Positions 1 through 64,000 of a stretch of 64,000 nucleotides of DNA are shown piece after piece. This DNA is from Actinoplanes xinjiangensis (GTDB lineage Bacteria; Actinomycetota; Actinomycetes; Mycobacteriales; Micromonosporaceae), in assembly GCF_003148685.1 (NCBI RefSeq), contig NZ_QGGR01000018.1, positions 62,001 through 126,000 on the forward strand. The letters run 5' to 3'. The stretch's first letter is position 1; each line of letters starts with the position of its first letter. Under the pieces are notes generated by a model, which worked only from the letters and a program-made list of their open reading frames with translations, did no database searches and was not told the DNA's origin. Position numbers and translations under genes: made by a program.

Positions 1-2970
1 CGCACCTTCGCGGTCGCCGACCAGCGGACCATCGACCAGGTCCCGCGGCTGTGGGCGCCGCCCTGCCGGGAACTGCTGCTCACCCCGGACGTCCGGGCCA
101 GGGCCGCCGCCCTCGCGGCCGAGCACCCCGAGCTCGCCGAGATCCTGGACAAGCTGGCCGAGGGCATTCCGGTCGAGGGGATGGAGTCGCTGGCCCCCGC
201 GCTGGTGCAGGGGACCGACAGCATGGAGTTGCTGGTCGACTGCATGCCGGCCGGGACCCACGTCCTGCTCTGCGACCCGGAGCGGATCCGGACCCGGGCG
301 CACGACCTCACCCGTACGTCGGACGAGTTCCTGGAAGCCTCCTGGGCCGCGGCCGCCGTCGGCGGGCAGGCGCCGATCGACGTCGGCGCCGTGGCCTTCC
401 GCAGTCTGGCCGACGTCCGGGCGCACGCCGCGGTCCTGCATCAGCCGTGGTGGTCGATCTCACCCTTCGGGCTGGCCGACACCCCCGCCGAGGCACTGCC
501 CTGGGAGGACGCCCCGGTCACCGAGGTCGCCCCGGACACGGGGGACGCGATCGCGCTGGCCGCGCAGCCCGTCCCGCTCTACCACGGCGACACCGCCAAG
601 CTCGCCGGTGACCTCGCCGGCTGGGCCGGTCAGGGCTGGGCGATCGCGCTGGTCTTCGAAGGCAAGGGCACCGCACAGCGGGCCGCCGAGTTGCTCCGCG
701 ACGCCGGCCTGGGCGTCACCCCGGTGGACTCGATCCCGTCCGCCATCCGGGACGGGCAGGTCCTGATCACCTGCGGCGGGCTGAACCACGGTTTCGTCGA
801 CGAGGCCTCCCGGCTGGCCGTGATCACCGGCAACGACATCTCCGGCGGCCGTGGCGCGTCCACCAGGGACATGCGCAAGCTGCCGGCCCGGCGGCGCAAC
901 ACCATCGATCCGCTGGAGCTGAAGACCGGCGACTTCGTGGTGCACGAGCAGCACGGCATCGGCCGCTACATCGAGCTGGTGCAGCGGGTCGTCAACGGCG
1001 CCGAGCGGGAGTACCTGGTCATCGAGTACGCCGCCTCCAAGCGGGGCCAGCCCGGCGACCGGCTCTTCGTCCCCACCGACCAGCTGGACCAGCTCTCCCG
1101 CTACGTCGGCGGCGAGTCGCCCACCCTGCACAAGATGGGCGGCGCCGACTGGCAGAAGAGCAAGGCCCGCGCCAAGAAGGCGGTCAAGGAGATCGCCGCC
1201 CAGCTCATCCAGCTGTACGCGGCGCGCCAGGCCTCCTCGGGCCACGCGTTCGGCCCGGACACCCCGTGGCAGCGGGAGCTGGAGGACGCCTTCCCATACA
1301 CCGAGACGCCCGACCAGATGGCCGCGATCATCGAGGTCAAGCACGACATGGAACTACAGGTCCCGATGGACAGGCTGATCTGCGGCGACGTCGGTTACGG
1401 CAAGACCGAGATCGCGGTACGGGCGGCGTTCAAGGCCGTACAGGACGGCAAGCAGGTGGCCGTGCTCGTGCCGACGACCCTGCTCGCCCAGCAGCACTTC
1501 AACACGTTCACCGAGCGGATGAGCCAGTTCCCGGTGCAGATCCGGCAGCTGTCCCGGTTCCAGACGCCGAAGGAGACCACCCTCACCCTGGAGGGCGCCG
1601 CCAACGGCACGGTCGACATCATCATCGGCACCCACCGGCTGCTCGCCAAGTCGACCCGCTTCAAGAACCTCGGCCTGATCATCGTCGACGAGGAGCAGCG
1701 CTTCGGCGTCGAGCACAAGGAGCAGCTCAAGGCCCTGCGCGCCTCGGTCGACGTGCTGACCATGTCGGCCACCCCGATCCCGCGGACCCTGGAGATGGCG
1801 ATCACCGGCATCCGCGAGATGTCGACCATCGCCACCCCGCCGGAGGAGCGCCACCCGGTCCTCACCTACGTCGGCGCGTACGACGAGAAGCAGGTCGCCG
1901 CCGCGATCCACCGCGAGCTGCTGCGCGACGGCCAGGTCTTCTACCTGCACAACCGGGTCGAATCGATCGACCGGGCCGCCCGCAAGCTGCGCGAGCTGGT
2001 GCCCGAGGCGCGGGTCGCGGTGGCGCACGGCCAGATGAGCGAGGAACAGCTCGAGAAGGTGATGGTCGGCTTCTGGGAGAAGGAGTTCGACGTCCTGGTC
2101 TGCACCACGATCGTCGAGTCCGGCATCGACATCCCGAACGCCAACACCCTCATCCTGGAGCGCGCCGACCTGCTCGGTCTCGCCCAGCTGCACCAGATCC
2201 GGGGCCGGGTCGGCCGGGGGCGCGAGCGGGCGTACGCGTACTTCCTCTACCCCCGGGACAAGCCGCTCACCGAGCACGCCCACGAGCGCCTCGCCACCAT
2301 CGCCCAGCACACCGAACTCGGCGCCGGCATGTACGTCGCGATGAAGGACCTGGAGATCCGCGGCGCCGGCAACCTGCTCGGCGGCGAGCAGTCCGGCCAC
2401 ATCGAGGGCGTCGGCTTCGACCTCTACGTGCGGATGGTCGGCGAGGCCGTGGCCCAGTTCAAGGGCGAACGGCAGGAGGAGGAGCCCGAGGTCAAGATCG
2501 ACCTGCCGATCGACGCGCACCTGCCCACCGAGTACATCTCGGTCGAGCGCCTGCGCCTGGAGATGTACCGCAAACTCGCCGAGGCCCGCGACGACACCCG
2601 CCTCGACGAGGTGGTCGGCGAGATGAAGGACCGCTACGGCGAACCGCCCGCCCCGGTCGTCAACCTCATCGCGGTCGCCCGGTTCCGGCAGGTGGCCCGT
2701 ACCTACGGCCTCACCGACGTGTCCATGCAGGGCAAGCACATCCGGCTCTCGCCGCTCCCCCTGCCGGACTCCAAGCAGATGCGGCTCAAGCGCTACCACC
2801 CGGACTCGGTCTACAAGACCGGCGCCGACCAGGTCAGCGTCCCGCGGCCCAGTACCCGCCGCATCGGTGGCGAACTGCTGCGCGACCAGGCTCTTCTCCA
2901 GTGGTGCGCGCAGCTGCTCAAGGACGTTCTCGGGGAGCCGGTGAAAACCGGCGCCGCCCGGGCGACGTAA
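1..2970 (+). CDS. mfd: Transcription-repair coupling factor Mfd (5' end outside window)
   Basis: Mfd is an ATP-driven dsDNA translocase that displaces RNA polymerase stalled at lesions and recruits UvrA. The frame is open from base 1. The visible 989 residues lack roughly the first 200 of a usual ~1200-residue protein, so the true start is outside the window. In order: UvrB-like module remnant, RNA-polymerase-interacting domain with GDFVVHEQHGIGRY near residue 310, Walker A GDVGYGKTE near 462, DEEQ box near 563, SATPIPRTL near 589, the helicase segment ESGIDIPNANTL near 706 followed by GRVGRG, and the C-terminal TRCF domain. A lipoprotein gene follows after 29 bp and then mazG, the same order as mycobacterial Rv1020-Rv1022. 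Confidence 0.97.
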   Translation, partial: RTFAVADQRTIDQVPRLWAPPCRELLLTPDVRARAAALAAEHPELAEILDKLAEGIPVEGMESLAPALVQGTDSMELLVDCMPAGTHVLLCDPERIRTRAHDLTRTSDEFLEASWAAAAVGGQAPIDVGAVAFRSLADVRAHAAVLHQPWWSISPFGLADTPAEALPWEDAPVTEVAPDTGDAIALAAQPVPLYHGDTAKLAGDLAGWAGQGWAIALVFEGKGTAQRAAELLRDAGLGVTPVDSIPSAIRDGQVLITCGGLNHGFVDEASRLAVITGNDISGGRGASTRDMRKLPARRRNTIDPLELKTGDFVVHEQHGIGRYIELVQRVVNGAEREYLVIEYAASKRGQPGDRLFVPTDQLDQLSRYVGGESPTLHKMGGADWQKSKARAKKAVKEIAAQLIQLYAARQASSGHAFGPDTPWQRELEDAFPYTETPDQMAAIIEVKHDMELQVPMDRLICGDVGYGKTEIAVRAAFKAVQDGKQVAVLVPTTLLAQQHFNTFTERMSQFPVQIRQLSRFQTPKETTLTLEGAANGTVDIIIGTHRLLAKSTRFKNLGLIIVDEEQRFGVEHKEQLKALRASVDVLTMSATPIPRTLEMAITGIREMSTIATPPEERHPVLTYVGAYDEKQVAAAIHRELLRDGQVFYLHNRVESIDRAARKLRELVPEARVAVAHGQMSEEQLEKVMVGFWEKEFDVLVCTTIVESGIDIPNANTLILERADLLGLAQLHQIRGRVGRGRERAYAYFLYPRDKPLTEHAHERLATIAQHTELGAGMYVAMKDLEIRGAGNLLGGEQSGHIEGVGFDLYVRMVGEAVAQFKGERQEEEPEVKIDLPIDAHLPTEYISVERLRLEMYRKLAEARDDTRLDEVVGEMKDRYGEPPAPVVNLIAVARFRQVARTYGLTDVSMQGKHIRLSPLPLPDSKQMRLKRYHPDSVYKTGADQVSVPRPSTRRIGGELLRDQALLQWCAQLLKDVLGEPVKTGAARAT

Positions 2971-2999
2971 ATCACAATGCCCGTGAGAGAGTGTTGACC

Positions 3000-3812
3000 A
3001 TGCTGCGTGCCCGCCGACTCGCCTCCGCTGTTGTCGCCGCGTCCCTCGCCGTGGGCGGCCTGTCCGCCTGCCGCTCGGAGTCATCCGTGGCCGCCTATAT
3101 GGGCAGCGCCGGGGAGATCACCGAGCAGGAGCTCGACAAGGTCTGGAACGAGGCCTACGACACCCTGACCGACCAGGCGCGAGCCGAGGCGGCGGAGGCC
3201 GAGAAGGCGCAGCGGGAGACCGAGAAGAAGCGCGAGGAGGCCGGCGAGGAGGTCACCCCCGCGCCCACCATCACGGCCGAGCGGGCGCAGGTGCCCTTCA
3301 CCCGGACGCAGGTCCTCCAGGCGCTGGTCGGCCACGAGATCTACGCCCGCCTCGCCGACAAGCACGCGGTGCGGCTGCCCGCCGACGTGCCGTACGAGCA
3401 GTTCGCCGCGGAGAAGAAGCTGCCCGCCGACTCCACCTACGCGAAGCTCTACATCGAGAACTACTACCTGCGCGGCCTGCTGACCCAGTCGCTGGTCTCC
3501 ACCGCCACGCCGACCGACCAGGACATGCGCTTCGTCTACGACCAGCTGACCGCCAACGGCGGTGTCGAGCCCGGCCAGGACTACGCCACCTGGCGTTCCG
3601 CCCAGGGCGAGCAGAACCTCCAGGCGGTGGCCGCCGCGGCGCGGCTGCGCGAGGAGGTCCGGGCCACCGCCGACGAGCTGCGCGTCAAACTCAACCCGCG
3701 GTACGCGTTCGACCTGACCGTGCTCGGCGTGGAGGGCGAGACCGGTGCGCTGGACCTGCTCACCGCCGACTTCGACGACCGCTGGTCGGTTCCGGTGGCC
3801 GACGCCTCTTGA
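3000..3812 (+). CDS. SurA/PpiC-like N-terminal-domain lipoprotein
   Basis: Predicted 270-residue exported lipoprotein. After an Arg-containing n-region and a hydrophobic core comes the lipobox LSAC (Cys near residue 24). The body is helical and charged, with an Ala/Glu/Lys-rich coiled segment around residues 55-85, and resembles the SurA N-terminal chaperone fold. I see no PPIase domain. ATG at 3000 is chosen because GAGAGA lies just upstream; in-frame GTG 2991 and TTG 2994 are alternatives. The stop overlaps the TTG start of mazG by 4 bp, so the two are probably translationally coupled. Its position corresponds to lpqU in mycobacteria, but the sequence looks SurA-like. The exact client or role is unknown. 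Confidence 0.85.
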   Translation: MLRARRLASAVVAASLAVGGLSACRSESSVAAYMGSAGEITEQELDKVWNEAYDTLTDQARAEAAEAEKAQRETEKKREEAGEEVTPAPTITAERAQVPFTRTQVLQALVGHEIYARLADKHAVRLPADVPYEQFAAEKKLPADSTYAKLYIENYYLRGLLTQSLVSTATPTDQDMRFVYDQLTANGGVEPGQDYATWRSAQGEQNLQAVAAAARLREEVRATADELRVKLNPRYAFDLTVLGVEGETGALDLLTADFDDRWSVPVADAS

Positions 3813-4753
3813 GCACCAGGATCGTTCTGCTGGTCACCTCGCCCCGGCTGCCGGCGGGGCTGCTGACCGCCGAGGCGTGGGACACCGTCCGGGCGTACCC
3901 CGTCTACGCCGCCGCGGACAGCGCCCAGGCCGACGCCCTGCGGGTCACCGGTGTCCCGGTCACCGTCCTGGACACCGACGCCCAGGGACTGCTGGACGCC
4001 GTCGCCGGCCGGCCCGCCGTCGTCTGGCTCGCCGGGCCCGACGGTGACCAGACCTTCGCCCGGCAGCTCGGGCTGCGCCTGGCCCGCGAGCCCGGCCTGG
4101 CCGAACTGGAGCTGATGTACGGCTCCTGGGACCCGCCCGGCGCCCGGCTCCTGGACGCCGTCACCGTGATGGACCGGCTCGCCTCACCCGGCGGCGACCC
4201 GTGGAAACGGGAGCAGACCCACCTGACGCTCGCCCCCTACCTGCTGGAGGAGAGCTACGAGGCGTACGACGCGATCACCGGCGGCGACCTGGGCGCGCTG
4301 CGCGAGGAACTCGGCGACGTGCTCCTCCAGGTGCTGCTGCACGCCCGCCTCGCCGAGGACCGCCCGGAGAGCGACCGGTGGAGCGTCGACGACGTGGCCG
4401 GCGGCCTGGTCGAGAAGATGATCCGCCGCAACCCGCACGTGTTCGGCGGCGAGCAGATCACCGACATCGAGGAGATCACCGCCAACTGGGAGCGGATCAA
4501 GCGCGAGGAGAAGGCCCGGGACTCGGTGCTCGACGGGATCGCGCTCAGCCAGCCGGCCCTCGCCCTGGCCGCGAAGATCCTGCACCGGGTGGAGCGGGGC
4601 GGGCTGTCCGTACCGCTGCCCTCCGACGACGACCTCGGCAGCCTGCTGCTGCGGGTGGTCGCCGAGGCCCGCGCCGCCGGACTGGACGCCGAGGCCGCCC
4701 TGCGCGCCGCCACCCTGCTCTACGCCGAAGCGGTGCGCGCCGCGGAGCGTTGA
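3809..4753 (+). CDS. mazG: Nucleoside triphosphate pyrophosphohydrolase MazG
   Basis: Hydrolyses (d)NTPs to NMP and pyrophosphate, a house-cleaning and stringent-response-related activity. The 314-residue protein carries the MazG metal-binding signature: EESYEAYDAI near residues 148-157, then LREELGDVLLQVLLHARL near 165-182, with the acidic residues expected to hold Mg2+. The first ~110 residues form an Ala/Leu-rich extension, as in other actinobacterial MazG proteins. The start is TTG at 3809, overlapping the upstream stop by 4 bp. No later start preserves that coupling. The mfd-mazG-eno neighbourhood is conserved in actinobacteria. Confidence 0.93.
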   Translation: MSTRIVLLVTSPRLPAGLLTAEAWDTVRAYPVYAAADSAQADALRVTGVPVTVLDTDAQGLLDAVAGRPAVVWLAGPDGDQTFARQLGLRLAREPGLAELELMYGSWDPPGARLLDAVTVMDRLASPGGDPWKREQTHLTLAPYLLEESYEAYDAITGGDLGALREELGDVLLQVLLHARLAEDRPESDRWSVDDVAGGLVEKMIRRNPHVFGGEQITDIEEITANWERIKREEKARDSVLDGIALSQPALALAAKILHRVERGGLSVPLPSDDDLGSLLLRVVAEARAAGLDAEAALRAATLLYAEAVRAAER

Positions 4754-4800
4754 TCACCTGCTCGCCGGGTGCGCCGCCGGAAAATGTCGGTCCCTCCGAG

Positions 4801-4813
4801 TAGGTTTCACGGC
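4801..4813 (+). promoter_or_regulatory. Leaderless-type promoter -10 for the DUF885 gene
   Basis: TAGGTT at 4801-4806 sits 7 nt before ATG 4814, and no Shine-Dalgarno-like purine run intervenes. This spacing would put the transcript start at or next to the start codon. No clear -35 was seen. Confidence 0.45.
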
Positions 4814-6430
4814 ATGCCGGAGTTCGTACCGCTTGCCGAGCGGATCGTCGACGCCCTGCTGGAGAGCGACCCCGCCACCGCCTCCTCCGCGGGTGACCAC
4901 CGTTTCGACGACCGTCTGCCCGACCATTCCGCCGCCGCCGTGTCCGGCCGCGTCGCCATGCTGCGGGACGCCGCCGATGCGCTCAGCGCCGTCGACCCCG
5001 ACAGCTTCGACCCGGAGGACCAGGTCGACCACGCGATCCTCACCGCGCGGGTGGAGCGTGCGATCTTCGAGCTGACCGAGATCCGCGAGCACGAGTGGAA
5101 TCCTCTGGAGCACAATCCCGGCCCGCTGCTGCACGCCCTGATCGCCCGCCCGTTCGCACCCCTCGACGAGCGGCTGGCCGGCCTGGCCGGCCGTCTGGCG
5201 GCCATCCCCGACGCGCTGGCCACCGCCCGTGCCGTGCTGCGTGACGTGCCCCGCATCCACGCCGAGACCGCGATCGGCCAGTTCGCCGGCACCGCCGGGC
5301 TCGTCCGCGACCAGGTGCCCCGGCTGCTGGCCCAGGCGCCCGGCCGGCGTGCCGAGGTGGAGCCGGCCGCCGCCGCGGCGCTGTCCGCCCTCGGCGAGTT
5401 CGACGGCTGGCTGCGGGCCCGGCTGGAGGGCGACGACCCCGGCCGTGAGCCGCGGCTCGGCCGCCCGCTCTGGGAGGCCCGCCTCTGGCACACCCTCGAC
5501 ACCGAGCTGCCCGCCGCCGAGATCCTCTCCCGGGCGTGGGACAACCTGGACCGGGTCAGCGAGGCGCTGCGGGTGGCGTCGGCCGAGCTGACCGGCGGCC
5601 CGGCCACCGACGAGACGGTCCGCCGCGCCCTCGACACGATCGCCGGCAGACACCCCGACGACTCCACCATCGTCGGGCTGGCCCAGGTGACGATGGCCGA
5701 GGCGACCGAGTTCGTCCGGCGGCACGACGTGCTGTCCCTGGTGGACGATCCGTGCGTCATCGAGGAGATGCCGGAGTTCGCCCGGGGTGTCGCGGTGGCC
5801 TACTGTGACCCGCCCGGCCCGCTCGAGACCGCCGACGTGCCCACGTTCTACTGCATCGCCCCGGCCCCGGCCGACTGGCCGGCCGAGCGGATCGCCAGCT
5901 TCTACCGTGAGTACAACGACGAGATGCTGCGCAACCTCACCGTCCACGAGGCGATGCCCGGCCACTTCCTGCAGATCGCCCACTCCCGGCGGTTCCGGGC
6001 CGCCACCCGGGTGCGTTCGCTCGGCTGGTCCGGCCCGTTCGTCGAGGGCTGGGCGGTCTACGCCGAGGAGCTGATGGCCGGTCTCGGCTTCGGTGGTCTG
6101 CCGGTCCGGGTGCAGCAGCTCAAGATGCAGTTGCGGATGAGCCTGAACGCGATCATCGACCAGCTCACCCACTGCGAGGACATGCCCGAGGCGGAGGCGA
6201 TGGCGCTGATGACCGGCCGCGGCTTCCAGGAGGAGGGCGAGGCGGCCGGCAAGTGGCGGCGTGCCCTGCTCACGTCCACCCAGCTCTCGACCTATTTCGT
6301 CGGCTACACCGAGGTGGCGGCGATCGCGGCGGCCCGCCCGTTCGGCGCCACCCCGAAAGCCTGGCACGACGCGATGCTGGCGCACGGCTCACCGCCACCC
6401 CGGCACCTGCGCACCCTCCTGGGCGTCTGA
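4814..6430 (+). CDS. DUF885 family protein (putative metallopeptidase-like)
   Basis: A 538-residue protein of the DUF885 family, whose members resemble M2/M3-fold zinc peptidases. The segment TVHEAMPGHFLQ (around residues 378-389) gives the HExxxGH arrangement typical of this family; the substrate is unknown. No signal peptide or membrane segment is visible, so it is probably cytoplasmic. ATG 4814 is preferred over in-frame ATGs at 4769 and 4784 because homologous proteins begin near the FVPLAERIVDALLESDP segment and a -10-like TAGGTT lies 7 nt upstream. It converges on a minus-strand lipoprotein gene. Confidence 0.88.
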   Translation: MPEFVPLAERIVDALLESDPATASSAGDHRFDDRLPDHSAAAVSGRVAMLRDAADALSAVDPDSFDPEDQVDHAILTARVERAIFELTEIREHEWNPLEHNPGPLLHALIARPFAPLDERLAGLAGRLAAIPDALATARAVLRDVPRIHAETAIGQFAGTAGLVRDQVPRLLAQAPGRRAEVEPAAAAALSALGEFDGWLRARLEGDDPGREPRLGRPLWEARLWHTLDTELPAAEILSRAWDNLDRVSEALRVASAELTGGPATDETVRRALDTIAGRHPDDSTIVGLAQVTMAEATEFVRRHDVLSLVDDPCVIEEMPEFARGVAVAYCDPPGPLETADVPTFYCIAPAPADWPAERIASFYREYNDEMLRNLTVHEAMPGHFLQIAHSRRFRAATRVRSLGWSGPFVEGWAVYAEELMAGLGFGGLPVRVQQLKMQLRMSLNAIIDQLTHCEDMPEAEAMALMTGRGFQEEGEAAGKWRRALLTSTQLSTYFVGYTEVAAIAAARPFGATPKAWHDAMLAHGSPPPRHLRTLLGV

Positions 6431-6455
6431 CCCGACGGTCCGTCCCGCCACAGGA

Positions 6456-6499
6456 GCCCGCTCACCGGCGCGCCCGCTCACCGGCGCGCCCGCTCGGCG
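6456..6499. repeat. 16-bp tandem direct repeat (2.5 copies)
   Basis: GCCCGCTCACCGGCGC occurs at 6456-6471 and 6472-6487, followed by a partial third copy. It lies in the 89-bp gap between two convergent genes. Each unit contains GGCGC/GCGCC-type complementarity, so it may also act as a weak bidirectional terminator. Confidence 0.7.
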
Positions 6500-6519
6500 G
6501 GGCCGTGCCGGGGTCGTGA

Positions 6520-7347
6520 TCAGGTGGGGCGGCGGTCGTCGAGACGGGCGTCCGGTGGGACGGTGAAGTCGGTCTCGTCGCTGCCGACGCGGTAATCGGT
6601 CAGCAGCATCTCGACCTGGGCGCCGTCGACCGTGCCGGTGAAGGCGGCGACGGTGCCCTCGACCGTCACGCACACCTCGAAGCCCGTGCCGCCGTCGAAC
6701 CGGAGACAGGAGGCGTAACGGCCGGCGATCGTGGTCTCCCGGGGGACGACCTCCGTGCCCGGGTCGACCGCGGCGACCTCCAGCATGCCGAGGATCGCGG
6801 CCGGCGTGACCAGACCGGTCGAGGCCGGGATCGACTCGTCGCCGCCCGGTGACGTGGCGGTGCAGACGGCCTCGTCCCCGGCTCCGGCACAGCGGATCAG
6901 GGCCTCGGAGGTGCTGATCAGACTGCCGGACGGCCACGTGTAAGCCACCCGGGCCGGCGTCTGGGAGCGCGCCACCCGTGCGGTGGCCCCACCGGCCAGG
7001 CGGTAGGTGGTCGTCCAGGTCAGCCCGCCGGCCGCGGCGATCCGGTCGGCAGCTTCGGAGACCAAAGCCTCGTCGGCGAGCCCGGCGGCGCTGGCCCGGT
7101 CCAGGCCGGTGCACGCGGTCGTGCCGGTCAGGAGCGCGACGACCAGCGCGGCCGTTCGCAGAGCACCCGGCCACCGCTGCCGCCGGTCCGCGTGCGGGGC
7201 CGCCCCGCGCCGTGGGCTGCCGCGGAGCCGGGCCGCGTGGGACCCGGAGCGGCCGGCGCGGGGTGCCGGGCGGGCGGTTCGGGGTGCCGGGCGGGCGGTG
7301 CGGAGCGGGGGACGGCCGGCGCGTACGGGGTGCGGGGTGGCGGGCAC
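6520..7347 (-). CDS. Putative lipoprotein
   Basis: Predicted exported lipoprotein of unknown function, 275 residues from the GTG at 7347. A hydrophobic stretch (TAALVVALLTGTTAC) ends in a lipobox-like TTAC, followed by a soluble beta-rich domain with several paired Cys residues; the general look is LppX/LprG-like, but I cannot assign a family. The start is uncertain. The lipobox lies ~80 residues in, an unusually long n-region, and that Arg/Pro/Ala-rich stretch contains a 21-bp tandem DNA repeat (7261-7302) encoding RTARPAP twice. No better GTG/ATG/TTG lies close to the hydrophobic core. A further-upstream start at 7458 is also open. Confidence 0.7.
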   Translation of the reverse strand: MPATPHPVRAGRPPLRTARPAPRTARPAPRAGRSGSHAARLRGSPRRGAAPHADRRQRWPGALRTAALVVALLTGTTACTGLDRASAAGLADEALVSEAADRIAAAGGLTWTTTYRLAGGATARVARSQTPARVAYTWPSGSLISTSEALIRCAGAGDEAVCTATSPGGDESIPASTGLVTPAAILGMLEVAAVDPGTEVVPRETTIAGRYASCLRFDGGTGFEVCVTVEGTVAAFTGTVDGAQVEMLLTDYRVGSDETDFTVPPDARLDDRRPT

Positions 7348-7501
7348 GGAGACCACCCTGACGTACCCGCGCAACCCCGCGCAATCGAGTATCCGGCGAT
7401 GTGCATCGATGATTCGAGGGCTGATGGCACGACAATTAACCGGCCGGAGGTCCGCCATTAACGGGACCTTCCGGACCGTATTTCCATTCGTATTCCGGGA
7501 T

Positions 7502-8191
7502 TCAGCGGCCGGCCATCGCCGCGGCCTCGGCCAGTGTCTCCTCGGCGAGCGCGGCGGCCGCGGCCGCTTCGCGTCGGGCCTGCGACTGGAGGCGCATCAC
7601 GTACCGCCGGATGACCGTCGCCTGTCGCTCGTCCTGCTCGAAGATCGCCACCATCTCGGTGACCAGGGGCCCGCGGACCGGGACCTGCTGGCGGATCTGG
7701 GCCACCCGGTAGGCGGTGGCCGGGAACTGGACGATCTCCTCGCCGAGCTGCAACTGGAGCAGCATCTGCTCGCCGGGCCGCAGGTCGACGTCTCCGAAGT
7801 AGGCCCGCACCGAGCGTTCGCTGAGGTCGTGCACCCGGCCGACGCGCTGCGGCTCGTCGGCCCGGACCAGCAGGATGCTCTCGCCCCCGCCGCCGCGCAC
7901 GAAGTTGCGCAGCTGCTCGATCTCCGGGTCGCCGAGCAGCGTGATGTCGATCCGGTTCTCGTCGGTCCTCCGTACGGTCCCCTGCTGGTTGTACCGGCCA
8001 CGGGGCCCGGCCGGCCAGCGCAGGATCACCACGGAGCCGACCTTGAGCCCGGCGTCGGCGAGGGGAAGGGACAGGGTCACGGTGGTCTCGGCGACCCGGA
8101 CCACGCGGACTTCCGTGAGGGTCTGGTCACCGATGTCCAACTCGACACGCGACCCGTCGGCGGGAAACAGGCTACTGGTCATAGTGCTCAT
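7502..8191 (-). CDS. PilZ-domain protein
   Basis: A 229-residue protein with an N-terminal YcgR-like beta domain (about residues 5-95) and a PilZ-like domain (about 100-205), then an Ala/Glu/Arg-rich helical tail. PilZ domains bind c-di-GMP through RxxxR and (D/N)xSxxG. Here I see RADEPQR followed by DLSERS, so the last Gly of the motif is replaced by Ser and binding may be weakened. ATG 8191 is taken; ATG 8182 is an in-frame alternative, and neither has a strong ribosome site. Transcribed divergently from eno. A degenerate-GGDEF/EAL gene at 44.7 kb could supply or remove the ligand. Confidence 0.8.
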   Translation of the reverse strand: MSTMTSSLFPADGSRVELDIGDQTLTEVRVVRVAETTVTLSLPLADAGLKVGSVVILRWPAGPRGRYNQQGTVRRTDENRIDITLLGDPEIEQLRNFVRGGGGESILLVRADEPQRVGRVHDLSERSVRAYFGDVDLRPGEQMLLQLQLGEEIVQFPATAYRVAQIRQQVPVRGPLVTEMVAIFEQDERQATVIRRYVMRLQSQARREAAAAAALAEETLAEAAAMAGR

Positions 8192-8274
8192 CGCTTCGGC
8201 AGGTACGCCGCAGGTTTGAGGTGATCCGGCGGGGGAGTTCACCGGCCGCGCGAACGCGTCATGGCCGGACTCGA

Positions 8275-8338
8275 TACGCTCTGCGGTGTGGTCGGCCCGC
8301 AGGGTCGCGGACCGAAACTGTATTCGTACAAACGTTAG
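8275..8338 (+). promoter_or_regulatory. Putative eno promoter and 16-codon leader ORF
   Basis: TACGCT (8275-8280) is a plausible -10 element placing transcription start near 8287. Immediately there, a GTG at 8288 opens a 16-codon reading frame ending in TAG at 8336-8338. It encodes VVGPQGRGPKLYSYKR. The TAG overlaps the TAGGGAG ribosome site of eno. It could be a leaderless leader peptide coupling to eno, or just a 5' UTR with a chance short frame. Confidence 0.35.
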
Positions 8339-9637
<1,299 letters not shown>

Positions 9638-9668
9638 CGGCCGAACAGGGATCATCGGGTTTTGTGAT

Positions 9669-9703
9669 GCCCGCTCTGGAGGCATAGGTTTTCCAGGGCG
9701 GGC
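9669..9703 (+). terminator. Terminator-like hairpin after eno
   Basis: GCCCGCTCTGGA (9669-9680) pairs with TCCAGGGCGGGC (9692-9703) apart from one G-U, around an 11-nt loop. There is no strong T-tract, as is common in actinobacteria. Confidence 0.6.
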
Positions 9704-9734
9704 GCCACGAGCCACGGCTGACGGGAGGGCGGAG

Positions 9735-10301
9735 ATGACGGAACGCCGCACACCGAGTGGCCAGGGCCCGACCCGTCGCCGCGCCGGAGCGGGTGGCCGG
9801 CCCTCCCCTTCCCGCACCAGGAACACCGGGCCGATCCGGGTGCCGTCGGCTCGCCGTACACCTGGGGGATCCTCCGGTGGCGCAGCCGCCCAGCGCACCG
9901 ACGCTCCCCGTCCGCGCGCGCTGACCGGCCGGGCCACCGTCCTCATCGCGCTCGTCGTCGTTCTCGCCCTCGCCTACACGTACCCCCTGCGGGTGTACCT
10001 GGAGCAGGAGTCGCAGATCGCCGAGATGGAGGCGGCCGTGGCCGCGCAGCGGGCCGAGATCACCGCGTCGGAGAAGCAGCTGGCGAAGTGGAAGGACCCG
10101 GAGTATCTGCGCATCCAGGCGCTGGAGCGATTCTCCTACGTCCGTCCCGGTGAGACACCGCTGCTCGTCGTGCCCAACGAGGACGACGTGGCCGCCGCCG
10201 AGCAGACCCCGGCGGCCGCCCCCGACCGGTGGTACGACACGCTGTGGAGCAGTGTCCAAGCCGCCAACGCCGAGCCCTCCCACGCGAAACCCCAGGACTG
10301 A
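9735..10301 (+). CDS. ftsB: FtsB/DivIC-type septum formation initiator
   Basis: A 188-residue bitopic membrane protein expected to join the FtsQ-FtsL-FtsB divisome complex. A long Arg/Gly/Pro-rich cytoplasmic tail (about residues 1-65) precedes one transmembrane helix (TVLIALVVVLALAYTY, ~70-86). A coiled coil follows (EQESQIAEMEAAVAAQRAEI), then the DivIC-typical WKDPEYLRIQALERFSYVRPGE. The Pro/Ala-rich C-terminus looks disordered. ATG 9735 has GGAGGGCGGAG just upstream. It lies between eno and DUF501, as in mycobacteria (Rv1023-Rv1025). Confidence 0.93.
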   Translation: MTERRTPSGQGPTRRRAGAGGRPSPSRTRNTGPIRVPSARRTPGGSSGGAAAQRTDAPRPRALTGRATVLIALVVVLALAYTYPLRVYLEQESQIAEMEAAVAAQRAEITASEKQLAKWKDPEYLRIQALERFSYVRPGETPLLVVPNEDDVAAAEQTPAAAPDRWYDTLWSSVQAANAEPSHAKPQD

Positions 10302-10310
10302 TCCGGACTG

Positions 10311-10814
10311 ATGGACGAACCCACACCCGCCGACCTCGACATCGTGGCGGCCCAGCTCGGCCGCCGTCCGCGTGGCACCCGTGCGATCGCGCACCGCTGC
10401 CCGTGCGGCAACCCCGACGTGGTGGAGACCTCCCCGCGTCTGGACGACGGCACACCGTTCCCGACCATGTATTACCTGACCTGCCCGCATGCCACCGCGG
10501 CGTGCAGCCGGCTGGAGTCGGCCGGCGTCATGCGCGACATGCAGGAGCGGCTCAGCACCGATCCCGAGCTGGCCAAGAAGTATGGGGCCGCCCACCAGGA
10601 CTATCTGGACCGGCGCACCGCGATCGAGGACGTGCCGGAGATCAGGAACGTCTCGGCCGGCGGCATGCCGGACCGGGTGAAGTGCCTGCACGTCCACCTC
10701 GGGCACGCGCTGGCCGCCGGGCGCGGCGTCAACCCGTTCGGCGACGAGGTGCGTGACGCGGTCGAGCCCTACTGGGCGGGCGGGCCGTGCGTGCGCCTGG
10801 CGGACGGCGAGTGA
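10311..10814 (+). CDS. DUF501 domain protein
   Basis: A 167-residue protein of the DUF501 family. Recognisable features are RRPRGTRAIAHRCPCGNPDVVETSPRLDDGTPFPTMYYLTCPH near the N-terminus (split here: RRPRGTRAIAHRCPCG, then PTMYYLTCPH) and VKCLHVHLGHALAAG near the C-terminus. Conserved Cys/His residues suggest metal binding, but no biochemical function is established. It starts 9 bp after ftsB, and its TGA overlaps the GTG of argA by 4 bp. Confidence 0.9.
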   Translation: MDEPTPADLDIVAAQLGRRPRGTRAIAHRCPCGNPDVVETSPRLDDGTPFPTMYYLTCPHATAACSRLESAGVMRDMQERLSTDPELAKKYGAAHQDYLDRRTAIEDVPEIRNVSAGGMPDRVKCLHVHLGHALAAGRGVNPFGDEVRDAVEPYWAGGPCVRLADGE

Positions 10815-11305
10815 ACGTCCGGCGGGCCCGGACCGGGGACATCCGGGCGATCCGGTCGCTGGTGGACACCTACACCACCGATCGCCGGCTGCTCAGCAAG
10901 GCCACCGTCACGCTCTACGAGCAGGTCCAGGAGTTCTGGGTGGCGGAGTCCGCGGACGGCCGGGTGGTCGGCTGCGGCGCGCTGCACGTGATGTGGGAGG
11001 ACCTCGCCGAGATCCGGACGGTCGCTGTCGACCCGACGCTGCGTGGTCGGAAGATCGGCCACCGGATCGTCTCGGCGCTCCTCGACCAGGCCCGTGAGCT
11101 GGGCGTGCGGCGGGTCTTCTGCCTGACGTTCGAGACCCGGTTCTTCGGGTCGTTCGGGTTCACCGAGATCGACGGGGCCGCCGTGCCGCACGGCGTCTAC
11201 GAGCAGTTGCTGCGCTCCTACGACGAGGGCGTGGCCGAATTCCTGGACCTGGAACGGGTCAAGCCGAACACGCTGGGGAACACGAGAATGCTGCTGCACC
11301 TATGA
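10811..11305 (+). CDS. argA: Amino-acid N-acetyltransferase (N-acetylglutamate synthase type, GNAT)
   Basis: A 164-residue GNAT protein closely resembling the short actinobacterial ArgA type (Rv2747-like), which makes N-acetylglutamate from acetyl-CoA and glutamate for arginine synthesis. Segments seen: VTLYEQVQEFWVAE, VVGCGALHVMWEDLAEIRTV, the acetyl-CoA loop RGRKIGH, FFGSFGFTEI, and the tail GVAEFLDLERVKPNTLGN. GTG 10811 overlaps the DUF501 stop by 4 bp, and its own TGA overlaps the ATG of ppx by 4 bp. This argues for one polycistronic unit. Confidence 0.85.
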   Translation: MNVRRARTGDIRAIRSLVDTYTTDRRLLSKATVTLYEQVQEFWVAESADGRVVGCGALHVMWEDLAEIRTVAVDPTLRGRKIGHRIVSALLDQARELGVRRVFCLTFETRFFGSFGFTEIDGAAVPHGVYEQLLRSYDEGVAEFLDLERVKPNTLGNTRMLLHL

Positions 11306-12216
11306 GCGTGCGCGTTGCCGCCGTGGACTGTGGGACGAACGCGATCCGTCTGCTGATCGCCGACGTGGCCGGGGACAAGCTGGCCGACGTCTCCCGGCGG
11401 ATGGAGATCGTGCGGCTGGGGGAGGGCGTGGACCGTACCGGCATGCTCGCTCCGGCGGCGATCGAACGTACCCGGCAGGCTCTGCTCGGTTATGCCGCCG
11501 AGATCGCCGAGCTGGGTGTCACCCGGGTGCGGATGTGTGCCACGTCGGCCAGCCGGGACGCCTCGAACGCGGAGGACTTCCGGACGATGGTCCGCGGGGT
11601 GCTCGGCATCGATCCCGAGGTGATCACCGGCGAGCAGGAGGCCGAGCTGTCCTTCCTCGGTGCCGTGAACGGGCTGGACGCCGAGGGCCCGTACCTGGTC
11701 TACGACCTGGGCGGTGGTTCCACCGAGTTCGTCACCGGGACGACCGGCGTCGAGCGGTCGATCTCGATGGACATCGGTTGCGTCCGGATGACCGAGCGGC
11801 ATCTGCACAGCGATCCGCCGACGGCGGCCGAGCTCGCGGCGGCGGAGGCGGACGTCGTCGAGGCCGTCGACACCGCCCTGGCGGCGGTGTCCGGCCGGTC
11901 GGCGAAGACGTTGGTCGGCCTCGCCGGGACGGTCACCACGGTTGCCGCTCTGGCTCACGACCTCGAGGTGTACGACTCCACGCGCATCCACCACAGCCGG
12001 ATCGACACGCCGACCGTCGCCCGGGTGACCGATGAGCTGCTGGCGATGACCGTCGCCGAGCGGCTCGCCCTGCCGGTGATGCATCCCGGCCGTGCCGACG
12101 TGATCGGTGCCGGTGCCCTGATCATGAAACTGATCAGTGAACGCTCCGGCCACGACTTCGTGATCGCCTCGGAGCACGACATCCTCGACGGCATCGCCTT
12201 CGGCCTGGCCGTCTGA
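11302..12216 (+). CDS. ppx: Ppx/GppA-family exopolyphosphatase
   Basis: Releases phosphate from polyphosphate ends or hydrolyses pppGpp; 304 residues, the short actinobacterial (Rv1026-like) form without the C-terminal HD domain. The ASKHA-type motifs are visible: VAAVDCGTNAIRLLIAD at residues 4-20, YDLGGGSTEFV near 134-144, and LVGLAGTVTTVAAL near 204. The start overlaps argA by 4 bp. It is functionally linked to the PPK2 and CYTH-CHAD genes about 20 kb away. Confidence 0.93.
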   Translation: MSVRVAAVDCGTNAIRLLIADVAGDKLADVSRRMEIVRLGEGVDRTGMLAPAAIERTRQALLGYAAEIAELGVTRVRMCATSASRDASNAEDFRTMVRGVLGIDPEVITGEQEAELSFLGAVNGLDAEGPYLVYDLGGGSTEFVTGTTGVERSISMDIGCVRMTERHLHSDPPTAAELAAAEADVVEAVDTALAAVSGRSAKTLVGLAGTVTTVAALAHDLEVYDSTRIHHSRIDTPTVARVTDELLAMTVAERLALPVMHPGRADVIGAGALIMKLISERSGHDFVIASEHDILDGIAFGLAV

Positions 12217-12249
12217 TCCTCCGCATCACCCCTGATCGGTAGTGCGTTG

Positions 12250-12286
12250 TTGACGGTACTTCGGATTGCGCAGTAGTGTGCTCCGC
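12250..12286 (+). promoter_or_regulatory. Promoter of padR with leaderless geometry
   Basis: TTGACG (12250-12255), an 18-bp spacer and TAGTGT (12274-12279) are followed 7 nt later by GTG 12287. This is the most complete sigma-A-type promoter in the window. It predicts a transcript starting at the start codon. Autoregulation by PadR here is plausible but not visible as a clear palindrome. Confidence 0.6.
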
Positions 12287-12616
12287 GTGGATGCGACGCA
12301 ACTGCTCAAAGGGGTGCTCGACCTGGCCGTCCTCGCTGTGCTCCGCGACGAGGACGGTTATGGCTACGACATCCTGCGCCGCCTGCGCGCCGCCGGTCTG
12401 GAGGAGGTCGGTGACGCCTCGGTCTACGGCACGCTGCGCCGACTCTTCAACAACGGCCTGCTGAACAGCTATGTGGTGCCCAGCGACGAGGGCCCGCACC
12501 GGAAGTATTACGCACTCAACGAGGCCGGCCGCGCCGAGCTCCAGAGCTCCGGCAAGGTGTGGCAGGGCTTCGCGTCGATCATGGAAGATCTGCTTCGCGA
12601 GCGGGGGAAGGCGTGA
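12287..12616 (+). CDS. PadR-family transcriptional regulator
   Basis: A 109-residue winged-helix regulator. LLKGVLDLAVLAVL, GYGYDILRRLRAAGL, SVYGTLRRLFNNGLL and GPHRKYYALNEAGRAEL mark the PadR DNA-binding fold and wing. GTG 12287 is chosen over in-frame TTG 12266 and GTG 12278 because it falls exactly at the predicted transcription start. Its TGA overlaps the GTG of the next gene by 4 bp, the usual PadR/HAAS-membrane-protein pairing. PadR proteins of this type typically repress their own operon until a signal is bound. Confidence 0.9.
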   Translation: MDATQLLKGVLDLAVLAVLRDEDGYGYDILRRLRAAGLEEVGDASVYGTLRRLFNNGLLNSYVVPSDEGPHRKYYALNEAGRAELQSSGKVWQGFASIMEDLLRERGKA

Positions 12617-13596
12617 ACCTCACGGCACAGGACGAGATCGCCGTCTACGTCGAGGGCGTCCGGGAGGCGCTCGCCGGCCTGCCGGCCGCGACCCGGGACG
12701 AGTTGCTCGAAGACCTGCCGGAGCACCTCGCCGAGGTGCTGGCCGAGGGCGGCGGCTCACTGTATGAGCGGCTCGGCCCACCGGCCGCCTACGCGGCCGA
12801 GCTCAGCGCGAGCGCCGGTTTCACCACGGCCACGCCGCCGGCGGGGGAGCGGTCGCGGATCGCGGAGACCGCCGCCCGCCATCGGGCCCGGATCGACCGG
12901 GTGCTGCGCCGGGCCGACGAGCGGGCCGGGCCGGTGCTCGGCTATGCGCGGGCGAGTGAGTTCCTGGCGCTGCTGCGGCCCGCCTGGTGGGTCCTGCGCG
13001 GTTATCTGGCCGCCATGGCGGTGGCCTTCATGCTGCACGACCACGACACGCCACTGGGTCTGCTGCCCCGCGCCGGTGACGACGACCTGGCGGCGATCCT
13101 GCTGCTCAGTCTCGGCATCCTCGGTTCGATCTGGCTGGGCCGCCGTGCGCGGCCGGCCGGTTCGTGGCCGCGGCGCCTGCAGCGACTTGGCACCGGCTTC
13201 CTGGTGATCTTCGCGGTGGTCGGCTTCTTCGAGGTCGACTCGGCGGCGCAGCGCGACTACTACTACACCGTCGAATACACCGACCCGCCCCCTGAGCCGC
13301 TGAGTGACATCCGCGACGTCTTCGTCTACGACGCCGAGGGCCGGCTGCTGGTGGGCGTGCAGCTCTATGACCAGCATGGTCGGCCGATCCGGCTCGGGGA
13401 CCCGATGTGCGACGACGAGCTCGACAGTCCGGTGCCGATCGTGAACCCGGGGTATCCGTACTGTCCGGACCAGGCGCCGTTCCGGGCCGGTGAGCCGTCG
13501 TTGTCCACAGCTCCGTCCACAGGCCCGTCCGCGGGTGACGCGGAGCAGCCGCCCGCCACACCCACCACACCCGCCATCCCAAGTCCCAGCAGGTGA
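12613..13596 (+). CDS. HAAS-domain (DUF1700-like) membrane protein
   Basis: A 327-residue membrane protein. Residues ~5-60 form the helical HAAS domain often paired with PadR regulators (YVEGVREALAGLPAATRDEL, then LPEHLAEVLAE). A basic helical linker follows, then about three transmembrane helices: WWVLRGYLAAMAVAFML, LAAILLLSLGILGSIWLG and GTGFLVIFAVVGFFEV. An extracytoplasmic domain with several Cys and a Ser/Thr/Pro-rich tail completes it. Co-transcribed with padR through a 4-bp overlap. Likely a sensor or transporter-associated partner; ligand unknown. Confidence 0.8.
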   Translation: MNLTAQDEIAVYVEGVREALAGLPAATRDELLEDLPEHLAEVLAEGGGSLYERLGPPAAYAAELSASAGFTTATPPAGERSRIAETAARHRARIDRVLRRADERAGPVLGYARASEFLALLRPAWWVLRGYLAAMAVAFMLHDHDTPLGLLPRAGDDDLAAILLLSLGILGSIWLGRRARPAGSWPRRLQRLGTGFLVIFAVVGFFEVDSAAQRDYYYTVEYTDPPPEPLSDIRDVFVYDAEGRLLVGVQLYDQHGRPIRLGDPMCDDELDSPVPIVNPGYPYCPDQAPFRAGEPSLSTAPSTGPSAGDAEQPPATPTTPAIPSPSR

Positions 13597-13664
13597 CACC
13601 GGTGATGGTTGCGGCTCGGCCACGGTGACGAATCAGGCTGCAAAGGGGATCGCGCGCGAGCGAT

Positions 13665-13680
13665 GAGGATCGCTATCCTC
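13665..13680. promoter_or_regulatory. Inverted repeat overlapping a -10-like element
   Basis: GAGGAT (13665-13670) and ATCCTC (13675-13680) form a 6-bp inverted repeat with a 4-bp spacer. TATCCT (13674-13679), inside it, could be the -10 box for the gene at 13728. This is a candidate operator. Confidence 0.35.
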
Positions 13681-13727
13681 GCGTGCCGGCCAGCTGTGCC
13701 GGTCGTACCCCTTGAAAGGAAAGCCCG

Positions 13728-14354
13728 ATGACAGACCCGGTCGTGCCGCCCTCATCCGGTGGCCAGTTCCCGCCGCCGAACGCGGGGCCCCAGGGTTACC
13801 CGCCCCCCAACGCCGGTGGCCAGTTCCCGCCGCCGTACGCGGGGGCCCCGGGCTTTCCGCCGCCGCACGCGGGAGCTCAGGGCTTCCCGCCGCCGAACGC
13901 GGGAGCCCCGGGCTTCCCGCCGCCGAACTCCGGAGCTCCGGGCTTCCCGCCGCCCGCGCCCTTCCCGGGCACCGAGGGCAAGCCGAAGAGCAAGACCGGC
14001 CGTAAGATCCTCGGCGTTGTCGGCGCCGTCGTCGTCGGCGTGATCTTCGTGGTGATCAAGGTCGGTATCGGCGACGCGCTCAGCGAGGACCCGACCAAGG
14101 ACGCCAAGGCCGGCGACTGCCTCGGCATCTCGCAGGAGGTCAAGGAGACCACCACCGAGGTCGACGCCAAGATCGTCGACTGCACCGCGTCCGACGCGAA
14201 GTACACCGTGCTGGGCCGGGTCGAGGGCATCAAGGATGAGAACAGCCCGGCCTGCGACGACATCATCAACACCGGCCTCAAGGAGGGCGAGGAGGGTGCC
14301 GTCATCGCCTCCCAGGAGGACAAGGGCTACCTGCTCTGCCTGAAGGTCAACTGA
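13728..14354 (+). CDS. Proline-rich-repeat single-pass membrane protein (LppU/SCO3897-like)
   Basis: A 208-residue protein. Residues 1-85 are a disordered region of ~10-residue repeats (pattern G-A-P-G-F-P-P-P-N-A, about seven copies). Then come a Lys-rich stop, a transmembrane helix (ILGVVGAVVVGVIFVVI, ~98-114) and an outside domain with paired Cys (GDCLGIS, VDCTASDAKY, PACDD, LLCLKVN). The layout matches the LppU-type domain of actinobacterial membrane proteins. A GAAAGGAAA ribosome site precedes ATG 13728. Function unknown, possibly cell-envelope related. The 30-bp DNA repeats make it prone to length variation. Confidence 0.85.
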   Translation: MTDPVVPPSSGGQFPPPNAGPQGYPPPNAGGQFPPPYAGAPGFPPPHAGAQGFPPPNAGAPGFPPPNSGAPGFPPPAPFPGTEGKPKSKTGRKILGVVGAVVVGVIFVVIKVGIGDALSEDPTKDAKAGDCLGISQEVKETTTEVDAKIVDCTASDAKYTVLGRVEGIKDENSPACDDIINTGLKEGEEGAVIASQEDKGYLLCLKVN

Positions 14355-14373
14355 CCCTCACCACGAGTCCGGT

Positions 14374-14420
14374 CCGGGTCGGTCACGGGCGTCCGCAACG
14401 GATGCCCGCGGCCGACCCGG
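14374..14420 (+). terminator. Long terminator hairpin
   Basis: CCGGGTCGG (14374-14382) pairs with CCGACCCGG (14412-14420). Inside it, CGGGCGTCCG (14386-14395) pairs with CGGATGCCCG (14399-14408) around a CAA loop, apart from one G-U. It begins 20 bp after the preceding stop. Confidence 0.75.
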
Positions 14421-14493
14421 GTGCGTTCCGTCCGCGCGCGGATGCTGTGCTGGACGGGTGCTTCCGTCCGGCGCCTCCGCGCGTACCCCCGCC

Positions 14494-15210
14494 ATGGTCG
14501 TCGCCCAGGCGACCGGGGCCGCCTCGCTGACCGCGCTCGACGCCCGTGTCGCGGACTGTTTCGCCTGCCCGCGCCTGGTGGCCTGGCGCACCGACATCGC
14601 CGTGACGCGGCGGGCGTCGTTCCGTGACCAGGAGTATTGGGGACGTCCGGTCCCCGGGTTCGGCCCGGCCGACGCCGAGATCGCCATCCTCGGCCTGGCA
14701 CCGGCCGCGCACGGCGGTAACCGCACCGGGCGGATCTTCACCGGCGACCGGTCCGGTGACGTCCTCTTCGCCGCGCTGCACCGGGCCGGTCTCGCCAACC
14801 AGCCGACCAGCGTCGCCGCCGACGACGGCCTGGCGCTGCGGCACACCCGGGTCTTCTCCGCGGTGCGCTGCGCCCCGCCGGACAACAAGCCGCTGCCCGA
14901 GGAACGCGACACGTGCGCGCCGTGGTTCCGGCGGGAGCTGGAGCTGGTCCGGCCCACCCTGCGGGTGGTGGTCGCGCTCGGTGCCTTCGCATGGGCCGCG
15001 TGGTGGCCGGCGATGATCGCGGCCTACGGCGTGCGGCCACCGGTGCCCCGGCCGAAATTCGGGCACGGTGCCCAGGTCAGCGTGCCCGGCGCGCCCGTTC
15101 TGCTGGGCTGTTTCCACGTCAGCCAGCAGAACACGTTCACCGGCCGGCTCACCCCGCCCATGCTGGACGACGTGTTCGGCCGTGCGAAGGCCCTGGCAGG
15201 CCTGGCATGA
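14494..15210 (+). CDS. udgB: Family 5 uracil-DNA glycosylase (UDGb)
   Basis: Excises uracil and other deaminated bases; a 4Fe-4S enzyme of UDG family 5. Seen: CFACPRLVAWR (two cluster Cys near residues 22 and 25), the active-site segment GLAPAAHGGNRTGRIFTGD, further Cys in VRCAPPDNKPLPEERDTC, and the C-terminal catalytic-loop equivalent CFHVSQQNTFTGRLTP. The protein is 238 residues from ATG 14494. GTG 14458 would add 12 residues and cannot be excluded; no strong ribosome site is seen for either. Confidence 0.93.
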   Translation: MVVAQATGAASLTALDARVADCFACPRLVAWRTDIAVTRRASFRDQEYWGRPVPGFGPADAEIAILGLAPAAHGGNRTGRIFTGDRSGDVLFAALHRAGLANQPTSVAADDGLALRHTRVFSAVRCAPPDNKPLPEERDTCAPWFRRELELVRPTLRVVVALGAFAWAAWWPAMIAAYGVRPPVPRPKFGHGAQVSVPGAPVLLGCFHVSQQNTFTGRLTPPMLDDVFGRAKALAGLA

Positions 15211-15254
15211 TGCGAGCGCCGACAATCCCCGAGCCACGGATCTGAGCCCCGTTT

Positions 15255-15953
15255 ATGGACTTCGCCGCACTGCGCCGATGGTGGCCCCTCGCCGCTGTCC
15301 TCGGACTGCTCTTCGTGACCTCGCTCGCCGCGACCCGGTCCGCTCCGCAGCTCGACCAGCTCGAGCCGGACGCGCAGCCGACCCGGCCACCCCTGCTGCC
15401 GCCCCGCCCGTCCGTGCAACCGAGCGTCCAGGAGTCCATCCCGGAGCCGGCCCAGGCCCTGCCGGGCTGGGTGGGCACCGCCACACTGGCCGTGCTCCTC
15501 GCCGGGGCGGTGCTGATGGTGGTCGGCCTCACCTGGGCACTGGTCCGCGATCACCTGCGCCGCCGCCCCGCCCGCGCCGGCCGGCACCAGCCGCGCCGGG
15601 CGCAGCAGACCGCCGACGACCTGGTCGCCGCCCTCGACGCCGGCCTGGAGGAACTGTCCGACACCGACCGTGACCCACGCCGGGCGGTGATCGCCTGCTG
15701 GGTGCGCCTGGAGGACGCCACCGCCGCGGCCGGTACGCCGCGGCACCCCGGTGACAGCCCCACCGACTACGTCGGACGGTTGCTCGCCGAGCAGCAGGTC
15801 GACGCCGGCGTGCTCGCCGCGCTGCTGGAGGTCTACCGCGAGGCGCGGTATGCGACGCACACCGTCGACGACCAGATGCGGCAGCAGGCGCGGTCCGCCC
15901 TGGAGCGGCTGCGTGCCGACCTGGGCGCCGCCCGGAGCGGAGCACCGGCATGA
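15255..15953 (+). CDS. DUF4129-domain membrane protein
   Basis: A 232-residue protein: one N-terminal transmembrane helix (~10-27), a Pro-rich outside segment, a second helix (~75-97), then a basic region and a C-terminal DUF4129 domain (DPRRAVIACWVRLEDATAAAG, then LLEVYREARYATHTV). DUF4129 proteins are commonly found with MoxR ATPases and DUF58 proteins, as here. Function unknown; possibly a transglutaminase-system partner or envelope-assembly module. ATG 15255; the TGA overlaps the next ATG by 4 bp. Confidence 0.85.
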   Translation: MDFAALRRWWPLAAVLGLLFVTSLAATRSAPQLDQLEPDAQPTRPPLLPPRPSVQPSVQESIPEPAQALPGWVGTATLAVLLAGAVLMVVGLTWALVRDHLRRRPARAGRHQPRRAQQTADDLVAALDAGLEELSDTDRDPRRAVIACWVRLEDATAAAGTPRHPGDSPTDYVGRLLAEQQVDAGVLAALLEVYREARYATHTVDDQMRQQARSALERLRADLGAARSGAPA

Positions 15954-16528
15954 GCGACGGTGGACTGGACGATCTCTTCGGTATCGCCGACACCCCGCGG
16001 ACCGTCGAGGAGACCGAGACCGTCGACAGGCGGCGCTCGATGATGATCACACTGGTCGGCAACGCCGTCGTGATCGGTCTGGTCGCCATCGTCATCACGG
16101 CCGGCCTGCGCGCGCTCGGCACGAGCATCTCGACGGTGCTCCTGGTCAGCCTCCTGATCGGCCTCCGCGTGATCATCTACGCGGCCGGTCTGGTCGCCCC
16201 GCCGCCCGCGCCCCGGCTGCGGTCCCGGATCGGTGCCAGTCCGTCCCCGACCGACGACTCGCTCCGGGCCGCGGTGCGCCGCTGGGAACAGAACCTGGAC
16301 CGGGCCCACTCGGACCCGGAACTGTATGCGCGTAACGTTCTGCCGGTGCTGGCGGAACTGACCGATGAGCGGTTGCGGCTGCGGCACGGCTTCACCCGCG
16401 CCAGTGACCCGCGCCGGGCCCGGGAACTCCTCGGTGACGACCTCTGGTCGGCGCTGTCCGAACCGGGCCGTCGCGCGCTCAAGGCCCGGGACGTCGAGAC
16501 TTACCTAGACGCCATGGAACGACTGTGA
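15950..16528 (+). CDS. Two-helix membrane protein of the MoxR/DUF58 cluster
   Basis: A 192-residue protein that I do not recognise by family. An acidic N-terminus (about 30 residues) precedes two transmembrane helices (about 31-53 and 59-82), then a cytoplasmic, helical, Arg/Leu-rich domain with AAVRRWEQNLDRAHSDPELY and RRARELLGDDLWSALSEPGR. Overlaps the DUF4129 gene by 4 bp and is followed after 13 bp by the MoxR gene with a good ribosome site. Likely a membrane partner of the complex these genes encode. Confidence 0.82.
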   Translation: MSDGGLDDLFGIADTPRTVEETETVDRRRSMMITLVGNAVVIGLVAIVITAGLRALGTSISTVLLVSLLIGLRVIIYAAGLVAPPPAPRLRSRIGASPSPTDDSLRAAVRRWEQNLDRAHSDPELYARNVLPVLAELTDERLRLRHGFTRASDPRRARELLGDDLWSALSEPGRRALKARDVETYLDAMERL

Positions 16529-16541
16529 GAAAGGTGCGCCG

Positions 16542-17531
16542 GTGACGCAGGCTCTTCCCCCGTACGAGGTCGGGCGGCTGGCCGGGGCGGTCCTCGACTC
16601 GGTCGGCTCGGTCCTGGTGGGTAAACGGGACTCGCTGGAGCTGGTGCTGGCCGGGATCCTGGCCGGCGGCCACGTGCTGCTGGAGGACATGCCAGGCCTG
16701 GGCAAGACGCTGACCGCCCGGTCGTTCGCCCAGGCGCTCGGCCTCGACTTCCGCCGGCTCCAGTTCACCCCCGACCTGCTGCCCGCCGACGTCACCGGCT
16801 CGTTCCTCTACGACCAGCGCAAGGGCGACTTCGCCTTCCGGGCCGGTCCGGTCTTCACCAACATGCTGCTGGCCGACGAGATCAACCGGACGCCACCGAA
16901 GACCCAGTCGGCCCTGCTCGAGGCGATGCAGGAGAAGCAGGTGTCGGTCGAGGGCGTGACGTACCGGCTGGACCCGCCGTTCCACGTGATCGCGACCGCC
17001 AACCCGATCGAGTACGAGGGCACGTACCCGCTGCCCGAGGCCCAGCTCGACCGGTTCCTGCTCCGGGTGTCGTTCGGCTATCCGACGGCCGAGGAGGAGT
17101 GGACGGTGCTGCAGCGCCGGATGTCGCGCCGCCAGGAGGAGGCGACGCTCTCCCCGGTGGTGGACTCCCGGACGCTCCAGCTGATGCAGGCCGCCCTGGA
17201 GTCGGTGGCGGTCGAGGACTCCATCGGCCGGTACATCGTGGCGCTGGCCTCCGCGACCCGCGAGCACAGCGCGGTCCTCGTCGGCTCCTCGCCCCGCGGC
17301 TCGCTCGCCCTGCTGCTGCTGGCCCGCGCCCGCGCCGTGATGGCCGGCCGTGACTACGTGGTGCCGGAGGACGTGAAGGACGTCGCGATCCCCGCACTCG
17401 CCCACCGGATCACGCTGCGCCCGGAGATGTGGCTGCGCCAGGTCAATCCGTCCTTCGTGGTCCAGGAGGTGCTCACCGCGGTGCCGGCCCCGGCCAGTGG
17501 GGCGCTCCCGACGTACGCCCGGCATGACTGA
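16542..17531 (+). CDS. MoxR-family AAA+ ATPase
   Basis: A 329-residue AAA+ ATPase of the MoxR type, thought to act as a chaperone that matures VWA/DUF58-type partners. Walker A PGLGKT at residues 51-56, the insert DLLPADVTGS, Walker B LLADEINR at ~109-116, sensor-1 ATANPIEYEGTYPLPEAQLDRF (here split: ATANPIEYEG and PLPEAQLDRF) and sensor-2 SPRGSLALL. GTG 16542 has GAGAAAGG 8 nt upstream. Its last 8 bp overlap the DUF58 gene. Confidence 0.95.
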   Translation: MTQALPPYEVGRLAGAVLDSVGSVLVGKRDSLELVLAGILAGGHVLLEDMPGLGKTLTARSFAQALGLDFRRLQFTPDLLPADVTGSFLYDQRKGDFAFRAGPVFTNMLLADEINRTPPKTQSALLEAMQEKQVSVEGVTYRLDPPFHVIATANPIEYEGTYPLPEAQLDRFLLRVSFGYPTAEEEWTVLQRRMSRRQEEATLSPVVDSRTLQLMQAALESVAVEDSIGRYIVALASATREHSAVLVGSSPRGSLALLLLARARAVMAGRDYVVPEDVKDVAIPALAHRITLRPEMWLRQVNPSFVVQEVLTAVPAPASGALPTYARHD

Positions 17532-18879
17532 TCTGCTGCGCCTCCGGCCGGCCGTGCCCGCACCGGGCACGGCCGAGTCGCCGTCCGGCCCGGTCTGGGT
17601 GCCCACCCGGGCTCTCGGCCGGACGGTCCTGCTCACCGGCCTGCTCCTGCTGCTCGGGGTGGCGCTGGGCCGGGTCGACCTGGTGCTGCTCGCGGCGCCG
17701 TTCGCGATCGGCGCGGCGATCAACCTGCGCCGCACCCCGGTCGCCGTACCCGAGATCACCATCAGCACCAACGAGTCCTACCTGGTCGAGGGCGGTGAGG
17801 TGGAGGCGGGACTGACCGTCGCCAACCCGGACTCGATCGATTACGACCTGGTCGTCGTCCGCACCCGGACCTCGCCCTGGCTGACCCTGGAGCACGCCGA
17901 CCGGCCGTTCGCGATCACCGTGGGCGCCGACGGCTGGGCCGCCATCGACCTTCCCGGCGAGGCGCTGCGCTGGGGCCGGCAGGACGTCGGCCCGGCCGCC
18001 GCCCGCGCCGCGGCCTGCGGCGGCCTGCTGGCCTGCCGGCCGGTGGTCACCCCGGCGCAGGGCGTGCGGGTCTATCCGGTCACCGAGCCGTTCAAGGCGA
18101 CGGAGGCGATGCCGGCCGCGGCGGGCCTGGTCGGTGCGCACCGGTCCCGGCGGCCGGGTGAGGGCGGAGAGCTCGCGGGGGTACGCCAGTTCGCGCCCGG
18201 CGACCGGCTACGACGCATCGACTGGCGCGTCTCGCTGCGGACCCGTGACCTGCACGTCGCCTCGACCCTGTCGGACCGGGACGCCGAGGTGCTGCTCCTG
18301 CTCGACGTGCTCGGTGAGATCGGCCTCTCCGGTGGCGTCCGCGGCGACTCGTCGGTGCTGGACACCACGGTCCGGGCCGCGGCCGCGATCGCCGAGCACT
18401 ACCTGCACCGGGGTGACCGGGTCTCGCTGCTGGAGTACGGCTCGACCGCCCGCCGGCTGCGACCCGCCTCCGGCCGCCGGCAGTACCTGACGGTGCTGGA
18501 GTGGCTGCTCGACGTCCGGCCCGACCCGGCCGGGACCGAGCAGTTCGAGAACATCGTCAGCGCCCACCACGTCTCCTCGTCCGCCCTGGTCGTCGTGCTC
18601 ACCCCGCTGGTCGACCCGCGGGCCGCCGACATGCTCGCCCTGCTCACCCAGTCGGGCCGGTACGTGGTGGCCGTCGACACCCTGCCCGCGCAGGCCACTC
18701 CGGCGGTGCGCAACCAGTGGACGTCGGCCGCCACCCGGCTGTGGCGGATGGAGCGGGAGAACGTGCTGGGCCGGCTGCGCGAGCACGGCGTGCCGGTGGT
18801 GGCCTGGGCCGGAGCGGGCAGCCTCGACCTGGTGCTGCGTGACGTCGCCCGGCTGGCCTCGGTACCGAGGGGACACTGA
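17524..18879 (+). CDS. DUF58-domain protein (VWA-like)
   Basis: A 451-residue protein with two hydrophobic helices (about 35-67), a beta-rich segment, and the DUF58 core GEGGELAGVRQFAPGDRLRRIDWR (shown here as RQFAPGDRLRRIDWR near residues 222-236) followed by a VWA-like domain beginning VLLLLDVLGEIGLSGG, with a DxSxS-like site altered. DUF58 proteins are the usual clients of MoxR ATPases. ATG 17524 lies 8 bp inside moxR, which supports translational coupling. Confidence 0.93.
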   Translation: MTDLLRLRPAVPAPGTAESPSGPVWVPTRALGRTVLLTGLLLLLGVALGRVDLVLLAAPFAIGAAINLRRTPVAVPEITISTNESYLVEGGEVEAGLTVANPDSIDYDLVVVRTRTSPWLTLEHADRPFAITVGADGWAAIDLPGEALRWGRQDVGPAAARAAACGGLLACRPVVTPAQGVRVYPVTEPFKATEAMPAAAGLVGAHRSRRPGEGGELAGVRQFAPGDRLRRIDWRVSLRTRDLHVASTLSDRDAEVLLLLDVLGEIGLSGGVRGDSSVLDTTVRAAAAIAEHYLHRGDRVSLLEYGSTARRLRPASGRRQYLTVLEWLLDVRPDPAGTEQFENIVSAHHVSSSALVVVLTPLVDPRAADMLALLTQSGRYVVAVDTLPAQATPAVRNQWTSAATRLWRMERENVLGRLREHGVPVVAWAGAGSLDLVLRDVARLASVPRGH

Positions 18880-18880
18880 C

Positions 18881-19447
18881 ATGATCAACGCGGTGAACCG
18901 CCGGATCGACCGCTGGAAGACCGCCGCGGGACGGGCGACCGCCGTGCCGTTCCTGATCCGCTGTGGCATCGCGCTCGCCGGCCTGCTCACCGTCGGCGTG
19001 GCCTGGCCGGCCGAGCTGCTGTCCAGCCCGCGGATCATGCTGCCGGTCCTGGCCGTGGTGTTCTGGCCGGCGGCGGCACCGCGGGGCCGGGGTGGCACGG
19101 CGATCGCGCTCACCGCGATCGCCGGCTGGCTGATCGACACCGCCGGTTACGGTTCGCCGGTCGAGCTGTGGCGGGTGCTGGCCCTGGCCACCGTGCTCTA
19201 CCTGGGGCACACCCTGACGGCTCTGGCGGCGGTCCTGCCGTACGACGCGATGGTCAACTTCGATGTGCCGGCCCTCTGGCTGGGCCGCGCGCTGCTCGTC
19301 GTGCTGCTCGCCGCGGTGGTCATCATCCTGGCCCTCGGCCTGACCGCCGACCTCGGTGGAGAGGCGTTCCAGCTGGCCACGCTGGTCGGACTTGTCGCTG
19401 CAACCGCTGTGACAATGGTCCTAGCCCGTATGGCCCGCCGCGAGTGA
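18881..19447 (+). CDS. Membrane protein at the end of the MoxR/DUF58 cluster
   Basis: A 188-residue integral membrane protein with about five hydrophobic helices (near residues 25-42, 49-60, 70-85, 93-120 and 130-180) and short basic termini. No family recognised. ATG 18881 immediately follows the DUF58 stop (TGA, C, ATG), with GAGGGG upstream. It is therefore the last gene of the DUF4129/MoxR/DUF58 operon. Confidence 0.85.
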   Translation: MINAVNRRIDRWKTAAGRATAVPFLIRCGIALAGLLTVGVAWPAELLSSPRIMLPVLAVVFWPAAAPRGRGGTAIALTAIAGWLIDTAGYGSPVELWRVLALATVLYLGHTLTALAAVLPYDAMVNFDVPALWLGRALLVVLLAAVVIILALGLTADLGGEAFQLATLVGLVAATAVTMVLARMARRE

Positions 19448-19466
19448 AATCTGAGTGTTTCGTCAC

Positions 19467-19534
19467 TTGACTTGGGCCGTTGTGATCGTCACAGAACGGC
19501 GCATGAAAGGGGCCCGGCGCGCGACAATAGGGGC
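19467..19534 (+). promoter_or_regulatory. Promoter region of ndh
   Basis: GACAAT (19523-19528) lies exactly 6 nt before GTG 19535, giving leaderless geometry; AGGGG between them is too close to act as a ribosome site. TTGACT at 19467-19472 is a possible -35 of a second, upstream promoter, but no matching -10 is obvious. Confidence 0.45.
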
Positions 19535-20893
19535 GTGAATCCGCCGCGCATCGTCGTCGTAGGAGCAGGTCACGTCGGGCTTTACGCCGCCCTCCGCCTG
19601 TCCAAGAAGCTGAACCGGAACCGGGCCGAGATCGTCGTCATTGACCCTGTTCCGCACATGACTTACCAGCCGTTCCTGCCTGAGGCAGCGGCCGGTAACA
19701 TTTCGCCGCGACACGCTGTGGTGCCGCTGCGCCGGGAGCTCAAGAAGTGCCGCATCGTCTCCGGTGAGGTCACGAAGGTTGAGCACGCTCGAAAGACCGT
19801 CACGATCCAGCCGATCGACGGCCCGGCTTACGAGATGGAGTACGACCACATCATCGTGGCGCCCGGCTCGGTCTCACGTACCCTGCCCATTCCCGGCCTC
19901 AGTGACCGGGGCATCGGCCTCAAGACCATCGGTGAGGCCATCTACCTGCGTAACCACATCCTCGACCGGCTGGACGTCGCCGCGGCGACGCCCGACGAGG
20001 ACGTGCGCAAGGCCTCGCTGAACTTCGTGTTCGTCGGCGGTGGTTTCGCCGGCATCGAGGCGCTCGCCGAGATGCAGGACGTCGTCGCCGACGCCCTGAA
20101 GTACTACCCGGAGCTGGACCCGAAGGAGGTCCACTTCATCCTGGTCGAGGCCAGCAACCGGATTCTGCCGGAGGTCGGCCCCGAGATGGGCGCCTACACC
20201 GCCCGCCAGCTCGCCGGCCGCGGTGTCGACCTGCGCCTGAGCACCTTCCTGCAGTCCTGCGTCGACGGCCGGATCGTGCTCTCCGACGGTGACACCTTCC
20301 GCGCCGAGACGCTGGTCTGGACCGCCGGTGTGAAGCCGTCGCCGATGCTGGCGAGCACGGACCTCCCGCTGGGCCCGAAGGGTCACGTCAACTGCCTGCC
20401 CACGCTTCAGGTGGCCGACCTGGAGACCAACGAGGTGTGGGAGGGTGCCTGGTCCGCGGGCGACTGCGCGCAGGTGCCCGACCTGACCAACCCGGGCGGC
20501 TACTGCTCGCCGAGTGCGCAGCACGCCGTCCGTCAGGCCAAGGTCCTCGCCGATAACATCGCCCAGGTGGTCCTCGGCGGCGCGCCCAAGGACTACCGCC
20601 ACAAGCACGTCGGCGGTGTCGCGGGCCTCGGCCTCAACAAGGGTGTCGCGCACGTCTACGGCATCAAGGTCAAGGGCTACCCGGCGTGGCTGATGCACCG
20701 CTTCTACCACGTCAGCCGGATCCCGTCGTTCAACCGCAAGGTGCGCGTGGTGGCCGACTGGGTGCTCGCCTTCATGCTCAAGCGGGAGACCGTGGCCCTC
20801 GGCCAGCTGCACCGCCCGCGTGAGGATTTCACCGAGGTGACCCCGCCGGTCGAGCTCCCCGGCGAGGAGAAGGTCGGCGCCGGAGCCCGCTGA
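19535..20893 (+). CDS. ndh: Type II NADH dehydrogenase
   Basis: A single-subunit, non-proton-pumping NADH:quinone oxidoreductase of the respiratory chain. The 452-residue protein has an N-terminal FAD-binding Rossmann motif (IVVVGAGHVGLYAA), the second dinucleotide-binding motif FVFVGGGFAGIEALAE near residue 166, the segment WTAGVKPSP, and the FAD-binding WSAGDCAQVPD. The C-terminal amphipathic membrane-anchoring region contains AWLMHRFYHVSRIPSFNRK (a stretch of 19). GTG 19535 is chosen because of the -10-like element 6 nt upstream. A tRNA gene follows after 56 bp. Confidence 0.95.
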   Translation: MNPPRIVVVGAGHVGLYAALRLSKKLNRNRAEIVVIDPVPHMTYQPFLPEAAAGNISPRHAVVPLRRELKKCRIVSGEVTKVEHARKTVTIQPIDGPAYEMEYDHIIVAPGSVSRTLPIPGLSDRGIGLKTIGEAIYLRNHILDRLDVAAATPDEDVRKASLNFVFVGGGFAGIEALAEMQDVVADALKYYPELDPKEVHFILVEASNRILPEVGPEMGAYTARQLAGRGVDLRLSTFLQSCVDGRIVLSDGDTFRAETLVWTAGVKPSPMLASTDLPLGPKGHVNCLPTLQVADLETNEVWEGAWSAGDCAQVPDLTNPGGYCSPSAQHAVRQAKVLADNIAQVVLGGAPKDYRHKHVGGVAGLGLNKGVAHVYGIKVKGYPAWLMHRFYHVSRIPSFNRKVRVVADWVLAFMLKRETVALGQLHRPREDFTEVTPPVELPGEEKVGAGAR

Positions 20894-20949
20894 TCCGGCC
20901 AATGCCGTTTCCACTGCCCGGGCGGCACCAGCTACGGTGTTCGCAGGCC

Positions 20950-21034
20950 GCCCGGGTGGTGGAATGGCAGACACGGCCGCCTTAAAAGCGGCTGCCCAAA
21001 AGGCGTGCGGGTTCGAGACCCGCCCCGGGCACCA
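20950..21034 (+). tRNA. tRNA-Leu(UAA), CCA encoded
   Basis: 85 nt. The acceptor GCCCGGG (20950-20956) pairs with CCCGGGC (21024-21030), followed by discriminator A and CCA at 21032-21034. The anticodon stem GCCGC/GCGGC encloses loop CTTAAAA, with anticodon TAA at 20983-20985. A long variable arm (class II) and the T-loop GTTCGAGAC confirm Leu. Confidence 0.96.
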
Positions 21035-21041
21035 TCTCCAG

Positions 21042-21067
21042 CGGTCGCGGCGGGCCCGCCGCGACCG
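21042..21067 (+). terminator. Perfect palindromic terminator after tRNA-Leu
   Basis: CGGTCGCGGCGGG (21042-21054) is followed directly by its reverse complement CCCGCCGCGACCG (21055-21067). It starts 8 nt after the tRNA 3' end. Confidence 0.7.
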
Positions 21068-21088
21068 TGATCGTCGTCGCACACGCCC

Positions 21089-21124
21089 TGAGCAGCAGAA
21101 AATCAGGGTTTTTCAGGCTGCTCA
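21089..21124 (+). promoter_or_regulatory. AT-containing hairpin upstream of the Bax-inhibitor-1 gene
   Basis: TGAGCAGC (21089-21096) pairs with GCTGCTCA (21117-21124). Inside, GAAAA (21098-21102) faces TTTTC. The A/T-rich inner stem is unusual for this DNA. It could be a leader attenuator or a second terminator for the tRNA transcript. Confidence 0.45.
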
Positions 21125-21211
21125 CAGCTTTCGGGTGCGGCGCGAACGGCACTCACCGCTTACCCTTGAACGCAGGCATAGCGCCGAAACCTCAAGGGAG
21201 GCTGGAAAACA

Positions 21212-22042
21212 GTGAAGACATCTAACCCGGTGCTCTCACGACTCGGCCAGGCGGCCGAGCGGGAGCGAACGGCCGGGTACGGGCCATACGGGCCGGCCGC
21301 GCAGCCGGGTTACGGTCAGCCGGCATACGGCGATCCCTACCCCACGGCTACGGGCTACCCCTCCGCTCCTCCGGCCGTCCAGCCCATGACCATCGACGAC
21401 GTGGTCGTCAAGACGGTCACGCTGCTCGGCATCACCGGCGCCACCGCGGTGGCCGCATGGGCCCTCATCCCGAACGCACTGGTCGGCCCGGCCTGGATCG
21501 GTGCCGCTCTGGTCGGGCTCGTGCTGGGCCTGGTGATCTCGTTCATGCGGGTCGCCAACCCGGCCCTCGTGATCGTCTACGCGCTGGTCGAGGGCGTGTT
21601 CGTCGGCATGGCGAGCAAGTTCTTCGAGACGCTGTACGACGGCATCGTCCTCCAGGCCGCGACAGCCACCTTCGGCGTCTTCTTCGTGATGGCGGCGCTC
21701 TACAGGGCGCGCGTCATCCGGGCGACGCCGAAGTTCGTCAAGGCCATGATCGCCGTGATGGCGGGCCTCTTCGCCGTCATGCTGATCAACTTCGTGCTGG
21801 CGATGTTCGACATCAACACCGGTCTGCGTGACGGCAGCCCGCTGGCCATCGGTTTCAGCATCGTCTGCATCGTGGTCGCCTCGTTGAGCTTCATCCTGAA
21901 CTTCAACGAGATCGAGGAGGGCGTGCGGATGGGTCTGCCGCAGCGCTACTCGTGGACCGCGGCGTTCGGCATCCTGGTCGGCCTCGTCTGGCTCTACATC
22001 GAGATGCTGCGCCTGCTGAGCTACTTCCAGGGCGACGACTGA
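21212..22042 (+). CDS. Bax inhibitor-1/YccA family membrane protein
   Basis: A 276-residue protein. Residues 1-60 are cytoplasmic, disordered and Tyr/Gly/Pro-rich (PYGPAAQPGYGQPAYGDPYP). About seven transmembrane helices follow, with the family features NPALVIVYALVEGVFVG and the C-terminal WTAAFGILVGLVWLYIEMLR. BI-1-like proteins are pH-sensitive channels/leak pores in characterised homologues; the bacterial role is uncertain. GTG 21212 has AAGGGAGG about 10 nt upstream. A clean terminator follows. Confidence 0.9.
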   Translation: MKTSNPVLSRLGQAAERERTAGYGPYGPAAQPGYGQPAYGDPYPTATGYPSAPPAVQPMTIDDVVVKTVTLLGITGATAVAAWALIPNALVGPAWIGAALVGLVLGLVISFMRVANPALVIVYALVEGVFVGMASKFFETLYDGIVLQAATATFGVFFVMAALYRARVIRATPKFVKAMIAVMAGLFAVMLINFVLAMFDINTGLRDGSPLAIGFSIVCIVVASLSFILNFNEIEEGVRMGLPQRYSWTAAFGILVGLVWLYIEMLRLLSYFQGDD

Positions 22043-22063
22043 CGGCTCGTCCGTCGTCATGAG

Positions 22064-22099
22064 CAACGCCCGGCCCGTCTCCCCACGGACCGGGCGTTG
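22064..22099 (+). terminator. Intrinsic terminator after the Bax-inhibitor-1 gene
   Basis: CAACGCCCGG (22064-22073) pairs with CCGGGCGTTG (22090-22099), 10 bp, starting 22 bp after the stop. Confidence 0.75.
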
Positions 22100-22232
22100 T
22101 CCCTGATCTCACCGATTGCCCGTCCCGCGCCCCGGCGCAGGGCGGGCAATCGCCTTTCCCGGCGGCGCCCTACCGTCCGCCGCCCCCTTCCCGCCGCCGT
22201 GGTCTCACGTTCATGCAGTCGGCCGACCCGGG

Positions 22233-22244
22233 TATCGTCGCCGG
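22233..22244 (+). promoter_or_regulatory. Leaderless-type -10 element
   Basis: TATCGT (22233-22238) lies 6 nt before GTG 22245, with no ribosome site. Confidence 0.4.
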
Positions 22245-22829
22245 GTGCCCGACTTCGCCACCGCCATCGAGCGCCTGCTGACCCGGATCCACCACTGGGA
22301 CGAGCCCCGCTGGCGGTCGGCCCCAGCGATCCCGCCCGCTGCCGATTCCGCGCCGGTGCCCGGCGCCGCGTCTGTTGCTCCGTCCGGCATCGCCGATTCC
22401 GGGAAGGTCCCGCCCGGCGCCGGTTCCCCACAGCCGTCCGGCGCGGCTGACGTCTCCCAAGCGGGCCAGGCAGCGGCCGATACTCGATCGCCGCTGGTCG
22501 GGGCCACGGCGGTCACCAGTGCTGAGCTGTTCGAGGCCACGGCGGTCACCAGTGCTGAGCTGTTCGAGGCCACGGCGGTCACCCATTCACAGCTGGTCGG
22601 CGCCACGGCGGTCAGCCGCTCTGAGTTGGTGCAGGGCGTGGTTCAGCAGCTCGCCGACCTGGGCGCCGAAGCGGAGAACCGCCCGCCCCGCCCGGTGCCG
22701 CACCTTCACGACCTGGTGCTCCGCGACCAGTTGCGGGTACTGGCCGACGACATCCTCGCGGCCACTCCCGCCCCCGACCTGCTCGACCGGGCCGCCGCGG
22801 CGGTCAACGAGGTCCGCCGGCGCCTCTGA
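22245..22829 (+). CDS. Hypothetical protein with 11-residue tandem repeats
   Basis: A 194-residue soluble protein that I do not recognise. The N-terminus (VPDFATAIERLLTRIHHWDEPRW) is helical. A Pro/Ala/Ser-rich linker follows, then four tandem 11-residue units with consensus ATAVTSAELFE (residues ~87-130), and a helical C-terminus (LHDLVLRDQLRVLADDILAA). The start at GTG 22245 is supported by the -10-like box 6 nt upstream and by the loss of codon-like structure further upstream. No RNA-binding or catalytic motif is visible. Codon position-3 GC is high and typical, so I treat it as a real gene. Confidence 0.65.
   Translation: MPDFATAIERLLTRIHHWDEPRWRSAPAIPPAADSAPVPGAASVAPSGIADSGKVPPGAGSPQPSGAADVSQAGQAAADTRSPLVGATAVTSAELFEATAVTSAELFEATAVTHSQLVGATAVSRSELVQGVVQQLADLGAEAENRPPRPVPHLHDLVLRDQLRVLADDILAATPAPDLLDRAAAAVNEVRRRL
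22503..22634 (+). repeat. 33-bp in-frame tandem repeats (4 units)
   Basis: Units start at 22503, 22536, 22569 and 22602 with GCCACGGCGGTCA. The first two are identical over 33 bp; the third and fourth diverge after the first 13-15 bases. They encode ATAVTSAELFE twice, then ATAVTHSQLVG and ATAVSRSELVQ. Confidence 0.9.
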
Positions 22830-23471
22830 CCCCGCCTCCGGTCACCACAGAGGGCCTTCTCCCGCTCCTTCTCTTGTACGGGCCTGCCCGCCCCTGAAAA
22901 ACCATCCCGTTCCCGGGCTACCGCGCGACGTGGGCGGCAGACCGGACCGCAGCGCGACCGCCGGGCTGAGGCCTTCGGTCACCGCCGGCTGGCTCCCACC
23001 GTCGTCTCGAGGCACCGGAGACGACGCTGAGAACCAGCCGAAGCCTTACGCCACCGATCAAGGGCACGCGGATGTCACCCACCGCGGATGTCACCCAGGG
23101 CGGATGTCACCCAGGGCACGGCGGCCGGCTTGTGGAGGCGGGGCGCCTTGTAGCGGTTGGGCAGCGGCCCACGCGCGCGGGGGCGGCACGCAACGCCAGG
23201 CCGGTGTGCACGCCGGGGACGGAGAGCAATTCAGGGCGATGAGCAACGCCGGTGCAGGGAGCAAACGCCAGGACGGGGAGTCGACCAGGGCGGTGAGTCA
23301 AGCGAGGGCGGCGGGCAATACCTGGGTCGTGAGTGCGCCGGACGAGTGAGCAACGGCGGGGCGGTGAGTGCTCCAGGACGGTGAGCAACGCCGAGCCGGC
23401 GGCCTGAGAAGCGGCGGGCGAGGAAGAGCGGGCCGGCGGGGAGAGACATGCCGGTCGCCGGGAATGGGCGA
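22830..23471. other. Gene-free stretch with short repeats
   Basis: About 640 bp between the repeat protein and the thiolase terminator in which I find no convincing gene on either strand. It contains three 16-bp tandem copies of GCGGATGTCACCCA plus 2 bp (23068-23115). Between 23240 and 23400 there are scattered copies of GTGAGCAACG and GGGCGGTGAGT. It may be decayed coding sequence or a repeat-expanded spacer. Confidence 0.6.
23068..23115. repeat. 16-bp tandem repeat, three copies
   Basis: GCGGATGTCACCCA followed by CC or GG, starting at 23068, 23084 and 23100. Copies 2 and 3 are identical. Confidence 0.85.
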
Positions 23472-23499
23472 GCCCGGCACGTGGTGCGACGTGCCGGGC
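23472..23499 (-). terminator. Terminator of the thiolase gene
   Basis: GCCCGGCACGT (23472-23482) and ACGTGCCGGGC (23489-23499) form a perfect 11-bp stem with a 6-nt loop, 18 bp beyond the thiolase stop on the minus strand. Confidence 0.75.
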
Positions 23500-23517
23500 C
23501 CGAGTGGGTGGATGCGG

Positions 23518-24762
23518 TCAGCTGAGGCGTTCGATGACCAGGGCCATGCCCTGCCCGCCGCCGACGCACATGGTTTCCAGCCCGATGCTCTTGTCGTGCC
23601 AGTCGAGGGAGTTCAGCAGGGTGCCGGTGATGCGGGCACCGGTCATGCCGAACGGGTGGCCGACGGCGATGGCGCCACCGTTGACGTTGAGCTTCTCGAT
23701 CGGGATACCGAGATCCTGGTAGGAGGGGATCACCTGGGCGGCGAACGCCTCGTTGATCTCGACCAGGTCCACGTCGCCGATGGTCATGCCGGCGCGCTTG
23801 AGGGCCTGCTTCGACGCCTCGACCGGGCCGAGGCCCATGATCTCCGGGGACAGTGCGGTCACGCCGGTGGAGATGATCCGGGCGAGCGGGGTGATCCCGA
23901 GTTCCCGGGCCTTGGTGTCGCTCATGATGACCAGGGCGGCGGCGCCGTCGTTGAGCGGGCAGCAGTTGCCGGCGGTGACCCGGCCGTCTTCCCGGAAGAC
24001 CGGCTTCAGCTGGGAGACCGCGTCGATGGTGACGCCGGCGCGGGGGCCGTCGTCCTTCGACACCACGGTGCCGTCGGGCAGGGTCACGGGGGTGATCTCC
24101 CGCTCCCAGAAGCCGTTGGCGATGGCCTTCTCGGCGAGGTTCTGGCTGCGTACGCCGAATTCGTCCATCTCCTCGCGGGAGATGTTCTTGACCTGTGCCA
24201 GGTTTTCGGCGGTGTAGCCCATCCCGATGTAGATGTCGGGGAGCAGGCCGTCGGCGCGCGGGTCGTGCCAGGTGGTGCCGTTCTTCGCGGAGGTGGCGGT
24301 GCGGGCCTGGGCGTCGGCGAAGGCGGGGTTGGTCCACGACCCGCCGACGAGCTCCTGGGCGGCCGACGGCAGACCGTCGGAGCTGCCGCGGGCGAAACGG
24401 GACACGGTCTCGACACCGGCCGAGATGAAGATGTCGCCCTCACCGGCCTTGATGGCGTGGAAGGCCATCCGGGTGGTCTGCAGCGAGGACGAGCAGTACC
24501 GCGTGACGGTGGCGCCGGGCAGGCCGTCGAGGCCCAGCTTTGTGGCGACGACGCGGGCCATGTTGAAGCCCTGTTCGCCGCCGGGCAGCCCGCAGCCGAG
24601 GTAGAGGTCCTCGATGAGCGTGCGGTCGAGCTGCGGCACCTTGTTGAGGGCGGCGTCGACGATCGTGGTGGCGAGATCGTCGGGGCGCAGATCCTTCAGT
24701 GAGCCCTTGTGGGCACGGCCGATGGGGGAGCGGGCAGTGGCGACGATGACAGCTTCCGGCAT
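23518..24762 (-). CDS. Acetyl-CoA C-acyltransferase (thiolase)
   Basis: A 414-residue thiolase (FadA3/Rv1074c-like by position) that cleaves 3-ketoacyl-CoA in beta-oxidation or condenses acetyl-CoA. The nucleophilic Cys90 is in VTRYCSSSLQT. VEINEAFAAQ, the catalytic His segment NVNGGAIAVGHPFGMTGAR (19 residues) and the proton-donor Cys in LETMCVGGGQGMA are all present. ATG 24762 is preceded by GGGGGG and a TAAACT box, so the transcript is probably leaderless. Confidence 0.94.
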   Translation of the reverse strand: MPEAVIVATARSPIGRAHKGSLKDLRPDDLATTIVDAALNKVPQLDRTLIEDLYLGCGLPGGEQGFNMARVVATKLGLDGLPGATVTRYCSSSLQTTRMAFHAIKAGEGDIFISAGVETVSRFARGSSDGLPSAAQELVGGSWTNPAFADAQARTATSAKNGTTWHDPRADGLLPDIYIGMGYTAENLAQVKNISREEMDEFGVRSQNLAEKAIANGFWEREITPVTLPDGTVVSKDDGPRAGVTIDAVSQLKPVFREDGRVTAGNCCPLNDGAAALVIMSDTKARELGITPLARIISTGVTALSPEIMGLGPVEASKQALKRAGMTIGDVDLVEINEAFAAQVIPSYQDLGIPIEKLNVNGGAIAVGHPFGMTGARITGTLLNSLDWHDKSIGLETMCVGGGQGMALVIERLS

Positions 24763-24774
24763 CCCCCCAGTTTA
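24763..24774 (-). promoter_or_regulatory. Leaderless-type -10 element of the thiolase gene
   Basis: Reading the minus strand, TAAACT (24774-24769) is followed by six G and then ATG at 24762. The G-run touches the ATG, so it cannot serve as a normally spaced ribosome site. Confidence 0.5.
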
Positions 24775-24893
24775 CTCATCAGTAACATGGTCGGAAGCGC
24801 GAATTTGTCACACGCCGTGAAAATACCCTTCGCCGGCCGTCGGCGCTGTCCCGGAGCGCTCCCGAAGCGCTTCCGGAGCGGTCCCGAAGCGGC

Positions 24894-25682
24894 TCAGACC
24901 CCGGTCATCGCGGCCTTCGCCACCGCCGGATAGAGCGCGTGCGCCCACACCCGATACCCGTCGGCGGAGGGGTGGAAGCCGTCGTAGCAGAGGGTGCCGG
25001 CGTCGGCCCGGAAGACCGCGCCCGTCTCGCCGGCCAGGTCGACCACCACACCACCGGCCTCGGCCACCGCCTTGGCCTGCGCTTTCGCCAGCCGTCGGCC
25101 GATGACCGCGGCGATCTGCCGCAGTGGTGGCGCCATCGACCGGGAGGCGCCCAGGTCGGGGCAGGTGCCGACGACCACCTGGACGCCGGCCGAACGCAGC
25201 CTGCGGACGGCCTGGCCGAGATGGCCGGCCGCGTCCTCGGCGGCACGCCCGGAGGCCGCATCGTACGACCCGATCAGGATGACGGCCACGTCCGGACGGT
25301 CGCCGAGCAGCGCCCGGGCCACCTGGGTGGCGAGGTCGCTGGACCGGGAGCCGGCCACGCCGACGCTGGAGAGCAGCACGTGCCGCTGTCCGGTACCGGG
25401 GGAGCCGTCGGCCAGCAGCCGGGCGAGCTGGCCGCCGACCGTGTCGGACAGCCACTCCACGCCGACGCCGACGGCCGCCGAGTCACCGAGGAGCACAAGA
25501 CGTAGCGGCGGCGCGTTCTGCGGGCCCATCGAGGTCCGCAGGGCCAGTCCCATGGTGGGCTTGGCATACCTCCGCGCTTTCGCCGCGAGCATCTCGCCGG
25601 CGATCAGGGCGACCCCGCCCACCGCCCCGGCCAGCAGGCTCGTGGCCGCGGCCCTGGTCAGACGTTCCGGCAGCCCAGCCAT
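24894..25682 (-). CDS. SGNH/GDSL hydrolase family protein (block III Asn missing)
   Basis: 262 residues. One N-terminal hydrophobic helix (ATSLLAGAVGGVALIAGEML) probably anchors or exports it. The SGNH nucleophile block LVLLGDSAA (Ser68), a TCPDLGA segment and the C-terminal DGFHPSADGY (catalytic Asp/His) are present. However, block III reads GSYD where the family has GxND, so the oxyanion-hole Asn is replaced by Tyr. ATG 25682 is chosen for the GGGAGGCGGG ribosome site; 25712 is an upstream alternative. It lies 16 bp after its paralogue (25699-26721). Orthologous position to exported Rv1075c. Confidence 0.88.
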   Translation of the reverse strand: MAGLPERLTRAAATSLLAGAVGGVALIAGEMLAAKARRYAKPTMGLALRTSMGPQNAPPLRLVLLGDSAAVGVGVEWLSDTVGGQLARLLADGSPGTGQRHVLLSSVGVAGSRSSDLATQVARALLGDRPDVAVILIGSYDAASGRAAEDAAGHLGQAVRRLRSAGVQVVVGTCPDLGASRSMAPPLRQIAAVIGRRLAKAQAKAVAEAGGVVVDLAGETGAVFRADAGTLCYDGFHPSADGYRVWAHALYPAVAKAAMTGV

Positions 25683-25698
25683 GTCCCGCCTCCCTGCA

Positions 25699-26721
25699 TC
25701 AGCCGACCTCATGATCCTCTGGGGTATACCCTACGACCCCACCGGTGGAGTCACCGCCGAGAACGGGGCCCGCGGTCGCCGGGCGCGCGGTGAACCAGCG
25801 GTAGCGCCGCATCCGGGCCCACCGGCCCGCCGGGGCGACCTCGGTTCCCGGGGCACGGACCGCCTCGTCGGCCGCCTCGGACAGGACGCGCACGTCCTCG
25901 GCGACCGGGAGCACTGCGCGGTCGTCCGTGCCGAGCACGGCCATCACGGTCGGCATCATCACGGATACCGCTCTCGCGTACCCCTCGACCGAGGGGTGGA
26001 AACGATCCTCGCTGTACATCCGCACCGGGTCGGCCTCGAACATCGGGCCGAGCAGGTTGCCGATCGACACCGTGCGCCCGCCGGCCTCGACCACCGCGAT
26101 GGTCTGCGCGGCCGCCAGCTGACGGCTCCAGCGCCGCGCCAGCCAGCGCAGCGGCGGCTTGATCGGCTGGATCGCGCCGAGGTCGGGACAGGTGCCGACC
26201 ACCACCCGGCAGCCGGCGGCCCGCAGCCGGCGCACCGCGTCACCCAGGTGCCGGACGGCGGCCGGCCGCGCCGAGAAGTGCGTCACGTCGTTGCCGCCGA
26301 TCAGGATGATCGCCAGCTCCGGCTGGTATTCCAGAGCGGCGTCCACCTGGTACGGAAGGCCGGCCGACACGGAGCCGACCACGGCCAGCCGGTGCAGGCG
26401 CACCGGGCGGCGCAGGCGGCGGGAGATGCCGGTGGCGAAGAGCGCGCCGGGTGTCTCCCGGGGACGGTGCACGCCGTACCCGGCGGCCGACGAATCACCC
26501 AGGATCACCAGCTCCAGGGCCTTACCACCGAACTTGGCGCCGTAGACACCGTCGCCGCGGGGCGGTGGTGCCTCGGCCATCGGGATCACCCGGCGTGCCT
26601 CGGCGGCCTGGCGCATCAGCAGTCCCGCGGAGAGGGCGGTCAGCCCGGCGGCTGCTCCGGCGACCCGCCCGGCGGTCCTGATCCACCGCCAGTGGGTGCC
26701 GACTACATCGATGCTGCTCAT
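25699..26721 (-). CDS. SGNH/GDSL-family hydrolase, membrane-anchored
   Basis: 340 residues, first of a tandem pair. It has an N-terminal hydrophobic helix (~17-37), the nucleophile block LVILGDSSAAGYG (Ser77), intact block III IGGNDVTH, the segment TCPDLGAI, and the catalytic DRFHPSVEGY. A ~75-residue C-terminal acidic/Arg-rich extension follows the hydrolase domain. Likely an esterase or lipase acting at the cell surface; substrate unknown. ATG 26721 has AGGGAG 5-6 nt upstream. Probably co-transcribed with the following paralogue, which differs at block III. Confidence 0.9.
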   Translation of the reverse strand: MSSIDVVGTHWRWIRTAGRVAGAAAGLTALSAGLLMRQAAEARRVIPMAEAPPPRGDGVYGAKFGGKALELVILGDSSAAGYGVHRPRETPGALFATGISRRLRRPVRLHRLAVVGSVSAGLPYQVDAALEYQPELAIILIGGNDVTHFSARPAAVRHLGDAVRRLRAAGCRVVVGTCPDLGAIQPIKPPLRWLARRWSRQLAAAQTIAVVEAGGRTVSIGNLLGPMFEADPVRMYSEDRFHPSVEGYARAVSVMMPTVMAVLGTDDRAVLPVAEDVRVLSEAADEAVRAPGTEVAPAGRWARMRRYRWFTARPATAGPVLGGDSTGGVVGYTPEDHEVG

Positions 26722-26865
26722 AGTCTCCCTCGCTGTCGCTCGAAGGGAACCATCCGGCTCGCCCATGATCGGCGTGTGAGTTCGGGATTCGAGGCTAACT
26801 CGCGCCTGCGAGAGGCAATCATGGCGCGCTCCCGTCATGCTGGAGTTGCGGAAAGGGGAACAGAG

Positions 26866-27210
26866 ATGGCCAAAACGTTGAAACGTGCGGCGGCGTTCAC
26901 AGCGCTGGCCCGGGCGCTCACTGCGGGTAGCCGCGGTGGGCCGTCGGTGGCTCAGCGACTCGGCGCGCTCCCACGGATGATCAAGGCGAGCACCAGGGGC
27001 GAGTATGACGGCGGCATGCGCCTGGCACTCATGGCGGCCGCCACAGCGTACGTGGTGTCGCCCATCGACGCCGTCCCTGAGGCGTTCGTCTGGGTCTTCG
27101 GGCTGATCGACGACGCGGTCGCGGTGACGTGGCTGGCCGGTGCGGTGCTCGCCGAGACCGATCGGTTCCTGGAGTGGGAGAAGACCGGCCGGCCCGCGGT
27201 CGTAAAGTAA
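26866..27210 (+). CDS. DUF1232 (YkvA-like) small membrane protein
   Basis: 114 residues. The DUF1232 signature YVVSPIDAVPEAF is followed by a hydrophobic segment (VFGLIDDAVAVTWLAGAVLAE, split here as VFGLIDDAVAVTWLAG). The protein is probably membrane-associated; the function of the family is unknown. ATG 26866 has GAAAGGGG just upstream; ATG 26821 is an in-frame alternative. It starts 144 bp from the divergent SGNH gene and ends 3 bp before cbs, whose -10-like box overlaps its last codons. Confidence 0.85.
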   Translation: MAKTLKRAAAFTALARALTAGSRGGPSVAQRLGALPRMIKASTRGEYDGGMRLALMAAATAYVVSPIDAVPEAFVWVFGLIDDAVAVTWLAGAVLAETDRFLEWEKTGRPAVVK

Positions 27211-27213
27211 GAC
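27203..27213 (+). promoter_or_regulatory. Leaderless-type -10 element of cbs
   Basis: TAAAGT (27203-27208), overlapping the stop of the upstream gene, precedes GTG 27214 by 5 nt. Confidence 0.4.
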
Positions 27214-28572
27214 GTGCGCTATTACGACAACGTAGTCGAGATCATCGGCAATACCCCCTTGGTCCGATTGAACAGCGTGACCGAGGGCATCAGTGCCACA
27301 GTGCTGGCCAAGGTCGAGTACTTGAACCCCGGCGGCTCGGTCAAGGACCGGATCGCGCTGCGGATGGTGGAGGACGCCGAGAAGGCGGGCCTCCTCAAGC
27401 CAGGCGGCACGATCGTCGAGCCGACCAGCGGAAACACCGGCGTCGGGCTGGCCCTGGTGGCCCAGCGGCGTGGTTACAAGTGCGTCTTCGTCTGCCCCGA
27501 CAAGGTCAGCGAGGACAAACAGAACGTGCTCCGGGCGTACGGCGCCGAGGTGGTGGTCTGCCCGACCGCCGTGGCTCCGGAGGATCCCCGTTCCTACTAC
27601 AACGTGTCCGACCAGCTGACCCGGGACATTCCCGGCGCATGGAAGCCGGACCAGTACAGCAATCCCGCGAACCCGCGGTCGCACTACGAGGAGACCGGCC
27701 CCGAGCTGTGGGAGCAGACCGGCGGCAGGATCACCCACTTCGTGACGGGCGTCGGCACCGGCGGCACGATCAGCGGCGTCGGGCGATACCTCAAGGAGCA
27801 GGGGCCGGTGCGGATCATCGGCGCCGACCCGGAGGGGTCCGTCTACTCCGGTGGCACCGGGCGTCCCTACCTGGTCGAGGGCGTCGGTGAGGACTTCTGG
27901 CCCTCGGCGTACGACCGGGACGTCACCGACGAGGTGATCGAGGTCAGCGACTCGGACTCGTTCGAGATGACCCGCCGCCTCGCCCGTGAGGAGGGGCTGC
28001 TCGTCGGCGGCTCGTGCGGGATGGCCGTGGTGGCCGCGCTCGAGGTGGCCCGCAAGGCCGGCCCGGACGACGTCATCGTGGTCCTGCTGCCGGACGGCGG
28101 CCGTGGCTACCTTTCGAAGATCTTCAACGACAAATGGATGGCGCGGTACGGGTTCCTGCGTTCCCAGGAGGGCACGCCGACGGTGGCCGACGCCCTGGCC
28201 GGCAAGGGCACCGAGATCCCGCCGCTGATCCACGTGCACCCGACCGAGACGGTGCGCGACGCCATCGACTACATGCGGGAGTACGGCGTGAGCCAGCTCC
28301 CGGTGCTGAAGGCGGAGCCGCCGGTCGTCACCGGTGAGGTGGCCGGTTCCATCTCGGAGAAGGCACTGCTGGACGCGCTCTTCACCGGGCAGGCCCACCT
28401 GCACGACACGATCGAGCGGCACATGACGGACTCACTGCCGATGATCGGTGGCGGTGAGCCGGTCGCCGAGGCGGTCGCGCTGTTGGAGAAGGCGGACGCC
28501 GCGATGGTCCTGGTCGACGGCAAGCCCGCCGGCGTGCTCACGCGTCAGGACCTGCTGGCGCATCTGAGCTAG
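27214..28572 (+). CDS. cbs: Cystathionine beta-synthase
   Basis: A PLP enzyme joining serine (or O-acetylserine) and homocysteine to cystathionine in reverse transsulfuration. 452 residues: the catalytic fold-type II domain (1-325) has the Schiff-base Lys44 in NPGGSVKDRIAL, the PLP phosphate/substrate loop TSGNTG near 71-76, and GVGTGGTISG. Two CBS domains follow (about 330-390 and 395-450), ending in GVLTRQDLLAHL. Full length for the actinobacterial family (Rv1077). metB lies downstream at 38.1 kb, so both directions of transsulfuration are encoded. Confidence 0.95.
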   Translation: MRYYDNVVEIIGNTPLVRLNSVTEGISATVLAKVEYLNPGGSVKDRIALRMVEDAEKAGLLKPGGTIVEPTSGNTGVGLALVAQRRGYKCVFVCPDKVSEDKQNVLRAYGAEVVVCPTAVAPEDPRSYYNVSDQLTRDIPGAWKPDQYSNPANPRSHYEETGPELWEQTGGRITHFVTGVGTGGTISGVGRYLKEQGPVRIIGADPEGSVYSGGTGRPYLVEGVGEDFWPSAYDRDVTDEVIEVSDSDSFEMTRRLAREEGLLVGGSCGMAVVAALEVARKAGPDDVIVVLLPDGGRGYLSKIFNDKWMARYGFLRSQEGTPTVADALAGKGTEIPPLIHVHPTETVRDAIDYMREYGVSQLPVLKAEPPVVTGEVAGSISEKALLDALFTGQAHLHDTIERHMTDSLPMIGGGEPVAEAVALLEKADAAMVLVDGKPAGVLTRQDLLAHLS

Positions 28573-28599
28573 CCGGCTCCGCTTCGCTGCGCATTCCAA

Positions 28600-29622
28600 T
28601 CAGGGAGCCAGGTGTTCGACCTGCTCCCATCGGGGGTCGGGCGTGACGGTGATCCGGACACGCCCGTCCTGCCAGCCCTCGGTCAGCGGTTTCAGGACCT
28701 CGGCGGCCACCGGGCTGTCGGCGTAGAGGTGCGTGGTCCGTACGCCGTCGGTCGTCTCGTGTGCGACCACGACCATGCCGTCGGCGTGCTGGGCCACGTG
28801 GTCCTCGAACGCGTGCAGCCGGGCCAGTGTCTCCCGTTCCGGGAAGCCGTTCTCGTCCCGTGACGAGTACGGCACGTCCATCCGGATGTGCAGGTCGTGC
28901 CCGGGCCACCGGGCCGGCCGGAGCCGGGTCTGGGCCATCGCGAGGATCGGTTTCCCGGCCCGGATGCCGGACATGTTGCGCCAGCGCGGCTCGCCGTCGG
29001 CGGGCTGCATCGCGGTGACGAGGGCGGCCAGCTCCGGGCCGGTGAGGCCACCGCCGGGCGTCGTGGTCACCGCGTCGATGGCGCCGACCCAGATCTCCAC
29101 GGTGTCCTCGCCGAGCAGCCAGTCGAGCGCGAGGAAGGCGATCTGACCGCGGGCCTCCTCCGGGAGTCCCGCGAAGGCCGGGTGCCAGACTTCGACGTCC
29201 ACGCAGTCGCGGTCCTCGTCGTGCGCGGCGTGGAACCGTAGTTCGTCGAGGTCCAGATGGTGGCCGTTGATCGCCAGCCGGGCCCCGGCCAGTGCGTCGG
29301 GCCGGCCCTGGCGGGCGGCCGCGTACCCGAACGTCTCGTCCGGCGCCGGGCCCTCCCGCCGCCAGCGTTCGGCGAGGGAGCGCAGTTCCGGTGTGCCGCC
29401 GGGGCTGACCACCAGCAGATGCCGCGACGTCGTGCCGGCGGTGAACTCCCAGTGCAGGTCCGGATGGATCGCCGCGACCCGGCCGGAGATCTCCTCGACG
29501 AGCGTCTCGTCGGTCGCGCCGGCGATCATCTTCTCGGCGCGCGGTCGTGCACCCGCCCACCAGGCCCAGAACGCCGCGATCGCGTCCGTCGGTACCATCT
29601 TCCGGCGCCTCTTGAAGATCAC
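28600..29622 (-). CDS. DUF695-domain protein
   Basis: A 340-residue cytoplasmic protein. An N-terminal basic start (VIFKRRRKMVPTDAIAAFWAWW) leads into a DUF695-like region; other segments include DLHWEFTAGTTSRHLLVVSPGG and GEDTVEIWVGAID. The C-terminal part (FPERETLARLHAFEDHVAQH) resembles the second half of DUF695 proteins. Function unknown. GTG 29622 is the start: TAGCGT lies exactly 6 nt upstream and no ribosome site is visible. Convergent with cbs (27 bp between stops). Confidence 0.8.
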   Translation of the reverse strand: MIFKRRRKMVPTDAIAAFWAWWAGARPRAEKMIAGATDETLVEEISGRVAAIHPDLHWEFTAGTTSRHLLVVSPGGTPELRSLAERWRREGPAPDETFGYAAARQGRPDALAGARLAINGHHLDLDELRFHAAHDEDRDCVDVEVWHPAFAGLPEEARGQIAFLALDWLLGEDTVEIWVGAIDAVTTTPGGGLTGPELAALVTAMQPADGEPRWRNMSGIRAGKPILAMAQTRLRPARWPGHDLHIRMDVPYSSRDENGFPERETLARLHAFEDHVAQHADGMVVVAHETTDGVRTTHLYADSPVAAEVLKPLTEGWQDGRVRITVTPDPRWEQVEHLAP

Positions 29623-29634
29623 GGAGCGACGCTA
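29623..29634 (-). promoter_or_regulatory. Leaderless-type -10 element of the DUF695 gene
   Basis: On the minus strand TAGCGT (29634-29629) is followed by 6 nt and GTG 29622. Confidence 0.45.
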
Positions 29635-29824
29635 CCAACAGGGGCGGCGACGAGGGGGTTTCCCGCGCGCGAAACGTGCCGGACGGCGGTGCCGGGAGGC
29701 TCGTTCCATGGATCGTCACGGATAGTCGCCGCAATCGCACAGACAGTCCGACCGGCTGGTGGGCTGCTGCGGTTGTATGTGTCGTGACGGAGCTATGAGC
29801 CACTCCCGGACGAAGGGGTAGGGG

Positions 29825-30154
29825 ATGGTCGACGTCGACGAGGCGGCGCCCGGCGACATCGTGGACCGCCTGCTGTGGCGGGACGCGCAGCACATGCTCG
29901 AACGCCATGTGGTGGCCCGCGACGGCGACTGCGTCCGGTGTGGATGGCGCTGGCCGTGTTCGGCCCGCCGCCTGGCCGAACGCGCCGACGCCGTCGCCCG
30001 CGGCTCGTGGCGTGAGGCGTGGACGCTGCGGCACGACCTGAACAGCATGCGGGCCCTACCCGGTAGACGGGCCGGGCTGGACGAGATCGGCAGCCGGTAC
30101 ACCGGCGCCGGCTCCTACCACCGCAACGACGACCACCGGAGGTATCAGGCCTGA
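29825..30154 (+). CDS. Small Cys/Trp-motif protein, hypothetical
   Basis: 109 residues, no assigned function. The centre reads DGDCVRCGWRWPCSARRLAERA, here a CxxC plus a third Cys after Trp-Pro (short form CVRCGWRWPC). I associate this motif with small proteins frequent in Micromonosporaceae, possibly metal-binding. The C-terminus is Arg/His-rich. ATG 29825 directly follows GGGGTAGGGG. Codon position-3 GC is normal. Length and the ribosome site support a real gene; a regulatory role is a guess. Confidence 0.6.
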   Translation: MVDVDEAAPGDIVDRLLWRDAQHMLERHVVARDGDCVRCGWRWPCSARRLAERADAVARGSWREAWTLRHDLNSMRALPGRRAGLDEIGSRYTGAGSYHRNDDHRRYQA

Positions 30155-30441
30155 CCCAACGACCACGACGTCGCCGAAACGCTTGACCGTCCCCCGGCAA
30201 GTACGGCTTCCCGGCCCGGCCGACGTCGACCAGCGGTGACACCGGAGCGCCCCGCCAGCGCACCGGTATCCCGCGCCCAGACCCGCCCTTGAACTGGATC
30301 CCAGATCGGCACGCCTCCGCTGATCGAGCGCCTCCGGCCAGGCGCATCCGGTTCGGGCGGGGCGGTGGGCGGGAGCACGCGACCACAGGTTCCCCCGCAT
30401 TCACTCGGTCGCGTGTTCCCGCCCAACCAGCACCCCGGCTC
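30155..30441. other. Gene-free gap, possible decayed sequence
   Basis: 287 bp between convergent genes. No start with a ribosome site and no strong hairpin was seen. One minus-strand frame shows short protein-like stretches (ISGGVPIWDPVQGRVWARD) but no usable gene. Confidence 0.5.
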
Positions 30442-30945
30442 CTACAGCGAACGGGTGTAACGCAGCTGCGGCAGCGGATGATCGTTGATGGCTTCGACCC
30501 TGGTCGCGCCGTCCGGTGTCCAGCCACCCCGCTCGTAGAAACGCCGTGCCACCGGGTTGTCCGCCAGCACCCACAGCACGGCCCGCTCCACGTCGAACTC
30601 CGCCAGCTGCTCCAGCGCGTTGATCATCAGGTGCCGGCCGATGCCCGAGCCGACCAGGTGCGGCTCCACATGGATCGCGTACAGCTCGGCGGCGCCGTCC
30701 GTCTCGCTCGGGCCGACATAGGTGAACCCGGCCGGCTCACCGCCGACCTCGGCGACGGTCATCCGGTGGGTCTCCCGCTCCCACTTCCACCGCTCGACCC
30801 ACCAGGCGCTCAGCGCCTCCGGTCCGCGAGCCGCGAACGTCTCGGGCGGCACCAGGTCCGCATAGGCGGCGGCACGCGAGCGATGATGCAGCGCGCCGAC
30901 CGCGATCAGGTCGGCGTCCTCAACCGGGCGCAGAAGAACGGTCAT
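30442..30945 (-). CDS. GNAT-family N-acetyltransferase
   Basis: A 167-residue GNAT protein. TVLLRPVEDADLIAVGALH at the start, beta-strand AELYAIHVEPHLVGSGIGRHLM with the acetyl-CoA loop (VGSGIG), and the C-terminal DNPVARRFYERGGW are typical. The acceptor is unknown. ATG 30945 is chosen (TTGGGGC upstream); TTG 30957 is a possible earlier start. It lies 18 bp after the RNase Z-like gene on the same strand, so co-transcription is likely. Confidence 0.9.
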   Translation of the reverse strand: MTVLLRPVEDADLIAVGALHHRSRAAAYADLVPPETFAARGPEALSAWWVERWKWERETHRMTVAEVGGEPAGFTYVGPSETDGAAELYAIHVEPHLVGSGIGRHLMINALEQLAEFDVERAVLWVLADNPVARRFYERGGWTPDGATRVEAINDHPLPQLRYTRSL

Positions 30946-30963
30946 GCCCCAAGCCAACCAGCC

Positions 30964-31869
30964 TCACGGCACCGCGCGGCGCGCGGGCACCGGCACCCGC
31001 GACAGGTCCTCGGCGATCACCACCGGGCCGTCGAACTCCTTGCGAGCCTCGTCCAGGAAGCGGTCCGGTTCCGGATAGCGTTGCGAGAAGTGCGTCAGGA
31101 CCAGCATGCGTACGCCGCACTCGCGGGCGACCTCAGCGGCCTGACCAGCGGTGAGATGCCCGACCTGGGCGGCCAGCTCCGCATCCTCGGACAGGAACGT
31201 CGACTCGATCACCAGCATGTCCACACCCCGCGCCAGCTCGAACACGCTGTCGCACAGGCCGGTGTCCATCACGAAGGCGAAACTCTGACCGGGACGGGCC
31301 ACGCTCACCTGGTCGAGGGTGACGTCACCGAGCCGCCCGGTGCGCTGCAACTCCCCGACGGCCGGGCCGCTGATGCCGTGCTCGGCCAGCAGGGCGGGCA
31401 CCATCCGCCTCGCGTCCGGCTCGGTCAGGCGGTACCCGTACGTCTCGATGGGGTGTCGCAGGGGAAGGGCGGTGAGGCGCCCCGCGGACGTCTCCACCGC
31501 GAATCCGGCGCCCACCGGGCCCGGCACGATCTCCGCGTTGTCCCAGTAGCTGGTGGCGTGCCGCAGGCGGTCGAAGAACTCCTGCCCGCCGGCCGGGTAG
31601 TGGACGGCGACCGGGTGCGGCACCCGGTCGAGCGAGATCCGCTGAAGGACGCCGGGCAGGCCCAGGCTGTGGTCGCCGTGGAAGTGGGTGATGCAGATCC
31701 GCCTGATCGGGGTGACCGGGAGGCCGGCCATCAGCAACTGGCGCTGGGTGCCCTCACCCGGGTCGAAGAGGATCACCTCGTCGTCCCAGCGCAGCAGGTA
31801 GCCGTTGTGATTGCGGTGCCGGGTGGGCACCTGGCTCGCCGTGCCGAGCACCACCAGCTCGCGTGTCAC
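30964..31869 (-). CDS. rnz: Ribonuclease Z-like metallo-beta-lactamase nuclease
   Basis: 301 residues. A metallo-beta-lactamase fold nuclease related to tRNA 3'-endonuclease: the metal motif [11 protein letters not shown] gives HxHxDH at residues 62-67. [15 protein letters not shown] near 36-50 is diagnostic of the RNase Z family, and [12 protein letters not shown] and [12 protein letters not shown] supply the later metal-binding strands. GTG 31869 has GGGGAGAG a few bases upstream. A strongly folded element lies 22-92 bp upstream. Other MBL nucleases are possible, but the DPGEGTQRQ motif favours RNase Z. Confidence 0.9.
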
Positions 31870-31890
31870 CGACTCTCCCCGGATATGAAG

Positions 31891-31961
31891 CGACCCCTGG
31901 GGACTTCCACGCTCGCGAACGAGCGTGGTCCGGTCGGACAAGGCCGGATCCCCAGGGGTCG
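31891..31961 (-). promoter_or_regulatory. Three-way-junction palindrome in the rnz upstream region
   Basis: A perfect 13-bp outer stem (31891-31903 with 31949-31961, arms CGACCCCTGGGGA/TCCCCAGGGGTCG) encloses two adjacent hairpins. The first is 9 bp (31907-31915 with 31920-31928, loop CGAA). The second is 5-7 bp (31929-31935 with 31942-31948). Only three junction bases are unpaired. It ends 22 bp before GTG 31869. It could be an RNA leader element, a small structured RNA or a mobile palindrome; strand is uncertain because one wobble pair favours the plus-strand RNA. Confidence 0.6.
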
Positions 31962-32153
31962 GGTAGCTGTCTGGTATTCGCCGCAACCGCTGCCACACGG
32001 TCTCGACGTGTTTCAGAAACGAAGCTGTCGAGGACAGCGGCTAGCGGACAGCCACCTCACGAGTCCCGTTGCTATACAACTTCGGACCACCTCCCTTCAC
32101 GTGTACGGCTACGTTATCCAGCCCGCCGGGGGAGTGCCAACGAATTTGAATCA

Positions 32154-33107
32154 CTACAGGCGCGGGAATATCTGGGGGGAGTCGCTGGTGCTCTCCACCA
32201 GCAGCGAGGCCGGGCCGACGATCTGCGGATCAGGGACGCCGACGATCTCCCGGTCCTTGCCGGCGTAGTCGAAACGGTTCAGCACGTGCCGCATCGCGTT
32301 CAGCCGGGCCCGCTTCTTGTCGTTGCTCCTCACCACCGTCCACGGGGCGTCCGCGGTGTCGGTCCAGAAGAACATCGCCTCTTTGGCCTCGGTGTAGTCG
32401 TCCCACCTGTCCAGCGACTTCAGGTCCATCGGCGACAGCTTCCACTGCCGGACCGGGTCCACCTGGCGGATGGCGAAACGGGTCCGCTGCTCGCCCTGCG
32501 TCACCGAGAACCAGAACTTGACCAGCTTGATCCCCGAGCGGACCAGCATCCGCTCCAGCTCGGGAGTCTGGCGGAGGAACTCCAGATACTCCTTGCGGTC
32601 GCAGAAGCCCATCACCCGCTCCACGCCGGCCCTGTTGTAATAGGACCGGTCGAAGAGCACGATCTCCCCGGCGGCCGGCAGATGCTTGATGTAGCGCTGG
32701 TAATACCACTGGGTGCTCTCGCGCTGATTCGGCTTCTCCAGCGCGACGACCCGGGCGCCCCGCGGGTTCAGGTGCTCCATGAACCGCTTGATCGTGCCGC
32801 CCTTACCGGCGGCGTCCCGGCCCTCGAAGAGGATCAGCAGCCGCTCGCCGGTGTCCTTGCACCAGTTCTGAAGCTTCAGCAACTCGATCTGCAGCAGGCG
32901 CTTGTCATGGTCGTATTCCGAGCGGGGGAGCCGCTCGTCATACGGGTAGTCCTCGCGCCACGTGTCCACCGGCTGGCCGTCGGCGTCGATCAGACGGGGG
33001 TCGTCGTCCTCGTCGTCGACGACCCGGTACCCGGACAGCTCAGCGATCGGCCCCTCGTAGGGGTTGGTGGTCGCCTGGTCGAACTCGGATTCGGACTGCG
33101 ATTGCAT
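32154..33107 (-). CDS. ppk2: Polyphosphate kinase 2 family protein
   Basis: 317 residues. PPK2 uses polyphosphate to phosphorylate nucleotides. Walker A EGRDAAGKGGT at residues 95-105, the lid region GARVVALEKPNQRESTQWYY (20 residues), Walker B LFDRSYYNRAG at 151-161 and the following conserved WKLSPMDLKSLDRWDDYT are all present, with an acidic ~60-residue N-terminal extension. ATG 33107 is used; GTG 33113 is 6 bp earlier. The gene begins 45 bp after the CYTH-CHAD gene on the same strand, giving a polyphosphate-related pair. Confidence 0.95.
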   Translation of the reverse strand: MQSQSESEFDQATTNPYEGPIAELSGYRVVDDEDDDPRLIDADGQPVDTWREDYPYDERLPRSEYDHDKRLLQIELLKLQNWCKDTGERLLILFEGRDAAGKGGTIKRFMEHLNPRGARVVALEKPNQRESTQWYYQRYIKHLPAAGEIVLFDRSYYNRAGVERVMGFCDRKEYLEFLRQTPELERMLVRSGIKLVKFWFSVTQGEQRTRFAIRQVDPVRQWKLSPMDLKSLDRWDDYTEAKEAMFFWTDTADAPWTVVRSNDKKRARLNAMRHVLNRFDYAGKDREIVGVPDPQIVGPASLLVESTSDSPQIFPRL

Positions 33108-33152
33108 GACCACGATTCATACCCGCGAACGCCAAGACCACAACCGGCTTGA

Positions 33153-34685
33153 TCAGAACACTCGCCGAACTTTTCGCCGCCGCGCCGCCCTCGCCAGGGC
33201 CGGAACCCCCGCCAGCGCCTCCCGGCCCACCTGCTCCTGCCGGCCGTACAGCACCCCGAAGTGGAAACTGTCCCCACCCAGCTCGCGCAGCACGCCCCGG
33301 GCGATGTTCGAATCCTGGTAGTCGCCCAGCCCGTCCTGGAGGTTCGTCAGCGCCTTCACCAGCCGCTTCGCCGGCTCGCCCGCGCTCGGTGCGATCAGCT
33401 CCACCGCGTACCGGGCCTGCTTGAAGCCCTTGCGCGACTCGTGGATCTCCTCCTCCACGCCGGAGGCCAGCGCGGCGTCCAGCGTCGCGTCCGCCTTCGC
33501 CAGCACCTTCCGCGCCCGCTTCACCGGATCGGGGGTCCGCGGCGAGTCGCGATCCACCAGTTCGTCGATGCGGTCCAGCAGATCCAGGTAGCGGTCCGAC
33601 TCGAGTGCCTCGGCCAGTTCCGCCCGGCCGGTCCCGATCCGGTGCTCCAGGTGCGCCCGCACCCGCTGCGCCGTGTGCGCGAACTCCGGGCCGGCCTCGT
33701 CGACCAGGCCCAGCAGCTTCTCCTCCAGCACCTGCGGGTCACGCACGGCACCCAGCACCCCGGCCAGCCAGCGCAGCTCGTCGCGCACATCGTTCGCGTC
33801 GAACACCTTCTTGTACGTCTTCAGCGTGCTGCGCAGACGGCGGGTGGCGACGCGCATCTGATGGACGGCCCGGGGCTCGCCACGACGGGCGGCCGGGTCG
33901 TGGCTCAGGATGGCGTCGCGCTGCTCACGGGCGTACAGGATGACGGGGTTGACCTGCGGTTCCGGCTTCTTCGATCTGGCGGTGCCGCTCTTCGTGGTGC
34001 CGCTCTTCGCGGTGGCGCTCTTCGCGGTGGCGCTCTTCGCCGTGGTGCCGGGCTTGGTGGTGGCGCCGGGCTTGGTGGTGGCGCCGGCTTTTGCGGCGGC
34101 CAGCCGGTCGGCCAGCGCGCGGGCGACCTTCGACGGGCCCTGCGCGGGGCTGGCGCCGGCGTCGAACAGCCGCCGCTCGACCTCGTCGAGGACCGCCACG
34201 TCGCCGTCGACCAGCTCGACCTCGACCTCCTGCCAGACCGTCTGCGTCCCGTCCGAGTCGGCGGTCACCCGGTCCTGGGCCACCAGCGCAAGGGTGCGGC
34301 CGTCGGCATCCCGCAGCGGCGTCTCCACCCGGTGCGTGCGCAACCGGGCCACCGGCCCCAGCGGATGGCGGCGCACGATCGCCCGCACCAGCGCGGTCAG
34401 CTCGGCCGGCACCTCGTCGCCGTTCGCCGGAAGGCGGTGCTCGGTGCGGCCGTCGCCGTCGCCGGGCGTCTTCAGATGCCAGCCGGCGTCGTTGCCGCCG
34501 CTCCGCTGCCGAAGAGTCCGGCGATTTCTCATCAACCGGAGATCTTCGGTGTCGAAGTACGTGGCGTCGAGATCATGGGTCTCGGCACCGTCGACGCCGG
34601 CGATCCCGCCGACACCGACCAGGTCAGGAAGTTCGAACGTCTCGGGGACGTCGTATTTGCGCTCGGTCTCGGTGGCGATCTCCAC
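33153..34685 (-). CDS. CYTH and CHAD domain protein
   Basis: 510 residues. Residues 1-200 form a CYTH (triphosphate tunnel) domain opening with EIATETERKYDV (ExExK). A ~45-residue Ala/Thr/Lys/Pro repeat linker (units like GATTKPGATTKPG, then AKSATAKS) joins it to a CHAD domain (about 250-510) rich in His/Arg/Lys helices: AVHQMRVATRRLRSTLKTY, EIHESRKGFKQARYAVEL. CHAD domains bind polyphosphate and CYTH domains hydrolyse triphosphates. GTG 34685 is the best start: the ExExK motif should be near the N-terminus, although the upstream frame is open to 34745. Probably co-transcribed with ppk2. Confidence 0.92.
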   Translation of the reverse strand: MEIATETERKYDVPETFELPDLVGVGGIAGVDGAETHDLDATYFDTEDLRLMRNRRTLRQRSGGNDAGWHLKTPGDGDGRTEHRLPANGDEVPAELTALVRAIVRRHPLGPVARLRTHRVETPLRDADGRTLALVAQDRVTADSDGTQTVWQEVEVELVDGDVAVLDEVERRLFDAGASPAQGPSKVARALADRLAAAKAGATTKPGATTKPGTTAKSATAKSATAKSGTTKSGTARSKKPEPQVNPVILYAREQRDAILSHDPAARRGEPRAVHQMRVATRRLRSTLKTYKKVFDANDVRDELRWLAGVLGAVRDPQVLEEKLLGLVDEAGPEFAHTAQRVRAHLEHRIGTGRAELAEALESDRYLDLLDRIDELVDRDSPRTPDPVKRARKVLAKADATLDAALASGVEEEIHESRKGFKQARYAVELIAPSAGEPAKRLVKALTNLQDGLGDYQDSNIARGVLRELGGDSFHFGVLYGRQEQVGREALAGVPALARAARRRKVRRVF

Positions 34686-34775
34686 CCGTCCATGGTGCCT
34701 GTCCCGAGGGCTGGTGCACAGCGGTGTCTCAGGTTCGCCTGGCATCGTGATGGCCCGGCCAGTAAGGAGTGCTGC

Positions 34776-34955
34776 ATGGAGAAGTCCGAACGCCGCCCGA
34801 TCCCTCTCGCCGTATCGCTCGCCGGCCTGCGCCTGATCGGCGCCGGAGCCGTCCTCGGGCTGGCCCTCGCCATCCCGGCGGCGCCGTCCCAGGCCGACCC
34901 GCCCCGGCCCCCGGCCACCTCGCAGGACCAGCCCGACGTCGCGCCGGAGGGCTAG
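34776..34955 (+). CDS. Small secreted protein, hypothetical
   Basis: 59 residues: basic n-region (MEKSERRPIP), hydrophobic core (LIGAGAVLGLALAIPAAP) and a likely signal-peptidase site APSQA, then a ~19-residue Pro/Asp/Gln-rich tail. ATG 34776 has an excellent TAAGGAG ribosome site. No homologous family is recognised. It is divergent from the CYTH-CHAD gene. Confidence 0.6.
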   Translation: MEKSERRPIPLAVSLAGLRLIGAGAVLGLALAIPAAPSQADPPRPPATSQDQPDVAPEG

Positions 34956-35019
34956 GAGGACCCGGTCACCGTCGGGCCCTGGCCGTATGGCCGGGCATCG
35001 CTGCGCCCCGGCTGCGCCG

Positions 35020-35349
35020 TCATCCTCGTGTCAAGTCGGTGACGTGCAGATAGAGGGCGCGGGCGTAGTTCGCCGTCGCGGCGTTGTAATACATCGTCGC
35101 CAGGCCGGTGCTGAAGTTGTTCGTGGTCAGCGCGTTCTTCGCATTGGACGAAGCGGACCAGCGGATCTCGGCATCGGTGGTGCTGATGCCGCGGCGCTCA
35201 CAGCGCAGCCGGTTCATCTCCTTACCGGTCCGCCACGTGTCGAGGGCCACTTCGGCCTCCCGCATCATCGCGCGGGCCTGCTGCATCAGGGACTCGGCGA
35301 GGTCCCAGGCATCCTGTTCACTCTCGTTGTGCTGGTAGATCGGGTTCAC
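35020..35349 (-). CDS. Hypothetical helical protein
   Basis: 109 residues, no family recognised. The protein is acidic-to-neutral, helical and Ala/Met/Asn-rich (EQDAWDLAESLMQQARAMMR, 20 residues; AKNALTTNNFSTGLATMYYN), with no signal peptide, membrane helix or Cys motif. GTG 35349 is chosen because GGGAGG lies 5 nt upstream; GTG 35355 overlaps that site. Its amino-acid use (Asn, Met, Tyr) differs from neighbours, hinting at acquisition. It could come from a mobile element, but no element genes adjoin it. Confidence 0.6.
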   Translation of the reverse strand: MNPIYQHNESEQDAWDLAESLMQQARAMMREAEVALDTWRTGKEMNRLRCERRGISTTDAEIRWSASSNAKNALTTNNFSTGLATMYYNAATANYARALYLHVTDLTRG

Positions 35350-35487
35350 ATCCACCTCCCGCTGGCTCGCTGTCGAGTCTGAGCGGGATTTCCGGACATG
35401 TCGACTTTTTTCGATCGCCAGCGTGAAATCCTCCCCGCCGACTTGCCACCAGGTCCTATGGGTGTTCAGGCCGGCGCTTCTGGGCCG

Positions 35488-35835
35488 TCAAGGCAGGTCG
35501 GCGGGCATCTGCGGCGGAGACTCCGATCGGGCGGCCCGCACCCTGGAGACGACGGCATGGATGGCGAGGTTGAGCCACGCGGGTCCGACGATCACCGCGT
35601 GATGCCCGAATTCGCTGAGACCGTCGAAGGCGTAGGGGTTCGCGCAGAACACGAGGGACCAGGGCATCCCCAGCAGCGTCAGCGGCAGCCACGCCGGTAG
35701 CAGCGCGACGCCGGAGGTCGGGCCGGCGTCCGGTGCGCCCAGGGCGACGGCGGCCAGCAAGCCATAGAGCGCAGTGAGCGCGGCTACCGCAATCGCATGG
35801 ACGGTGAGCAGCCGCCGCGCTCTGATCGAGTTCAT
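35488..35835 (-). CDS. Small three-helix membrane protein, hypothetical
   Basis: 115 residues with three predicted helices: LTVHAIAVAALTALYGLLAAV, VALLPAWLPLTLLGMPWSLVF (each about 21 residues, quoted in part) and VIVGPAWLNLAIHAVVS. The C-terminus is cytoplasmic, charged and Pro-rich. ATG 35835 is preferred (AGGG six nt upstream); an earlier start at 35895 would add a Cys-rich stretch. Unknown function. Confidence 0.6.
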   Translation of the reverse strand: MNSIRARRLLTVHAIAVAALTALYGLLAAVALGAPDAGPTSGVALLPAWLPLTLLGMPWSLVFCANPYAFDGLSEFGHHAVIVGPAWLNLAIHAVVSRVRAARSESPPQMPADLP

Positions 35836-35896
35836 GCCGCACCCTAAGGCCTGACAGTCCGGGCAGCCGACGGCCGTCCCTCTCGTCATCGTCACA

Positions 35897-35928
35897 CGGG
35901 ACGGACTCCTCCAGGAGAGCCCGTCCCG
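35897..35928 (-). terminator. Hairpin terminator-like structure
   Basis: CGGGACGG (35897-35904) pairs with CCGTCCCG (35921-35928), and inside CTCCT pairs with AGGAG. On the minus strand it lies 11 bp beyond the stop of the weak gene at 35939-36232. No T-tract. Confidence 0.5.
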
Positions 35929-35938
35929 CGTAGTCGGG

Positions 35939-36232
35939 TCACTCGGTGCCGGCGACGCCCACGGGGCAGGAGAGCCCGTTGGGAGCGGGCTGCAAGTACC
36001 TGGATTGGCGCGTTAGGAATTCCGCAGTGAAGGCAACGGCTCGCAGATCGCCGCCATCCTTACGTTTGCTTTCGTTTGCCTGCGAAGGACAACTGCGTCT
36101 GATGAGTAGCGCTAGGCCTGGAGTGCGCAGACCTGCTGCAGGTTCATTGCGAGGACACGACGGGCCGGGCGCCGGAGGCGGCACCTCATGCGCTAGGTCG
36201 ACGGTGCCGGTCGGCGGATCGCGTGTACGCAT
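35939..36232 (-). CDS. Possible small protein, hypothetical
   Basis: A 97-codon frame from ATG 36232. Support: a hairpin begins 11 bp after the stop, and an AT-rich TATTCT lies just before the start. Against: no ribosome site, no recognisable domain, and mixed codon use. The product is basic and Pro-rich with scattered Cys. It may equally be a decayed gene or a noncoding transcript. Confidence 0.25.
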   Translation of the reverse strand: MRTRDPPTGTVDLAHEVPPPAPGPSCPRNEPAAGLRTPGLALLIRRSCPSQANESKRKDGGDLRAVAFTAEFLTRQSRYLQPAPNGLSCPVGVAGTE

Positions 36233-36459
36233 GGCGAGAATAAGGCGGCGCGCATCGTCGGTCTTTCAGAGGCCTTACGACCGATTAATGATGATTTGCG
36301 AATCTGCCAAGGTTGTTCTACGCGGCCGTCCGCGTACTCACCAGTTCAGCGATCTCATGGTCGAACTGCCTGTGCGGGACAGTCGTTTGTGGAGACGCAA
36401 ACTGGACGGATCGGGCTAAATCCTGGACGTCGTCGCGACAAAGTGGCAGCTTAGAAGGC

Positions 36460-36576
36460 ATGAACGTCGATCGAGTCGAGCCGAACGCGAGCAGTAGTCA
36501 GGGCGGTGCTCCGTTGCGCAACTGCACCTCTCGGGCGAGCCCGAGAAGAGCGCATGACTACCTCACGAATGACTAG
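36460..36576 (+). CDS. Possible 38-residue peptide, hypothetical
   Basis: ATG 36460 (AGAAGG just upstream) opens 38 codons ending at TAG 36576; the product starts MNVDRVEPNASSSQGG. A clean hairpin begins at the stop codon, which suggests a transcript ends here. Protein evidence is weak; a small RNA is an alternative. Confidence 0.3.
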   Translation: MNVDRVEPNASSSQGGAPLRNCTSRASPRRAHDYLTND

Positions 36577-36607
36577 AGGGCGATCCGCCGGCCAGCGAAT
36601 CGCCCTC
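36576..36607 (+). terminator. Intrinsic terminator-like hairpin
   Basis: GAGGGCGAT (36576-36584) pairs perfectly with ATCGCCCTC (36599-36607), loop 14 nt. Confidence 0.65.
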
Positions 36608-36658
36608 ACATCGCCCACCCCATCGGATGCCTTCCACAGCCCCTAGACGGAGGACGAC

Positions 36659-36895
36659 TTGTCCAAACTACCCAGTAAGCCCGCATCTCGTCACGTCAAT
36701 CAAGACCACCGTCCTGCGGTAGTTCGCATCGCCGCCTATGCCACGGGCACCTTCTTCACGGCCGTCCCGTCGCTGATGGTGGCCGCCGGCCAGTGGCAGA
36801 TTGACGACGGGACGCTTCGGCTCGCCATCGTCGCGGTCACGGCCATCGCGGCGCTGGCTCAGCTCGTCGCGGCCGTTTCGATCCTCCGCCGCTAG
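36659..36895 (+). CDS. Small two-helix membrane protein, hypothetical
   Basis: 78 residues from TTG 36659 with GGAGG 5 nt upstream. A hydrophilic N-terminus (~22 residues) precedes two hydrophobic helices ([21 protein letters not shown] in part; [20 protein letters not shown]). It is followed 10 bp later by a strong terminator. Size and topology are holin-like, but no lysis genes are nearby, so the function stays open. Confidence 0.65.
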
Positions 36896-36905
36896 CACCT
36901 GTGTT

Positions 36906-36941
36906 CGGTCCGGCCAGGGAACCCCAACCCCGGCCGGACCG
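36906..36941 (+). terminator. Intrinsic terminator
   Basis: CGGTCCGGCC (36906-36915) pairs perfectly with GGCCGGACCG (36932-36941), loop 16 nt, placed 11 bp after the stop of the two-helix protein. It could also serve msrA from the other side. Confidence 0.75.
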
Positions 36942-36999
36942 CAAAGGTCAACCGAGGAGGGGGCAGATGACTAGCCGGTGTTCAGGTGTTCTGCGGTCT

Positions 37000-37670
<671 letters not shown>

Positions 37671-37674
<4 letters not shown>

Positions 37675-38117
37675 TCCCTTCGTCCGCTGTCGGTAACGCT
37701 GAGACGGAGGTATTCCTTACCGATGGTCTCCGCGACGGAGGTGGCCTCGTCGTCGCTGTCGTACCTGCGGCGGGGCCAGAAGAACCCTCGCAAGCCGTCG
37801 CCCTTGGTGCGGGGCACGACGTGGGTGTGCAGGTGCGGTACCGACTGGGAGACGACGTTGTTCATCGCGACGAAGGTGCCCTGCGCGTCCAGGGCGGCCG
37901 GGACGGCGGCGGAGATCAGCTGCACGAAACGGAAGTAATCCGGCAGAAGGTCGGCGTCGAGCTGGGGGAGCGTCACGATGTGCGGCCGGGGGATGACCAG
38001 AACGTGGCCCTGGAAAACGGGGCGGACGTCGAGAAAGGCGATACCGGCCGGGGAGGACGCGACCGTGAAAGCCGGGATCGATCCCGCCACGATGCCGCAG
38101 AACACGCAGTCCGCCAT
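37671..38117 (-). CDS. HIT-family hydrolase
   Basis: 148 residues. A histidine-triad nucleotide hydrolase/transferase. [12 protein letters not shown] has the Zn-type CxxC at the start, [17 protein letters not shown] follows, and the triad is HLHTHVV near residues 95-101. The C-terminal ~45 residues extend beyond the minimal HINT fold. ATG 38117 is preceded by TAGTCT at exactly 6 nt. It diverges from metB with only 24 bp between start codons. Confidence 0.92.
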
Positions 38118-38141
38118 CAGGTGAGACTAGCCTTGCGCAAC
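38118..38141. promoter_or_regulatory. 24-bp divergent leaderless promoter region (HIT / metB)
   Basis: The whole gap between two start codons is 24 bp. Minus strand: TAGTCT (38129-38124) then 6 nt and ATG 38117. Plus strand: TAGCCT (38128-38133) then 8 nt and ATG 38142. The two -10 boxes overlap by 2 bp, so the -35 contacts of each must fall inside the opposing gene. Confidence 0.55.
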
Positions 38142-39293
38142 ATGACGGCTAACAGCTACGGGTTCGACACCCTCGCCATCCACGCCGGCCAGGAGCCGGA
38201 CCCGCGGACCGGTGCGGTGGTGCCACCCATCTATCAGACGAGTACCTACGCCCAGGATGCCGTCGGCGCCCCCCGCCTGGGTTACGAGTACAGCCGGTCC
38301 GGTAACCCGACCCGGGACGCCCTCCAGGAGTGCCTGGCCGCGATCGAGGGCGGGCGGCGCGGGCTGGCCTTCGCCAGCGGCCTGGCGGCCGAGGACACCC
38401 TTCTGCGTACGGTGTGCCGCCCCGGCGACCACGTGGTGATCCCGAACGACGCGTACGGCGGCACGTTCCGCCTGTTCAGCAAGGTCGCCGAGCGCTGGGG
38501 CCTGGACTGGACGGCCGTTCCGCTGGACGACATCGACGCGGTGCGGGCCGCGTTCCGCCCCGGGCACACCCGGCTGATCTGGTCCGAGACGCCCACCAAC
38601 CCGCTGCTCAACGTGAACGATGTCGCGCAACTGGCCGGCCTCGCCCACGAGTACGACGCGATGCTGGCGGTGGACAACACGTTCGCCTCGCCGTACCTCC
38701 AGCAGCCGATCACCCTCGGCGCCGACGTGGTGATCCACTCGACCACCAAGTACCTGGGCGGGCACTCCGACGTGGTCGGCGGCGCGCTGGTCACCGCGGA
38801 CGCCGGGCTCGGCGACGAGCTGGCCTTCCACCAGAACGCGATGGGCGGCGTCAACGGTCCCTTCGACGCCTGGCTGACGCTGCGGGGCATCAAGACCCTG
38901 GGTGTACGGATGGACCGGCACTGTGACAACGCCGAGCGGATCGTCGGTTACCTGAGGGAGCACCCCGCCGTGGCGAGCGTGCTCTACCCGGGGCTGGAGA
39001 CCCACCCCGGTCACGAGGTCGCGGCCAAGCAGATGAGCCGGTTCGGTGGCATGGTGTCGTTCCGCGCGGCGGGCGGCCCGGAGGCGGCGATCGCCGTCTG
39101 CAACCGGGCGAAGCTCTTCGTGCTCGCGGAGTCGCTCGGTGGTGTCGAATCGCTCATCGAGCACCCGGGTCAGATGACACATCTGTCGGCTGCGGGCTCA
39201 GCGCTTGAAGTTCCCGCCGATCTCGTGCGACTGTCTGTCGGCATCGAAACCGTTGACGATCTGCTCGCCGATCTCGAGCAGGCTCTCGGATAA
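38142..39293 (+). CDS. metB: Cystathionine gamma-synthase
   Basis: 383 residues. PLP-dependent Cys/Met metabolism enzyme joining an activated homoserine and cysteine to cystathionine. YEYSRSGNPTRDALQECLA and AFASGLAAEDTLLR are typical, AVDNTFASPYLQQP holds the PLP-ring aspartate, and the Schiff-base Lys203 is in HSTTKYLGGHSD. It could also have gamma-lyase activity; sequence alone does not separate them. Position after cbs and before greA matches Rv1077-Rv1080c. The start is supported by the TAGCCT box. Confidence 0.93.
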   Translation: MTANSYGFDTLAIHAGQEPDPRTGAVVPPIYQTSTYAQDAVGAPRLGYEYSRSGNPTRDALQECLAAIEGGRRGLAFASGLAAEDTLLRTVCRPGDHVVIPNDAYGGTFRLFSKVAERWGLDWTAVPLDDIDAVRAAFRPGHTRLIWSETPTNPLLNVNDVAQLAGLAHEYDAMLAVDNTFASPYLQQPITLGADVVIHSTTKYLGGHSDVVGGALVTADAGLGDELAFHQNAMGGVNGPFDAWLTLRGIKTLGVRMDRHCDNAERIVGYLREHPAVASVLYPGLETHPGHEVAAKQMSRFGGMVSFRAAGGPEAAIAVCNRAKLFVLAESLGGVESLIEHPGQMTHLSAAGSALEVPADLVRLSVGIETVDDLLADLEQALG

Positions 39294-39319
39294 CAGACCG
39301 ACGCTGGAGAAGCTGCGCG

Positions 39320-40678
39320 ATGGACTCGACGACCTGGGTGGGCGCCACCGCCAAACAGATCTCCCGTGCGGTGCGCCGCGGTGACGCGAGCGCCACCCAG
39401 GTCGTGGCCGACCACCTGGAACAGATCGCCATCTCCGACCCGGCCCTCGGTGCTTTCCGGGTGGTCCGGGGCGGCGAGGCGATCACCGAGGCGGAGAAGG
39501 TCGACGACCAGGAGGACCTGGCCAACCTGCCGCTCGCCGGGGTGCCGGTGGCGGTCAAGGAGAACACCGCGGTGGCGGGGCTGCCCACGTGGCACGGCTC
39601 GGCCGCCGCGCGTACCCCCGAGGTCGCTGAAGTGGACCACGAAGTGGTCCGGAGGTTGCGCGGCGCCGGCGCCGTCGTGGTCGGGGTGACCAAGATGCCG
39701 GAGATGGGCCTGTGGGCCGTCACCGACGACGAGGACGGCCCGACCCGCAACCCGTGGGACCTGGACCGGACCCCGGGTGGCTCGTCCGGTGGCTCGGCCG
39801 CCGCGGTGGCCGCCGGCCTGGTGCCGATCGCGCAGGGCAACGACGGGCTCGGCTCGATCCGGATCCCGGCCGCCTGCTGCGGCCTGGTCGGGCTCAAGCC
39901 GGGCCGCGGCGTCGTCCCGGTCGACTTCGGCGACAAGGACTGGTTCGGCCTGGTCGAGAACGGGGTGCTCACCACCACGGTGGCGGACGCCGTGCTGGGC
40001 TTCTCGGTGCTCGCCGGTCAGTCCCCGGCCAAGCTGGTCGAGCCGGCGAGGCTGCGGATCGGCGTCTCGCTGCGTTCCCCGGCGGCCGGGGTGAAACCGG
40101 ACGAGGCGAACGTCTCGGCCGTCGCGAAGGCCGCCAAGCTGCTCGTCGACGTCGGGCACGACACGGTCACCGCCGACCCGGTCTACCCGACCGGCGTGGC
40201 TCTGGGCGTGCTGGCGACCTGGTTCGCCGGGGCGTATGTGAACTCGGAGGGCCTGCCGATCGAGCGCCTCCAGCCGCGGACCCGCCGGCACATCGCCCTG
40301 GGCCGGGCCGCGATGAAGGCCGGGCTGGTGCGGCAGAAGCAGCGCGACGCGTGGCGGGAGCGGTCCACCCAGTTCTTCGCCGACAAGTCGGTCGACCTGC
40401 TGCTCACCCCGGCCCTGGCGACCACGCCGCCGCCCGCCGTGCTCTATTCGGCGTCGGCCTGGCGCAAGAACATGTGGGCCAACGCGGCCTACGCGCCGTA
40501 CGCGGCGCCGTGGAACTACGCCGGACTCCCCGCGCTCGTCGTGCCGGTCGGTTTCCGCCCGGACGGCCTGCCGCTCGCGATCCAGCTCGTCGGCCCGCCC
40601 GGATCGGAGTTGCTGCTGCTCTCGGTGGCCGGCCAATTCGAGGTGGCGAATCCCTGGCAGCGGCACGCACTGGTGTGA
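39320..40678 (+). CDS. Amidase-signature family protein
   Basis: 452 residues. The Ser-cisSer-Lys triad is readable: Lys80 in VAVKENTAV, Ser155 in TPGGSSGGSAAAVAAG and Ser179 in GLGSIRIPAAC. GLVGLKPGRG follows, as in GatA-like amidases. Substrate unknown; no GatB/GatC neighbour, so it is not the aminoacyl-tRNA amidotransferase subunit. It begins 26 bp after metB and ends 24 bp before threonine dehydratase on the same strand. Confidence 0.93.
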   Translation: MDSTTWVGATAKQISRAVRRGDASATQVVADHLEQIAISDPALGAFRVVRGGEAITEAEKVDDQEDLANLPLAGVPVAVKENTAVAGLPTWHGSAAARTPEVAEVDHEVVRRLRGAGAVVVGVTKMPEMGLWAVTDDEDGPTRNPWDLDRTPGGSSGGSAAAVAAGLVPIAQGNDGLGSIRIPAACCGLVGLKPGRGVVPVDFGDKDWFGLVENGVLTTTVADAVLGFSVLAGQSPAKLVEPARLRIGVSLRSPAAGVKPDEANVSAVAKAAKLLVDVGHDTVTADPVYPTGVALGVLATWFAGAYVNSEGLPIERLQPRTRRHIALGRAAMKAGLVRQKQRDAWRERSTQFFADKSVDLLLTPALATTPPPAVLYSASAWRKNMWANAAYAPYAAPWNYAGLPALVVPVGFRPDGLPLAIQLVGPPGSELLLLSVAGQFEVANPWQRHALV

Positions 40679-40702
40679 TCGTCGATGGCACGATTGGTGT
40701 CC

Positions 40703-41950
40703 ATGACCGCTGCCGGTAGCTCTCTCGACCTGCTCACCCTCGCCGACGTCGAGGCCGCCCGCGATCTGCTGGCGGGGGTGGTCAAGGAGACGCCGCTGAT
40801 CCCGTCGCGGCCACTCAGCGAGATCACCGGGATGCCGGTCTGGCTCAAGTGCGAGAACCAGCAGCGCGCCGGGTCGTACAAGGTGCGCGGGGCGTACACC
40901 CGGATCTCCCGCCTCTCGGCTGCGGAGCGGGCTCGCGGCGTGGTCGCGGCGAGCGCCGGTAACCACGCGCAGGGGGTGGCGCTCGCGGCCGGTCTGCTCG
41001 GTGCCCGGGCCACCGTCTTCATGCCGGAGGGCGCGCCGCTGCCCAAGGTCTCCGCCACCAAGGGGTACGGCGCGGCCGTCGAGTACGCCGGGACCAGCGT
41101 GGACGACGCGCTGGAGGCGGCACACGACTTCGCCCGTACGACCGGGGCGGTGTTGATCCACCCGTTCGACCATCCGGACGTGATCGCCGGGCAGGGCACC
41201 GTCGCGCTGGAGATCCTGGCGCAGTGCCCGGAGGCGGCGACGATCGTGACCGCGGTCGGCGGTGGTGGCCTGATCTCCGGGCTGGCGGTCGCGGCGAAGG
41301 CGTTGCGGCCGGACATCCGGATCATCGGGGTGCAGGCGAGCGGCGCGGCGGCGTACCCTCCCTCGCTCGCCGCCGGTGCCCCGCGCAAGCTGGAGTCGTG
41401 CGCGACGATCGCCGACGGCATCGCCGTCCTGCGTCCCGGGGATCTGACGTTCGCGCACGTCGCGAAGCTGGTCGACGAGGTCGTCACGGTCAACGACGAG
41501 GACCTGTCGGCGGCGCTGCTGGTGCTGCTGGAGCGGCACAAGACGGTGGTGGAGCCGGCCGGGGCGGCTGCGGCGGCGGCCCTGCTGACCGGTGCCCACG
41601 TGCCGTCCGGTGGCCCGGTGGTGGCGATCCTGTCCGGCGGCAACATCGACCCGATGCTGCTGCTGCGGGTGATCGAGCACGGGCTGGCGTCGGCGGGCCG
41701 GTTCCTGCGGCTGGCGGTGCGCTGCTCGGACCGGCCGGGAGAGCTGGCCCGGCTGCTGCGGGAGATCGCCGGGCAGCGGGCGAACGTCGTCGACGTGAAC
41801 CATTCGCGGCAGAGCCCGCGGCTCAGCTTCGGCGAGGTGGAGGTGGCGCTGTCGGTGGAGACCCGCGGGCCGGCCCACTCGTCGGCGCTGATCAAGGCGC
41901 TGCGGGACGCCGGTTACCGGGTGGCACTGCTGGCCGACACGACCCCGTGA
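40703..41950 (+). CDS. ilvA: Threonine dehydratase (threonine ammonia-lyase)
   Basis: 415 residues. PLP enzyme turning threonine into 2-oxobutanoate. Schiff-base Lys60 is in QRAGSYKVRGAY, SAGNHAQGVALAA is the substrate loop, and AVGGGGLISG binds the PLP phosphate. The C-terminal ~80 residues (FLRLAVRCSDRPGELARLL onward) form one ACT-like regulatory domain, the short biosynthetic/catabolic form. ATG 40703 is chosen; ATG 40685 would add six residues and neither has a clear ribosome site. A perfect terminator follows. Confidence 0.92.
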   Translation: MTAAGSSLDLLTLADVEAARDLLAGVVKETPLIPSRPLSEITGMPVWLKCENQQRAGSYKVRGAYTRISRLSAAERARGVVAASAGNHAQGVALAAGLLGARATVFMPEGAPLPKVSATKGYGAAVEYAGTSVDDALEAAHDFARTTGAVLIHPFDHPDVIAGQGTVALEILAQCPEAATIVTAVGGGGLISGLAVAAKALRPDIRIIGVQASGAAAYPPSLAAGAPRKLESCATIADGIAVLRPGDLTFAHVAKLVDEVVTVNDEDLSAALLVLLERHKTVVEPAGAAAAAALLTGAHVPSGGPVVAILSGGNIDPMLLLRVIEHGLASAGRFLRLAVRCSDRPGELARLLREIAGQRANVVDVNHSRQSPRLSFGEVEVALSVETRGPAHSSALIKALRDAGYRVALLADTTP

Positions 41951-41957
41951 CATGAAC

Positions 41958-41985
41958 GAGCCCGCGGCATGGTCGCCGCGGGCTC
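41958..41985. terminator. Bidirectional terminator between threonine dehydratase and greA
   Basis: GAGCCCGCGGC (41958-41968) pairs perfectly with GCCGCGGGCTC (41975-41985), loop 6 nt. It lies between two convergent stops. Confidence 0.8.
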
Positions 41986-42003
41986 CTGACGAGGATCGGG
42001 GGA

Positions 42004-42498
42004 TCAGCCCTCGAAGGGGCCGAACTCGACCACGGTGACCTTGATGTCCGCGCCGCTCGGGGCCGCGTAGGTGACCGTCTGGCCGGGGCGGGAACCGAGG
42101 ATGGCCTTGCCCAGCGCCGACTCGGGGCTGTAGACCTTCAGCTTGGTGGTGGAGGCGATCTCCCGCGAGCCGAGCAGGAAGGTCTCGGTGTCGTTCTGGT
42201 CGTCGTCGAAGTAGATCGTCACGACCGAGCCGGGGCCCACCGAGTCGGCGGCCTTGATCTCGCCGACCTCCGAGTTGCGCAGGAACTCCTTCAAGTACAG
42301 GATGCGGCCCTCCTGGCGGCTCTGCTCCTCACGCGCCGCGTGGTATCCACCGTTCTCGCGGAGGTCGCCTTCCTCACGCCGGGCATTGATCTCCGCCGCT
42401 ATCGCCGGCCGGTTGGCGATCAACTCGTCGAGCTCGGCCTGCAGCCGGTCGTAAGCGTCCTGGGAGAGCCAGGTCTTCGGCGCCTCGGAACTGGGCAC
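42004..42498 (-). CDS. greA: Transcription elongation factor GreA
   Basis: 164 residues. Stimulates cleavage of backtracked RNA by RNA polymerase. The N-terminal coiled coil (AYDRLQAELDELIANRPAIA, 20 residues) has the tip acidic motif EEGDLRENGGYHAA, with the catalytic Asp/Glu near residue 43. The C-terminal FKBP-like domain includes DSVGPGSVVTIYFDDD and ILGSRPGQTVTYAAPSG. GTG 42498 has GGAG at a normal distance. Its upstream region carries four 18-20-bp direct repeats. The DUF4307 gene lies upstream, as in mycobacteria. Confidence 0.96.
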   Translation of the reverse strand: MPSSEAPKTWLSQDAYDRLQAELDELIANRPAIAAEINARREEGDLRENGGYHAAREEQSRQEGRILYLKEFLRNSEVGEIKAADSVGPGSVVTIYFDDDQNDTETFLLGSREIASTTKLKVYSPESALGKAILGSRPGQTVTYAAPSGADIKVTVVEFGPFEG

Positions 42499-42529
42499 GG
42501 TCGATCTCCTTGCTGAAACTGGGCAGTGT

Positions 42530-42606
42530 CACTACACGGGCTGGAACCACTACACGGGCTTGGGAATCACTACACGAGCTGGGAATCACTACACGGGGTC
42601 GAAACA
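42530..42606 (-). repeat. Four direct repeats upstream of greA
   Basis: CACTACACG begins at 42530, 42548, 42568 and 42587, each followed by a variant of GGCTGGGAAT. Spacings of 18, 20 and 19 bp place the units on nearly the same DNA face. They lie 32-105 bp upstream of the greA start. In the greA direction each unit reads CGTGTAGTG and contains TAGTG, so they could be operator iterons or tandem promoters. Confidence 0.85.
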
Positions 42607-42711
42607 TGCCGCCCGGAAGGCGTCATGCTGAACGCAGCGAATTACCAAGCTTACCAGCGGTAGGCGGGGCGCCCGGAAGGTGAAATGGTGTCGGATCTCG
42701 ACGTGGCGACG

Positions 42712-43131
42712 TCAGCCCGCGGCGCGACAGCCCATCACATCGCCCACCGAGGCCTTGCTCCCGGTCGTCACCGGCTGCCTGACCTCGACCGCGCCGCCAC
42801 CCTCGGGCGCCCGCACCGTCACGGCCTGACGGCCGACCTCGAAACCGTCGTAGTCGCGGGCCCGGACCATGCACATCGCGGCACCGCCGGACGGCACCCG
42901 GACGCGGAACTCGACCACCATCTCGGTGTCCGACGGGATGTTCCAGCCGATGATGTCGGCCGTGTAGTCGGTCTGACCGTACTTCTCGTAGTACGCATAG
43001 GTGAGGCCGGTGATCCCCACACCGAAGATCACGGTGGCCACGATCGGGAGCAGGCGACGCCGTCCGCCCTCACGGCGACGGCCGTACCGGCCGGGCGGGA
43101 AGACCGGTGCTGTGGCGTGCGTCTCGCTCAC
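42712..43131 (-). CDS. DUF4307 membrane protein
   Basis: 139 residues: basic cytoplasmic N-terminus (~35 residues, GRYGRRREGGRRR), one transmembrane helix (LLPIVATVIFGVGITGLTYAYY in part), then an outside beta-rich DUF4307 domain with two Cys (AAMCMVRARDYDGFEVG; DVMGCRA). Function unknown. GTG 43131 has AGAGG 7-8 nt upstream. Same place as Rv1081c between greA and mca. Confidence 0.92.
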   Translation of the reverse strand: MSETHATAPVFPPGRYGRRREGGRRRLLPIVATVIFGVGITGLTYAYYEKYGQTDYTADIIGWNIPSDTEMVVEFRVRVPSGGAAMCMVRARDYDGFEVGRQAVTVRAPEGGGAVEVRQPVTTGSKASVGDVMGCRAAG

Positions 43132-43247
43132 CTGACGACCTCTCGTGCGTTTGTTGTCGGGGGGATCGGCCAGAATGGCAGGGTTCCATCTTCGCAGCCG
43201 ATCCCGGCCCGCCGAGCGCAGGCCTGGTCGAGAGGACCTCAACAACC

Positions 43248-44129
43248 GTGGCCGAGCAATTGCGTCTCATGACCGTGCACGCGCACCCCGACGACGAGTC
43301 GAGCAAGGGCGCTGCCACCATGGCGAAATACGTCGCCGAGGGCGTCCAGGTGCTGGTGGCGACCTGTACCGGCGGGGAGCGGGGCAGTGTCCTCAACCCC
43401 AAGATGGATAAGCCCGAGGTGCTCGCCGACATCACCAACATCCGCCGCGCCGAGATGGACCGGGCGCGCGAGATCCTCGGCGTCGACCAGGCGTGGCTCG
43501 GATTCGTCGACTCCGGGCTGCCCGAGGGCGACCCGCTGCCCCCGCTGCCGGAGGGCTGTTTCGGCCTCCAGGACCCGGAGGAGGCGGCCAAGCCGCTGAT
43601 CAAGCTGATCCGCGAGTTCCGGCCGCACGTCATGACGACGTATGACGAGAACGGCGGCTACCCGCACCCCGACCACATCATGTGCCACAAGGTGTCGGTG
43701 GTGGCCTTCGAGCGGGCCGGAGATCCCGAGGCCTACCCGGAGCTGGGCGAGCCGTGGCAGCCGCTGAAGCTGTATTACAACTCCGGATGGACCCGGGCGC
43801 GGATGCTCGCCCTGCACGAGGGCATGCTGGCGGCGGGGCTCGACTCGCCGTATGCGGAGTGGCTGGAGAAGTGGTCGGACCGGGACGACCGGGGCGACAA
43901 GATCACCACCCGGGTCGAGTGCGGAGAGTATTTCGAGGTCCGCGACGACGCACTGCGCGCCCACGCCACCCAGGTGGATCCGGACGGGTTCTGGTTCCAC
44001 ATCCCGCTCGAGATGCAGCAGAAGGTGTGGCCGACCGAGGACTTCGAGCTGGCCCGCTCGCTCGTCGACAGCCCGCTTCCCGAGTCCGACCTGTTCGCAG
44101 GCATCCGGGAGAAGGTCGGCAGTCACTGA
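43248..44129 (+). CDS. mca: Mycothiol S-conjugate amidase
   Basis: 293 residues. Cleaves mycothiol S-conjugates during detoxification; a Zn2+-dependent LmbE/PIG-L-fold hydrolase. The zinc/catalytic motif AHPDDES is at residues 12-18 and the third ligand is in GGYPHPDHIMCH near 136-147. MDRAREILGVDQAWLGFVDS and the Trp-rich C-terminus (DGFWFHIPLEMQQKVWPTED, 20 residues) are typical of Mca rather than MshB. GTG 43248 has GAGAGGACC upstream. Implies a mycothiol-producing actinomycete. Confidence 0.95.
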   Translation: MAEQLRLMTVHAHPDDESSKGAATMAKYVAEGVQVLVATCTGGERGSVLNPKMDKPEVLADITNIRRAEMDRAREILGVDQAWLGFVDSGLPEGDPLPPLPEGCFGLQDPEEAAKPLIKLIREFRPHVMTTYDENGGYPHPDHIMCHKVSVVAFERAGDPEAYPELGEPWQPLKLYYNSGWTRARMLALHEGMLAAGLDSPYAEWLEKWSDRDDRGDKITTRVECGEYFEVRDDALRAHATQVDPDGFWFHIPLEMQQKVWPTEDFELARSLVDSPLPESDLFAGIREKVGSH

Positions 44130-44134
44130 AGCAG

Positions 44135-44146
44135 TACGCTGGGGGC
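44135..44146 (+). promoter_or_regulatory. Leaderless-type -10 element
   Basis: TACGCT (44135-44140), then 6 nt (GGGGGC) and GTG 44147. The G-run touches the start codon and so is not a normally spaced ribosome site. Confidence 0.5.
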
Positions 44147-44497
44147 GTGGAGTTCTTCGCGGTCAACAACTTCGGCGACACCCGATCGGGCGGCCTGGCC
44201 GGTCCGATGGGGTTGTTCCTCATCGTCCTCATGTGTGTGGCGACCGTTCTGTTGATCCGCAACATGAACAAGCGAATCCGTCGGCTTCCCGACAGTTTTC
44301 CTCTTGCATCTGAGCGGGATCGTGTGTCAGAGGTCGCCCGCACCGGCGAGATGAGTGAGCGCTCCGGTGCCGCCGTCGCCGGTGGCGTCGAGACCGATCG
44401 ATCGGTGGCCTCTGACCAGGCGAAGGAACCCGAGGTGGCAGCCGTGCGCGACGAGCCGGGCGGACCCGGCTCGCGCGACGGCGCCGAGCGTTCCTGA
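44147..44497 (+). CDS. Single-pass membrane protein (Rv1083-like position)
   Basis: 116 residues: short outside N-terminus, one transmembrane helix (MGLFLIVLMCVATVLLI), a basic stop (RNMNKRIRRLP), and an acidic, probably disordered cytoplasmic tail. Function unknown. GTG 44147 is supported by the -10-like box at 6 nt. It follows mca by 17 bp, as in mycobacteria. Confidence 0.85.
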   Translation: MEFFAVNNFGDTRSGGLAGPMGLFLIVLMCVATVLLIRNMNKRIRRLPDSFPLASERDRVSEVARTGEMSERSGAAVAGGVETDRSVASDQAKEPEVAAVRDEPGGPGSRDGAERS

Positions 44498-44514
44498 TCA
44501 TCCGGCCGGCCCGT

Positions 44515-44545
44515 CGCCGCGCGTGGTTTCCACCCCCGCGCGGCG
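44515..44545 (+). terminator. Terminator hairpin
   Basis: CGCCGCGCG (44515-44523) pairs perfectly with CGCGCGGCG (44537-44545), 18 bp after the preceding stop. Confidence 0.65.
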
Positions 44546-44729
44546 AGTGTGTCCGTGTCGACCGCGTCAAGCCCTGTTGCGTTCATCAGGATTGATTTAG
44601 CCTTCCGCCGGGGGCCGCACGGCCCCTGGGACCCTGCGCGGAAGGGGGCGCCGACATGCCACTTGTCCGGCGCCGACTCTCCGTAATCGATCTGCACGTG
44701 CATCGTGCCGTGCGCCCGCGGATGTCGCC

Positions 44730-47246
44730 GTGAGAGCCGTCCGCGAGTCCTGGAACAGTGCCGCCGGCGCCCTCGGCCGCCCCCGCCCGGTGCGGATCCT
44801 CACCACCGTCGTCGTGATCGCCGCGGCCGCCGCGGTCCTCCTCGGCGCCCTGCAGCCCGTGCCGGCCGCCGACGGCCGCCCGCTGTCCGCGGTCACCGGA
44901 GTCTGTGTGGCCGGCGTCCTCTCCGCCATCGCACAGCTCGCCGGCCTCCGGTTCCGGCTCGGCCCGGACGCGGTCTCGGTGAGCTGGGCCGAGGCGGCCG
45001 TGGTGGTCGGCTTCGTGATCGCCCCCGCCGGCTGGCTGCCCGCCGCCACCCTGGCCGGCACCGGCGCCGCCTGGCTGCTGCTCGCCTGGTTGACCGGCCT
45101 GCGCAACGTCGCCGAGATAGTCCACCTGGTCGCCTCGATGACCCTGGGCGTCGCCGGTGCCGTGCTGGTCACCTCGCTGCTGGCCGGCGACGTCCCGGTG
45201 CACAGCGCCCGGCTCCCGCTGGCCCTCGCCGCCGGCGCCGGCACGTACCTGCTCATCACGTTCGGCCTGGTGGTGCTAACCCTGATGCTGCACCGGGACG
45301 CGCAGCCCGGCCAGATCGCGGCCCGGGTCCTCTACGCCAAGCTGCCGATGTCGGTCGGCAACGTCGTCGTCGGCGTCCTCGCGGTCTACGCGCTGATCCG
45401 GGAACCGCTCTGGCTCCTCGCCTTCGGCCCGGTCCTCTGGCTGCTGCACCGCACCTACCGCTTCCACCTGCGCGCCGCCGAGGAACGCCGGATGTGGCAG
45501 GCCTTCGCGGCCGCCACCGCCCGGATGCCCGGCGCCAGCGAGGCCGAGGTGGCCCGCGCCGGGCTGCGCGGCGCCCTGGACGTCTTCGGCGCCAGCCGCG
45601 CCGAGCTGGAGGTGCACACCGGGCACGGCCGCCGCCGGTACGCGCAGGACGGCCCCGGCCTGGAGGGCGTCGCCGGCACCCGGTCCGGTGCGGCGGTCAC
45701 CCGCACCATGGTCGTCGCCGGCCGACCGCTCGGCGAACTCACCGTCTGGCTCGGCGGTGCCGGCCTGCCCGGGCCCCGCGACGAGGCGGCGATCGCGGCC
45801 TTCGGCGAGGCCCTGGCCGGTGCGCTGCACGACGCGGCGGCCCACCAGCGCATCGCCGAACTGGACGCGCGAGCCGCCCACGAGCTTCTGCACGACCCGC
45901 TGACCGGTCTGCTCAACCGGGTCGCGCTGGCCGGTGAGGGCGACCCGCTGCTCCGTTCGCTGGACCGGAACCGGCAGGTGACCCTGCTCCTGCTCGACAT
46001 CGTCGGCTTCCGCCAGGTCAACAGCACGCTCGGGCACGGCGGCGGCGATGAGGTGCTGCGGCTGACCGGTGGCCGGCTCACCGCGCTGGCCCGGCCCGGG
46101 GAACTCGTCGCGCGGATCGGTGACGACGAGTTCGCCCTGCTCCTGCCGGTGACCACGCTGACCGACCCGGCGTGGCAGCAGACCCGGCACACCCCGCTGC
46201 CGGCCGCTCTGCGCCGCGCCCGGGAACTGGTCGAACAGCTGCGGCTGCCGGTCGAGGCCGCCGGTGTCCGGCTCTCCGTCGAGGTGACCGTCGGCGTGGC
46301 GGTGGCCGCCGCCGGTGAGGCCGAGGTGGCCGAGCTGCTGCGCCGGGCGTCGATCGCCGTGGACCGGGCCAAGGAGCTGGGCGTCACCGTCGGGACGTAC
46401 GACAGCGGCCAGGACGTCAGCAGCACCGACCAGCTGGCCCTGCTCGCCGACCTTCAGGACGCGTTCGCCGCCGACGACCAGATCATGCTGCACCTGCAGC
46501 CGGCCGTGGACCTGGTGACCGCCGCGCCGACCGGGGTGGAGGCGCTGGTCCGCTGGCGGCACCCGCGGCGCGGCTACCTGTCGCCGGGCGAGTTCCTGCC
46601 CGCGGTGGAGCGCAGCGAGCTGCTCATCCCGTTCACCCGGCGGGTCCTGGACCTCGCCCTGGCCTCGGCGGCGGACTGGACCGCGGCCGGCATCGAGGTG
46701 CCGGTCTCGGTGAACGTGTCGGCCCGCAGCCTCACCGACCCGACCTTCCCGGCCCAGGTCACCGAGGCGCTGCGCCGGCACCGTACCCCGGCGTCCCGTC
46801 TGGTCCTGGAGATCACCGAATCGGTGGCGGTGAGCGAGCAGGAGATCGTCGACGAGGTGCTGGCCCGGTTGCGGTCCTCCGGCGTGCAGGTGTCCCTGGA
46901 CGATTTCGGCACCGGCTTCTCGTCGCTGGCCTCGGTCACCCGGATGCCGGTCGACGAGATCAAGATCGACCGGTCGTTCGTGGACCAGATGATCGACTCG
47001 GCCGCGGCCGGCGCGGTCGTCCGGGCCGCCGTCGAACTGGGCGCCCGGCTCGGCGTCCGGGTGGTCGCCGAGGGCATCGAGACGATCGAGCAGCGTGCCG
47101 CCCTGATCGCGCTGGGCTGCCCGTCCGCGCAGGGCTACCACTTCTGCAAGCCGATGCCGGCGGACCGGATCGTGTCGGCGCTGACCCAGCTGGCCCGTTC
47201 CGCTCCGGCGAATGTCACGCAGCTCAGAGCCGACGACACCGCATAG
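44730..47246 (+). CDS. Membrane GGDEF-EAL protein (degenerate GGDEF)
   Basis: 838 residues. Roughly 8 transmembrane helices in residues 20-250, a GAF-like or linker region (about 260-385), a GGDEF domain (about 385-560) and an EAL domain (about 575-820). The cyclase signature reads GDDEF at 464-468 (second Gly lost), so cyclase activity is doubtful. The EAL site is intact: EAL at 604-606, DDFGTGFSS and EGIETIEQ. Net phosphodiesterase activity on c-di-GMP is likely. GTG 44730; no clear ribosome site. Its last codons contain the -10 box of the next gene. Confidence 0.9.
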   Translation: MRAVRESWNSAAGALGRPRPVRILTTVVVIAAAAAVLLGALQPVPAADGRPLSAVTGVCVAGVLSAIAQLAGLRFRLGPDAVSVSWAEAAVVVGFVIAPAGWLPAATLAGTGAAWLLLAWLTGLRNVAEIVHLVASMTLGVAGAVLVTSLLAGDVPVHSARLPLALAAGAGTYLLITFGLVVLTLMLHRDAQPGQIAARVLYAKLPMSVGNVVVGVLAVYALIREPLWLLAFGPVLWLLHRTYRFHLRAAEERRMWQAFAAATARMPGASEAEVARAGLRGALDVFGASRAELEVHTGHGRRRYAQDGPGLEGVAGTRSGAAVTRTMVVAGRPLGELTVWLGGAGLPGPRDEAAIAAFGEALAGALHDAAAHQRIAELDARAAHELLHDPLTGLLNRVALAGEGDPLLRSLDRNRQVTLLLLDIVGFRQVNSTLGHGGGDEVLRLTGGRLTALARPGELVARIGDDEFALLLPVTTLTDPAWQQTRHTPLPAALRRARELVEQLRLPVEAAGVRLSVEVTVGVAVAAAGEAEVAELLRRASIAVDRAKELGVTVGTYDSGQDVSSTDQLALLADLQDAFAADDQIMLHLQPAVDLVTAAPTGVEALVRWRHPRRGYLSPGEFLPAVERSELLIPFTRRVLDLALASAADWTAAGIEVPVSVNVSARSLTDPTFPAQVTEALRRHRTPASRLVLEITESVAVSEQEIVDEVLARLRSSGVQVSLDDFGTGFSSLASVTRMPVDEIKIDRSFVDQMIDSAAAGAVVRAAVELGARLGVRVVAEGIETIEQRAALIALGCPSAQGYHFCKPMPADRIVSALTQLARSAPANVTQLRADDTA

Positions 47247-47255
47247 TCTGGGGGT
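47244..47255 (+). promoter_or_regulatory. Leaderless-type -10 element inside the preceding stop
   Basis: TAGTCT (47244-47249) begins with the TAG stop of the GGDEF-EAL gene and lies 6 nt before ATG 47256. Confidence 0.5.
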
Positions 47256-49247
47256 ATGGCCAACCGTCTCGCTGATGCCACCTCGCCCTATCTTCAGCAG
47301 CACCGGGACAACCCGGTCGACTGGTGGCAGTGGTCGGAGGAGGCGTTCGCCGAGGCGCGGCGGCGCGACGTGCCGGTGCTGATCTCGGTCGGCTACGCGG
47401 CCTGCCACTGGTGTCATGTGATGGCGCACGAGTCCTTCGAGGACGAGGCGATCGCGGCGCGGCTCAACGCCGGCTTCGTGGCGATCAAGGTGGACCGGGA
47501 GGAACGGCCCGACGTCGACGCCGTCTACATGACCGCGACACAGGCGATGACCGGGCAGGGGGGCTGGCCGATGACGGTCTTCGCCACGCCCGACGGCCGG
47601 CCGTTCTTCTGCGGCACCTACTTCCCGAAGGACCAGTTCGCCCGGCTGATCTCCTCGGTCGGGGAGGCCTGGCGCGATCAGCGCGACGCGGTCATCCAGC
47701 AGGGTGCCGCGGTCGTCGAGGCGGTCGGCGGGGCCCAGCTCGTCGGCGGCCCGACGGCGCCGATCTCCGCCGAGCTGCTCGCGGCCTCGGCCGCCGGCCT
47801 CGCCAAGGAGCAGGACCAGAGGTACGGCGGGTTCGGCGACGCCCCCAAGTTCCCCCCGCACATGAACCTGCTGTTCCTGCTGCGCCACCACGAGCGGACC
47901 GGGTCCCCCGAGGCGCTCGAGATCGTCCGGCACGCCTGTGAACAGATGGGCCGGGGCGGCATCTACGACCAGCTGGCCGGTGGGTTCGCGCGGTATTCGG
48001 TGGACGCCACGTGGACGGTGCCGCACTTCGAGAAGATGCTGTACGACAATGCGCTGCTGCTCCGGGCGTACACGCAGTTGTGGCGGATCACCGGGGACGC
48101 CTTCGCCCGCCGGATCGCCGACGAGACGGCCGCGTTCCTGCTGTGCGACCTCGGCACCCCGCAGGGCGGTCTGGCGTCGGCGCTGGATGCCGACACCGAC
48201 GGCGTGGAGGGCCTGACCTACGCGTGGACGCCCGCGGAGCTGACCGGAGCCCTCGGCGTGGAGGACGGCACGTGGGCCGCCGACCTGTTCCGGGTCACGA
48301 CGCGGGGCACGTTCGAGCACGGCAAGAGCGTCCTGGTGCTGGCCCGCGACATCGACGAGGCCGACCCGTCGCTGGTGGAGCGCTGGCGTGACGTCCGGAG
48401 GCGGCTGCTCGCCGCCCGTGCCGGACGGCCGCAGCCGGCCCGCGACGACAAGGTGGTCGCCTCCTGGAACGGGCTGGCGATCACCGCGCTGGCCGAGCAC
48501 CCGGCGCCGGAGTCCCGGGCGGCGGCGATCCGCCTCGCCGAGGTGCTCGCCGACCGGCACCTGGTCGACGGCCGTCTGCGCCGGGTCTCCCGGGACGGTG
48601 TGGTCGGCGAGCCGGCCGGCGTGCTGGAGGACTACGGCTGTGTCGCCGAGGCGTTCCTGGCCGTCCACCAGCTGACCGGCGAGGCGCGCTGGCTGGACCT
48701 GGCCCGGCAGCTGCTCGATGTGGCGCTGGCCCGGTTCGGCACCGGGCAGGGTGGCTTCTACGACACCGCCGACGACGCGGAGAAGCTGCTCACCCGCCCG
48801 GCCGACCCGACCGACAACGCCACCCCGTCCGGCGCGTCGGCGATCTGCGCCGCCCTGGTCGCCTACGCGGCGCTGACCGGTGAGACGTCCTACCGGGAGG
48901 CGGCCGACGCGGCTCTGGCCACCCTCGGGCCGCTGATCGAGGGGCATCCGCGGTTCGCCGGTTATGCCGCGACCGTCGCCGAGGCGGCCCTGGCCGGGCC
49001 CTTCGAGATCGCGGTGGCCACCACCGATCCGGCGGATCCGTTGGTGGAGGCCGCTCTCCGGGATGCGCCGGGCGGCTCGGTGATCGTCGTCGGCACCCCC
49101 GACCAGCCGGGTGTGCCGCTGTTGGCCGACCGCCCGCTGATCGACGGCGCGGCCACCGCCTACGTGTGCCGCGGGTTCGTCTGCGACCGCCCGGTCACGA
49201 CGCCTGCCGACCTGCGCGCCCGACTCCGTCCCGGCTCGCCCACCTGA
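47256..49247 (+). CDS. DUF255 thioredoxin-domain protein (YyaL-like)
   Basis: 663 residues. N-terminal DUF255 thioredoxin-like domain: [39 protein letters not shown] with Cys50/Cys53, [16 protein letters not shown] and [20 protein letters not shown] (20 residues). It is followed by a six-hairpin-like alpha/alpha domain with [17 protein letters not shown] and [13 protein letters not shown]. Homologues are widespread; the substrate is undefined. Orthologous position to Rv1084. ATG 47256 is supported by the TAGTCT box at 6 nt. Confidence 0.94.
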
Positions 49248-49262
49248 GACCCGAAGACCCGA

Positions 49263-49390
49263 CCAGCTCGTGGTGGTCTGGCTGGTTGTCACCGCTGTCT
49301 CGGAGGGGTTGAGGCAGTGGTGGGGGCCAGCTCGTGGTGGTGCGGCTGGTTGTCAGCGCTGTGTCGGAGGGGGTGAGGCAGTGGTGGGGG
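49263..49390. repeat. 64-bp tandem direct repeat, two copies
   Basis: Copy 1 (49263-49326) and copy 2 (49327-49390) share CCAGCTCGTGGTGGT at the start and GAGGCAGTGGTGGGGG at the end, with a few mismatches between. A third start (CCGGCTG) follows. It lies in the 276-bp gap before purK; no gene there. Confidence 0.85.
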
Positions 49391-49523
49391 CCGGCTGACG
49401 GGTGGGTGGCGGTAGCGCCCGGAGGGCGGGAGCGGGGGTGGTGCGGTTGTGGGAGGTGTGGCCGTACCACGAAACGGGGTTGATTTGGGGGTTGATCTGC
49501 GGCGTCGCTAGGCTGGCCTCGCG

Positions 49524-50666
49524 ATGGATACCCGAACCGGTCTGCCTGTAGTCGGCATGGTGGGAGGCGGGCAACTGGCCCGTATGACCCACCAGGCCGC
49601 CATTTCTCTCGGCCAGTCACTGCGCGTGCTCAGTGAGAAGCCCGATGACAGCGCCGCGCTGGTCGCGGCCGATGTGCCGATCGGCACGCACACCGATCTC
49701 GCTGCTCTGCGTGAGTTCGCGAAAGGGTGCGACGCCGTCACCTTCGACCACGAGCATGTGCCGACCGAGCACATCGAGGCGCTCGAAGCCGAGGGGGTGA
49801 AGATCTTCCCCGGGTCCAAGGCGCTGGTCTTCGCCCAGGACAAGGGCATGATGCGGGAGCGTCTCGCCGCGCTCGGCGCGCCGGTGCCGCGCTGGCGGCG
49901 GGTCACGACGAGCGAGGAGATCGAGGCGTTCGCCGCCGGGTCCTGGCCGGTGGTGGCCAAGGCGACCCGTGGGGGGTATGACGGTCGCGGCGTCTGGATG
50001 GTCGGGAGCCGGGAGGCCGCCGACGATCTGGTGTCGACCGGCATCCCGTTGATCGTCGAGGAGCGGGTGCCGCTGCGGCGGGAGCTGGCCGCGCTGGTGG
50101 CCCGGTCGCCGTTCGGGCAGGTCGCGGCCTATCCGGTGGTGGAGACCGTGCAGCGTGACGGCATCTGCGTCGAGGTGGTCGCGCCCGCGCCGGACCTGTC
50201 CGAGGAGCGCGCCCTGGAGGCGCAGCAGCTCGCGATCGACCTGGCGACGTCGCTCGGGGTGGTCGGCCTGCTCGCCGTCGAGCTGTTCGAGACCGACGCC
50301 GGCATCGTGGTGAACGAGCTGGCCATGCGCCCGCACAACTCCGGCCACTGGACCATCGAGGGCGCCCGGACGTCGCAGTTCGAGCAGCACCTGCGGGCGG
50401 TCCTGGACTATCCGATGGGTTCGACCGCGCTGACCGCCCCGTTCGTGGTGATGGCGAACGTGCTGGGGGGCGAGCCCGGCGGCATCTCCATCGACGAGCG
50501 GTTGCACCACCTGTTCGCCACCGATCCCGGCGCCCGGGTGCACCTCTACGGGAAGCAGGTCCGTCCGGGCCGCAAGATCGGTCATGTGACCGTGCTCGGC
50601 GACGATCTGCTCCAGGTGCGGGCGCGGGCTGTTCGCGCCGCGAAGTGGCTTCAGGAAGGTGTGTAG
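49524..50666 (+). CDS. purK: 5-(carboxyamino)imidazole ribonucleotide synthase
   Basis: 380 residues. ATP-grasp enzyme turning AIR and bicarbonate into N5-CAIR in purine synthesis. VGMVGGGQLARM at residues 10-21, CDAVTFDHEHVPTE, ATP-grasp VVAKATRGGYDGRGVW, and the PurK signature ELAMRPHNSGHWTIEG near 270. ATG 49524; TAGGCT lies 9 nt upstream. purE begins on the next base after its stop. Confidence 0.97.
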   Translation: MDTRTGLPVVGMVGGGQLARMTHQAAISLGQSLRVLSEKPDDSAALVAADVPIGTHTDLAALREFAKGCDAVTFDHEHVPTEHIEALEAEGVKIFPGSKALVFAQDKGMMRERLAALGAPVPRWRRVTTSEEIEAFAAGSWPVVAKATRGGYDGRGVWMVGSREAADDLVSTGIPLIVEERVPLRRELAALVARSPFGQVAAYPVVETVQRDGICVEVVAPAPDLSEERALEAQQLAIDLATSLGVVGLLAVELFETDAGIVVNELAMRPHNSGHWTIEGARTSQFEQHLRAVLDYPMGSTALTAPFVVMANVLGGEPGGISIDERLHHLFATDPGARVHLYGKQVRPGRKIGHVTVLGDDLLQVRARAVRAAKWLQEGV

Positions 50667-51167
50667 ATGAATCCCGTCGTCGGCATCATCATGGGCAGCG
50701 ATTCGGACTGGCCGACCATGGAGGCGGCCGCGGTCGCCCTGGCCGAGTTCGACATCCCGTTCGAGGTCGGTGTGGTCTCCGCGCACCGGACCGTGCGGAA
50801 GATGGTGGATTACGCCGAGTCGGCGGCAGACCGGGGCATCCGGGCGATCATCGCCGGGGCGGGCGGGGCCGCGCATCTGCCGGGCATGGTGGCCGCGCTG
50901 ACCCCGCTGCCGGTGATCGGCGTCCCGGTGCCGCTGAAGCACCTGGACGGGATGGACTCGCTGCTGTCGATCGTGCAGATGCCGGCCGGTGTGCCGGTCG
51001 CGACCGTGTCCATCGGTGGGGCGCGTAACGCCGGCCTGCTCGCGGTCCGGATCCTCGGGGCGTCGCACCCGGAGATCCGGCAGCGGATGGTCGAGTTCCA
51101 GGCCGGGCTGGAGAAGCTGGTCGCCGAGAAGGACACGGCGCTGCGCGACCGCCTGATGGGTAACTGA
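50667..51167 (+). CDS. purE: N5-CAIR mutase (PurE class I)
   Basis: 166 residues. Moves the carboxylate from N5-CAIR to CAIR. The CAIR-binding segments are [10 protein letters not shown] at residues 9-18, SAHRT at ~43-47, [11 protein letters not shown] near 69 and [20 protein letters not shown] (20 residues). Class I as expected with a separate PurK. ATG 50667 abuts the purK TAG with no gap. Confidence 0.97.
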
Positions 51168-51208
51168 GCGGTCAGGTCGCGCAGCGCTGCGAGATCCGGT
51201 TCACCACG

Positions 51209-54200
51209 TCACCGCATCTTGGCGAGGACCTCACGGAACTCCTGGGTGCGGCGGCGGTTCTCGCTCGACGCGCCCAGGAACAGCAGGACCACGCCGACCG
51301 GGATGAGCATCAGCCACGGGCCGCCGACGGTGAACGCGAACGCCAGTGCGGCGACCACCGTGGCGACCGTGCCGACCACGACCGGCGCCTGCTGGCGGCT
51401 GCGCGAACCGATGATCAGCGTCACCACCGCACCGAGCAGCAGGAACACCGCCCGGAGGTCGCCGCCGTTGCCGGCGATCACGATGCCCATCGTCGGCACG
51501 AACGCGGCTAGCAGCGCCGGACCGTACGCCGCCCAGCTGCTCAGATCCGGCCGGTGATGCGCCTCGACCACGCCGACCGCCAGTGCCAGGGCCGCGAACG
51601 GCAACGTGTACGCCTCCGGCAGCCCCACCTCGTTCAGCGAGATGAACAGCCACCAGCCGGCGATCTCGAACCCGACGGCCACCCAGAACAGGGTGCGCCG
51701 CTGACTCGCCGTACGGTCCGGCCGCGACGCCGTCAGGCCCAGCACCGCGCCCCACGCCGCGAGCAGCGCCGCCAGGTGGACCGGGGAGTACAGGGCCAGG
51801 ACGCCGGCGACGGCCGCCGAGGCGTAGCCACTCCACTCGACGGTGATCGCCTCGGCCCGGTACTGCGGCAGGCCCAGCCGGGGTAGTGCCGCCTCCAGCG
51901 ACAGCAGCCCGGCACCGACCGCGAGCACGCCGAACGCCGCCCAGTGCCGCTCCAGCCCGGCCGAGATCGCCACCGCCATCACGAACATCTGGCCCATCAG
52001 CGCGGCGAACAGCCAGCCCAGCAGACGGGCCGACTGGTTACGGCCGGCTAGCGCCGCGACCAGCCCGACACCCACCGCGCTGCCCAGCGTGAACACCGTC
52101 AGCGATTCCATGGCCAGGCTGCCGGCCAGACCCGCGCCGCCGGCCAGCAGGCCGACCGCGAAGACGATCCCCCGGGTGGTACGCAGCAGCGGCGCCCGGT
52201 GCGCGACCGGTGGCGGGGTGAGCGCCAGCCCCAGCATCGAGATGGTGAAGACCACCAGGGCCGCGCCGGTGGCGGCCGGGAATCCGGCGTTCATGGCGAT
52301 CGGCGTGATCAGCAGGGTGAGCGCCAGACCCGGCAGGATCACCGGGACCGCCTCGGACACCTTGCCGCCGAAACCGACCGCGGCGAGCGCGGCGGCGCCG
52401 GTGAGCAGGACCGCGGCCAGGGCGCTGGTGCCGTCCACGGTGCCGGCGGCCGGGTCGGTCAGAGCCGGGATCGGGCCGTCCCACACCGCCCGCAGCTGGC
52501 CCAGCGGGTCGACCAGCGCCGCCCGTAGGGCCGGGGCCAGCGAGAACAGCGCCAGCACGGTGGGCAGCAGGGCCAGCATGACGGCGCCCGCGGCCGGGTC
52601 GGCGAGCCAGCGCTCACCCCAGCCGGACCGCCGGAGCCGCAGATAGCGGGTGGCCGCCGGGCTGTCGTCGAACGGCGCGATCCGCGGCACCGGCGACGGC
52701 GGCGGCGGGACCGCTCCGCGCAGCATCTCGGCGAGCACCCCGACCAGGGCGGCCGCGGCCGCGTAGAGGGCGGTCGGGTAGTCGGTCGGGATGCAGGCCA
52801 CCGCGGTCACCGTGGCGCCCAGCACCACGCCGATGGTGGCCCACGGCAGGTAGTGCGGCAGGAACCGGCCGACCGCGGCGAGGATCGCCAGGCCCAGCGT
52901 GGAACCGGCCAGCGCGGCGGTCAGCACCACCTCGATGCCGTGCCCCTGCTCGGCGGCGAGCGCGGCCAGCAGGCCGGGCAGCGCCAGCAGCACCGAGCCG
53001 GTGGCCGCGCCGCCGATCTGCGCCCGGTGCTGCGGCATCACCCGCTCCGGCGCCTGGTCCGGCACCTCGTCCAACTCGGCGGTGTCCTCGAACGAGCTCG
53101 GCGGCGCCTTCACCGGAATCCGGGCGGCGGCCGCCACCAGCACGCCGAGCAGCACGATCACCAGCAGTGCCAGGGCCGTCGACCAGGGCCGGGCCAGACC
53201 GGCGGAGGCCGCGTGCAGCATCACCACGGCGGCCACACCGGCACGGGCCCGGGCGGAATGCGGGTCGGCCGCGGCGACGGCGGCCAGCGCGTAGGTGACC
53301 GCGACCGCCGTACCCACGAGCAGCGGCGACCACCAGGGCATGCCGAACGCGTACGGCGTGCTGATCGTGGCCAGTGCCGCGGCCAGCCCGGAGGCATACG
53401 GCGACCACGGTTTCGGCATCGCGATGGCGGCCGTGATCGCGATCGCGACCAGCGCGAACGGGGCCTGCCACGCACCGGGCTCCGGCGTTGCCGGATAGGC
53501 GGCCAGGTCGGCGGCCCACAGCGGGCCGGGCAGGGACAGCACCTTCAGCGCACCGACCACCGCCTGCCAGCCGGCGATCGCGCCCACCACCAGGGCGGCG
53601 ATCCCGAGGCCACGGGCCGGGCCGGGCCGCCAGTCGTCCGGCAGGATGGTGACGCCCATGCCGACCAGCAGCACCATCACACCGGCGACGGCGAGCGGCG
53701 CGTCCGGGAAGGCGAGGGCGGCGACCCGGGCCAGGGCGCCGCAGATCGCCACGGTGGCGGCCGCGGCGGCGATGTCCGGGCCGTCGAGCACCCGGTCCGT
53801 ACGCCCCCGGTTGTCGATCGACTTGGCGAAGAAGAGCAGGGCGGCCGCGCCGAGCAGCAACGCGCCCACCCAGATGTCCGGTGCGGCGGCGCCGGGGGCG
53901 AAGAGCGCGGCCAGTGCCATCGCCGTCGCGCCCAGTCCGGTACCGACCGTCATCGGCAGGCTGATCTCGCGCCGGGCCACCTGGAACACGGCGGCATAAC
54001 TGAGCGTGCCGGCGACCGCGAGGAAACCGGCGGCCAGTGCCGGAACGGTCGAGCCCGCGGTCGGCGGCGGACCGCCACCCGGGTCCGAGACGGCCAGCGC
54101 GGCGGTCACCGCGGCACCCGGGATCGCCAGCGCGGCGGCGCCGGACGCCCAGTCGCCGATCACCCAGGCGAACAGGCGCACCGGGATCTGCCGGGCCGCG

Positions 54201-56350
54201 ATCGCGACCATCACCCCGGCCCCGGCCAGCGCGGTCAGTACGGCCGCGGTCAGCCAGGACGCGCTGAGGGCGGCACACGCGCCGAACAGGCCGACCACGC
54301 CGGCCGCGGCCACGTGGGTCGCCGCGGTCCGCAGAGTGTTCGCCCACAGACCGGCGGCGCCCAGACCGATCGACGCCAGCACCAGCGGCCACGGTGCCTC
54401 CGACCAGGGCAGGCTCAGGGAGGCGGGCACGGACAGCGCGGTCAGGGCGATGCCGATCACCGCGCCCTCGTGCCGGATCGTGGTGGGCAGCGCCAGGGCG
54501 GCGGCGATCGTCATGAGCAGCGCGCTGAACGCCAGCAGCCAGCCGGACGGACCGACCGCCTCGGCGAGCCTCTGGGCGTACGCCGCGGTGTCCGCGTCCC
54601 AGATCGGCCGGGCCGCGGCGACCGGGGCGATCGCCGCGCGCAGCACGTCCACCCCGACGACCAGCCCGAGCAGGACGAGCGTGCCGGTCGCCGCGTACTG
54701 CGGGCCACGCCGCATGATCTCCGGCAGCGTGCCGATCACCGCGCCGGCGATCGCGACGGTCGCGGCGGCGGCCACCACGCTCCAGTTCGGCGCCACCACG
54801 CCGGCGATCCGGGCCATCGCGCCGATCACCGCAAGGGTGAGCACGGCGCCGGCCACGTTGATCGCCATCGGCTGCTTGAGCAGACGGGCGGCGGCCACCG
54901 CGGTGAGTGCGGCGGCGATCAGGACCAGGCCGGAGCGCAGCGCGTCACCCAGCACCTGCGCCTGTAGCAGCGCCACCGACGAGTAGAGCAGCGCGCCCGC
55001 GGACGCGACGCACAGCAGCGCGAACGTCAGTTCCCGGAGCCAGTCGGCGGACGGCGGGGTGGCCGGCGGCGCCAGCGGCATCGAACCGGCGGGCGGTGCG
55101 CCCTCCGGCCGCGGACCGGGGAAGATCCGGGTCGGCAGCCAGCGGCGACGTGGCCGGTGGAGGCGGGCGATGATCAGATCCGGTTCCTCGGGGCGGGACT
55201 CCGGGCGTGGTGGGGCGTCCGCGGCGTACGCCGCCGGGTCCGCCGGATCGGGGGCGCCGTCGCGGCGCGCGAACATCTTCCCGTCGGCGTCCGCCTCGGC
55301 GAGCGAGACGCGGTCGGCGGCCACCGGCCGGCCCAGCGGCCAGCGCGGCACGAGGCGTCCGGCGCGGATCACCCGGGTGAGGAGCAGCAGGTCGAGGAGG
55401 GCCACGGTGGTCAGCGCGAGGCCCCAGCCGGCCGGGCTCTCGATCAGCGGGTACGCCAGAAGCGGCGCGACCGGCTGTGTCGCGATCACCGTGGTGTACC
55501 GGGGTGCGGCGAGCCGCGTGACACCGGCGTAGAGGAACGCGGCCACCGCGGTGATCGCGAAGGTGAGGCCGAGGTAGAGCGCGGTCGGCACGTCCCCGCC
55601 GGTCAACGGGCTGTCGTGCAACGCGTACAGCGTCATCGGGAGCAGGATCAGGCCGATCGCGGCGATCGCCTCGCCGGTCGAGGTGAGCCCGCGCTTGGCC
55701 ACGCCGGGCGCCACCGACAGGGCGATCCCGGTGGACAGCGCCAGGACCAGCGCCCGTCCGAACGGGTTGGTGACCGCCACCGTGGCGAAGACGACGGCCG
55801 CCACGCCGAGCAGCAGCGCGCCCAGGACGAGCAGGATGTTCTGCACCGACTGGGTGGATGCCTCGGGCGGGTGCTCCATGGTGGCCAGCGGCGGGCGGCG
55901 CGGCGGTCTGGGCCGCGGCTCGACCCGCTCGGTCGGGGGCGGATCGTCGACCAGGACGGCCACGCCGTCGGAGGCGACTCCGGGCGGGCCGGTGTACGCG
56001 GTGCCCGGCTCGGCCCAGTCCGGCGGCGCGGGCGGGCGGCGCGGTGGTCGCGGCCCGTCGTCCTGGACCGGGGCCGGTTCCTCGACGGGCGTCGGCTCGC
56101 CGGGCTGCGGCGGTGGCGGATAGTCCACCGGCTTGCGCCGGGTGGTGCGCCGGGCCTTCGTGCCCTTGGACCGTTGCTGTTTCTGGGCGTGCGCGAGGAT
56201 GTCGCGCTGGAACAACGCGGCCTGGAGCTTGCTCGCGATCTTGGTCCGCTCGGCGGCGGCCTGCATGTCGCGAATCTTCAGGTCGGATATTGAGGCGTCG
56301 ATGCGAGCCAGTTGTTCATCAACGTGATCGGGCTCGTCAGCCTGCGCCAC
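51209..56350 (-). CDS. Giant polytopic membrane protein (SCO7613 C-terminal-domain type)
   Basis: 1713 residues. The first ~160 are cytoplasmic: an N-terminal coiled segment (DEQLARIDASISDLKIRDMQ, 20 residues) and a Pro/Arg-rich linker. From ~165 to the end, hydrophobic helices follow one another almost without break (dozens by eye), interrupted by a Pro/Asp/Arg-rich insert near 350-420 and shorter basic loops. The pattern fits the SCO7613-C-terminal-domain family; no function is established. GTG 56350 has GGAGG 4 nt upstream. No signal for fusion or frameshift: high third-position GC continues throughout. Confidence 0.85.
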   Translation of the reverse strand: MAQADEPDHVDEQLARIDASISDLKIRDMQAAAERTKIASKLQAALFQRDILAHAQKQQRSKGTKARRTTRRKPVDYPPPPQPGEPTPVEEPAPVQDDGPRPPRRPPAPPDWAEPGTAYTGPPGVASDGVAVLVDDPPPTERVEPRPRPPRRPPLATMEHPPEASTQSVQNILLVLGALLLGVAAVVFATVAVTNPFGRALVLALSTGIALSVAPGVAKRGLTSTGEAIAAIGLILLPMTLYALHDSPLTGGDVPTALYLGLTFAITAVAAFLYAGVTRLAAPRYTTVIATQPVAPLLAYPLIESPAGWGLALTTVALLDLLLLTRVIRAGRLVPRWPLGRPVAADRVSLAEADADGKMFARRDGAPDPADPAAYAADAPPRPESRPEEPDLIIARLHRPRRRWLPTRIFPGPRPEGAPPAGSMPLAPPATPPSADWLRELTFALLCVASAGALLYSSVALLQAQVLGDALRSGLVLIAAALTAVAAARLLKQPMAINVAGAVLTLAVIGAMARIAGVVAPNWSVVAAAATVAIAGAVIGTLPEIMRRGPQYAATGTLVLLGLVVGVDVLRAAIAPVAAARPIWDADTAAYAQRLAEAVGPSGWLLAFSALLMTIAAALALPTTIRHEGAVIGIALTALSVPASLSLPWSEAPWPLVLASIGLGAAGLWANTLRTAATHVAAAGVVGLFGACAALSASWLTAAVLTALAGAGVMVAIAARQIPVRLFAWVIGDWASGAAALAIPGAAVTAALAVSDPGGGPPPTAGSTVPALAAGFLAVAGTLSYAAVFQVARREISLPMTVGTGLGATAMALAALFAPGAAAPDIWVGALLLGAAALLFFAKSIDNRGRTDRVLDGPDIAAAAATVAICGALARVAALAFPDAPLAVAGVMVLLVGMGVTILPDDWRPGPARGLGIAALVVGAIAGWQAVVGALKVLSLPGPLWAADLAAYPATPEPGAWQAPFALVAIAITAAIAMPKPWSPYASGLAAALATISTPYAFGMPWWSPLLVGTAVAVTYALAAVAAADPHSARARAGVAAVVMLHAASAGLARPWSTALALLVIVLLGVLVAAAARIPVKAPPSSFEDTAELDEVPDQAPERVMPQHRAQIGGAATGSVLLALPGLLAALAAEQGHGIEVVLTAALAGSTLGLAILAAVGRFLPHYLPWATIGVVLGATVTAVACIPTDYPTALYAAAAALVGVLAEMLRGAVPPPPSPVPRIAPFDDSPAATRYLRLRRSGWGERWLADPAAGAVMLALLPTVLALFSLAPALRAALVDPLGQLRAVWDGPIPALTDPAAGTVDGTSALAAVLLTGAAALAAVGFGGKVSEAVPVILPGLALTLLITPIAMNAGFPAATGAALVVFTISMLGLALTPPPVAHRAPLLRTTRGIVFAVGLLAGGAGLAGSLAMESLTVFTLGSAVGVGLVAALAGRNQSARLLGWLFAALMGQMFVMAVAISAGLERHWAAFGVLAVGAGLLSLEAALPRLGLPQYRAEAITVEWSGYASAAVAGVLALYSPVHLAALLAAWGAVLGLTASRPDRTASQRRTLFWVAVGFEIAGWWLFISLNEVGLPEAYTLPFAALALAVGVVEAHHRPDLSSWAAYGPALLAAFVPTMGIVIAGNGGDLRAVFLLLGAVVTLIIGSRSRQQAPVVVGTVATVVAALAFAFTVGGPWLMLIPVGVVLLFLGASSENRRRTQEFREVLAKMR

Positions 56351-56578
56351 AGGACCTCCTCGACCGTCCGGCCGCTGTCTGTAGTTAGAGCATGCCTTTC
56401 CGGCACCTCATTAGAACAGTCTCAAGCGGGTGGAGATCTATGGAAACGGACCCGAACCCGGCGGTTTCTCCGGGTGCCCTCGTCGGGCCGCGATATTCGG
56501 CACACTCCGGACTGTTGCCCAGCCCACGCTACGCACCGGTAACATTGCCCCGGGACCACCTTAGGGAAGGTTAAGGGC

Positions 56579-57733
56579 ATGGCTGATTTCGACGTCTACC
56601 GGCTTCCGGAGGACCACGAGACGATCCGCGCCGCCGTGCGCGAGGTCTGTGACGCGCGGGTCGCCCCGCACGCCGCCGAGGCCGACGAGACCGGTGAGTT
56701 CCCCAAGGCGTCGTATGACGCCCTGCGCTCCTCGGACTTCCACGCCCCGCACATCCCGGTGGAGTACGGCGGCGCCGGTGCGGACGCCCTCGCCACCGCG
56801 ATCGTGATCGAGGAGGTGGCCCGGGCGTGCGCCTCGTCGTCGCTGATCCCGGCGGTCAACAAGCTCGGCACGATGCCTCTGATCATCGCGGCGTCGGAGG
56901 AGCTGAAGCAGAAGTACCTGTCCAAGGTCGCCGCCGGTGAGGGCATGTTCTCCTACTGCCTATCCGAGCCCGAGGCCGGCTCCGACGCCGCCTCGATGAC
57001 GACCCGCGCCGTCCGGGACGGTGACCACTGGGTGCTCAACGGCGTCAAGCGCTGGATCACCAACGCCGGCGTCTCGGAGTACTACACGGTCTTCGCGGTC
57101 ACCGACCCGTCCGCCCGCTCCCGCGGCATCTCCGCGTTCGTGGTGGAGAAGTCGGACGCCGGCGTCAGCTTCGGCGCTCCGGAGAAGAAGCTCGGCATCA
57201 AGGGCTCCCCGACCCGCGAGGTCTACTTCGACAACGTGCGCATCCCCGCCGACCGGATCATCGGCGAGGAGGGCACCGGCTTCGCCACCGCCATGAAGAC
57301 CCTCGACCACACCCGCGTCACCATCGCCGCGCAGGCCATCGGCATCGCGCAGGGCGCGCTCGACTTCGCCCTGGGGTACGCGAAGGAGCGCAAGCAGTTC
57401 GGCAAGGCGATCGCCGACTTCCAGGGTCTGCAGTTCATGCTCGCCGACATGGGCATGAAGCTGGAGGCGGCCCGTCAGCTCACGTACGCGGCGGCCGGCA
57501 AGAGCGAGCGGGGCGACGCCGACCTGACCTACTTCGGTGCGGCCGCGAAGTGCTTCGCCTCCGACGTCGCCATGGAGATCACCACCGACGCGGTCCAGAT
57601 CCTCGGCGGTTACGGCTACACCCGCGACTACCCGGTCGAGCGCATGATGCGCGACGCCAAGATCACCCAGATCTACGAGGGTACGAACCAGGTGCAGCGC
57701 ATCGTCATGGCCCGGCAGCTGCTGAAGGGCTGA
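56579..57733 (+). CDS. Acyl-CoA dehydrogenase
   Basis: 384 residues. FAD enzyme introducing a 2,3 double bond in acyl-CoA. The typical segments YCLSEPEAGSDAASM (FAD/substrate signature), WITNAGVSEYYTVFA and QILGGYGYTRDYPVERMMRD (20 residues) are present, with the catalytic Glu in QIYEGTNQVQR near residue 363. ATG 56579 has AGGGAAGG upstream. Association with purK/purE is common in actinobacteria; chain-length preference cannot be read. Confidence 0.95.
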   Translation: MADFDVYRLPEDHETIRAAVREVCDARVAPHAAEADETGEFPKASYDALRSSDFHAPHIPVEYGGAGADALATAIVIEEVARACASSSLIPAVNKLGTMPLIIAASEELKQKYLSKVAAGEGMFSYCLSEPEAGSDAASMTTRAVRDGDHWVLNGVKRWITNAGVSEYYTVFAVTDPSARSRGISAFVVEKSDAGVSFGAPEKKLGIKGSPTREVYFDNVRIPADRIIGEEGTGFATAMKTLDHTRVTIAAQAIGIAQGALDFALGYAKERKQFGKAIADFQGLQFMLADMGMKLEAARQLTYAAAGKSERGDADLTYFGAAAKCFASDVAMEITTDAVQILGGYGYTRDYPVERMMRDAKITQIYEGTNQVQRIVMARQLLKG

Positions 57734-57886
57734 CGAAGACGCGTTCTCCCGCTGCGGGCGGGACTGACCCACGGGGATCTGCCGGGCGGCCGGTCCCCGT
57801 GCGGTCTAGAGTCGGCCTGGCGAGCCCTTGACGGGCTTGCTGCCCCGGACCCCGGCATCGTGGAAAGCACGCTGCCAGGGGGCATC

Positions 57887-58651
57887 ATGTTCGAAGCTAC
57901 CGGCAGCGCGGAGGAACTCCTCAGGGCTCTGGCCGCGCTTCCACCGGGCCACCCCGAGCGGTCGGCGCTGCGGCAACGGGTCATCGAGGCCTGGCTGCCG
58001 CTGGCCCATCGGCTCGCCACCCGCTACTCGGGGCGCGGCGAACCCGTGGACGACCTCACCCAGGCCGCGGCCGAGGGCCTGATCAAAGCCGTGGACAGGT
58101 TCGATCCGGACCTGGGAACCGCCTTTCTCGGTTATGTCATCCCGACCGTCGTCGGCGAGATCAAGCGTCACTTCCGGGATCGGGCCTGGGCGGTCCGGGT
58201 GCCCCGCCGGCTCCAGGAGTTGCGGCTCGCGATCACGGCGGCGAACACCGAGCTCTCCCAGATCCTGAAAAGGTCGCCCACGGTCGCCGACGTCGCCTCC
58301 TACCTCCAGGTCACCGAGGAGGCGGTGCTGGAAGGACTCGACGCGGCCCGCGCCTACACGGCGAAGTCGCTGTCCGCGCCGGTCAGCCGCGAAGCCCCGC
58401 AAGAGCTCGGCGAGACCCTGAGCAGCGAGGACCACGGGTTCGAGCTGGTGGACACCCGGGCCACCCTCGCACCGGCCATGGCGCTGCTCGACGAGCGGGA
58501 GCGGCGGATTCTCACCCTCCGCTTCTACGGCAACCTCACCCAGGCCGAGATCGCCGAGCACGTCGGTATCTCCCAGATGCACGTATCGCGGCTGATCAGG
58601 AGGTCGTTCCACCGGTTGCGCCGCGAACTGCATCCGCCGATGGATCGATGA
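57887..58651 (+). CDS. SigB/SigF-type RNA polymerase sigma factor
   Basis: 254 residues, a group 3 (stress/sporulation type) sigma-70. Region 2: LATRYSGRGEPVDDLTQAAA with FDPDLGTAFLGYVIPTVVGE (20 residues) and IKRHFRDRAWAVRVPRRLQEL in part; region 3: SPTVADVASYLQVTEEAV; region 4 helix-turn-helix: LTQAEIAEHVGISQMHVSRL. ATG 57887 has AGGGGG six nt upstream; GTG 57860 is possible. Anti-sigma-like HATPase protein at 60.5 kb could be a partner. A SigF-like promoter lies just downstream. Confidence 0.94.
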   Translation: MFEATGSAEELLRALAALPPGHPERSALRQRVIEAWLPLAHRLATRYSGRGEPVDDLTQAAAEGLIKAVDRFDPDLGTAFLGYVIPTVVGEIKRHFRDRAWAVRVPRRLQELRLAITAANTELSQILKRSPTVADVASYLQVTEEAVLEGLDAARAYTAKSLSAPVSREAPQELGETLSSEDHGFELVDTRATLAPAMALLDERERRILTLRFYGNLTQAEIAEHVGISQMHVSRLIRRSFHRLRRELHPPMDR

Positions 58652-58678
58652 CGGCGGAGGGGCGCCGGATTCATGGCC

Positions 58679-58705
58679 GGTTTGCCGTCTCGCGTCAGAG
58701 GGTAA
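58679..58705 (+). promoter_or_regulatory. SigF/SigB-type promoter upstream of the desaturase
   Basis: GGTTT (58679-58683), a 16-bp spacer and GGGTAA (58700-58705) match the GGTTT-N15-17-GGGTA pattern known for SigF/SigB-type sigma factors in actinobacteria. It lies 28 bp after the sigma gene stop and ~125 bp before the desaturase ATG. Confidence 0.6.
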
Positions 58706-58830
58706 AGACTCGGTGCTGTCACCGCCTTCTTCGGTGACCGGCGGCCGTCCAGACTCCGCGGCCTCATCTCCGGTCCACGCCGTCAGGGTTTCTCCGGTAT
58801 GGAGGCGGCACCATTAAGGAGTCGTGGTTC

Positions 58831-59871
58831 ATGAGCGCATCCGTCACCCCTCGACCCAGAACGGCCGGCAGCGACTTCGCCGTCCTGAACCGGCAGATCA
58901 CCGATGCCGGGCTTCTCGAACGGCGACTCGGCTACTACGCCGTACGCATGAGTGTGGTGGCCGCCATGCTCTGCGGTGTCGCCGTCGCTTTCGTCGTGAT
59001 CGGCTCGTCGTGGTGGAACCTGCTGGTCGCCGTGCTGCTCGGGGTCGTGTTCTCCCAGGCCGGGCTACTGGCGCACGACGTGGCGCACCGGCAGGTGTTC
59101 CGTACCCGGAGAGTCAGTGACGTGGTCGGCCGGATCGCCGGCAACGTCGTCATCGGGATGAGCTACGGCTGGTGGACGGAGAAGCACACCCGCCACCACA
59201 ACAACCCGAACCACGACGAACTCGATCCCGATGTGCAGCCGGAGGTCCTGATCTGGGCCACCGAGTCGGCGTGGGGCCGTCGTGGGCTGAAGGGGTTCAT
59301 CTCCCGTCATCAGGCCGGTCTCTTCTTCCCGCTGCTCACGCTGCTCAGTCTCGATCTGCGCATCTCCAGCATCAAGGCGCTGCGGCGACCCGGTATGAGG
59401 CACCGCGGCCTGGAGGCGGCCCTCCTGGCGGTGCACCTGATCGGCTACACCGCCGCCCTGCTCCTGGTGCTGTCCCCGCTGCAGGCGCTGGCGTTCTTCG
59501 TCGTACATCAGGCGGTGTTCGGGGTGTACCTCGGCATGACGTTCGCACCGAACCACAAGGGCATGCCGCATCCCACCGGCAACGAGGACTTCCTGCGGAA
59601 GCAGGTGCTGACCTCGCGCAACGTGACCGGGGGCAGGCTGATCGACGCGGCCCTCGGCGGTCTCAACCATCAGATCGAGCATCACCTCTTCCCGGCCATG
59701 CCCGCGCCCAACCTGCGCCGGGCGCAACCCTTGGTCAAGGCGTACTGCGCACAGCTCGGTATCTCCTATCAGGAGACCGGTCTGATCGAGTCGTACCGGC
59801 AGGCACTGCGGCATCTGCATGCCGTCGGAGCGCCGCTGCGCGAGGCACGGGCGGACCGGGCGAGCCGGTAG
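58831..59871 (+). CDS. Membrane fatty-acid desaturase
   Basis: 346 residues. Di-iron acyl desaturase with the three His boxes: HDVAH (82-86), HTRHH (119-123) and QIEHH (281-285, preceded by His280). Membrane helices lie near 41-75, 200-225 and 225-238. Cytochrome b5 is not fused. Probably alters membrane fluidity under stress. ATG 58831 has AAGGAG upstream. The SigF-like promoter and the adjacent sigma gene suggest stress-regulated expression. Confidence 0.93.
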   Translation: MSASVTPRPRTAGSDFAVLNRQITDAGLLERRLGYYAVRMSVVAAMLCGVAVAFVVIGSSWWNLLVAVLLGVVFSQAGLLAHDVAHRQVFRTRRVSDVVGRIAGNVVIGMSYGWWTEKHTRHHNNPNHDELDPDVQPEVLIWATESAWGRRGLKGFISRHQAGLFFPLLTLLSLDLRISSIKALRRPGMRHRGLEAALLAVHLIGYTAALLLVLSPLQALAFFVVHQAVFGVYLGMTFAPNHKGMPHPTGNEDFLRKQVLTSRNVTGGRLIDAALGGLNHQIEHHLFPAMPAPNLRRAQPLVKAYCAQLGISYQETGLIESYRQALRHLHAVGAPLREARADRASR

Positions 59872-60019
59872 ATGAGCGCGTTCCTCGACGGAGAGAAGGC
59901 CCCGTTCGGGGCAATCGCTGTCTCGGTCGATGGCGATGCCGTAGCGTGGGTGCCGCAACACCCCTGAATGTCGCTCCAGACCTCGGCGGCAACACATCGT
60001 CGTCGCCTGGAGCCTTCTC

Positions 60020-60457
60020 ATGGAAGAGTTCACCCGGCAGGTGCGGTCGGGTAACCCGTTCTCCACAGAATTCGAGACTCCGCCCCACCACAGCGATGTC
60101 TTCCTGGTCGACGCCGTCTCACGAGGGAACACGGCTGCGTTCATCCAGCTGTTCGACCGGACGTCGGCCGTGATCCGGACCGTGGTGGAGACGTTGCCGC
60201 TGAGCGCCGTGCAGCGGGACGAGATCCTCGCGGCCAGTTATCTCGAGGTGTGGTGGCTGGCCGGCTGCCACATCGATCCGGACCTGGACGTCGTCGAGTG
60301 GATCACCGGTATCGTGCGCCGGCGTGTCGCGGAACTCCGCATCGGTGGGAGACCGCTCAGCGAGCCGCGAACCGCCGGAGGCTCGCCGCACGGTTATGCG
60401 CGGCTGGAACTCGCCGCTCTGCTGCATCGCCCGGTCGACGACCTGGTACGGGACTGA
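60020..60457 (+). CDS. ECF-sigma-like protein with region 2 only
   Basis: 145 residues. The middle (DAVSRGNTAAFIQLFDRTSA, then EILAASYLEVWWLAG and WITGIVRRRVAELR) reads like ECF sigma region 2, which binds core polymerase and the -10 element. No region 4 helix-turn-helix follows; the tail is short and ends DDLVRD. It may be a non-canonical or regulatory sigma-like protein rather than a standard ECF factor. ATG 60020 has GGAGCC upstream. Convergent with the STAS/HATPase gene (6 bp between stops). Confidence 0.7.
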   Translation: MEEFTRQVRSGNPFSTEFETPPHHSDVFLVDAVSRGNTAAFIQLFDRTSAVIRTVVETLPLSAVQRDEILAASYLEVWWLAGCHIDPDLDVVEWITGIVRRRVAELRIGGRPLSEPRTAGGSPHGYARLELAALLHRPVDDLVRD

Positions 60458-60463
60458 AGGCGT

Positions 60464-61312
60464 TCAGTGCCCGGTCTCCCTGGACGTGTCCGATGCCAGG
60501 GTGGCCCAGACGACCTTGCCACCGCGGGCCGGCATGGCACCCCAGGCGGCCGCGACGGCGTGAACCATCTGTAGACCCCAGCCCCGTTCCTCCATCGCCA
60601 CCGGCACGCCGTTTCCGGCCGGCGCGTTCAGACGCGGATATCGGGTGTCGCTGTCCCGTACGGCCATGTGCAACAGGTGGCCGCTGCGTCGCACGGTGAC
60701 CACCAGATCGGTGCCGGCGTGCTGCACGGCGTTGGCGGTCAGCTCGGACACGACCAGGCGCGCGTCGGCCTGGAACTGCGGCAGCCGCCAGGTGTGACAT
60801 GCCCGGGTGACGAGATTCCTGGCCGCCGGGACCGACTCGAGTCGCGGGCCGAGCCGGGCCTGTAGCTGCTGATCACCGAACGGCCGCATGCCGATCGCCT
60901 GCCGGGCCTCCGCGATGGTGGCGAACAGTGCCGGCCGGCAGCCGTCACCGTGACGCAGGCGGTAGGCCAGCATCGTCTGCATGGGCAGGCACAGCACGAG
61001 CTGGGCCGGCGTCGGCCGGAGACGGGCCGTCCGCACCGCGGCCATCCAGAAGGGACGGCTCACTCCGTGCAGATCGCCCACGTCGTGCAGGTCGACGATG
61101 ACCGTCGACGCCGGCCCGGCCAGGCAGAGCCGCAGCATGGCGGCCATCCGGCTACCGAACTCCGCCGACCATTGGCCGTGCGCCGTCAGCTCGACCACGT
61201 TGGTGCTCGCGTCAGCCGTGACGGTCACGGTCAGTGCCCGGCGGTCGGTTCGGGCGGTGACCAGGTATGGCGGCCGGAGGGAACGATCACGAGCCGGCCC
61301 GCTGCCGGTCAC
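60464..61312 (-). CDS. STAS-like plus HATPase (RsbW-type) regulatory protein
   Basis: 282 residues. N-terminal half (about 25-145) resembles an anti-sigma-factor antagonist/STAS fold (VVELTAHGQWSAEF, TVIVDLHDVGDLHGVSRPFW), but the phosphorylatable Asp-Ser pair of STAS proteins is missing. The C-terminal half is a HATPase_c_2 kinase: N box LVVSELTANAVQHAGTDL, D box VRDSDTR and G box ERGWGLQMV. It would fit an anti-sigma or switch kinase for the SigB/F-type factor nearby. GTG 61312 has GGGCGGG upstream; the upstream frame is open, so the start is uncertain. Confidence 0.82.
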   Translation of the reverse strand: MTGSGPARDRSLRPPYLVTARTDRRALTVTVTADASTNVVELTAHGQWSAEFGSRMAAMLRLCLAGPASTVIVDLHDVGDLHGVSRPFWMAAVRTARLRPTPAQLVLCLPMQTMLAYRLRHGDGCRPALFATIAEARQAIGMRPFGDQQLQARLGPRLESVPAARNLVTRACHTWRLPQFQADARLVVSELTANAVQHAGTDLVVTVRRSGHLLHMAVRDSDTRYPRLNAPAGNGVPVAMEERGWGLQMVHAVAAAWGAMPARGGKVVWATLASDTSRETGH

Positions 61313-61587
61313 CGGCGACCCGCCCGGTGGCCCGCGGCGTCGACCGGTCGTACATGCGCAGAGTGAATCCGAGTTGTCACAGCGGCTCCAGGGCACCCGA
61401 CGGCACGGCGCGTTGCCGGGGTCTGGAGCAACGATCGGCGGTGATACCGCCGGCGACACAACGTTACGGCACCCGGCGCGCCATCGCGCACCAAGTCCCG
61501 GCGTTCTTCGACATAGGCGCAGTTTTCCGGGTATAAGACCCGGCCCGGCGCTGACACGGCCGGCGCCGGCCGGGTGCTTCGGACGGG

Positions 61588-62319
61588 TCAGCGCTGCGCC
61601 AGGCCGGGGAGGGCGTTGAGGTCGGTGACGATCAGTTCGGAGACCTCGGTGAGCCGCCGGTTGTTGTTGCGGGCATAGGTACGGATCCGGCGGAACGCCT
61701 CATCGACGCTGACGCCCAGGACCTGGGCGAGCGCGCCCTTGGCCTGTTCGATGATGATCCGGCTGTTCAGGGCGCCCTGAAGCTGCTCGGTCAGTGCCTC
61801 ACTGCGGCGGAGCGCGCGTTCCTGCATCAGGCCGATCGTCGCCACGTCGGCGAGGGCCTGCATGACCGGGACATCGGTGGGGTCGAAATCTCCACCGGCG
61901 GAGTCGCCGAAGATGTTCAGGGCGCCGATCACCTGGGTGCGAAGCCGCAGTGGGAACGCGTGCACCGAGTGGAAGCCGGCCTCCTCGGCCCGGGGCGCGA
62001 AGCGCGGCCAGCGCTGCGTCGCGGAGGCCAGGTCGACATTGATCACCGATCGGCCGGTGCGGAACGCCTCCAGGCACGGCCCCTGGTCGTTCTGAATCTG
62101 GAACAGCCCGACCAGGCGGACGTTGTCGTCGGAGCCGGCCATGAATTCCAGCCGCCCGTACTCGTCGGCCAGCATCAGGCCGGCCGCGGCCGCGTCGACC
62201 AGGCTCCGGGCCCGGTCGACGAGCATGTGCATGAAGTCGAGCAGGTCGAACTCGTCGACCAGGGTGTCGGCGGCCTCCACGAAGATGGTGGCCAATCGTT
62301 CAGCTGAAACGGTGCTCAT
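61588..62319 (-). CDS. GAF-ANTAR regulator
   Basis: 243 residues: GAF sensor domain (about 15-170) and ANTAR RNA-binding domain (about 178-235) with LQGALNSRIIIEQAKGALAQ (20 residues) and AFRRIRTYARNNNRRLTEV. ANTAR domains act on two-hairpin leaders to prevent termination. The GAF ligand is unknown. ATG 62319 has GGAGGCAGGA upstream. It starts 24 bp after the other GAF-ANTAR gene on the same strand. Confidence 0.93.
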   Translation of the reverse strand: MSTVSAERLATIFVEAADTLVDEFDLLDFMHMLVDRARSLVDAAAAGLMLADEYGRLEFMAGSDDNVRLVGLFQIQNDQGPCLEAFRTGRSVINVDLASATQRWPRFAPRAEEAGFHSVHAFPLRLRTQVIGALNIFGDSAGGDFDPTDVPVMQALADVATIGLMQERALRRSEALTEQLQGALNSRIIIEQAKGALAQVLGVSVDEAFRRIRTYARNNNRRLTEVSELIVTDLNALPGLAQR

Positions 62320-62343
62320 GTCCTGCCTCCCGATTGTCGGCGC

Positions 62344-63066
62344 TCATTGGTTGTTCCCGTCCCATCGCAGGCGCCGTTCAACGACATCGCGGGCGACATC
62401 CTCGAGACGACGGTTCTCGGCGTAGGCGTAGGCACGCAGCCGTACCAGAGCCTCACCGATGGACACCCCCAGCTGCATCATGACCATTCCCTGAGCTTGG
62501 AAGAGCTCGGCGCGGCGCCCGACGTCCAGGACCGCGGCGCCGTCGCCGTCCCGCGCCACGCCGCTCTGCTGCATGTCGAGCAGCGCCTCCACGACGGTCT
62601 CCGCGAAGGTGAAGGCCATCTGGAGTTCGGTACCGCTCAACGGTCCCACCCGATCACGGAAGATGTCCATGACACCGAGCCGTACGGCGCCGACCTGGAG
62701 CGGGAACGCGAAAACCGCACAGACCGCCTCCTCCCGGACCGCGGGCGCGTAGAGCGGCCACCGACTGTCCGGGACGTCGACCAGATCCGCGATGAGCACC
62801 GGCCGCCGGGCGGTGAAGGCGTCGAAGCAGGGCCCCTCACCGAGAACGAACTGCAACTCCTCGACGCGCTCACTCGCCGGGTCGGACGCGGCGCACACCC
62901 CGAGGGTCCCGTCGGCGGTCATCACGCTGATACCGGACCCGCTGGCCGGTAACGCCTCGACGAGAGCGAGGCAGATCCGCCGCAGCAGATCCAGGCCGGC
63001 CGGCTGCCGGTCGATGAGACGGCGGACCAGCGCGCGGCGATCGTCGTCGCCCCGAACCGGAGTCAT
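62344..63066 (-). CDS. GAF-ANTAR regulator
   Basis: 240 residues, paralogue of the adjacent downstream gene. GAF domain (about 20-170): FVLGEGPCFDAFTARRPVLI (20 residues), VFAFPLQVGAVRLGVMDIF. ANTAR (about 178-232): RAELFQAQGMVMMQLGVSIG (20 residues) and ALVRLRAYAYAENRRLEDVA (20 residues). Likely first gene of a two-gene operon, since the second follows 24 bp later. ATG 63066; ribosome site weak. Confidence 0.93.
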   Translation of the reverse strand: MTPVRGDDDRRALVRRLIDRQPAGLDLLRRICLALVEALPASGSGISVMTADGTLGVCAASDPASERVEELQFVLGEGPCFDAFTARRPVLIADLVDVPDSRWPLYAPAVREEAVCAVFAFPLQVGAVRLGVMDIFRDRVGPLSGTELQMAFTFAETVVEALLDMQQSGVARDGDGAAVLDVGRRAELFQAQGMVMMQLGVSIGEALVRLRAYAYAENRRLEDVARDVVERRLRWDGNNQ

Positions 63067-63487
63067 GACCGCGGGAACTCAGTCAGGAGGATCGCCGAGT
63101 CACGCGCCCGCACCGGCACAGCTGACCCCTTCCCGGCGTGGCCGCCGAGGGCGAGGGCGGCATGCGCCGCCGATGGGTCACACCCTACTCGAATCGACAC
63201 GGCGGCCGGTCCGGTCGGCCACCGGCCACGCCGCGGTCACCGGAGCAGGCGCCGGCAGCTCACCACCGGCCCGTCCGCTGCATGTTCTGGACGCAGAGCG
63301 TTGACGAACCGGTGACATATCTGAAACATTGAATGTCCTGGTCCGCAAAAAGTCGGCAGACAACCGAAATTTTTCACGATCGGGCTGGAAATCGCACCTC
63401 GGGTCACTGCTTCCCCCTCCCATTCCCCTCGGCGTGGTGGCGCCCGCTTGGCGTACGTCTCTGCGCCGGTTCGACAGGACGGACCCC
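63067..63487 (+). promoter_or_regulatory. Divergent promoter region of the CBM32-like gene
   Basis: 421 bp without a gene. TTGACG (63301-63306) with AAACAT (63324-63329) at a 17-bp spacing is a weak promoter candidate. An A/T-rich patch around 63345-63390 contains TTTTTC and CACGATCGGG. No strong hairpin or riboswitch was recognised. Confidence 0.35.
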
Positions 63488-64000
63488 ATGAAGCCGATAT
63501 CCCTCAGCCGAAGACTGGTCAGCGTGGCCCTCGCGGCCGGTCTGGCCGTCTTCGGTATCTCGCCGGTGGCCGCCCACGCGGCCGGTGGCCCCAACCTCGC
63601 GACGGGTAAGGCGGTCTCCGCCAGTGGCGCCCTCGGAGCGCAGCCGGCATCCGCCGTCAACGACGGCAACCCGAACTCCTACTGGGAGAGCCCGAACAAC
63701 GTCTTCCCACAGTGGATCCAGGTCGACCTCGGCGGCGGCGGCGTCGCGATCGACCAGGTGGTGCTGAAGCTGCCGCCGCCGTCCGCGTGGGCCACCCGCA
63801 CGCAGACGCTGAGCGTGCAGGGCAGCACCGACGGCTCGTCGTTCAGCACGCTCTCGGCGTCCGCGGGGCGCGTGTTCAACCCGGCCACCGGCAACACCGT
63901 CACGATCGGATTCACCGCGGCGACCGTCCGGTACGTACGGGTGCACATCACCGCCAACACCGGCTGGCCGGCCGGGCAGCTCGCCGAACTGGAGATCTAC
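63488..64000 (+). CDS. Secreted discoidin/F5-8 type C (CBM32-like) protein, 3' truncated by the window
   Basis: 171 codons to the end of the window, still open. Signal peptide: MKPISLSRRLVSVALAAGLA then VFGISPVAAHAA (cleavage near Ala32). A beta-sandwich domain follows: ATGKAVSASGALGAQPASAV, DGNPNSYWESPNN, WIQVDLGGGGVAIDQVVLKL and VRYVRVHITANTG, which match the F5/8 type C fold with its sugar-binding loops. Downstream catalytic domains, typically a glycosidase, are outside the window. ATG 63488 has AGGACGG upstream. Confidence 0.9.
   Translation, partial: MKPISLSRRLVSVALAAGLAVFGISPVAAHAAGGPNLATGKAVSASGALGAQPASAVNDGNPNSYWESPNNVFPQWIQVDLGGGGVAIDQVVLKLPPPSAWATRTQTLSVQGSTDGSSFSTLSASAGRVFNPATGNTVTIGFTAATVRYVRVHITANTGWPAGQLAELEIY

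Follow-up and report, generated by a model that had tools for sequence, protein, structure and literature searches.

The palindrome at positions 31891..31961 of the window (the whole 64,000-nucleotide stretch of Actinoplanes xinjiangensis DNA analyzed here) is the 3' domain of a minus-strand small RNA belonging to the Ms_IGR-5 family and makes up the final third of that RNA. In an Rfam scan, the minus strand from 31885 to 32104 matched RF02471 (Ms_IGR-5, "Actinobacteria sRNA") over the whole model (1–184 of 184); the score is 102.1 bits, where the gathering score is 45. Judged from aligned sequences, the RNA resembles a miniature message in its 5' third, which consists of a block complementary to the 16S rRNA tail, a start codon, 12–14 codons and a stop, and this short frame is very likely translated. 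For identity and translation taken jointly, with a discount for the mechanism, we estimate a probability of roughly 0.7. The features involved are the following.

32154..33113, minus strand: polyphosphate kinase 2 gene (ppk2), upstream of the RNA (Pfam PF03976)
32135..32140, minus strand: putative -35 element TTGGCA, with an 18-nt spacer; conserved in upstream segments
32111..32116, minus strand: putative -10 element TAACGT, conserved as TANNN[TG]; the transcript would start near 32104
31885..32104, minus strand: Ms_IGR-5 (RF02471) small RNA, whole match (cmscan 102.1 bits, gathering score 45)
32083..32098, minus strand: stretch complementary to 16 contiguous bases of the 16S 3' tail (13 Watson-Crick and 3 G-U pairs)
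32084..32088, minus strand: 5' arm of helix P1, GGUCC, which would close a hairpin holding the start codon (no pair with double changes, weak support)
32062..32066, minus strand: 3' arm of P1, pairing with GGUCC
32041..32079, minus strand: small ORF with a TTG start, 12 codons and TAG, predicted peptide MYSNGTREVAVR; start, frame and stop conserved
32047..32056, minus strand: 5' arm of helix P2, GGUGGCUGUC, inside the small ORF (double changes in 4 of 10 pairs)
31962..31971, minus strand: 3' arm of P2, GACAGCUACC, just before the 3' domain, pairing with GGUGGCUGUC
31891..31961, minus strand: 3' domain, a three-way junction by fold energy and covariation, presumably a terminator or a stem protecting the 3' end
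30964..31869, minus strand: RNase Z-like metallo-beta-lactamase gene (rnz), downstream of the RNA (Pfam PF12706 and PF00753)

Every structural element that the first-pass annotation had read in the palindrome was found in the predicted fold. On the plus strand it forms a perfect 13-bp outer stem (31891..31903 paired with 31949..31961), whose arms are perfect repeats, a 9-bp hairpin with a CGAA loop at 31907..31928, and a second hairpin of 7 bp, which has 5 bp in the minus-strand structure; three bases are left unpaired at the three-way junction. The minimum free energy of the domain is -55.8 kcal/mol, compared with a mean of -29.8 for shuffled sequences (z = -7.56), and none of 200 shuffles folded equally well. 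The element lies as close to rnz as the annotation had said, at a distance of 21 nt from the likely GTG at 31869 rather than 22 bp.

The suggestion that the palindrome is a selected structured RNA was borne out by compensatory changes, both within the genus and across families. Among 30 distinct sequences from the genus, 96.5% of the cells in the 3' domain are paired, 10 of its 27 pairs show double changes, and the covariation score is 0.219, as opposed to 0.090 for shuffled and at most 0.079 for slid alignments. All five pairs of the middle 5-bp helix are invariant in these sequences, so that covariation neither supports nor contradicts that helix. Across several families, an alignment of 35 loci (hand-chosen, with one locus left out, and with helices based on the sequence of the window itself, a choice that favors them on percent paired) revealed double changes in 15 of the 28 pairs of P1, P2 and the outer stem taken together: 11 of 13 in the outer stem, four of ten in P2 and none of five in P1. 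The score for the three helices is 0.251, against 0.130 after shuffling and at most 0.075 after sliding.

Additional observations concern P2 and the strand. P2 arms pair with their own partners at -17.0 kcal/mol and with swapped partners at -14.4 kcal/mol (sd 2.7; 29 distinct arms), a difference that is only modest because the arms are conserved. The alternative helix of the Rfam consensus, which joins the ribosome block to the frame, is 95.7% paired and has zero double changes. Wobble cells comprise 29 G-U against 10 A-C, an excess that favors the minus strand as the RNA. The hairpin loop GUCC (within 31929..31948) is strongly conserved across families and is complementary to GGAC, which is conserved in the 5' hairpin; a contact between the two is possible. 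The fold prediction also pairs the terminal CUUCAU (31885..31890) with the 5' segment GUGAAG (32095..32100), whereby the RNA would be closed and the ribosome block partly covered.

The 5' block and the 3' terminal stem typical of RF02471 are both conserved in the locus alignments. About 20 nt are inserted relative to the Rfam consensus, mostly the 9-bp hairpin, which is missing from three mycobacterial-type copies. Rfam matches of the same DNA to miRNA and viral translation-enhancer families scored far under their cut-offs and were discarded.

To examine the distribution of the family, genomes were searched with RF02471 at E <= 0.001, using filters that lose weak matches. Within the genus, each of the 60 genomes gave a match. 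Genomes with a match numbered 88 of 101 in the family (85 exceeding the cut-off), 192 of 296 in the class (191 exceeding it) and 31 of 149 in the phylum (15 exceeding it), and no match occurred in the 14 control genomes of these searches. Five of the 13 family genomes that lack a match belong to a single genus. Apparent tandem copies in two genomes (L178 and L179) were rejected, each locus having one core; when L179 was read through, it proved to be one RNA with a long middle insertion that the model had split, and its 3' domain resembles that of the window. The core pattern and the short frame were also observed, among the matches listed, in five contigs labeled Acidobacteriota (L222, L225, L233, L257 and L269), and in four of these the predicted peptide has EVADC at its C-terminus. 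The Rfam model gave 50.8 bits for L225, a weak 28 bits for L222 and no match for the other three; these contigs are possibly misbinned.

Each genus genome contains one match, and the palindrome itself has one DNA match in its own genome of 10.8 Mb, which disagrees with the first-pass idea of a mobile palindrome; a mobile palindromic repeat of the REP or MITE type was rejected for want of dispersed copies within genomes. The strong GC-rich stem would fit an element with no role beyond that of a terminator or mobile palindrome, a reading that we regard as highly improbable: the stem is single copy and belongs to a 220-nt family match with a conserved promoter and 5' domain, its tail CUUCAUAUCC has no U-run directly after the stem of the kind seen in canonical intrinsic terminators, a terminator scan did not report the 31891..31961 stem, and the covariation of P2 and the outer stem contradicts such a sole explanation. 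As a part of the Ms_IGR-5 RNA, the palindrome most likely serves to terminate transcription or to shield the 3' end.

We then considered the region upstream of the RNA. Of 148 distinct segments, 139 have a TANNN[TG] hexamer 14–25 nt ahead of the GGAGG core, the distance being 17 or 18 nt in 127, and TTG stands 15–20 nt before this hexamer in 117 of the 148. At shifted control positions the corresponding values were 5% for the hexamer and 0.5% for TTG. A generic sigma-70 scan found no promoter at this place. The conservation shows that the Ms_IGR-5 RNA carries a promoter of its own, as far as a promoter may be recognized by its predicted elements.

The 5' block downstream of this promoter is complementary to most of the 16S rRNA tail, GGCTGGATCACCTCCTTTCT, a sequence that was found in 12 of 16 genomes tested and was not found in the draft assembly of the organism itself. 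With G-U pairs allowed, 15–20 contiguous bases of the tail can pair with the block in 99 of 100 distinct sequences, and 12 in the remaining one; as a background, 14,218 segments from the window were examined, and seven of them reach 12 pairs. Part of this match is due to selection, since the 100 sequences come from loci kept by a core regular expression of about ten letters that already match the 16S tail (it missed five of 155 loci). Part of the complementary block doubles as an arm of P1.

Such a block might act as a ribosome decoy, in which the RNA would hold 30S subunits by their anti-Shine-Dalgarno tail and lower initiation elsewhere, the frame being a by-product or a release device. The extent of the pairing potential relative to the background and the single copy with its own promoter are consistent with this possibility, and so are the ribosome-protected reads on MS_IGR-5 homologs in Mycobacterium abscessus and M. 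smegmatis described in PMC4974804; the same paper cautions that many classical non-coding RNAs also collect such reads. On the other hand, a pure decoy has no need of the start, frame and stop that are kept, and the GGUCC portion of the complement may be kept for P1. We consider the decoy unlikely.

The ribosome-protected reads also count in favor of translation. Further evidence for it comes from the frame itself, which was first suggested by the aligned 5' ends as a frame behind the purine-rich block. The loci compared were the best-scoring 30 each of the family and class searches, together with 20 more from the class, selected so as to represent diverse families, and 20 from the family with lower scores; they are not random draws. 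A pattern scan gave at least 120 further stretches, of which 80 were tested first and the other 40 afterwards. In the first set (150 loci, 116 distinct segments), a stop codon lies exactly five codons past a conserved GAG in all 116 segments, and 106 have an ATG, GTG or TTG start in that frame, 105 of them without an intervening stop. When CTG and ATT/ATC/ATA were also allowed, these numbers rose to 115 and 114. The other two frames passed the full test in 15 and 0 segments. The second set comprised the 80 listed pattern-scan loci, of at least 120, with 75 distinct segments; here the stop was found in 75 of 75, the full frame in 67 (74 with the rarer starts), and the other frames passed in 5 and 0, with a core pattern that ends before the stop, omits the start and fixes the core letters including those for E-V.

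When cut to 60 nt (111 and 75 distinct), the two sets share six segments. The pooled 178 distinct segments all contain the in-frame stop (TAG in 157, TGA in 13 and TAA in 8). An ATG, GTG or TTG start is present in 160 of them and any start including CTG/ATH in 175, whereas loops shuffled in 500 runs gave a mean of 19.1 (maximum 34) for the former and 40.9 (maximum 60) for the latter; the other two frames passed in 2 and 0 segments. The 40 further pattern-scan loci (of at least 120) were tested last, with the stop in 40, an ATG, GTG or TTG start in 32, a broad start in 40, and 0 and 0 in the other frames. The distance from the block to the GAG varies from 29 to 40 nt, and the start shifts yet remains in frame. 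There are also exceptions: 18 of the 178 segments lack ATG, GTG and TTG, three lack even the rarer starts within the spacing window, and one locus has no recognizable start. The Ms_IGR-5 RNA has, in any case, what is looked for in a dual-function sRNA, namely a conserved reading frame with a ribosome site.

The letters of the frame owe part of their conservation to P1, to P2 and to the complementarity with the 16S tail. When close pairs (which are not independent of each other) were compared over the early codons, replacement changes outnumbered silent ones by 29 to 7. The peptide thus shows no sign of purifying selection there, which suggests that translation is kept in this part rather than the peptide, whose sequence is probably secondary. 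This bears on another explanation, that the peptide of 12–14 residues is the product and the RNA a small messenger stabilized by its folds. The conserved start and stop and the recurring C-terminal pattern T-x-E-V-A/T/V agree with it, whereas the early residues vary, E-V is built into the search patterns and the same letters serve P2, so a peptide product seems improbable to us.

Next to the RNA in the window are rnz, with relatives in Micromonospora and Salinispora that are 66–69% identical, and ppk2, which adjoins a CYTH-CHAD domain gene farther upstream (32154..34745); the latter two are possibly a polyphosphate-related pair. Within the genus, rnz stands beside the RNA at 31 of 31 loci, starting 11–45 nt after it, and ppk2 at 30 of 31, the exception being a contig end. 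The gap leaves little room for a separate rnz promoter, and the RNA could accordingly be a 5' attenuator in this lineage, the palindrome being a terminator whose read-through would set the level of RNase Z. Outside the genus, rnz is found on the same strand at 9 of 47 other loci of the family and at 9 of 120 loci from the pattern scan, which had at least 120 matches (six among the first 80 and three among the other 40; at least 800 nt of downstream sequence were present in 101 of the 120). The six named ones are from Micromonospora (four) and Salinispora (two).

The same RNA is kept without rnz at 38 of the 47 family loci, at 111 of the 120 pattern-scan loci (of at least 120) and at all 29 loci that the phylum sample gave outside the genus. 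None of the latter 29 has either rnz or ppk2, and 27 of them were checked for 800 nt downstream. Moreover, at 15 loci processed with a crude ORF picker, the neighbors differ between groups and the next gene is on the opposite strand in 11. These data do not agree with the first-pass proposal of a leader specific to rnz, and an rnz-only leader was rejected as a general explanation; narrowed to this lineage, a leader acting on RNase Z is improbable, to about the same degree as a peptide product. The first-pass idea of autoregulation by RNase Z gained no support. The annotation had also expected covarying homologs upstream of rnz if the element were a leader and dispersed copies if it were a mobile repeat. 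Covarying homologs do precede rnz in the genus, although outside the genus the linkage is mostly absent, and dispersed copies did not appear. With only 11–45 nt between the two, lineage-specific read-through from the Ms_IGR-5 RNA into rnz is possible in the genus.

Considering the position of the helices relative to the frame, the likeliest mechanism, which we put forward as a tentative proposal, is a ribosome-gated switch. 30S subunits would bind the Ms_IGR-5 RNA tightly and translate the short frame, and a translating ribosome would open P2, since the 5' arm of P2 lies inside the frame. In this way the RNA might change its fold, life-time or activity with the state of translation, while the 3' three-way junction would terminate transcription or shield the 3' end; in the genus lineage, the RNA, lying just before rnz, may also act on that gene by read-through. 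More generally, and with slightly greater doubt, Ms_IGR-5 may be a widespread RNA of Actinomycetota, perhaps also of some Acidobacteriota, that would bind the ribosome through almost the entire 16S tail, be translated for only 12–14 codons whose sequence matters little, and serve as a gauge of ribosome status or hold ribosomes, with the act of translation and not the peptide as the signal.

Ms_IGR-5 reportedly stems from Li et al. in 2012, and its location in mycobacteria is presumably the neighborhood of Rv0813c. A small ORF with a transmembrane domain has been predicted in the 5' UTR of Rv0813c (PMC11133741), whereas a 12-codon frame is too short to span a membrane. Ms_IGR-5 is listed with RNA-seq support in Streptomyces lividans (PMC8079986) and as an sRNA unit in S. 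avermitilis (PMC8780764), ncMSMEG15794c is named as overlapping IGR-5 (PMC10454040), and an M. smegmatis Hfq paper is cited by PMC4109619. Coding sRNAs have been surveyed in a set including S. coelicolor (PMC5521070, in part), and Streptomyces sRNAs have been checked for conserved peptides (PMC3765725, in part). In open-licence papers, taken without their supplements, we found no function, frame or 16S match stated for Ms_IGR-5.

The RNA family is already cataloged, and the palindrome is ordinary once it is identified. The Rfam label does not include the short frame and the 15–20-base match to the 16S tail; should the proposed reading hold, an RNA that is widespread in mycobacteria, streptomycetes and related bacteria and is classed as "non-coding" becomes a ribosome-directed element.

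In comparison with RF02471 itself, the RNA of the window matches the whole model and has the same order from 5' block to 3' stem. The consensus lacks the insert of about 20 nt that makes the 3' end of the window RNA a three-way junction, and its pairing joins the ribosome block to the frame and leaves out P2, whereas the window RNA is drawn here with P2. Rfam labels the family an sRNA gene, while a conserved short frame was seen in the present comparison. Dual-function sRNAs such as SgrS/SgrT (PMC11133741, in part) are similar in being small RNAs with a short reading frame, but the frame of Ms_IGR-5 has 12–14 codons, its peptide is poorly conserved and its block is complementary to nearly the whole 16S tail. 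Extended Shine-Dalgarno pairing, shown in Staphylococcus aureus (PMC13009471, in part), likewise goes beyond the usual core; there it adds two pairs on an mRNA, whereas 15–20 contiguous pairs are predicted to be possible for Ms_IGR-5. The upstream ORFs of the topAI leader, which sense the state of the ribosome (PMC12121999, in part), resemble it in having a short frame that overlaps a helix which might be opened by a ribosome, although the next gene after Ms_IGR-5 is on the opposite strand in 11 of 15 loci. Ms1 of mycobacteria (PMC4191392, in part) is an analogy only, as a small RNA that binds core machinery: Ms1 binds RNA polymerase, whereas for Ms_IGR-5 the binding of ribosomes is a proposal.
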